Below are positions 1-29,868 of a stretch of DNA of 29,868 bases, in pieces. Below the pieces are notes generated by a model. The model saw nothing but the letters and a program-made list of their open reading frames with translations, did no database searches and had not been told where the DNA came from. The DNA is from a virus. The stretch spans positions 1-29,868 of IMG/VR virus record IMGVR_UViG_3300020469_000171. One strand, 5' to 3'. Positions within the stretch are counted from its first letter, which is position 1, and the number at the start of each line of letters is the position of its first letter. The translations under genes were made by a program, and so were the position numbers.

Positions 1-117
1 TTTAAGGTATCTACAGAGTATTATCAGGTAGAAAACGGTGTAAAATGGGGTAGATTGGGTGATTGTGATGATTATTTTTGGACGACACCCGAAGAGCGAA
101 ATAAATCTAAAGAATAG
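1..117 (+). CDS. 3' end of an unidentified upstream gene (partial)
   Basis: Frame 1 is open from the window edge to a TAG at 115-117 and encodes 38 residues, ending DDYFWTTPEERNKSKE. The segment is hydrophilic and mixed-charge, with several aromatic residues (YY, W, YFW). The gene lies just upstream of gp25 on the same strand, so a late structural or assembly role is likely, but I do not recognise the family from so short a tail. It stops 3 nt before a late promoter, so the downstream block can be transcribed independently. Confidence 0.6.
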   Translation, partial: FKVSTEYYQVENGVKWGRLGDCDDYFWTTPEERNKSKE

Positions 118-119
118 GT

Positions 120-127
120 TATAAATA
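120..127 (+). promoter_or_regulatory. T4-type late promoter TATAAATA upstream of gp25
   Basis: An exact TATAAATA octamer lies in the 40-nt gap between the upstream stop and the gp25 ATG. T4-like phages start late transcription from this element through a gp55-type sigma factor, with initiation a few bases downstream, here about 132-135. It would drive gp25, gp6 and the giant ORF, since I see no other promoter in their junctions. A related CTAAATA lies at 141-147, but it is too close to the expected start to be needed. Confidence 0.8.
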
Positions 128-157
128 AAGGGAGATAATACTAAATATACCATTTAG

Positions 158-559
158 ATGGCAGTTCAACGCACATCACAATCATTCAAAGATATCAGTT
201 TATCCTTCAAACCACATCCTGTGACGAAGGATCTTCCAATATTGAAGAATGAACGTGCAATAGTTAGATCTGTTCGTAATTTAGTAGAAACCATTCCTAC
301 AGAAAGGTTCTTTAACTCAAATCTTGGAACTGATATACGTGCAAGTCTCTTTGAGAACTTCTATCCAACCCTAACTAAGGTGATAGAGGATCAAATTAAT
401 GAGACTATTGCCGTTTTTGAGCCTAGAGTTGAAAATTTAAAAGTGCAGATAGACGAATACGTTGATTCAAACGCTTTTAATGTGACAATTGTTTTCGATA
501 TAAGAGGATTGTCAATACCAACGCAATCTTTTGCCTTTCTACTAGAACCAACGAGATAA
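158..559 (+). CDS. gp25: baseplate wedge protein gp25 (GPW/gp25 family)
   Basis: This is a predicted structural component of the baseplate wedge, the small conserved protein that helps clamp wedges around the central hub in contractile tails. At 133 aa it matches T4 gp25 (132 aa) almost exactly. Family hallmarks include an N-terminal DISLSF strand, RSVRNLVETIPTERFF around residues 37-52, the LFENFYP segment around 64-70, and the family EPR motif at residues 88-90 (VFEPRVENL). The start is fixed: a TAG lies immediately in frame before the ATG. No strong Shine-Dalgarno sequence is visible; a GGAG lies 23 nt upstream. The stop is 1 nt from the gp6 ATG, indicating co-translation. The same pair of genes forms the minimal wedge core of other contractile systems. 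Confidence 0.93.
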   Translation: MAVQRTSQSFKDISLSFKPHPVTKDLPILKNERAIVRSVRNLVETIPTERFFNSNLGTDIRASLFENFYPTLTKVIEDQINETIAVFEPRVENLKVQIDEYVDSNAFNVTIVFDIRGLSIPTQSFAFLLEPTR

Positions 560-560
560 T

Positions 561-2504
561 ATGCCTTTTACTCAGTTCACAAGTTTAGATTTTGATGAAA
601 TTAAAGCCCAAATACGGGCTTATCTTCGTGCTAACAGCAATTTTAGTGATTTTGACTTTGAAGGATCAAACTTTTCAGTCTTAATAGACACTTTAGCATA
701 CAATACTTACATTAATGCGTTTAATGCAAACTTAGTTGCGAATGAATCCTTCTTAGATTCGGCAACTATTAGAGAAAATGTTGTTTCTCTTGCAAGAAAT
801 ATTGGTTATATACCCCGTTCAAAATCCTCTGCAGAGGCATCAGTTTACTTTAATATACAAACTGATTCAAATGAACCTATACTATACTTAAAACCAGGTT
901 TAGTATGCATAGGATCCGCAAATAACACCACATACAGGTTCTCAGTTTCTCAACCATTACATGCTGCCATTAAAAATGGTGTTGCATCTTTTGGAACTGC
1001 TGCAGATCCTGTTTCTGTTTTCCAAGGAACAGTATTAGAAGTACAATTCTTAGCAAATAATAGTGTAGATCAAAGATTTTTACTACAAAACCCTAATATT
1101 GATGCTTCTAGCATTAGAGTGTTCGTGTCTGGACCTTCAGATACTGGTATGGGTAGAGAATACTCTATGATTGATAATATTCTCAATCTTAATAAGAACT
1201 CAGAAGTCTTCTTTATACAGGAAGTGCAGGATGAAAAATATGAACTATTGTTTGGTGATGGGTACTTTGGAAAGCAATTAGAAAATAATTCAGTTATTAC
1301 AGTAAGATATATCGTAACTGATGGTTCGGAAAGTAATGGTGCATCTTCATTTAGTTTTCAAGGTGTAGTTACTGATAAAGATCCAAATACTACACCCAAT
1401 CCACCAACCGTAATACCAACTGCTGGTATCAGCATAAACACGGTTAATGGGGCGACAAACGGTGCTGATATGGAGAATATTAACTCCATTAAGTATTTTG
1501 CACCTAGACTGTATTCCGCACAGTACAGGGCGGTTACACCTAGAGATTATGAGGCAATAATACAGACAATTTATCCTAGAACAGAGTCTGTTGCTGTAAT
1601 TGGTGGTGAGGAGTTAGATCCACCACAATTCGGTAAAGTTCAAATTAGTATTAAACCAAAAAATGGAACTTATGTTTCTGATTTTGATAAACAGCAGATC
1701 AAACAAAAATTAAAGAGTTATGCTATTGCTGGTATTAATTCCGAAATAATTGATCTTAAGATACTATATGTTGAAATCGATTCAACTGTTTACTTTAATA
1801 CTGCTCAAATTTCCAATTCTAATAACTTACAGACAAAAATCTTAGGTTCTTTGAGAGATTATTCTCAAACTGTAGACATTAATAAGTTTGGTGGAAGATT
1901 TAAGTATAGTAAGATACTTCAATTAATTGATAGAGTTGATAATTCAATTACTTCTAATATAACAACGTTGAAGATTAGAAGAGATATGAAAGTTCTTCTT
2001 AATCAATTTGCACAATATGAGTTATGTTTTGGTAATAAATTCCATATTAATCCTGCAGGATTTAATATAAAGAGTACTGGATTTACCTTGAGTGGATCAA
2101 ATGATACTGTATTCATAACAGATGTTCCAAATAAGATGTCTAATGGCAATCTAGATGGAAGTGGAAAAGGTGTTTTGAGTGTAATTGCAAGAAATCAAAA
2201 AGAAGAATTGAAGGTTGTTGCTAAATCAGCAGGAACAGTTGATTACATTAAAGGTGAAATCATCTTAAATACATTAAATATTACTTCAACAGTAGCAGCA
2301 AACAATCTTATAGAGATTCAAGCATTCCCAGATTCAAATGATGTAGTTGGATTGAAGGATTTATACCTCAGTTTTGACGTTTCTAATAGTAAGATAAATA
2401 TGATTAAGGACGTAATTGCTTCTGGAGAAGATGTATCAGGAGTTGTATTTACAAGAGACTATTACACATCAAGTTACTCAAACGGAGACTTAGAGAGAAA
2501 ATAA
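561..2504 (+). CDS. gp6: baseplate wedge protein gp6 (Baseplate_J-like)
   Basis: This is a predicted wedge subunit that forms the inner iris of the baseplate as part of a gp6-gp6-gp7 heterotrimer (known from T4). Its 647 aa are close to T4 gp6 (660 aa). The N terminus has the typical LDFDEIKAQIRAYL start and the NTYINAFNANLVANESFLDSA helix pair around residues 45-70. The C-terminal half has the best signatures: FAPRLYSAQYRAVTPRDYEA around 313-332 and GGEELDPPQFGKVQI around 347-361. These resemble the corresponding T4 segments around TPRDYEA and PPQFGKV. A purine-rich GAGAG stretch near 2492 can serve as ribosome-binding site for the next gene, whose ATG directly abuts this stop. It shows no truncation or odd insertion. 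Confidence 0.93.
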   Translation: MPFTQFTSLDFDEIKAQIRAYLRANSNFSDFDFEGSNFSVLIDTLAYNTYINAFNANLVANESFLDSATIRENVVSLARNIGYIPRSKSSAEASVYFNIQTDSNEPILYLKPGLVCIGSANNTTYRFSVSQPLHAAIKNGVASFGTAADPVSVFQGTVLEVQFLANNSVDQRFLLQNPNIDASSIRVFVSGPSDTGMGREYSMIDNILNLNKNSEVFFIQEVQDEKYELLFGDGYFGKQLENNSVITVRYIVTDGSESNGASSFSFQGVVTDKDPNTTPNPPTVIPTAGISINTVNGATNGADMENINSIKYFAPRLYSAQYRAVTPRDYEAIIQTIYPRTESVAVIGGEELDPPQFGKVQISIKPKNGTYVSDFDKQQIKQKLKSYAIAGINSEIIDLKILYVEIDSTVYFNTAQISNSNNLQTKILGSLRDYSQTVDINKFGGRFKYSKILQLIDRVDNSITSNITTLKIRRDMKVLLNQFAQYELCFGNKFHINPAGFNIKSTGFTLSGSNDTVFITDVPNKMSNGNLDGSGKGVLSVIARNQKEELKVVAKSAGTVDYIKGEIILNTLNITSTVAANNLIEIQAFPDSNDVVGLKDLYLSFDVSNSKINMIKDVIASGEDVSGVVFTRDYYTSSYSNGDLERK

Positions 2505-5500
2505 ATGACCATAGGTATTGATAAAAGAGTTCAGGTTAATAAAATAGTTGAAAGTCAGCTGCCTGAATTTGTAAGGTCAGACTTTCCTCTTGCTGTTGAT
2601 TTTTTAAAGCAGTATTACCTTTCGCAAGAATTTCAAGGTGGTACAACTGATTTAATTGATAATTTAGATCAGTATTTAAAAGTTGATAACCTAGTTCCTG
2701 AAGTTGTTCATGGAACTACTACGTTGTCTTCTGCTGTTTCTACATCAGATACAACTATTACTGTTGCATCAACTAAAGGTTTTCCCGATACTTATGGTCT
2801 TTTAAAGATTGGTAATGAAATTATAACATATACTGCTAAAACAACAACTACTTTTACAGGTTGTCTTCGTGGTTTTAGTGGTGTAAGTGGATTTGAAGTT
2901 GGAATATCAACATCTTTAGATAATGTTAATAGAGAAGGTTTAGTATTTCAGAGCACAAAGGCAGAATCTCATTCTGCAAGTGCAACTGTCACTAACTTAA
3001 GTGTCTTATTCATACAAGAGTTCTATAGAAAGTTAAAGAAAACATTCTTACCTGGTTTAGAAGATAACGATTTTACTAAAGATCTTGATGTTGGTAACTT
3101 TATAAAGCATGCTAGATCTTTTTATCAATCAAAAGGTATTGAAGAATCTATCAGAATCTTATTAAAGGTTCTATTTGGAGAAGAATCTATAATATTAGAT
3201 TTAGAGGAGCGTTTATTCAAACCCTCTAGTGCAGAATTTATAAGAAGAGAAGTTATAATTGCTGATAGGATTAATGGCGATCCTCAGAATTTAGTTGGTC
3301 AAACTGTTTTTAAATCAACTGATTTGGGAACAAGTGCTTCTGTATCTGAAGTTGAAATATTGACTAGGAATGAAAAGATCTACTATAAGATCTCTTTATT
3401 TGTTGGATACTCTGATAGAGATTTAATTGAAGGAATATTTACTATTCCAGGTAGAACAAAGGTAATGGAATCAGTTTCAGTTGGTTCTTCCATCGTTTCT
3501 GTAGATTCTACTGTTGGATTTGCTCAGACTGGTTATGTTTTATGTGGTATTAACTCAATTACATATTCATCAAAATCAGTTAACCAGTTCTTTGGTTGTA
3601 CTAACATATCAGAAAACATTGGTATTGGTTCTGATCTTAGAGCAGATGAAACAATTTTTGGATATGAAGATGGGGATTTAGAAAAAAGAGTTGATTTAAG
3701 AATAACTGGTGTTCTATCTGAATTTAAAACGGTATCAGATATCTCTTCTGTATCTGAAGGCGAGAGAATTTTTGTTAAGAACGTTGGTGAAACTATACTT
3801 AATCCAACTGGCAGTAAGACTTATAAAGAAGTATTTGCTAACTCATGGATTTACAATACTAGTTCCAGATATCAGATCACTCAAATTAACGGTTCTACTC
3901 TTGTATTTGGAAGTTCAATTGACAAATCTAGTTTAAAAGTTGGTGATAGAGCAGAAATTTTAAGTAGAAACTCCGAAAATGTTGAAGTTTCACTTGTAGA
4001 AATAACAAATATTGATGTTGCTGGTAATACAGTTCAAGTTTCTGGAATATCTGGATTCACTCCTGTAGTTGGTTTATATTATGATTTAAGAAGAAAACTG
4101 AATAAAGCATCTAGTCAAGGTATAGAAATATTAGAAGGTAATTCAAATATTATATCTGATGTGCTAAACGTATATACTGATGATGATATTGATGGATATG
4201 TTGCATCTAACTCTCTACCAAGTTATACATTACCTTCATCTGTTAAGAGAACTTTAATTTCTATATCAACAATAACTTCTATTGGTGGAATATTTGAGCA
4301 ACTAGGTGGTTTTAATGGTGGATATGATGAAGTAACCAAGGATTATAATCAAGTCTTTTCTGGTAATAATGATGAAATTGAGTTAATTACTGGAGATGCT
4401 GTAGTTTATGAATCATCTAATCCATTAACTAACTTAGAATCTGGTACAACTTACTATGTTGAAATAGTTCAACCAAAACCTGGTATAATTAGACTATATC
4501 GTTCCAGAGGAATGATAGGTAATGTAGTAAATGCTATCAGATTTACTGCTGAAGGACTTGCAATAACTTCTACTCATACATTTACAAAAGAAAGTGAGTA
4601 CGCTAAGAATTTATCTGCTAATAAAATTCTTAAGAAATTCCCATTAAGTCAAGATTTATACATTTCTGGAAAACGTGAAGTACCAATTAATAATATTGGT
4701 ATGTTGATTGATGGTGTTCAAATAAGAACTCCTATATCAGAAGATTACATTTATTATGGTCCTGTTGATAGTGTAGATGTATACAATGCGGGTGAAGGTT
4801 ATGATGTAGTAAATCCACCAAGATTGGTTATTGAAAACAGTATTGGTGCTGGTGTAACAGCGTTAATCGAACCTGTTATTGAAGGAACAGTTAAAGAATT
4901 ATTTGTAGATCCACATGATTTTGATATAGATGAAGTAAAGGCAATTTCATTAACTGGTGGTAATGGATCTGGTTGTCTCTTAGAACCAGTTATTGGACAA
5001 AGATTTAGAGAATTACTCTTTGATAGTAGAGATATTTTCTTTAATGGTGGCATATCAATTGAAGATGAAACAATTACTTTCAAAAAGAAGCATTTCTTAT
5101 CACCTGGTGAGGTTGTTTACTATAACAGTAATGGTAATCCTGCTATTGGTGTTGGTGGATTTGGAGACACTTCAAATACTGCTAGTGGAAGATTAGCAAC
5201 TGGTGCTCCATATAACATCAGAATCATTAACTCACGTACAATCCAGTTGCATCAAACATATGAAGATGCAATTACTGGTATTAATACGATTGGTATTTCA
5301 ACTGCAACTAATGCTGCAGGTACTCATAAGTTTAGAACTGTATCTAAGAGGACATTACAATCAGTTAAAGTTCTAAATTCTGGTTCTGGATATCAATATA
5401 GAAAGTTACACATTAAACCAACAGATGTTTCTGTAGGATATGCAAAGATAAACTTTAAGGATCATGGGTTCAAAGATGGTGATCTTGTTGAATACACGAC

Positions 5501-8500
5501 TTCAGGTACTGTCATTACTGGATTGAGTACATCTAACAATTATCATATATTGAAAGTTGATGATGATTCTTTCAGATTAGCAGATGCAGGTATCGGAACT
5601 CCATCTAGAGGCACTTATACTAGGCGTGATTATGTTGGATTTGAATCGCAGGGTGAAGGATTCCAGACATTTAAATATCCAGATATTAAAGTAACTGCAG
5701 AAGTTTCATTTGGATCAACTGTTACTGGATCATTTAATTTTACTCCAGTAGTTACAGGAAGCATAGTTAATACTTATCTTTATGAACAAGGCACTAAGTA
5801 TGGTTCAGATGTATTAAATTTACAGAAAAATCCAAAAATAACTGTTGAAAATGGAAAAGACGCTATTGTTAGTGGTTCTATTGTAGGTGGTAAGGTAGTT
5901 GATGTTCAAGTTTTAAATAGAGGATCTCAATATTATTCTTTACCAGAAGTTACTGTAGAAGCAGTTGGAATGACTACAACTGGAGTTACTGGTGCTGGAG
6001 TTTTTGGAAATGGTGCTATACTAAAACCAAACATTAGTGAAGGAAGATTAACTGGTGTAGAAGTAATTAATTCTGGTATTGGATATACTGCTTCTTTGGT
6101 TACATTTAGTGTTAAGGCAAGAGGAAGGAATGCTAAGTTTGAACCGAGAGTTAGAAAATTAACAGTTGATAATAATAACAGACAGGGTAGTTACAGTTTA
6201 AATTCTGAAGGTGAAAATAGTTTACATCTTAGTGTTCATGGATATACATCAGAAATTAGATCAACTTTTAATGATGATGGAACAAAACACTCTCCAATTA
6301 TTGGTTGGGCATATGATGGAAATCCAATTTACGGACCATATGGATATACTAAGATTGATGAGTTAGGACCTGCTGTTGGAATCGTAACTTCTGGATATAC
6401 TTTAAATCCATCTAAAGTTATAGATCGTCCATCTTTAACTGAGTTTGAATCTGGATTCTTTACTGAGGATTGGCAATATACAGGAGAATATACTCTTGAT
6501 GAACATAATGGTAGATTCTGCAAAACTGATGAATTTCCAGATGGTGTTTATGCATATTTTGCTAGTGTAGCACCTAGTCAGCAGACAAATGATTTAGAAC
6601 CAAGTTTCCCATACTTTATTGGTAAAACCTATAGATCTCCTTATATTTCATCCAATACTACATTAACACAAGAATTCGACTTCAATTCCTCAAATTTAGC
6701 AAGGAATACATTCCCATACAAAGTTGGTAATGCTTTAGCCGATAATGATTTTATTGTAGAATCTAATGAATTTTTAAGACAATTAACAACAGTTGAATCG
6801 GTTACTACTGGTCAAATTGATGAATTGCAAGTTTTAGATGGTGGTGATGGATATAAAGTTGGTGACTTTACAGATTTTGATGATACTGAAACTAATGGAG
6901 TAGGACTTAGAGGACAAGTTAAATCTTTAGTTGGTATTGGTATTTCTAGTATTGAGACTCAATTGACTAGATTTGAGAATGCAGTATTTACATGGAAAAC
7001 TGGCAATACAGTTACTGCAACATATTCACCATTCTTTGAAATAAATGATCAGGATACTGTTTCTATTTCTGGGTTAAGTAGTTCAATAGTTCATCTTACA
7101 AATTCGTTTACTGTTGGAATTTCAACTAATAAGATTGGACTTGCTCAATCTATGACTGCAAATGCAGTTGTTACTGGTAGAGTTGATGATATTTACGTAA
7201 ATGTAATACCAAATTCAGTTTCTGTTGGATCTTCTATAAAAATTAATGATAGTGAGATTGTTAAAGTTCTCAATATCTTTGATGTAGGATCTATCTTAAG
7301 AGTAAAGAGATATAGTTCAGGTATTGGTCACACTTACGGATCTAAATTAGATGTTCTAAACAGAGAGATTGAAATACCAGTTAAGATTGAAAAATTTGAT
7401 TCTAGGATTAATGACTTAGTTTACTTTAATGCTAATGAATCAGTAGGTCTTGGTACAACTGCTGGTACTACAATTAGCGTTAATTACACCGTTGGCGAAA
7501 CTGCAAAAGAGGTTTCTATCCCAACAAGATTGATATATCTTCCAAATCATCCTTTCGTTAATGGGCAGGAGTTAACTTTCACTAAAAGAGGAACTGCTAC
7601 ATCTTTGATTGTTGGTGAGGAGAGTGATCCAAATAATCTATTCAATCTTCCTGATGTAACAACAGATACGTTTACCGTATATGCAATCAATAAAGGACAA
7701 AATTATATTGGTCTTGTAACTGAAAGAACTTCAATTGGTAGTACAAGTGAAGGATTATTCTTCCACGGTAATGGATCTGATGATTATGAATATGCATTAG
7801 AATCCAATCACACTCAGGTTATTGGTGATGTTGATGACATTACAGCAACAATTATTACAAATATCGGAGCAGCAAGAACAAGCACACACGGTCTGAATAA
7901 TGATGATGTAGTTAATCTAAATGTCATACCAAATAATGTTGTTGGCGTTGGTAGCACAGCACCATTAAGTCTTTCTTTCAATTCAGAATTCCAAAAATTA
8001 TTGGTTAACAGGACTGGATTTGGTTCTGATGCCATAGATGTAGTAAACAATACGATTACAATTAACTCTCACGGATATAAAACTGGTGATAGAGTTTTAT
8101 ATGAAAGTAGTGATTCTACAAGTGGATTGAGTGATCCTTGTTACTATGTTTATGAACAGACTTCAAGTAAGTTTAGTTTAGGTGAAACTCTAAATGATGT
8201 TCAAAATCAACCACCTTTATTAGTTGGTATTACTTCAACTGGTGGTGAAACTCACAGTGTTGCTTTAGTTAATCCACAATTAAGAGTAACTAAGAACGCT
8301 AAGTTATCATTTAATGTTTCTGATACTTCTTTATCTGGGTATGATCTTAAGTTCTTCTATGATAAAGAGTTTAAGAATGAATTTATTAGTTCTCAAGACA
8401 GTAGTATTTTTAATATTTCAGGTGTAGGAACTGTAGGAGTTGGCACAACATCAACAAAATCAATTTCTTTCTCAAAATCTACTCCAACTCAATTGTATTA

Positions 8501-11500
8501 TGGAATTGAAAAGGGTGGATATATTAGTACTGCAGATCCATTAGTTTCAAATTATTCCGAAATTAAGTTTGTAGATAGTGCTTATAGTGGTGACTACAAG
8601 GTATTTGAGGTAACTCCAGATAAATTTAAAGTTTCTCCAACAAGAATACCAGAACTTCTTTCATATCAAGCAGATGAATGTGAAATAATTGAATATTCAA
8701 CCGAATCTAAGACTGTAGTTGGATCTGTGAAGGAATTAAAAGTAATTTCTAAAGGTGTTGATTATAAGAAGATTCCAAAATTTGAAAGTATTGTTAGTGA
8801 AAATGGATCAAATGCAAATGTTGTAGCACTTTCTACTTCAATTGCAAGAATTAATGATGTAAGGATTCTTGATATTGGTTATGAATATCCATCAGACAAA
8901 ACTTTAAGTCCAGAAGCATTCGTTTCACCTGTAATTAGGATTGATAATGTAGATAGTATAAAATCTATTGGTATTGTAGATGGTGGTAATCAGTTCTTAT
9001 CTGCCCCAGATGTTATTGTTTACGATCCTGAGAGTGATAAAGTTGTAGATGATACTTCATTAACAGCAAACACTCCACACCAATCAATTTCTGAAGTTAA
9101 TATTGTTGCACCTATTCAAGGACTAAAATCAGTAACTCATAGAATTATTACTATTAACAACTCTAATGGTGTTGGAATCAGTTCTATGACTGGTGGTGGA
9201 AGCGGAATTGTTACATGTGTATTAGAAACTCCAATAAACGGATTTGTAAATCCACCATTTGCAACTGGAGATGAGATTTTTGTAGAAGGTGTTGAACTAT
9301 TTGGTGAAGCAGGTATTGGAACACAAACCAATACAAACTCTACTGGTATTGCTACTGGTGGAGATGGTTACAACTCTGCAAATTATCAGTACAGATTCTT
9401 TACAGTTGATGATTATACAAATTCAAATCCTGCTGTTTTAAGGTATAGTATTGCTGGTCTAACAACCAATCCAGGTATTGCTAAAACTTTCCAATCTGGT
9501 TATGCAAATATTATCAATAGAAAGAATTATCCAGTATTTGAAGTTATTCAAGAGAGGGGTTTATTACTACTTAACGAAAGTATTCTTGTAAAAGGAACAA
9601 ATACCTTTATTGAAAGAGGATTAACAGTAGTAGAATCTAGAGAAGATTTCATTAAAATTGATGGCGAGTATCAATTAAGAATTGGTGACAGAATACAGGG
9701 TGCTAATAGTAATATTAGTGCAACAGTAACTGGTATTACTGGTAATAGAGCTAAGTTTAAAGTTGATTATTCTAATAGACAAGACTTTGGTTGGTTGGAT
9801 AATACTGGAAAATTAAATGAAGATTTCCAAGTTATACCAAATAATGACTACTATCAGAATCTATCGTACTCTATTAAGAGTCCAGTTGCTTGGGATGATT
9901 TAGTTAACCCAGTTAATAGATTAGTTCATCCATCAGGACTTAAGAATTTTTCTGATGTTGGTATAACATCTTCTGTTGTTGTTGGTATTGGAACTACAAT
10001 TCAGGCAACTCCAGTTATAGTTGTTGATCTTATGACCGATAAAAGAGTTGATACAATCAACAACTTTGACTTTGGAAGAGATTATGACGCTAGACCTGAA
10101 GTAAATCCAATAAAATCTAAATTTGCAACATTCCAGAATACAAAACTAACTGACTTTACTAAGTGTAAATCAAATAGAGTTTTAATTCATGATGATATTA
10201 GTGGAAGATTCTCAAGTAAAGGGTTCCAAGATATATTTACTGAAGTTGAAGAGATTGATGGCAACTTTACAAAATATTTGGTACAGGTTGTTAATGCGGA
10301 TACTCTTGATGTACAGTTATCGGAAATAGCAGTATTAACCACTACAAATAATGCATTTATAGTTGAGAAATCAACAGACTTTACTAATATGAAGTTGGGT
10401 GATTTTGAAGCAACAGCAGATGCATTCCAAAGAAAAGCATTTAACTTCTTACCTACTGATAAGTATGATAGGGATCATGATATTAAGATTCTTAAAACAG
10501 AGTTCATTACTAATGCAGTTAAAACTGAATCAACTTCAATAGGACAGATTGATCTAACTGGTGCTAATGTAAAAGTTGCAATTGGACAAACAGACACTAA
10601 TGATAATATTATTGGAGTTACTACAACAACCATAGCACAATTCTCTGATTCTGATTTTAATGGATTCTTTGCTGATGTCCTACTTCAGGACAATATTACT
10701 AAAGAACTTAACTATGGTGAGGTTATAGTAGACTTTGATGGAACTAATATTTTCTATGCAGAAACTTATGTTGATGCATTAAATGTTACTTATAGTGCAT
10801 CTAGGGTTGGAGTTCTTACTGCAAGATATGATTCTGGTACAATTTACTTTGAATGTGAAAATGATACGAAGAGATTAATTAATGCAAGTGCAAATGTTGT
10901 TGGTTTAGGTGCAACAATTGATAATAATGGAATTGTTGGAGTTGGAACATATAGATATGCAGTTCCTGGACAACCTGTAGGTGCTGAAAGAAGTGCTAGA
11001 TTAGAATCAACTTATCATACAGGAACTTCAACACCAATATTAATTTCTAGAATTGATAAGAGAATTGATAGTTCAGTTAAGACTCTTGTAAGGGTTTCTA
11101 GTAATTCTGAATCTGCTATACATCAGGCGGTTATTTTACAGGATGACGGTACTGCAACTACTATACAATATCCATTTACAGGTCAATCTAATAGTGGATT
11201 GGGTACAATAGGAGCAGTTACATCAGGAAATAATATTGATATTAACTTCTACCCAGATACATCACAAACAGGTTTAATTGAAGTTCAAGCATATAATGAA
11301 GTATTCAATACAATAAACGATTTCCGTAATACTCCAGAATCTCTATTAGTTGGTCCTGCAGAGAAGAGTATATTATTATCTGCTTATGATGGTGTAAATG
11401 GAAGCAGAGCAAATAAGGTTAATTTTGAATTGGAACATAAAAATATTCCAATTTATACTAAAAAATTCAATCCTGCAGATTCAACACAGTTAGATTTGAC

Positions 11501-14500
11501 AACTGGTGAGTTCACCATACCAAATCATTTCTTTAATGATAATGAGCAGTTAACTTATACTCCTGGATCAACATTTGTTGGTGTTGGATCAACTGCAGTA
11601 TCAATAGGATCTACTACTAATAGTGCTGGTATTACAACTGATATTTTACCAGAAACCGTATTTGTTAAGGTTTCTAATGAAAATAAATTCAAGTTATTCA
11701 GTAGAAAGGAATATATTGCATCTGGTCTTCCAATAACATTTACTGGTGTTGGTGAGGGTAATGCACACCAACTTGATATGACTAAGAAACTATCTAAAAC
11801 TGTTATTGGTTTAGATGGTATTGTTCAGCAACCAATCTCATTTACTTCAATTGAACATACACTTAATGGTGCTATTGGTGCTGGAACATCTCAATTTGTT
11901 CTAAGTGGTATTAGTTCAGTTCAACCAAGAGATGTATTGAAAATTGAAAATGAATATATGAAGGTTGAGCAAGTAGGATTTGCAAGCGTTTCTGATGGAA
12001 CCATCAACGATTCTACTGATGTTGCCCTTGGTATTTCTACTCTACCAGTTGTTAGAGTTAATAGAGGATCTTTGGGTATAGCAGCAACTTCTCACGCTGA
12101 CACAACCTATGCTAGGGTTCACAGAGGATCCTTCAATATAATTGATAGTACTGTATGGTTCTTAGATCCACCAAAAGGAAATACTAGAGCAAGAAGAAAT
12201 GATACAAACTTACCATACATAAGGGCAGAATTTAGTGGTAGAACATTCTTAAGAAGTAACTACGACACTAATATGGTGTTTGATGATATTTCAGATACAT
12301 TTACTGGAATTGGTAAGACTTACACAATGACTGTTGGTGGTGCTAATACCGAAACTGGTGTTGCTGTTGGAAACGGTATTCTATTCATTAACGGTGTATT
12401 CCAGACTCCTCTTACATTAAACAACGCAGGTAATAATTATGAGATAAAAGCAGATTCTACTGCTGGCATTTCTAGTGTTATCTTTACTGGAATATCTTCA
12501 GAGAATGGTACTCCTTTACAATCTGATTTTGATATAAATCAGAATCAATTGCCAAGAGGTGGACTAATAGTTTCTATGGGTTCTACTCCAGGTGTTGGAT
12601 ATGCTCCACTTATCGGTGCTAAAGTTAAACCTAATTTGAAGAACAATAGCAATCTATTTGCTGCTGGTTCTATTGATAAAATTACTGGAATAGGTGCATC
12701 ATCTAAGTATGAGATTGGTATTCAAACTGCTGCTTATGATAATACTACTGGAATCATAACAGTTACAACAAATTATGTTCACGGATTTGCATTACAATAT
12801 CCAACTACAGTTCACTTGAAGCATTTGGAATTTAGATGCCCAACTGATATTGTTGGACCTGTAACTGGAGCATTATATGATGCAACAACAGGTGATATGA
12901 CATTAACCGTTAGTAATCATGGTCTTTATGCTGGAGATGCAATCAGACTTAAGACTGATTCATTAACATTCACTTGTGCTCAAGATCCTTCATCTCCTAA
13001 AACTTATCCTCGTGCTACTGATCCTGCTCATGATACGTACCTATACATCTCTGAAGTAACAACAAATACATTTAAGGTAAATGTATTAAGAGGAACATTA
13101 CCAACCTATACAGGTGCTCACACGTTCGTTTCAGCAACATCTGATGCAGTAGAAACGATAGGTGGTGGTGGATATCTTGGTGTTACAACTTCATTCTTCC
13201 AAGATCACGAAAGAGGTTTACCTATAACTGGTATTATATCCGAAAGAACGTTTGAAGTTCAAGCTGGTTTAACTACCATACCACATGTTTATCAAGGTGG
13301 TGGAAGTGTTTATGAGTGGTATAATGATCTAACATTTGGATCTGGTTACAGAGATCCAGTTTCGATTGGTGCTACTGATATACAGTTTGTACATAAATTT
13401 GTTTCATCAAATACAAATTCTATTACCGATAATGTAGGAACTCAGTATACACCTGAGACTGTAGATTATATTTCATCAACTGGAGAATTAATACTAACTC
13501 TAGGAAATAATCATGGATTAACTGCTGCAACCAAACACGATGTTAATGGTGCGGCATATAATCCAACAACTGGTGCGATGACACTTACTTCAGGTGTGTT
13601 AACTAATGGTCATGGATTTGCTAATGGCGATCTTATAAAAATTAATGACAATTCAATCACATTTACTTGTGATATGGATAATAACGGATCTAACCATCCT
13701 TATCCTAGACCTTCTGATCCAATAAGTGGAAAGTGGATAACAATATCAAATGTAACTCAATTTACCTTTGATATTAATGTTGGTGCTTCACCAGAAGTAA
13801 CATTTACACCAACATTTGCAGAATATGATCCTACAACGGGATTGATGGAAATAACAGTTGGTGCTCATACGTTAAGACCAGGAACTAGTATCAAATTAGA
13901 TCAAGAATCAATTAAGTTTACTTGTGATCTTGATGATAATAATGCAGAAAAAGCATATCCTAGAACTACTGACCCATTCTATGATACTGCAATCAAGATT
14001 GAATCTGTTACTGATACAACTATCACAATCCAAACTTTAACTACAATACCATCAACAAATATTTCAAGACACACCTTTAGTAGTGCAAATGCTAATGCAG
14101 TTAGAACTGGTGGTAATTACACTCATTCATTTGTTGCGAATCTACCTGCAGGAGTAAATGCAATTAAAAGAGCAATAAACACAGTTACTATTGGAACAGA
14201 ATCTTTAAACTTTACTTGTTCTAGAGATAAGCATCTCAGTATTCATCCATATCCTCGTTCTACTGATCCTGCTGCAGGACAAACATTAGGATTAGATGAT
14301 TCTACAATTAATACTATTAGTGTTAATGTTGGATCTGGTGGAGGAGGAGGAACTGGTGCAGAATTTACTGCTAAGGTTGCGACAAATAATCATAGATTTG
14401 TAAATTCTATCGGTACTCATATATTTGTAGGAACTAATAAGTGGGATGCTGTTACAGTTGGCACTACAAAGAGATCTGTTTCTGATGCCACATATATTCC

Positions 14501-17336
14501 AAGTACTGGAATATTAGAACTAACAATAGGATCACATAGTTACACTACAAGTGATACTTTAACTATTACAAAGAAAGCACTCAACTTTACTTGCGATGCT
14601 GATAATCATGCAACTATACATGCCTATCCAAGAACAAAAGATCCTGCATACAATACAGCACTAGCAATTACTGCTGTAACTGCAACTACAGTAACTGTGA
14701 ATGTTGGTGTTCCATATCAACAGGATGGTGTTGCTGTTTCATACGGAACTACAACTGCAAGTAACGCAACTTACGACCCTGCAACTGGAGAGTTGGTTGT
14801 CATAAGTAATAATCATGGAATTCCTGGTGCTGTTTCTATAACACCAACAAATGCATCTTATGTGAAGAATACTGGAAATCTTACACTTACTAAAGCAAAT
14901 CATGGATATTCTGTTGGTGATAAGATTTTAATTGAAGATTCTGGTTTAACATTCACTTGCACTAAAGATAATAATCAAACTGAACATCCATATCCAAGAT
15001 CAACTGATTATGCAAGCGGAAAATGGATTTCAATTTATGCTGTTACAACTAACACATTTAAAGTTAATGTAAATCCAAATCCATCTGCAGATCAGTACAC
15101 TCATACATTTGTACCAAGTAAAACTGTAGCAAACTGTATTCAGAAATCAAATGCTGTTGTTGGAATTACAACAGGATCTTTAGTATTCAAATGTGCTCAA
15201 GATGCTTATCAAACAATTCATCCATACCCACGTACAACTGATCCAGCATATGATACAGATTTACCAGTTGGTAGAGTAACAATAAACTCTATGAGATTGC
15301 AGGTTGGTAAGTCTCCTGCTGGAACTGGTGGTGCTTTAGACTTTACTATCACCAATCAAGGTGCAAGATACGTTAATCCTGAAGTTTCAACTCCAGAACC
15401 AATTTATGAAAATATGCCTGTTGTTGGTATTTCTAGATTAGGTATTGGTAAAACAGAAGATACTGGTAGAAATTTATTATTGAATCTTAATGTTACTCAA
15501 GCAACAACTAATGTTGGAGTTGCTAGAAGTTTCTTTGAGATTTCAGAATTTGATATTGCCAGATCTGGTTATTCATTCTCTGTTGGTGATAAATTTACAC
15601 CAATTGGATTAGTAACAGATAAGAGATTACAAAAACCTTTACAACAGTTCCAACTTGAAGTTGTTTCAACGTTTAATGATTTCTTCTCTGCTTGGCAGTT
15701 TGGTGAATTAGATTTCATAGATGATATTTCACCTATGCAAACTGGAAATAGAAAGAGATTCCCACTATTCCGTAATGGTCAACTACTAAGTTTTGAAATT
15801 GATGAAGATTCTCTACTAGGTGAGCAAATTGATCTGAATGCAGTTTTAGTGATATTTGTAAATGGTGTTATGCAAACTCCTAATATTGCATATCAATTCA
15901 CTGGAGGAACCACATTTACCTTCACAGAAGCACCATCAGAAAAAGATAAAGTTGACGTATTCTTCTATAAAGGACAAGATGGTATTGATGTTGAGATAGT
16001 TAATATTAATGAAACTATCAAAATTGGTGATGATATTCGTATCTTTAAGAATCCTGCATTTACAGATACTATAGATCAGGAGAAGGTTAGAATTATCAAG
16101 GATATTCTTGGTTCTGATCTTGTAGAAACAACATTATACCGAGGAAAGGGTATTAATGAGAGCGACTTTAAACCCATCGATTGGACAAAACAGAAAGAAG
16201 ATAAGATTATTAAGGGCGAATTAATCTCTAAAGCAAGAGAAATTATTGAACCACAGATCTATCCAACAGCAAAAGTAATTGGTGATGTTAGTCTTACATC
16301 AGGAAATTCAGGTATTGGTGGAATATTTGTTGATGATGCCGAATCATTCTTCTATGAAGATGATTCTAACCCCGCATTAGAAACTGATGATAGGTATAAT
16401 GTTAATATTACTGCAGTAGATGCATTATTAATGTCACCTTCCAATTCTGTAGCAGCAGCAATTACTGCAACTGTTTCTGACAAGGGTGATATATCAGGAT
16501 TCACTATTATCGAATCTGGTAGTGGATATGTTGGATCTGCAGTTACATTATCAATCGCAGCACCAATTGGAGTTGGTATTGGAACAACAGTTAAGAATGA
16601 GTATGCAGAAGTTGGAGTTTCTACATTTGCAGAAGCAACTGCCAATATTGTAAATGGTAAGGTTGATTCTATAACAATAGATAATATTGGATTAGGATAT
16701 ACCTCTACAAATCCACCACAAGTAATAATCAATAGACCTCGTTATCAAACAGAGGAAATGACTTCATTTGATAACGTTGAAGGATATACTGGAATTATTA
16801 CTGGAATTTCTACAGCAGAAGGTTCTGGTGGAGCAGGAACTAAAGCACTTAAGTTCTTCTTTACTTCACATAAATCAAATGCTAATAAGTTAGCAGTTGG
16901 ATACCCTCTTCTAATTAAAGATACTACAATAGGAGATGGAGTTACTTCTGTTGATGGACATGATAACAGCGTAGTTGCTATCGGAACTTACTTCCTAGAT
17001 AATATCTACAAAGTTCATACATTCTCACAACTTAGTGACTTTAGAGCAGAAATTACCTGTGATGTTTTAAGCACAACTAATATTACTGGTTTTGCTCAAA
17101 CTGGTTATTATGATATAACTAATATTGGATTGACAACCTCTTTAGGAACCATATCTTGGGGTAGAATATATAATGGAACTAGATCAACATCACCTATTTC
17201 AATTGGTGTTACTGGATTAACCGTTGATTCTGGATTATCAACATTCCCAACAATACAAAGAAGGTATTTTGAAGGTTTAAATTCCGAATTTGGACTAAGA
17301 AATACTGGTTCTATTAGGATTGTTAGTGGACTATAA
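2505..17336 (+). CDS. giant modular baseplate wedge protein in the gp7 position (4943 aa)
   Basis: This uninterrupted 4943-codon ORF lies between gp6 and gp8, exactly where T4 carries gp7 (1032 aa). The N terminus (about residues 1-60 and 155-255) is helical. Its segment around residue 205, ARSFYQSKGIEESIRILLKVLFGEE in outline, resembles the 'KGT' helix region of P2 tail protein I, the gp7 counterpart in simpler baseplates. I infer that this end joins the wedge. The rest is beta-rich and modular: 'GNEIITYT'-type units (near 2730, 3480, 11860); NHG/GD-V-Y units (near 4370, 5090, 5455, 7540, 8060, 11515); GSGY-type units (4780, 5370, 5900, 6830, 8740, 16500, 16690); FVNGVxQTP motifs (12385, 15855); a YHYH-like domain (6267-6640); and FTC/YPRxTDP repeats (12822-15320). 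No signal peptide or membrane segment is apparent. Virion structural protein is near certain; gp7 equivalence is inference. Confidence 0.85.
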   Translation: MTIGIDKRVQVNKIVESQLPEFVRSDFPLAVDFLKQYYLSQEFQGGTTDLIDNLDQYLKVDNLVPEVVHGTTTLSSAVSTSDTTITVASTKGFPDTYGLLKIGNEIITYTAKTTTTFTGCLRGFSGVSGFEVGISTSLDNVNREGLVFQSTKAESHSASATVTNLSVLFIQEFYRKLKKTFLPGLEDNDFTKDLDVGNFIKHARSFYQSKGIEESIRILLKVLFGEESIILDLEERLFKPSSAEFIRREVIIADRINGDPQNLVGQTVFKSTDLGTSASVSEVEILTRNEKIYYKISLFVGYSDRDLIEGIFTIPGRTKVMESVSVGSSIVSVDSTVGFAQTGYVLCGINSITYSSKSVNQFFGCTNISENIGIGSDLRADETIFGYEDGDLEKRVDLRITGVLSEFKTVSDISSVSEGERIFVKNVGETILNPTGSKTYKEVFANSWIYNTSSRYQITQINGSTLVFGSSIDKSSLKVGDRAEILSRNSENVEVSLVEITNIDVAGNTVQVSGISGFTPVVGLYYDLRRKLNKASSQGIEILEGNSNIISDVLNVYTDDDIDGYVASNSLPSYTLPSSVKRTLISISTITSIGGIFEQLGGFNGGYDEVTKDYNQVFSGNNDEIELITGDAVVYESSNPLTNLESGTTYYVEIVQPKPGIIRLYRSRGMIGNVVNAIRFTAEGLAITSTHTFTKESEYAKNLSANKILKKFPLSQDLYISGKREVPINNIGMLIDGVQIRTPISEDYIYYGPVDSVDVYNAGEGYDVVNPPRLVIENSIGAGVTALIEPVIEGTVKELFVDPHDFDIDEVKAISLTGGNGSGCLLEPVIGQRFRELLFDSRDIFFNGGISIEDETITFKKKHFLSPGEVVYYNSNGNPAIGVGGFGDTSNTASGRLATGAPYNIRIINSRTIQLHQTYEDAITGINTIGISTATNAAGTHKFRTVSKRTLQSVKVLNSGSGYQYRKLHIKPTDVSVGYAKINFKDHGFKDGDLVEYTTSGTVITGLSTSNNYHILKVDDDSFRLADAGIGTPSRGTYTRRDYVGFESQGEGFQTFKYPDIKVTAEVSFGSTVTGSFNFTPVVTGSIVNTYLYEQGTKYGSDVLNLQKNPKITVENGKDAIVSGSIVGGKVVDVQVLNRGSQYYSLPEVTVEAVGMTTTGVTGAGVFGNGAILKPNISEGRLTGVEVINSGIGYTASLVTFSVKARGRNAKFEPRVRKLTVDNNNRQGSYSLNSEGENSLHLSVHGYTSEIRSTFNDDGTKHSPIIGWAYDGNPIYGPYGYTKIDELGPAVGIVTSGYTLNPSKVIDRPSLTEFESGFFTEDWQYTGEYTLDEHNGRFCKTDEFPDGVYAYFASVAPSQQTNDLEPSFPYFIGKTYRSPYISSNTTLTQEFDFNSSNLARNTFPYKVGNALADNDFIVESNEFLRQLTTVESVTTGQIDELQVLDGGDGYKVGDFTDFDDTETNGVGLRGQVKSLVGIGISSIETQLTRFENAVFTWKTGNTVTATYSPFFEINDQDTVSISGLSSSIVHLTNSFTVGISTNKIGLAQSMTANAVVTGRVDDIYVNVIPNSVSVGSSIKINDSEIVKVLNIFDVGSILRVKRYSSGIGHTYGSKLDVLNREIEIPVKIEKFDSRINDLVYFNANESVGLGTTAGTTISVNYTVGETAKEVSIPTRLIYLPNHPFVNGQELTFTKRGTATSLIVGEESDPNNLFNLPDVTTDTFTVYAINKGQNYIGLVTERTSIGSTSEGLFFHGNGSDDYEYALESNHTQVIGDVDDITATIITNIGAARTSTHGLNNDDVVNLNVIPNNVVGVGSTAPLSLSFNSEFQKLLVNRTGFGSDAIDVVNNTITINSHGYKTGDRVLYESSDSTSGLSDPCYYVYEQTSSKFSLGETLNDVQNQPPLLVGITSTGGETHSVALVNPQLRVTKNAKLSFNVSDTSLSGYDLKFFYDKEFKNEFISSQDSSIFNISGVGTVGVGTTSTKSISFSKSTPTQLYYGIEKGGYISTADPLVSNYSEIKFVDSAYSGDYKVFEVTPDKFKVSPTRIPELLSYQADECEIIEYSTESKTVVGSVKELKVISKGVDYKKIPKFESIVSENGSNANVVALSTSIARINDVRILDIGYEYPSDKTLSPEAFVSPVIRIDNVDSIKSIGIVDGGNQFLSAPDVIVYDPESDKVVDDTSLTANTPHQSISEVNIVAPIQGLKSVTHRIITINNSNGVGISSMTGGGSGIVTCVLETPINGFVNPPFATGDEIFVEGVELFGEAGIGTQTNTNSTGIATGGDGYNSANYQYRFFTVDDYTNSNPAVLRYSIAGLTTNPGIAKTFQSGYANIINRKNYPVFEVIQERGLLLLNESILVKGTNTFIERGLTVVESREDFIKIDGEYQLRIGDRIQGANSNISATVTGITGNRAKFKVDYSNRQDFGWLDNTGKLNEDFQVIPNNDYYQNLSYSIKSPVAWDDLVNPVNRLVHPSGLKNFSDVGITSSVVVGIGTTIQATPVIVVDLMTDKRVDTINNFDFGRDYDARPEVNPIKSKFATFQNTKLTDFTKCKSNRVLIHDDISGRFSSKGFQDIFTEVEEIDGNFTKYLVQVVNADTLDVQLSEIAVLTTTNNAFIVEKSTDFTNMKLGDFEATADAFQRKAFNFLPTDKYDRDHDIKILKTEFITNAVKTESTSIGQIDLTGANVKVAIGQTDTNDNIIGVTTTTIAQFSDSDFNGFFADVLLQDNITKELNYGEVIVDFDGTNIFYAETYVDALNVTYSASRVGVLTARYDSGTIYFECENDTKRLINASANVVGLGATIDNNGIVGVGTYRYAVPGQPVGAERSARLESTYHTGTSTPILISRIDKRIDSSVKTLVRVSSNSESAIHQAVILQDDGTATTIQYPFTGQSNSGLGTIGAVTSGNNIDINFYPDTSQTGLIEVQAYNEVFNTINDFRNTPESLLVGPAEKSILLSAYDGVNGSRANKVNFELEHKNIPIYTKKFNPADSTQLDLTTGEFTIPNHFFNDNEQLTYTPGSTFVGVGSTAVSIGSTTNSAGITTDILPETVFVKVSNENKFKLFSRKEYIASGLPITFTGVGEGNAHQLDMTKKLSKTVIGLDGIVQQPISFTSIEHTLNGAIGAGTSQFVLSGISSVQPRDVLKIENEYMKVEQVGFASVSDGTINDSTDVALGISTLPVVRVNRGSLGIAATSHADTTYARVHRGSFNIIDSTVWFLDPPKGNTRARRNDTNLPYIRAEFSGRTFLRSNYDTNMVFDDISDTFTGIGKTYTMTVGGANTETGVAVGNGILFINGVFQTPLTLNNAGNNYEIKADSTAGISSVIFTGISSENGTPLQSDFDINQNQLPRGGLIVSMGSTPGVGYAPLIGAKVKPNLKNNSNLFAAGSIDKITGIGASSKYEIGIQTAAYDNTTGIITVTTNYVHGFALQYPTTVHLKHLEFRCPTDIVGPVTGALYDATTGDMTLTVSNHGLYAGDAIRLKTDSLTFTCAQDPSSPKTYPRATDPAHDTYLYISEVTTNTFKVNVLRGTLPTYTGAHTFVSATSDAVETIGGGGYLGVTTSFFQDHERGLPITGIISERTFEVQAGLTTIPHVYQGGGSVYEWYNDLTFGSGYRDPVSIGATDIQFVHKFVSSNTNSITDNVGTQYTPETVDYISSTGELILTLGNNHGLTAATKHDVNGAAYNPTTGAMTLTSGVLTNGHGFANGDLIKINDNSITFTCDMDNNGSNHPYPRPSDPISGKWITISNVTQFTFDINVGASPEVTFTPTFAEYDPTTGLMEITVGAHTLRPGTSIKLDQESIKFTCDLDDNNAEKAYPRTTDPFYDTAIKIESVTDTTITIQTLTTIPSTNISRHTFSSANANAVRTGGNYTHSFVANLPAGVNAIKRAINTVTIGTESLNFTCSRDKHLSIHPYPRSTDPAAGQTLGLDDSTINTISVNVGSGGGGGTGAEFTAKVATNNHRFVNSIGTHIFVGTNKWDAVTVGTTKRSVSDATYIPSTGILELTIGSHSYTTSDTLTITKKALNFTCDADNHATIHAYPRTKDPAYNTALAITAVTATTVTVNVGVPYQQDGVAVSYGTTTASNATYDPATGELVVISNNHGIPGAVSITPTNASYVKNTGNLTLTKANHGYSVGDKILIEDSGLTFTCTKDNNQTEHPYPRSTDYASGKWISIYAVTTNTFKVNVNPNPSADQYTHTFVPSKTVANCIQKSNAVVGITTGSLVFKCAQDAYQTIHPYPRTTDPAYDTDLPVGRVTINSMRLQVGKSPAGTGGALDFTITNQGARYVNPEVSTPEPIYENMPVVGISRLGIGKTEDTGRNLLLNLNVTQATTNVGVARSFFEISEFDIARSGYSFSVGDKFTPIGLVTDKRLQKPLQQFQLEVVSTFNDFFSAWQFGELDFIDDISPMQTGNRKRFPLFRNGQLLSFEIDEDSLLGEQIDLNAVLVIFVNGVMQTPNIAYQFTGGTTFTFTEAPSEKDKVDVFFYKGQDGIDVEIVNINETIKIGDDIRIFKNPAFTDTIDQEKVRIIKDILGSDLVETTLYRGKGINESDFKPIDWTKQKEDKIIKGELISKAREIIEPQIYPTAKVIGDVSLTSGNSGIGGIFVDDAESFFYEDDSNPALETDDRYNVNITAVDALLMSPSNSVAAAITATVSDKGDISGFTIIESGSGYVGSAVTLSIAAPIGVGIGTTVKNEYAEVGVSTFAEATANIVNGKVDSITIDNIGLGYTSTNPPQVIINRPRYQTEEMTSFDNVEGYTGIITGISTAEGSGGAGTKALKFFFTSHKSNANKLAVGYPLLIKDTTIGDGVTSVDGHDNSVVAIGTYFLDNIYKVHTFSQLSDFRAEITCDVLSTTNITGFAQTGYYDITNIGLTTSLGTISWGRIYNGTRSTSPISIGVTGLTVDSGLSTFPTIQRRYFEGLNSEFGLRNTGSIRIVSGL
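6267..6640 (+). other. YHYH-like domain inside the giant wedge protein
   Basis: Residues about 1255-1380 of the giant protein contain the signature IGWAYDGNPIYGPYGY, then LDEHNGRF and FPDGVYAYF about 75 residues further on, ending near PYFIGKTYRS. This is the layout of the YHYH family (…DGxPIYGP…LDExNGxxxPDGxYHYH…). The eponymous C-terminal Y-H-Y-H is here Y-A-Y-F, so the putative metal-ligand histidines are missing while the scaffold remains. This suggests a structural or carbohydrate/surface-facing module rather than an active site. Assignment is by motif recognition only. Confidence 0.6.
12822..15320 (+). repeat. tandem FTC…HPYPRxTDP protein repeats in the giant wedge protein
   Basis: Residues about 3440-4270 hold seven clear copies and one degenerate leading copy of a unit. 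A full unit reads A-x-Y-D-P-T-T-G-x-(hydrophobic strand)-NHG-x-x-x-GD-x-I-x-I, then (S/A/G)L(T/N)FTC-x-x-D-(about 6)-(H/A)PYPRxTDP-x-x-(D/G), a short strand, and xVNVG. The FTC-type cores begin near 12960, 13650, 13911, 14202, 14580, 14943 and 15177; 12828 is the degenerate one, with FRC but no YPR. Copies 4 and 7 lack the YDPTTG half, and copy 6 carries it twice. Amino-acid identity is well kept while DNA has diverged, so this is an old duplication under protein-level selection. Confidence 0.85.
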
Positions 17337-17345
17337 AATTATGTC

Positions 17346-17353
17346 TATAAATA
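17346..17353 (+). promoter_or_regulatory. T4-type late promoter TATAAATA upstream of gp8
   Basis: An exact TATAAATA octamer sits in the 48-nt gap between the giant ORF and gp8, with the gp8 ATG 31 nt downstream of its end. This is the only sizeable gap between 158 and 26510. It gives gp8 and the following 2505-aa gene a transcription start independent of the preceding 17-kb unit. Confidence 0.8.
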
Positions 17354-17384
17354 AAGAAAAAAAGTAGCAACTTAATTTATAATC

Positions 17385-18986
17385 ATGCCAGCAATTGTTA
17401 CTGATCAGTTTAGAATCTTAAACGCAAGCAATTTTGTCGAATCAGTAGAATCAGAAAAAAATTCATATTATGTGTTTATTGGATTGTCAAATCCAACAGG
17501 AACGCCAGCACCTAATGTTCAAGTTGGGTATGGTAGATCTAGTGATTGGAATAAGACTAATTCAACACCAAAACCTTTAGATAGTTTTTCTAGTACTGCT
17601 CATGTGGGCGATACTATGATGTTTGGCAAAAGAATTGCTTCTGCTAATATAAGAAGAATTGTTAGAAGAATAGATTGGACTGCTGGTAAAAGATATGAAA
17701 TGTATCGTGATGATTATTCAACTGAAGCAGGTGCTCAGAGTCCAATAAACGATTCTAGTAGATTATATGGTGCAAGTTATTATGTAATGAACTCCGAGTT
17801 CAAAGTGTATGTTTGTATCTCAAATGGTTCTAGTGGTACTAATCTAACTGGAAATATTTCTCAAGATGAACCAATGTTCACCGATTTAGAACCTTCTAGA
17901 GCAGGTACTAGTGGTGATGGTTATGTTTGGAAGTATCTCTATACTGTTTCACCTGCAGATATACTAAAGTTTGACTCTACAGAATATATTACTGTTCCTA
18001 ACGATTGGGCAACTAGTACAGATGCTCAAATTAAAGCAGTTAGAGAGAATGGAAATTCTACCTTAAATGGAAATCAAATCAAAACTATTTACATCGCTAG
18101 TGCTGGTGGTAAGTATGCAGATGGATTAGGGCAGGAAGTTGATATACTAGGTGATGGTACTGGTGGTAAGGCACGAGTTGATGTAGTAGGTGGTAAAATA
18201 ACTAATGCTACTGTTAGTTCTGGTGGAAGTGGTTATAGTTATGGAATAGTGGATTTGGGTGGATTACAAGATGCTGCCCATCCATCAAATCAAAGAGCAA
18301 AACTTGTTCCAATTATACCTCCTTCCTTAGGTCATGGATATGACATTTACAAGGAATTGGGTACTGATAGAATTTTGGTATATGCTAGATTTGATGATTC
18401 TACAAAAGATTTCCCATCTGATACTAAATTTGCACAGGTAGGTATTGTTAAGAACCCAACTAAAGTGGGAACAGCAGTAACTTATGGTGATTCTACATTT
18501 TCATCAACATCAGCATTCATCTTTGAATCTCTTAGCGGATCGGTTGAACCAAAAGTTGGTGAGCGTATAACTCAAGTATTAACAAACGGGAGAATCGCTC
18601 AAGGATACGTTGCTTCATATGATACAGACACTAAAGTTTTGAAGTATTTTAGAGATAGATCTCTAAACTTTACAAAATCAACAAATGATCAAACGGATTA
18701 TGCTGGTATATCAACTTCTGGTGCAATCTATTCCTTTGAAGCATCATCAAATGCAATAAAAGGTGATAGTTCTAATTTCTCTGCAGGTATCAATACCTCG
18801 TTTAGTGGAATAACAACTAATCCAACTGGAACTAAGTTAATTGATTTGGGTGTTAACTTCTCAAATGGGTTATCCAATTCAGAGATAAATAAAGGATCAG
18901 GGGAAATTGTTTACTTAGACAATAGACCTTTGATCGCTCGTAATGAGAGACAAAAAGAAGACGTCAAAATCATCCTGGAATTCTAA
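17385..18986 (+). CDS. gp8: baseplate wedge protein gp8, enlarged
   Basis: This is a predicted baseplate wedge subunit that in T4 (334 aa) forms dimers bound to gp7/gp10. Recognition rests on several points of collinearity with T4 gp8: AIVTDQFRILNASNF at the N terminus (T4 AIVTSKFR), IRRIVRRIDW near residue 91 (T4 IPRRDW), GDGYVWKYLY at 176-185 (T4 GDGYVWEYLF), EYITVP at about 201, and the C terminus GEIVYLDNRPLIARNERQKE…ILEF (T4 GEMIYMENRPPI…ILFTF). At 533 aa it is about 200 residues longer. The excess lies between residues 225 and 500 and includes a GSGY-type module (ASAGGKYADGLGQ … GGKITNATVSSGGSGYSYG) like those in the giant neighbour. No clear Shine-Dalgarno sequence precedes the ATG. 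The next gene starts 7 nt after its stop. Confidence 0.9.
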   Translation: MPAIVTDQFRILNASNFVESVESEKNSYYVFIGLSNPTGTPAPNVQVGYGRSSDWNKTNSTPKPLDSFSSTAHVGDTMMFGKRIASANIRRIVRRIDWTAGKRYEMYRDDYSTEAGAQSPINDSSRLYGASYYVMNSEFKVYVCISNGSSGTNLTGNISQDEPMFTDLEPSRAGTSGDGYVWKYLYTVSPADILKFDSTEYITVPNDWATSTDAQIKAVRENGNSTLNGNQIKTIYIASAGGKYADGLGQEVDILGDGTGGKARVDVVGGKITNATVSSGGSGYSYGIVDLGGLQDAAHPSNQRAKLVPIIPPSLGHGYDIYKELGTDRILVYARFDDSTKDFPSDTKFAQVGIVKNPTKVGTAVTYGDSTFSSTSAFIFESLSGSVEPKVGERITQVLTNGRIAQGYVASYDTDTKVLKYFRDRSLNFTKSTNDQTDYAGISTSGAIYSFEASSNAIKGDSSNFSAGINTSFSGITTNPTGTKLIDLGVNFSNGLSNSEINKGSGEIVYLDNRPLIARNERQKEDVKIILEF

Positions 18987-18992
18987 AGAAAA

Positions 18993-21900
18993 ATGCCACA
19001 AAAGACTAACTTAAATATAAGTCCTTATTATGATGATTTTGATAAGGCAGATAACTTTTATAAGGTACTGTTTAAACCTGGATTTCCAGTTCAAGCAAGG
19101 GAGCTAACAAGTCTTCAATCAATATTGCAGAACCAATTAGAATCTTTTGGAAGTCATATCTTCAAAGAAGGCTCTATGGTTATACCTGGAGCAGTTACTT
19201 ATGATAGTACATATTTCTCAGTAAAAGTAAATCCAGACCATTTAGGAATTGACGTAACAATATATTTGGATGCACTAGTAAACAATAATAACGGAAAAGG
19301 TACTAAAGTTAGAGGACAAAACTCTCAAATAGTTGGTACTATTAAAAATTATATTTTACCACCAAATGAAGGTGTTGATGATATTACTCTTTTTGTAAAA
19401 TATAATGAATCTGGAACAAATTCAATAAGTGAAATGTTCCCTAGTGAAGAAATTTTAACACTTGAAGAAAACATTACTTATGGAAACACCACATTAAATG
19501 CTGGTGAAACCATTTTAACAGTATTAACAGAAGATCCTTCTAATATTGGATCTGCGGTTGGTATTGATCATGGTGTATATTTTATAAGGGGAACCTTTGT
19601 TGATGTTACTAAAGATGTTATCGTACTAGAACCATATTCCAATAAACCATCATATAGAGTTGGTCTTGAGATATCTGAAACTGTAATTAATGCAAATGAT
19701 GATGATTCTCTAAATGATAATGCTAAAGGATTCACTAACTATGCAGCACCAGGTGCAGATAGGTTTAAAATAAGTGTTAAATTAGCGAAAAAAGCACTTT
19801 TAGATTTTGAAGATACGAATTTTGTAGAATTAATTCGTGTTAGAGATGGTGAAATTAAGAAATTGCAAGATACTTCAGTATACTCTGAAATTAAGAAGTA
19901 TTTTGCCAAGAGAACATATGACGAATCTGGTAACTATGCAATACAACCATTCAGAGTTAATATTCAAAACTCTTTGAATGATGAAATCTCTTCAAATGGT
20001 TTATATGTAGAAGGACAGAAAACTGATGAGGGTAATGATCCTTCTGATGACCTAATGAATGTAAAACTTTCATCAGGAAAAGCATATGTTAGAGGATTTG
20101 ATATTGATGTTTATAATAAAGTTTTAGATGTAGAGAAACCAAGAGATACAAAAACAATAAAAACTGCATCTATTCCATTTAAAATGGGTAGTTTGGTAAA
20201 GATCAATAATGTAGAGGGTACTCCTTGGATTAATGTTGGTGGATCTACTGCCAATACTATTGCACTTCACAGTCAAAGAAAGGGTGCTTCTGCTAATCCA
20301 ACTGCAGGTTCTGGTGTTAAAGTTGGTGAAGCTCGTGTTTATGCATTTGCACTTTCTGGTGCAGAGTATAATGGAACTAGTTCAGAATGGGATCTTCATT
20401 TATATGATATCCAAACATATACTGTATTAAATATTTCTAATCCTGGAACTATTACAAGTACAGCTCCACTTTCTAGTCGTGTTAGAGGACTTAGTAGTGG
20501 TGCAATAGGATATGTTGCAAGTCATAATCCAGCAGAACTTATTCTATCTCAAACAACTGGATCATTTATTCAAGGCGAAAAGTTAATATTTAATGAAGAG
20601 ATAAAATCAACTAATTGTTCTGTAATTACTATTATTGCATATACAACAGATGATATTAAATCAGTATTCCAAGATTTCAACGGATTAACTGGTCTTACTA
20701 ATACTGGTGATTTTAGTGCAGATGCTGTTTTATATGATAGAACATTACCCAATTTTTCATTAGTTGACCCATTAACAGTAACTGGTGCTTCTAACGGTAA
20801 TAGTGCAACAGCACAATCTCCTAGAAGAAGATTCTCAGGACAAGTCGGAGTAAAAACAGATACTATTGTAGGATATTCTACAGATTTTGGTCTTCAGACT
20901 TATAACAGAGTTACTTCCATATCTGGAGACGGATCAAGCATGGGATTAGCACCTATTACTAACATTGCTGATGTTAATAGTGGTGAAATTATTGCAGGAT
21001 TAACTACATCAAATATATTCAGAATCAAGCGTCCAAAGGTTCTTAATCTTGCTACTTCTGGTTTATACAGTAGATTACCTAAGAAGAATGTTTCTTCTGT
21101 TGATTTATCAAATTCAACTCTACTTATTAATCGTCAGGTAGCAGAAAGAGAAACATCTGCAAATGGCACATTATCTTTCAGTACTAATGCAGCGTTAGAA
21201 GGAACCACAGGTAGTGGTGCAGCATTTGTTTCTTCTGGTATAGGTAGTGCTTTCTTTGAATCATTTGATGAAGAAAGATATTCTATTCATTATGAAGATG
21301 GATCCACAGAACCTTTAAGTTCAGATCAAGTTTCTATAACAAATAATGGTAATGATATTGCATTTAGTGGATTATCTGCAAATACTAAGTGTATTGTAAA
21401 TGTAACTTTGAAGAAAGTTGGATTAAAAACAAGATCAAAGGATTATGTTAGAAGTGAAAAACTAGATATAACAAGACAAGTAGGAGTATCCACTAATAAT
21501 GGTCTTGCTTCAAGTAAATATTATGGATTAAGAGTTGAAGATCAGGAAATATCATTAAACTTACCTGATGTTGTTAAGGTTCATGCAATATATGAATCAA
21601 AAGATACTAATACACCTTCACTTGATAAATTGACATTTGTTTCTGGTTTAGGATTAGATACAAATACTGTTGTTGGTGAAAAATTCATAGGTAAGAGCAG
21701 TAGAGCAATTGGTCAGATTATTAATAGAGTATCCGCAACTGAAATTGAGTATGTATATTTGAACGATAATACATTCTCTAAAGGAGAAACTATTACATTT
21801 AAAGAATCTAATATTCAAACCAATCTACAGGGTATAACAAACGGTAATTACACAGACAGAACTTCAAATTATACTTTAGATAAAGGTCATAAGAAGCAAT

Positions 21901-24900
21901 ATAGTGATTATTCCAAGATTGTTAGAAAGAGAAATTCTTCTCCACCAACAAATAGATTATTAATTATCTTTGATTATTATAAAACACAAAGTGCAGAGAG
22001 TGCAGATTTATTTACTGCAAATTCTTATAATAAGGATAGGTATACAAAGGATGTTCCCCACATATCTTTAGATAGAGGAACTGATATCTTAGACTTCAGA
22101 CCTAGAGTTAATCCATTTGATCCAGCAACCACAACTAATAAATCACCATTTGATTTCTCTGCTAGAACATTTGAATCAATATCTAAGTATGTTGTTGCAC
22201 CAAATGAGAGTTCTATTATTGGATATACTTATTACTTACCTAGAGTAGACAAGTTAGTTATTGATAAATTTGGAGAGGTAAAACTAATTAAGGGTGTTTC
22301 TGCAGATAATCCTGCACCACCTACTGAATTGGGACCTTCTATGGAAGTAGCAGAAATATCACTTCCTCCTTATTTGTATGATCCAGTAAAAGGTCCAAAG
22401 ATCAGATTATACGATAATAGAAGATTTACCATGAGAGATATTGGTAAAATTGAAAAGAGAGTTTCTAATTTAGAAGTAATGACTTCTCTTACTGCTCTCG
22501 AATTAGATACTAAATCTTTACAAGTAACTGATGCTGATGGATTAAACAGATTCAAAACTGGATTTGTAGCGAATGATTTTAAAGATAGAAACTTTATCAA
22601 CTTCAATAGAACACAAGGTTCTAGATGTGATGTTGATGTTGTTAACAAAGAATTAATTAGTGCTGTAGATTTCTGGTCATTAAAGGCAGATTTGGCATTT
22701 GATCCTTCTATAGATGCAAATACTGTAGATAGAAGTGCGAACTTAAAACTACTTGATGAGAATTGCCAAAAAACTGGAGATTTAATTACATTAAAATATG
22801 ATGAAGTTGCTAGTGAACTTAAGAATCTTCAAGCAACTCAAGTCGAAAATATTAACCCATTTAACGTTATTGTTTTTGCTGGTAGTGTTATTTTAGATCC
22901 ACCATCAGATAACTGGACTAGAACAATTTATATTGATGATTATAGAACAGAGTCTAGTGGAGCAACTTGGGCAGAGCAAGCAAATATTGTTTCTGATACA
23001 ACCACAGTTGATACTGATGTTGATGTAAGTGAAAGTGAAGTTGAAACAGATCAGGATATATTTGAAGGTAATCATAGAGATATTACTACTACAACAACTA
23101 CTACAACAACTCGTGCTGTAGAAACCTCGTTCACTAACACACTTGAATCTCTTAGAGAGTTTGATTATGTTGAAAGTGTTAAGATTAGTGGTGTAACGGA
23201 TCCATTTATGCGTTCTAGGAACGTTGCTTTTAATGGAAATGGATTAAAACCATTTACTAAACATTATCATTATCTTGATAGTGGAATTCCTGATGTGTTT
23301 CCAAAAGTAACTCAAATTGAAATGACATCTGGTACATTTTTAGTATATGAAAATGCTTTAATCTTTAAAAATGGTAAGGAAATAGGTAAAGTTAGAATAA
23401 TGGCTCCCGAACATAAGTATGGTGATGCAAGTTCAGTTGCAGTACCTATGGGAGAACCAAGTGGAATTAATGTACTGAATGGAAGTGTAGAAACCTATCA
23501 AGTTGATATATTTGATAGATCAAGACCTGCTCCATCTGATGCATATTCATCAACATCAAACTTATTTAATATTGACGTTGATGGGTTAGCAAATAATGAA
23601 GGTTACTATGGTTATGTAACAGAGGGTTGTGATATTGTAGGTGAATCTACTGGTGCGACTGCAACAGTAACAAACGCATCATTAATGTCAGATAACTGGG
23701 GTGATATTTTAGGTGCATTCTTCTTTAGAAATGCAAATGCAACACCACAACCACCAGTATTATTCTATAGTGGAACTAAGACATTTAAATTAACTGCTAC
23801 TACACCAGGAACAGTAACTCTACCAGGAAGCACTGCTCTTGCTAGTGATGCGACAGGAACTTATCATGCAACAGGAACGATTCTAACACAACAAACATCA
23901 ACAGTTGGTGTTAGAAATCCACCCGAACCTGCACAAAGACCTAATGAAGTATCGTTCACTACAAAGCAGAATAGTACATCAGAAACTGAAAGAATAGAAG
24001 CTCCTTACAGGGATCCTCTAGCACAATCTTTCAGAGTTGATGAAACTGGTATGTTCTTAACTTCTGTTGATGTTTACTTTGCAAGTAAGGATCCAGCAGC
24101 TAAAGTATTCGTTGAGATTAGAGATGTTGAATTAGGAACACCAACCAATTTCCTCGTTCAGGATTATGCACAGGTTTCATTAAATCCAGGAGATATTGAA
24201 ACATCTACTGATGCATCTATAGCAACAAATATTAAATTCCCATCACCAGTTTTCTTAGAAGGTGGTAAGGAATATGCATTAGTATTCTTATCTCCAGCAT
24301 CTGATCTATATGAGATGTGGGTTTCAACTATGGGTCAGAAGACTGTTAAAACTGCAAATCTACCTGATGTTGAGTCTGCTGTTTGCACCAAGCAATATAT
24401 TGGTGGTAGTTTGTTCAAATCTCAAAACGGTACAATTTGGACTCCAAGTCAATACCAAGATTTAACATTCCAGTTGTATAAAGCATCATTTGTTGAATCT
24501 GGTACAGTTACATTCTATAACAGTCCAATTGAAGCAGGTAATGAAAATACTCAAGTATTACCAGATAATCCAATCAGAACTTTACCTAGAAAATTAAAAG
24601 TTAAAGTTACTGGTCTTGCTGCTGCAGTTGCTCCTGTTGGTAGAAAACTCAGTACTGGTGCTCCTGGAGATGAAGAAGATGGAAGCATTACTGGTGTAAT
24701 TGAAAATGTATTTGCTCCTATTGATACTGGTACACAACCAGAGATAGTTTCTGGTGGTAAAGCATATCAATTTACTAACCAAACTCCTAGTGGTGATGAC
24801 TTTGTTGCCAACACTATTCCAGTTAAATCAATAAGTGGAGATGGTGCTGGTGCAACTGCATCTATCACTATAGATGGCACTACTGGAGCAGTTAAATTAA

Positions 24901-26510
24901 TTGAAAATATAACTGCTGGTAGCAGATTTGCTCTTGGTGACGTTATTACTATCGATAATAGTAATGCTTTAGTTGCAAGAGGTGCTGGTGCTAAGTTTGC
25001 AATTAAAGTAATCGATACAACTTTAGATACAGTTCATCTAACAGATGTTCAAGGAGAAGTATTCAAGCAAGGTTCAAACCTTATTCACTATAATACTTTA
25101 AATGATACTAGAACACAAGCAACAGGTGCAACTGTAAGTGCAGATTCTGAAGTTCTTAGTGATATTAATACAGGTAATGTTTTTGAAGTTGTACAGTACA
25201 ATCACGCACATCATGGTGCAAATAATGCGGTTAAACTTCAAGCAATAGAACCTGATTCTTTAGCAACTCAAACAACTGCAGACCTAGCATTAGGTGGAAC
25301 ATTAGTATCAGTTGCTTCTACTTCACCATTTATCAATTTTGCTGGTATCAGAACAGATAGGGGTGATGCTTTAATAGAAAGTGAAATTGTTTCTTATGTT
25401 GTTGGAACTGGTCAATTAACACTCGATAGTAGAGGTATTGGCGAATCTGTTGCAATAGCACATAGCACAGGAGTTTCTATTCAACCATATCAAATAAATG
25501 GATTCCCATTAGTTGGTATTAATAGTACTATAAATGTTCCATCTAATACTACATTAAGAAGTGAGTCAAATATTGATAATTACTTCTTAGAAATTGATAG
25601 AGGAACAGGTCCTAGAGGTACTAATGTTGCTGATAATAAAACACTATTATGCTTTACTAGCGAAAAAGCTGTAGGTGGTAAGACTGTAAAAGTATCTCAG
25701 AATCATCAGTTCAGTACTTTATCTCCACAGTTTAATGTGATCACTCCTGGTAAGGGAACTTTTGTTAATACAGCAGTTAGAACTGTTAGTGGTACTAGTG
25801 CTGGTGGATCTGAAGTATCCTTTATAGATCAAGGATTTGAACCAACTATACTGAATGAAACTACATTCTTCCCAACACCAAGATTAGTAGCATCTAAAAC
25901 TAATGAATCACTTAGGTTACAAACTTTACCTAAGAATAAATCGTTAGCATTAAAGGTTGATTTCAAATCAACAGATAAGAATCTATCTCCAGTATTAGAT
26001 TCAAAATATGCTACTTTTGTTTTAGGTAGAAATAAGATTAATGCTCCAGTATTAGATTATATTACTGATGTAAGATCAAATTCATTAGAAAATGATCCAC
26101 ACGGTTCAATATTCGTATCTAAGAGAGTTAATTTGAAGCAACCAGCAAGCTCATTAAAAGTATTTGTTGCAGCTAACGCTCAACCAGAAGCAGACTTTAG
26201 AGTATTCTATAGATTATTCAGTGCTGATTCTAGTGAGGTTTCTCAAACATATAGAGCCTTCCCTGGTTATAAGAACCTAATTGATACTGATGGTGATGGT
26301 TTTGGTGATGATATTATTGATCTTGGATTAAATGATGGTAGAGCAGATGCTCAAGTGAAGAAGAATGGACAAAATGATTTCTCAGAATATCAGTTTAGTA
26401 TAAATGATTTGGAACAGTTTGATGGATTTGTAATTAAAATAGTGATGTCATCAACAAACGAATGTGTTCCAGTTAGATTAAAAGACTTTAGAGCAATTGC
26501 ATTAGCGTAA
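18993..26510 (+). CDS. 2505-aa DUF4815-type baseplate/fibre structural protein
   Basis: This very large virion protein lies directly after gp8, in the place of T4 gp9-gp12. The N terminus (SPYYDDFDKADNFYKVLFKP, PVQARELTSLQSILQNQLE, FKEGSMVIPG; residues 8-65) is the start of the DUF4815 family as I know it from T4-like cyanophages. Conserved blocks recur at about 966-1040 (QYSDYSKIVRKR…LDFRPRVNPFD) and 1124-1200 (LPPYLYDP, DNRRFTMRDIGKIEKRVSNLE), the latter a likely coiled helix. Then come an acidic stretch and nine consecutive threonines (about 1365-1373), a jelly-roll-like block (DPLAQSFRVDE…YALVFLSPAS, 1674-1785), GSGY- and 'EIVSY'-type modules (about 1940-2180), and a DTDGDGFGDD calcium-loop-like motif at 2431-2440. 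There is no signal peptide. It probably forms peripheral baseplate or fibre; the exact role is not known. Confidence 0.8.
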   Translation: MPQKTNLNISPYYDDFDKADNFYKVLFKPGFPVQARELTSLQSILQNQLESFGSHIFKEGSMVIPGAVTYDSTYFSVKVNPDHLGIDVTIYLDALVNNNNGKGTKVRGQNSQIVGTIKNYILPPNEGVDDITLFVKYNESGTNSISEMFPSEEILTLEENITYGNTTLNAGETILTVLTEDPSNIGSAVGIDHGVYFIRGTFVDVTKDVIVLEPYSNKPSYRVGLEISETVINANDDDSLNDNAKGFTNYAAPGADRFKISVKLAKKALLDFEDTNFVELIRVRDGEIKKLQDTSVYSEIKKYFAKRTYDESGNYAIQPFRVNIQNSLNDEISSNGLYVEGQKTDEGNDPSDDLMNVKLSSGKAYVRGFDIDVYNKVLDVEKPRDTKTIKTASIPFKMGSLVKINNVEGTPWINVGGSTANTIALHSQRKGASANPTAGSGVKVGEARVYAFALSGAEYNGTSSEWDLHLYDIQTYTVLNISNPGTITSTAPLSSRVRGLSSGAIGYVASHNPAELILSQTTGSFIQGEKLIFNEEIKSTNCSVITIIAYTTDDIKSVFQDFNGLTGLTNTGDFSADAVLYDRTLPNFSLVDPLTVTGASNGNSATAQSPRRRFSGQVGVKTDTIVGYSTDFGLQTYNRVTSISGDGSSMGLAPITNIADVNSGEIIAGLTTSNIFRIKRPKVLNLATSGLYSRLPKKNVSSVDLSNSTLLINRQVAERETSANGTLSFSTNAALEGTTGSGAAFVSSGIGSAFFESFDEERYSIHYEDGSTEPLSSDQVSITNNGNDIAFSGLSANTKCIVNVTLKKVGLKTRSKDYVRSEKLDITRQVGVSTNNGLASSKYYGLRVEDQEISLNLPDVVKVHAIYESKDTNTPSLDKLTFVSGLGLDTNTVVGEKFIGKSSRAIGQIINRVSATEIEYVYLNDNTFSKGETITFKESNIQTNLQGITNGNYTDRTSNYTLDKGHKKQYSDYSKIVRKRNSSPPTNRLLIIFDYYKTQSAESADLFTANSYNKDRYTKDVPHISLDRGTDILDFRPRVNPFDPATTTNKSPFDFSARTFESISKYVVAPNESSIIGYTYYLPRVDKLVIDKFGEVKLIKGVSADNPAPPTELGPSMEVAEISLPPYLYDPVKGPKIRLYDNRRFTMRDIGKIEKRVSNLEVMTSLTALELDTKSLQVTDADGLNRFKTGFVANDFKDRNFINFNRTQGSRCDVDVVNKELISAVDFWSLKADLAFDPSIDANTVDRSANLKLLDENCQKTGDLITLKYDEVASELKNLQATQVENINPFNVIVFAGSVILDPPSDNWTRTIYIDDYRTESSGATWAEQANIVSDTTTVDTDVDVSESEVETDQDIFEGNHRDITTTTTTTTTRAVETSFTNTLESLREFDYVESVKISGVTDPFMRSRNVAFNGNGLKPFTKHYHYLDSGIPDVFPKVTQIEMTSGTFLVYENALIFKNGKEIGKVRIMAPEHKYGDASSVAVPMGEPSGINVLNGSVETYQVDIFDRSRPAPSDAYSSTSNLFNIDVDGLANNEGYYGYVTEGCDIVGESTGATATVTNASLMSDNWGDILGAFFFRNANATPQPPVLFYSGTKTFKLTATTPGTVTLPGSTALASDATGTYHATGTILTQQTSTVGVRNPPEPAQRPNEVSFTTKQNSTSETERIEAPYRDPLAQSFRVDETGMFLTSVDVYFASKDPAAKVFVEIRDVELGTPTNFLVQDYAQVSLNPGDIETSTDASIATNIKFPSPVFLEGGKEYALVFLSPASDLYEMWVSTMGQKTVKTANLPDVESAVCTKQYIGGSLFKSQNGTIWTPSQYQDLTFQLYKASFVESGTVTFYNSPIEAGNENTQVLPDNPIRTLPRKLKVKVTGLAAAVAPVGRKLSTGAPGDEEDGSITGVIENVFAPIDTGTQPEIVSGGKAYQFTNQTPSGDDFVANTIPVKSISGDGAGATASITIDGTTGAVKLIENITAGSRFALGDVITIDNSNALVARGAGAKFAIKVIDTTLDTVHLTDVQGEVFKQGSNLIHYNTLNDTRTQATGATVSADSEVLSDINTGNVFEVVQYNHAHHGANNAVKLQAIEPDSLATQTTADLALGGTLVSVASTSPFINFAGIRTDRGDALIESEIVSYVVGTGQLTLDSRGIGESVAIAHSTGVSIQPYQINGFPLVGINSTINVPSNTTLRSESNIDNYFLEIDRGTGPRGTNVADNKTLLCFTSEKAVGGKTVKVSQNHQFSTLSPQFNVITPGKGTFVNTAVRTVSGTSAGGSEVSFIDQGFEPTILNETTFFPTPRLVASKTNESLRLQTLPKNKSLALKVDFKSTDKNLSPVLDSKYATFVLGRNKINAPVLDYITDVRSNSLENDPHGSIFVSKRVNLKQPASSLKVFVAANAQPEADFRVFYRLFSADSSEVSQTYRAFPGYKNLIDTDGDGFGDDIIDLGLNDGRADAQVKKNGQNDFSEYQFSINDLEQFDGFVIKIVMSSTNECVPVRLKDFRAIALA

Positions 26511-27013
26511 TGAAAACTTTCCAAGAATTCCAACAACTATGTGAAGGTGGTCTAGCAAGACAATTAAGTAATGCTAGAACTAAAGATACTGGTCACATCT
26601 CTGCGGATCGTGGTGATGATGAGGATGAAAATCGCAAAAAGAGAAAAGGTCTTGAGGGTAAGTTGGAGAAAAAAGGTATCGGTTATCGTAAGACAACTGG
26701 TAGATATCAATATGATGATGGTGTTGAAGGTAAGGAAGTATCTTACTCTGTTACCAAACCCAAAAATATGTCAAGACGTAAGTTTGGTAAAACTATAAGA
26801 AGACTTGGTCGTGAATCAGATCAGGAATCTGTGATCACTAAGAAACCAGGTAAAAAGGCAACATTACATTATACTGATAAAAGTAAAAAGAAATCTGAAG
26901 GATTAGGACAAGAAAAGGTAGGTCCAAATAAGTATGGTGAAACTGGTGAGAAACGTCAAAGAGGCAATAAGTTAAAAGATAAAAAGGATGATAGGAGTAT
27001 GCATTACGCATAG
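26510..27013 (+). CDS. basic 167-aa protein with a T4-type capsid-targeting N terminus (candidate internal head protein)
   Basis: The ATG overlaps the preceding TAA (TAATG), so translation is coupled to the 2505-aa gene. The N terminus MKTFQEFQQLCE|GG resembles the capsid-targeting sequence of T4 internal proteins (MKTYQEFIAE|A). L10-C11-E12 followed by G13 fits the gp21 prohead-protease rule (I/L)xE|(A/G/S). The remaining chain is strongly lysine- and arginine-rich, with an acidic DRGDDEDEN patch near 33-41. It has a compact conserved-looking core, RRKFGKTIRRLGRESDQESV, near residues 88-107, and LHYTDKSKKK near 118-127; T4 internal proteins are also small and basic. I infer packaging into the head and ejection with the DNA. 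It could instead be an uncharacterised assembly protein; the gene lies among tail genes, not next to the head genes. Confidence 0.7.
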   Translation: MKTFQEFQQLCEGGLARQLSNARTKDTGHISADRGDDEDENRKKRKGLEGKLEKKGIGYRKTTGRYQYDDGVEGKEVSYSVTKPKNMSRRKFGKTIRRLGRESDQESVITKKPGKKATLHYTDKSKKKSEGLGQEKVGPNKYGETGEKRQRGNKLKDKKDDRSMHYA

Positions 27014-27021
27014 ATCACTAA

Positions 27022-27048
27022 ATACCTATAAGTATTACTTATAGGTAT
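27022..27048 (+). repeat. perfect 13-bp inverted repeat; possible terminator or translational hairpin
   Basis: Arms 27022-27034 (ATACCTATAAGTA) and 27036-27048 (TACTTATAGGTAT) are fully complementary around a single central base; a real hairpin would open a few central pairs. It begins 9 nt after the 26510 gene's stop and ends 3 nt before the next gene's TTG. Only a weak T run (ATATTTTG) follows, so it is not a textbook intrinsic terminator. The right arm contains the TAGG that is the best Shine-Dalgarno candidate for the TTG, so folding would hide it. Roles as a terminator, mRNA-end stabiliser or translational switch all remain possible. Confidence 0.75.
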
Positions 27049-27051
27049 ATT

Positions 27052-27318
27052 TTGAAGACTTTAAAAGAATTTCTAAATGAATCTGCTAATGCTATAAAAT
27101 CTTTAGGTGCTAGTGGATGGGCAACTAAACTTGTAGGTAAAGGTGGATATAATGATGATAATGGAACTTGGTTTTTTAAACAGAAAAGAGAATTGTTTAA
27201 AAAATCAAAAATAAAGAAAATGAATGGAAATGATAAATCTAAATATGACAAGTATAACAATCCAGAAAAACCATCCGAAACGGATTTGATTAACGGACTA
27301 CCCATTAAAAAGGCATGA
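27052..27318 (+). CDS. 88-aa basic protein with TTG start and capsid-targeting-like N terminus
   Basis: The start is a TTG. The frame is closed by a TAA just upstream (27019-27021), no ATG is available near the front, and only TTG gives MKTLKEFLNE|S. That sequence matches the ten-residue capsid-targeting peptide of T4 internal proteins (MKTYQEFIAE|A) and the gp21 cleavage rule, with L8-N9-E10 followed by S11. It also parallels the MKTFQEF start of the preceding gene. The predicted mature chain is lysine-rich (KQKRELFKKSKIKKM near 43-57) and contains GASGWATKLVGKGGY near 18-32. It has no membrane segment. The ATGA at 27315-27318 overlaps the next start. An internal head protein is the preferred inference; its activity in the host is unknown. 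Confidence 0.65.
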   Translation: MKTLKEFLNESANAIKSLGASGWATKLVGKGGYNDDNGTWFFKQKRELFKKSKIKKMNGNDKSKYDKYNNPEKPSETDLINGLPIKKA

Positions 27319-27518
27319 TACCAGTTGAAGGACATAAAAACTTATTTCGTGATCCAGAAACGGGTGCGATTTTAAATTACGATTCTAATTCATATTCTCA
27401 ACATATTTCCAAAAGGAATAAAAAACTTGATGAGAAAGCAGAACTGGATGAAATGAAAAAAGATATTGATGAGATTAAATCTTTACTCAAAGAGTTAGCT
27501 AATCGTAAACATAAATAA
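27315..27518 (+). CDS. 67-aa conserved-looking hypothetical protein with C-terminal coiled coil
   Basis: The gene overlaps its predecessor by ATGA and has an AAAAGG purine run a few bases before the ATG, so it is translationally coupled. The first half reads LFRDPETGAILNYDSNSY (residues 10-27), a short 'RDPETGAI' motif that I associate with small uncharacterised T4-like cyanophage proteins. The second half (about 33-67) is charged with heptad spacing (ELDEMKKDIDEIKSLLKEL), predicting a coiled coil. It lacks the MKTxxEF start of its two neighbours, so it is not an obvious capsid-targeted protein. The last codons overlap the CATAAATA promoter at 27510. Function is unknown; a virion structural or chaperone role is possible. 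Confidence 0.7.
   Translation: MIPVEGHKNLFRDPETGAILNYDSNSYSQHISKRNKKLDEKAELDEMKKDIDEIKSLLKELANRKHK
27510..27517 (+). promoter_or_regulatory. T4-type late promoter CATAAATA before the fibre genes
   Basis: CATAAATA fits the NATAAATA late consensus and lies 29 nt upstream of the 27547 ATG, about the same spacing as the two other late promoters in the window. It overlaps the last codons (CAT AAA TAA) of the 67-aa gene, so part of the match is coding sequence. A partial ATAAAT at 27543-27548 overlaps the next start codon and is less likely to be functional. Confidence 0.65.
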
Positions 27519-27546
27519 TAGATAGATTCTTGAATTGCTTACATAA

Positions 27547-27774
27547 ATGGCAGACATTAAGGTCAGAGTAGGGCAAAAAAACGCCGTTAAGGTTATTTCT
27601 TCACTTGCTGGAGCCCAAGGACTCTCCTTAGCTGAACTTAGCGACGTAAATGCTGCGAACCTACTTAATGGAATGGTCTTAGTTTATAATGGAGCAACTC
27701 AAAAATGGGATGCCACATTGTCTTTGACACCTGGAACAGACTCGAATTTAGACATCAACGGGGGAAATTTTTAA
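27547..27774 (+). CDS. 75-aa small fibre-like structural protein
   Basis: This short protein begins ADIKVRVGQKNAVKVISSLAG. It then has LSLAELSDVNAANLLNGMVLVYNGATQKWDA in outline (residues 26-57), a 'LSDVN…G-VLVYN…W-A' motif that recurs in tail-fibre proteins of T4-like phages. It ends LDINGGNF. The next gene's ATG follows its TAA without a gap, and that gene also ends in a D/N-G-G-x-F pentapeptide (LDGGTF). I infer a small fibre or fibre-cap subunit made together with the 527-aa protein. It has no signal or membrane segment. It could also be a remnant of a longer fibre gene, though both ends look intact. Confidence 0.7.
   Translation: MADIKVRVGQKNAVKVISSLAGAQGLSLAELSDVNAANLLNGMVLVYNGATQKWDATLSLTPGTDSNLDINGGNF
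27760..27767 (+). promoter_or_regulatory. GGGGGAAA ribosome-binding site inside the end of the 75-aa gene
   Basis: A GGGGGAAA run ends 7 nt before the ATG at 27775 and is the strongest Shine-Dalgarno-like sequence I see in the window. It lies within the codons for the C-terminal NGGN of the upstream protein, so the same bases serve coding and initiation. With zero intergenic distance, this supports efficient coupled translation of the 527-aa protein. Confidence 0.55.
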
Positions 27775-29358
27775 ATGGCTAGCATTATTAGGATCAAACG
27801 ATCCTCTGGTACTAACAAACCTGCCAGCCTAAATTGGGGAGAAATGGGCTATGTAACTGGTATCGGCAGTTACGGTGGAGTAAATCAATATAAAGATAGA
27901 ATATTTGTCGGTGATGATGGAAGTAATGTGTTCTCAGTAGGAGGACATTATTATACTTCTATGATGGACCATCAACCAGGTGCGGTTAATGGTGTTGTAA
28001 ATACAAGAAATAGTGATGGTGGTATAGTTGCTGTTCTTGATAATAATAGAAAAGTTGATCAGTGGAATGTAGATAATCTTAGAATGGATGGTAGGACTCT
28101 ATCATCTACAGATACAGATGGTGATGTAATATTTGCTACTAATGGAACTGGTGAATTTGCTGTTACTGATGATACAGCATTCTCATTTGGTTCTGATAAG
28201 GATGTTAAATTTGAATATGATGAAGATGGTAATGATGAGTTAGTAGTATCCAGTCCTACTGGTAAGCAAGTTAAGTTTACTACCCCATTAAATGTTCAAA
28301 CTTCATCATATTTTGGTAAAGTTAAGATTGAAGATAATATAATTTCTACCGTAAGTGGTGCTGGTGACAAACTGTTTATTGACCCATATCCAGATGGTTT
28401 AAGTAATGAAGGTGATGTTATCATCAAAGGTAACTTACAAATCGATGGTACAACAACTTCAGTTAACTCAACTGCAGTAACAGTTAATGATCCAATATTT
28501 GTTATTGGTGATGTTACGAGTTCTAGAGTAGTTACTGCTCCAGCTACAACTGGTGTTAGTACAATTACAATTGATTCTGTTGTTGGTATTAATACTGGTG
28601 ACGTTGTAAGTGGTCATGCATCACTTCCAAACTCTGGATTAACAACAGTTACTGAAGTTAATACTACAAATAAAGTTATTACTATTCAGGGAAGTACTTC
28701 TGCTGGTATTACAACAACTTCAGAATTAACAATTACTCATGCTTACGATACTAATACAGATCGTGGTATAGCATTTAAGTACAATACTGGTATTGGTACT
28801 GCAAATAACAAAACTGGTTTCTTTGGTTATGTAGATGCAGATACAAATAGCGGAAGTAATGCTCCTGCAAGATCTTGGACATACGTTCCAGATGCAGGTA
28901 CAGCAAGTAACACAGTATCTGGAACAAGAGGTTTCTTAGATATCAAAGGTATCTACTACCAGACTGCTGATTATAATGCTAATGGTGCTGTATACTTTGA
29001 TGAGAATGGATTACAGACCTCAACTAATAATCCAGCTGCTCCTATAGTAACATCTAAGCAGATCCTAACTGCCGTTACTAAGAACACTCTACCTTTACCA
29101 TCTACAGTAACTCTTAATGCTGGTGATGTTGTTAGGCAGGATACTAGTGGTGCTTACGGTGTTGTTGAAAGTCCTGTATCTAATGGAAATTCAATTGACT
29201 TAATTGGTGTTGAGGGAACTTTCACCAATACTTACAATATTAGAAGAGAGGGGCAAAATGGTGCTGTTGAAAATCTATCAGTAATTCCATCATCAGTTTC
29301 TGTGATATATACTAATAAGCCTCACTGGTCTTCAACACTTGATGGGGGTACTTTCTAA
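27775..29358 (+). CDS. 527-aa tail-fibre-like structural protein
   Basis: The N terminus (IIRIKRSSGTNKPASLNWGE, then GYV and RIFVGDDG at residues 42-49) has the 'L-x-x-GE-x-GY … VGDDG' pattern of virion-attachment domains seen in Mtd-type tropism proteins and many fibres. Residues about 213-246 (GDVIIKGNLQIDGTTTSVNS…VTVNDPIFVIGD) and 325-370 (DRGIAFKYN…KTGFFGYVDAD…WTYVPD) are blocks common in T4-like cyanophage fibre proteins. Between them sits a 'GVSTITIDSVVGINTGDVV' module like those in the giant baseplate proteins. The C terminus TNKPHWSSTLDGGTF shares the DGGxF ending with the preceding 75-aa protein. A receptor-contact or fibre role is inferred from these motifs. Neither an enzyme motif nor a self-cleaving chaperone domain is visible. 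Confidence 0.75.
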   Translation: MASIIRIKRSSGTNKPASLNWGEMGYVTGIGSYGGVNQYKDRIFVGDDGSNVFSVGGHYYTSMMDHQPGAVNGVVNTRNSDGGIVAVLDNNRKVDQWNVDNLRMDGRTLSSTDTDGDVIFATNGTGEFAVTDDTAFSFGSDKDVKFEYDEDGNDELVVSSPTGKQVKFTTPLNVQTSSYFGKVKIEDNIISTVSGAGDKLFIDPYPDGLSNEGDVIIKGNLQIDGTTTSVNSTAVTVNDPIFVIGDVTSSRVVTAPATTGVSTITIDSVVGINTGDVVSGHASLPNSGLTTVTEVNTTNKVITIQGSTSAGITTTSELTITHAYDTNTDRGIAFKYNTGIGTANNKTGFFGYVDADTNSGSNAPARSWTYVPDAGTASNTVSGTRGFLDIKGIYYQTADYNANGAVYFDENGLQTSTNNPAAPIVTSKQILTAVTKNTLPLPSTVTLNAGDVVRQDTSGAYGVVESPVSNGNSIDLIGVEGTFTNTYNIRREGQNGAVENLSVIPSSVSVIYTNKPHWSSTLDGGTF

Positions 29359-29369
29359 CCTAAAAGATT

Positions 29370-29585
29370 ATGCAACAACAAAATAATGGTGACGTTGATG
29401 TTAATGTTCTTGTGAGTTTATATAATGGTAAATTGGCACAATCATTAAATCAAAATGTACTTTTGGAAGCAAAATTGCAAACTTTAAAAAATGATTTTGA
29501 AGAAGAAACAAAAGTCCTTCAACAGGAAATTGTTACTTTACAAGAAGAAATTCAAAAACTGAAAAAGACTAAGAAAACTGATTAG
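29370..29585 (+). CDS. 71-aa coiled-coil protein of unknown function
   Basis: The ATG lies 11 nt after the fibre gene's stop. The first 20 residues (QQQNNGDVDVNVLVSLYNGK) are polar. The rest, from about residue 22 to 68, is a continuous amphipathic helix with leucine/valine heptads (LNQNVLLEAKLQTLKNDF, TKVLQQEIVTLQEEIQKLKK), predicting a coiled-coil oligomer. It contains no cysteine, glycine-rich or membrane segment. Its place between a fibre gene and gp13 suggests a fibre-assembly chaperone or a small neck/whisker component, but nothing in the sequence decides this. The stop is 5 nt from the gp13 ATG. Confidence 0.72.
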   Translation: MQQQNNGDVDVNVLVSLYNGKLAQSLNQNVLLEAKLQTLKNDFEEETKVLQQEIVTLQEEIQKLKKTKKTD

Positions 29586-29590
29586 AAGAT

Positions 29591-29868
29591 ATGGCAAAAC
29601 CAGCAAGTAGACAACAACTTATAGATTACTGCTTAAGGAAACTGGGTGCTCCTGTGCTGGAGATCAACGTTGACGATGATCAAATAGATGATTTAGTCGA
29701 TGATGCAATACAACTGTTCAACGAGAGACACTTTGACGGTGTTGAAAGGATGTATCTTAAGTATAAGATTACTCAAGCAGATTTAGATAGAGGTAGAGCA
29801 AAAGGTACAGATGGAGTTGGTATTGTAACTACAACTGCTACTTCCACAAATATAGCAGGTTACGGAAC
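29591..29868 (+). CDS. gp13: neck protein gp13, N-terminal part (runs off the window)
   Basis: The ATG at 29591 opens MAKPASRQQLIDYCLRKLGA, then EINVDDDQIDDLVDDAIQLF, then ERHFDGVERMYLKYKIT. T4 gp13 has the same order: ELKDVILRRLGAP, TPDQIYDCIQRALELY, YHFDG. gp13 with gp14 forms the neck that completes the DNA-filled head and joins it to the tail. A purine-rich GAAGAT directly precedes the ATG. About 92 codons are present, versus roughly 300 in T4. The small gap from the 71-aa gene and the absence of a promoter indicate cotranscription from the 27510 promoter. Confidence 0.88.
   Translation, partial: MAKPASRQQLIDYCLRKLGAPVLEINVDDDQIDDLVDDAIQLFNERHFDGVERMYLKYKITQADLDRGRAKGTDGVGIVTTTATSTNIAGYG

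What the first reader, a model, noticed from the sequence alone, without database searches (positions are those of the whole stretch)
26510..27318. Two adjacent small basic proteins with T4-like capsid-targeting peptides and prohead-protease sites
Both proteins begin MKT-(F/L)-(Q/K)-EF and are followed by LCE|G or LNE|S. Established knowledge: T4 internal proteins IPI-IPIII share MKTYQEFIAE|A, are packaged into the prohead, cut by gp21 after (I/L)xE, and ejected into the host. IPI protects T4 DNA from a host restriction system. Both proteins here are lysine-rich like the T4 ones. Inference: this baseplate-neck junction carries a cassette of ejected anti-host or DNA-binding proteins. The bodies of the two proteins are unlike each other, as expected if different effectors share one targeting tag.
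Basis: partly seen in the sequence, partly recalled or inferred. Interest (0 to 1): 0.75.

Follow-up and report, generated by a model that had tools for sequence, protein, structure and literature searches.

The report
Capsid-tagged SAM lyase and partner cassette
A marine cyanobacterial virus carries a swappable gene slot whose proteins bear a T4-like 'load me into the capsid' tag, and the first of them looks like an enzyme that destroys the cell's methyl donor (SAM), so the virus probably delivers an anti-defence enzyme together with its DNA.

Summary
Adjacent ORFs begin MKTFQEFQQLCE|G (26510) and MKTLKEFLNE|S (27052, TTG start); two such starts are unlikely by chance (P about 0.0005).

The window is a P-SSM2-like Prochlorococcus myophage. 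ORF A is a SAM lyase-like protein: it passes the Pfam cut-off, its model matches Svi3-3 and T3 SAMase best in the PDB, and Svi3-3's active-site residues are kept. The tag is disordered in the model.

ORF B sits in a hypervariable slot. Close relatives carry none, one or two tagged ORFs there with unrelated bodies, and sometimes lack ORF A. ORF B's unit includes a late-promoter-like CTAAATA, a hairpin and a TTG start, conserved in seven contigs.

T4-type tags occur 19 times in eight cyanophage genomes against 0.5 expected. In Synechococcus phage S-CREM2, five of six tagged proteins, a SAM lyase among them, were found in virions by published mass spectrometry. That test was not blind, and two other proteomes give only weak support (1 of 2 and 0 of 2).

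Best reading: a T4-internal-protein-like cassette whose first member is a capsid-loaded SAM lyase. Packaging, cleavage and ejection are unproven for this phage. New variant of a known kind.

The parts
18993..26510 (+). 2505-aa tail/baseplate gene, homologue of PSSM2_113; left border of the cassette slot (ends ...KDFRAIALA*)
   Evidence: the same border in all relatives where it was held
26510..27013 (+). ORF A: tag plus SAM lyase-like domain plus disordered basic tail; homologue of PSSM2_114 (T4-GC 110)
26510..26545 (+). Capsid-targeting-like tag MKTFQEFQQLCE; proposed cut after E12 (26543-26545), before G13
   Evidence: E12 and G13 invariant in 31 homologues although the tag-to-site spacing varies from 10 to 19; disordered in the model
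26597..26911 (+). SAM lyase-like domain (residues 30-134), with G64, Y66, E76, Q105, E106 matching Svi3-3 G56, Y58, E69, Q104, E105
   Evidence: Pfam PF23780 33.3 bits, cut-off 28; PDB 6znb and 7ock by fold; residue match
27018..27024 (+). CTAAATA, cyanophage late-promoter-like element
   Evidence: strong strand bias in related genomes (45:0, 26:0, 18:0) and position upstream of late genes
27022..27048 (+). 12-bp-stem hairpin whose 3' arm holds the SD-like AGGT before the TTG start
   Evidence: -15.6 kcal/mol, z -4.1; the same unit precedes TTG-start ORF B in 7 viral contigs
27052..27318 (+). ORF B: interchangeable small basic tagged protein (TTG start), homologue of PSSM2_115
27052..27081 (+). 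Capsid-targeting-like tag MKTLKEFLNE; proposed cut after E10, before S11
   Evidence: fits the T4 residue 4/7/8/10 rule; K2, F7, L8, E10 invariant in ORF B homologues
27315..27518 (+). 67-aa virion structural protein (phrog_473); right border of the slot

Best explanation
The slot between the 2505-aa tail gene and the phrog_473 gene is a cassette of late-expressed, capsid-loaded 'internal proteins' of T4 style. Each protein begins with a targeting peptide that takes it into the prohead core; the gp21-type prohead protease then cuts after (L/I)xE (ORF A: E12|G13; ORF B: E10|S11), leaving the mature protein with the DNA. ORF A's mature part is a SAM lyase of the Svi3-3/T3 SAMase fold. Delivered with the DNA, it would split S-adenosylmethionine into methylthioadenosine and homoserine lactone (and may inhibit SAM synthesis as T3 SAMase does), starving SAM-dependent restriction and methylation before any phage gene is expressed. 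ORF B is one of several interchangeable small basic proteins, probably aimed at another host factor. Shown here by sequence: tags, slot variability, SAM lyase fold and active-site residues, promoter-hairpin-TTG unit. Shown by others in a relative: SAM lyase in purified S-CREM2 virions. Inferred: packaging, cutting and ejection in this phage, enzyme activity, and the anti-restriction purpose.
For: SAM lyase: Pfam PF23780 above its cut-off, E 5e-8, and above it in 12 of 13 related genomes with no match in 14 control genomes; AF2 model best matches PDB 6znb (Svi3-3, E 3e-4, probability 1.00), then 7ock_J (SAMH with MAT, probability 1.00); G64, Y66, E76 and Q105 invariant in both homologue alignments and aligned to the Svi3-3 residues that bind SAM; purifying selection, dN/dS 0.10-0.29. 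Tag: T4 rule of residues 4/7 for targeting and 8/10 for cutting (PMC9026906); T4 ipII and ipIII start MKTYQEFIAEA; 19 matches against 0.52 expected in eight genomes; 5 of 6 tagged S-CREM2 proteins in its virion proteome, P 0.003. Slot: at least five unrelated bodies behind the same tag, or none, in close relatives. gp23 sites FLSE|A, LLTE|A, ILTE|A.
Against: No virion proteome of this phage or of P-SSM2 was found. In S-SZBM1 the SAM lyase homologue and two tagged neighbours were not detected, and in S-SCSM1 one of two tagged proteins was not. The S-CREM2 test was not blind: its N-termini were seen before the strict pattern was fixed. In 11 of the homologues from isolates the tag-like block is internal, 50 to about 600 residues in, unlike T4's N-terminal tags. 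The S-CREM2 authors note that proteins may survive CsCl purification as contaminants. ORF A is under 20% identical to Svi3-3, and the profile search of PDB sequences gives E 1.6.
Confidence: 0.66

Rival explanations
1. ORF A is a true SAM lyase but is simply made in the infected cell, like T3 SAMase; the N-terminal block is a leader or oligomer-contact helix and virion detection in relatives is carry-over.
For: T3 SAMase is expressed, not packaged (PMC8406200); S-SZBM1 virions did not show the homologue; the block is internal in many homologues.
Against: The same tag sits on unrelated proteins; 19 unique peptides of S-CREM2 SAM lyase in CsCl virions; the gene lies in the late structural block; residues 1-12 are disordered while the domain folds without them.
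Confidence: 0.2
2. The tag targets the proteins to the prohead, but they act as structural, DNA-condensing or scaffold-associated internal proteins; ORF A is a SAM lyase fold that lost activity.
For: High Lys content and pI near 10; long disordered basic tail; T4 IPIII influences head assembly.
Against: All residues that bind SAM in Svi3-3 are kept across diverse homologues, which is not expected of a dead enzyme; ORF A is absent from sister slots, so it is not needed for assembly.
Confidence: 0.12
3. The motif is chance or a common cyanophage start sequence without a role in targeting.
For: MK-rich starts are common in AT-rich phage genes; some matches (for example S-CREM2 gp175) look like chance.
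Against: About 36-fold excess over shuffles; tag kept while bodies change; E12 and G13 invariant despite indels before them.
Confidence: 0.03

Closest known systems
T4 internal proteins IPI-IPIII with capsid targeting sequence
   Same: MKT[FY]..F(I/L).E N-terminal tag with cleavage-like (I/L)xE|A/G/S; small basic bodies; unrelated bodies share one tag; hotspot locus; hairpins upstream; gp21, gp22 and gp23 present in the near-identical P-SSM2
   Different: Cyanophage host; ORF A carries an enzyme domain against a metabolite rather than a GmrSD inhibitor; in many relatives the tag block is internal; packaging not shown here
Phage SAM lyases Svi3-3 and T3 SAMase (Pfam PF23780)
   Same: Predicted fold, G-x-Y / E / Q-E residues, similar domain size
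   Different: Under 20% identity; carries a capsid tag and a long basic C-terminal tail; lies in the late structural block rather than the first-expressed region as in T3
S-CREM2 ORF6 'SAM hydrolase (virion protein)'
   Same: Homologous domain, tag MKDFDSFLEE, cyanomyovirus; detected in virions and proposed by its authors to enter the host (PMC10665884)
   Different: 414 aa with an extra C-terminal region, in an early/accessory region; its authors describe no targeting tag
T4 gene e (lysozyme) late promoter with SD-sequestering hairpin
   Same: TATAAATACCT...AGGAGGTATT before the start codon; late promoter overlaps the 5' arm
   Different: Here CTAAATA, a longer stem and a TTG start; regulation only inferred

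Membership tests
T4-type CTS-bearing internal proteins | N-terminal peptide with targeting residues 4 and 7 and processing residues 8 and 10 | tested here: met
   ORF B fits exactly; ORF A fits at 4 and 7, with the processing Glu at 12 and Gln at 8
T4-type CTS-bearing internal proteins | Prohead protease and scaffold in the same phage with matching cut sites | tested here: inconclusive
   Present in the 91%-identical P-SSM2, gp23 FLSE|A; the window itself is a 29.9-kb fragment
T4-type CTS-bearing internal proteins | Same tag on unrelated bodies at a variable locus | tested here: met
T4-type CTS-bearing internal proteins | Present, cut, inside the virion and ejected | not testable with these tools
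   Only relatives have proteomes: S-CREM2 positive; S-SZBM1 negative for the SAM lyase and its two tagged neighbours
Phage SAM lyase (PF23780) | Profile score above the curated cut-off | tested here: met
   33.3 bits against 28
Phage SAM lyase (PF23780) | GlnB-like alpha-beta sandwich as in Svi3-3 | tested here: met
   AF2 core, Foldseek top hits 6znb and 7ock_J, though TM-scores are modest at 0.34-0.52
Phage SAM lyase (PF23780) | Gly56, Tyr58, Glu69, Gln104 equivalents | tested here: met
   G64, Y66, E76, Q105 aligned and invariant
Phage SAM lyase (PF23780) | Trimer and SAM to MTA plus homoserine lactone activity | not testable with these tools
   Needs biochemistry

The most novel reading that the evidence does not exclude
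Cyanomyoviruses pre-load a metabolite-destroying enzyme (SAM lyase) and other enzymes (cytidylyltransferase/NMNAT-like, kinase-like) into capsids with a T4-type targeting peptide, and swap these payloads in a dedicated late-expressed slot by exchanging tag, promoter and hairpin units, so that host SAM is removed at the moment of DNA entry.
Probability: 0.5. Interest if true: 0.82.

Novelty: new variant of a known kind. Interest (0 to 1): 0.67.

Why it matters
It gives a sequence rule for predicting which cyanophage 'hypothetical' proteins travel in the capsid and offers an explanation for puzzling enzymes in cyanophage virions (SAM lyase, cytidylyltransferase, kinase-like), which their authors could not separate from contamination. 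It extends the T4 internal-protein strategy to ocean cyanophages and suggests a new payload type, an enzyme that empties a cofactor pool rather than a specific nuclease inhibitor. The variable slot is a place to mine for anti-defence proteins, and the S-CREM2, P-SSM2 and P-SSM4 systems are culturable, so the claim can be tested directly.

Tried and rejected
phmmer of ORF A against PDB sequences: nothing; the profile search ranks Svi3-3 third at E 1.6, so structure was needed. ORF B: no Pfam or PADLOC hit, AF2 pLDDT 58 and pTM 0.26, so no fold search was run and no function is claimed. Slot bodies of relatives: no Pfam hits. A strict degenerate DNA pattern for the tag found nothing in P-SSM2 because it was too narrow; protein-level scans replaced it. 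A looser tag pattern lowers the S-CREM2 virion enrichment to P 0.06. S-SCSM1 alone gives P 0.31. The exact promoter-hairpin unit is not in P-SSM2 itself; it turns up in environmental contigs instead. No paper in the held library applying the capsid-targeting idea to cyanophages was found.
Full report
What is there. The window is a fragment of a P-SSM2-like Prochlorococcus myophage (Kyanoviridae, about 91% nucleotide identity to P-SSM2). Between a 2505-aa tail gene (18993-26510) and a 67-aa virion gene (27315-27518, phrog_473) lie ORF A (26510-27013) and ORF B (27052-27318).

Is it more than chance? Shuffling the N-termini of all candidate starts in the window gives two or more such starts in 0.05% of trials (this pattern was loosened to admit ORF A). 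The stricter rule taken from T4 work (residues 4 and 7 target, 8 and 10 allow cutting; PMC9026906) matches 19 starts in eight cyanophage genomes against 0.52 expected. T4 ipII and ipIII were confirmed to begin MKTYQEFIAEA.

ORF A is a SAM lyase-like protein. It passes the Pfam S-AdoMet_lyase cut-off, and the family is found once in each of 13 related phage genomes and in none of 14 control genomes. The AF2 model has a confident core (residues 13-134) between a disordered tag (1-12) and a disordered basic tail (135-167). Its best PDB matches are Svi3-3 (6znb) and the T3-type SAMH bound to MAT (7ock_J), followed by other GlnB/CutA-like folds. TM-scores are modest, but the residues that bind SAM in Svi3-3 (G56, Y58, E69, Q104; PMC7877911) align to G64, Y66, E76 and Q105, which are invariant in 31 homologues. 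The gene is under purifying selection.

The tag behaves as a separate module. In ORF A homologues E12 and G13 are invariant while the distance from the tag start to the site varies between 10 and 19 residues, the range described for T4 propeptides. In many isolates the same block sits internally, directly before the lyase domain, behind 50 to about 600 residues of other sequence. Some of those long proteins start with a DUF3008-like stretch, and a stand-alone DUF3008 protein is annotated as a virion protein in S-SCSM1.

The slot is a cassette. In close relatives the place of ORF B holds nothing (L041, L048, L050), one tagged ORF, or two (AG-345-E02). All these start MKTF(K/N/Q)(Q/H)F or nearly so, but at least five bodies are unrelated by BLAST. 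In L177, L187, L193 and L194 the SAM lyase itself is absent and other tagged ORFs take the slot. Tagged small ORFs also sit beside the SAM lyase gene in S-SZBM1, S-WAM1 and P-TIM40.

Promoter-hairpin unit. In the window, ORF B is preceded by CTAAATA (27018) and a 12-bp stem hairpin (z -4.1) ending just before the TTG. CTAAATA occurs almost only on the coding strand in related genomes (45:0, 26:0, 18:0), mostly just upstream of late genes. The same unit is in seven viral contigs, every time 2 nt before a TTG-start ORF B, in several upstream contexts. It resembles the T4 gene e leader. I infer control as in T4 e (known to me, not looked up): read-through RNA hides the ribosome site in the hairpin and late RNA, starting inside the 5' arm, frees it. 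Folding of truncated transcripts is consistent with this; no transcript was mapped.

Virion evidence from relatives. In S-CREM2, 52 of 219 proteins were found in CsCl virions (PMC10665884). The strict tag is on gp6 (SAM lyase, 19 unique peptides), gp13, gp14 (kinase-like), gp136, gp154 (cytidylyltransferase) and gp175; the first five are virion proteins (P 0.003). gp12 has a similar block at residues 17-26 and is also a virion protein. I had seen these N-termini before fixing the pattern, so this is not a blind test. Later checks are weaker: in S-SCSM1 one of two tagged proteins is a virion protein (the record flags 48 virion proteins where the paper says 45); in S-SZBM1 neither of two tagged genes nor the SAM lyase homologue was detected, although a cytidylyltransferase with a one-residue-shifted tag (MRFRQFIIE|A) was. 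Pooling the strict tagged genes gives 6 of 10 against 2.0 expected, P 0.007.

Cutting. P-SSM2 has gp21, gp22 and gp23; gp23 of three cyanophages carries FLSE|A, LLTE|A or ILTE|A at residues 52-56, the same type of site as in the tags. No cut has been shown.

Mechanism and limits. Most likely, the tagged proteins are taken into the prohead, trimmed and delivered with the DNA, and ORF A then removes SAM. S-CREM2's authors already proposed entry of their SAM hydrolase into the host, but named no targeting tag in the passages read. T4 Ip1-3 all block GmrSD nucleases and share only the leader (PMC12373910), the closest functional parallel. T3 SAMase both degrades SAM and inhibits its synthesis (PMC8406200). 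What is not shown: packaging, cutting and ejection in this phage, activity of ORF A, and any role of ORF B, for which no family or confident fold was found.

Noticed in passing
window 27017-27054: Late-promoter-like CTAAATA overlapping an SD-sequestering hairpin before a TTG start; same plan as the T4 lysozyme gene leader, conserved in seven environmental contigs.
   Followed up: partly
L017:18143-19417 (P-SSM2_194), L196:43820-45049 (S-SCSM1 gp91), L034 S-CREM2 gp12 and gp14, L134:12192-13343 (P-SSM4): Large tagged virion enzymes share a second short N-terminal block after the tag (A..LGL..DGHGGWYD-like), perhaps another packaging or ejection element.
   Followed up: no
L023:1406-3022, L024:695-3004, L025:881-3004: Long SAM lyase homologues (538-769 aa) start with a DUF3008-like stretch and carry several ExE-type sites; they might be polyproteins cut by the prohead protease.
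   Followed up: no
L034:7704-10313 (S-CREM2 gp12): Annotated as virion 'CRISPR-Cas9 nuclease' but no Pfam family matches at E <= 0.01; it bears an LRFASFMAE|A block at residues 17-26, so the Cas9 name looks doubtful.
   Followed up: partly
L178:2332-2493, L186:1867-2004, L195 (reverse) 7611-7748: A 45-53 aa ORF (MRNSVNP...) without the tag also occupies the slot in some relatives.
   Followed up: no
window 27052-27318 against L177, L178 and L042, L043: ORF B looks mosaic: its first half is closest to the hairpin-type copies (L177/L178), its end (NNPxKPSExDLIxGLP) to the P-SSM2-type copies.
   Followed up: no
L008:5974-6579: A SAM lyase homologue with a tag-like start (MNFVQLLESEINALSE|SS) occurs in Alishewanella phage Slickus01, outside cyanophages.
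   Followed up: no
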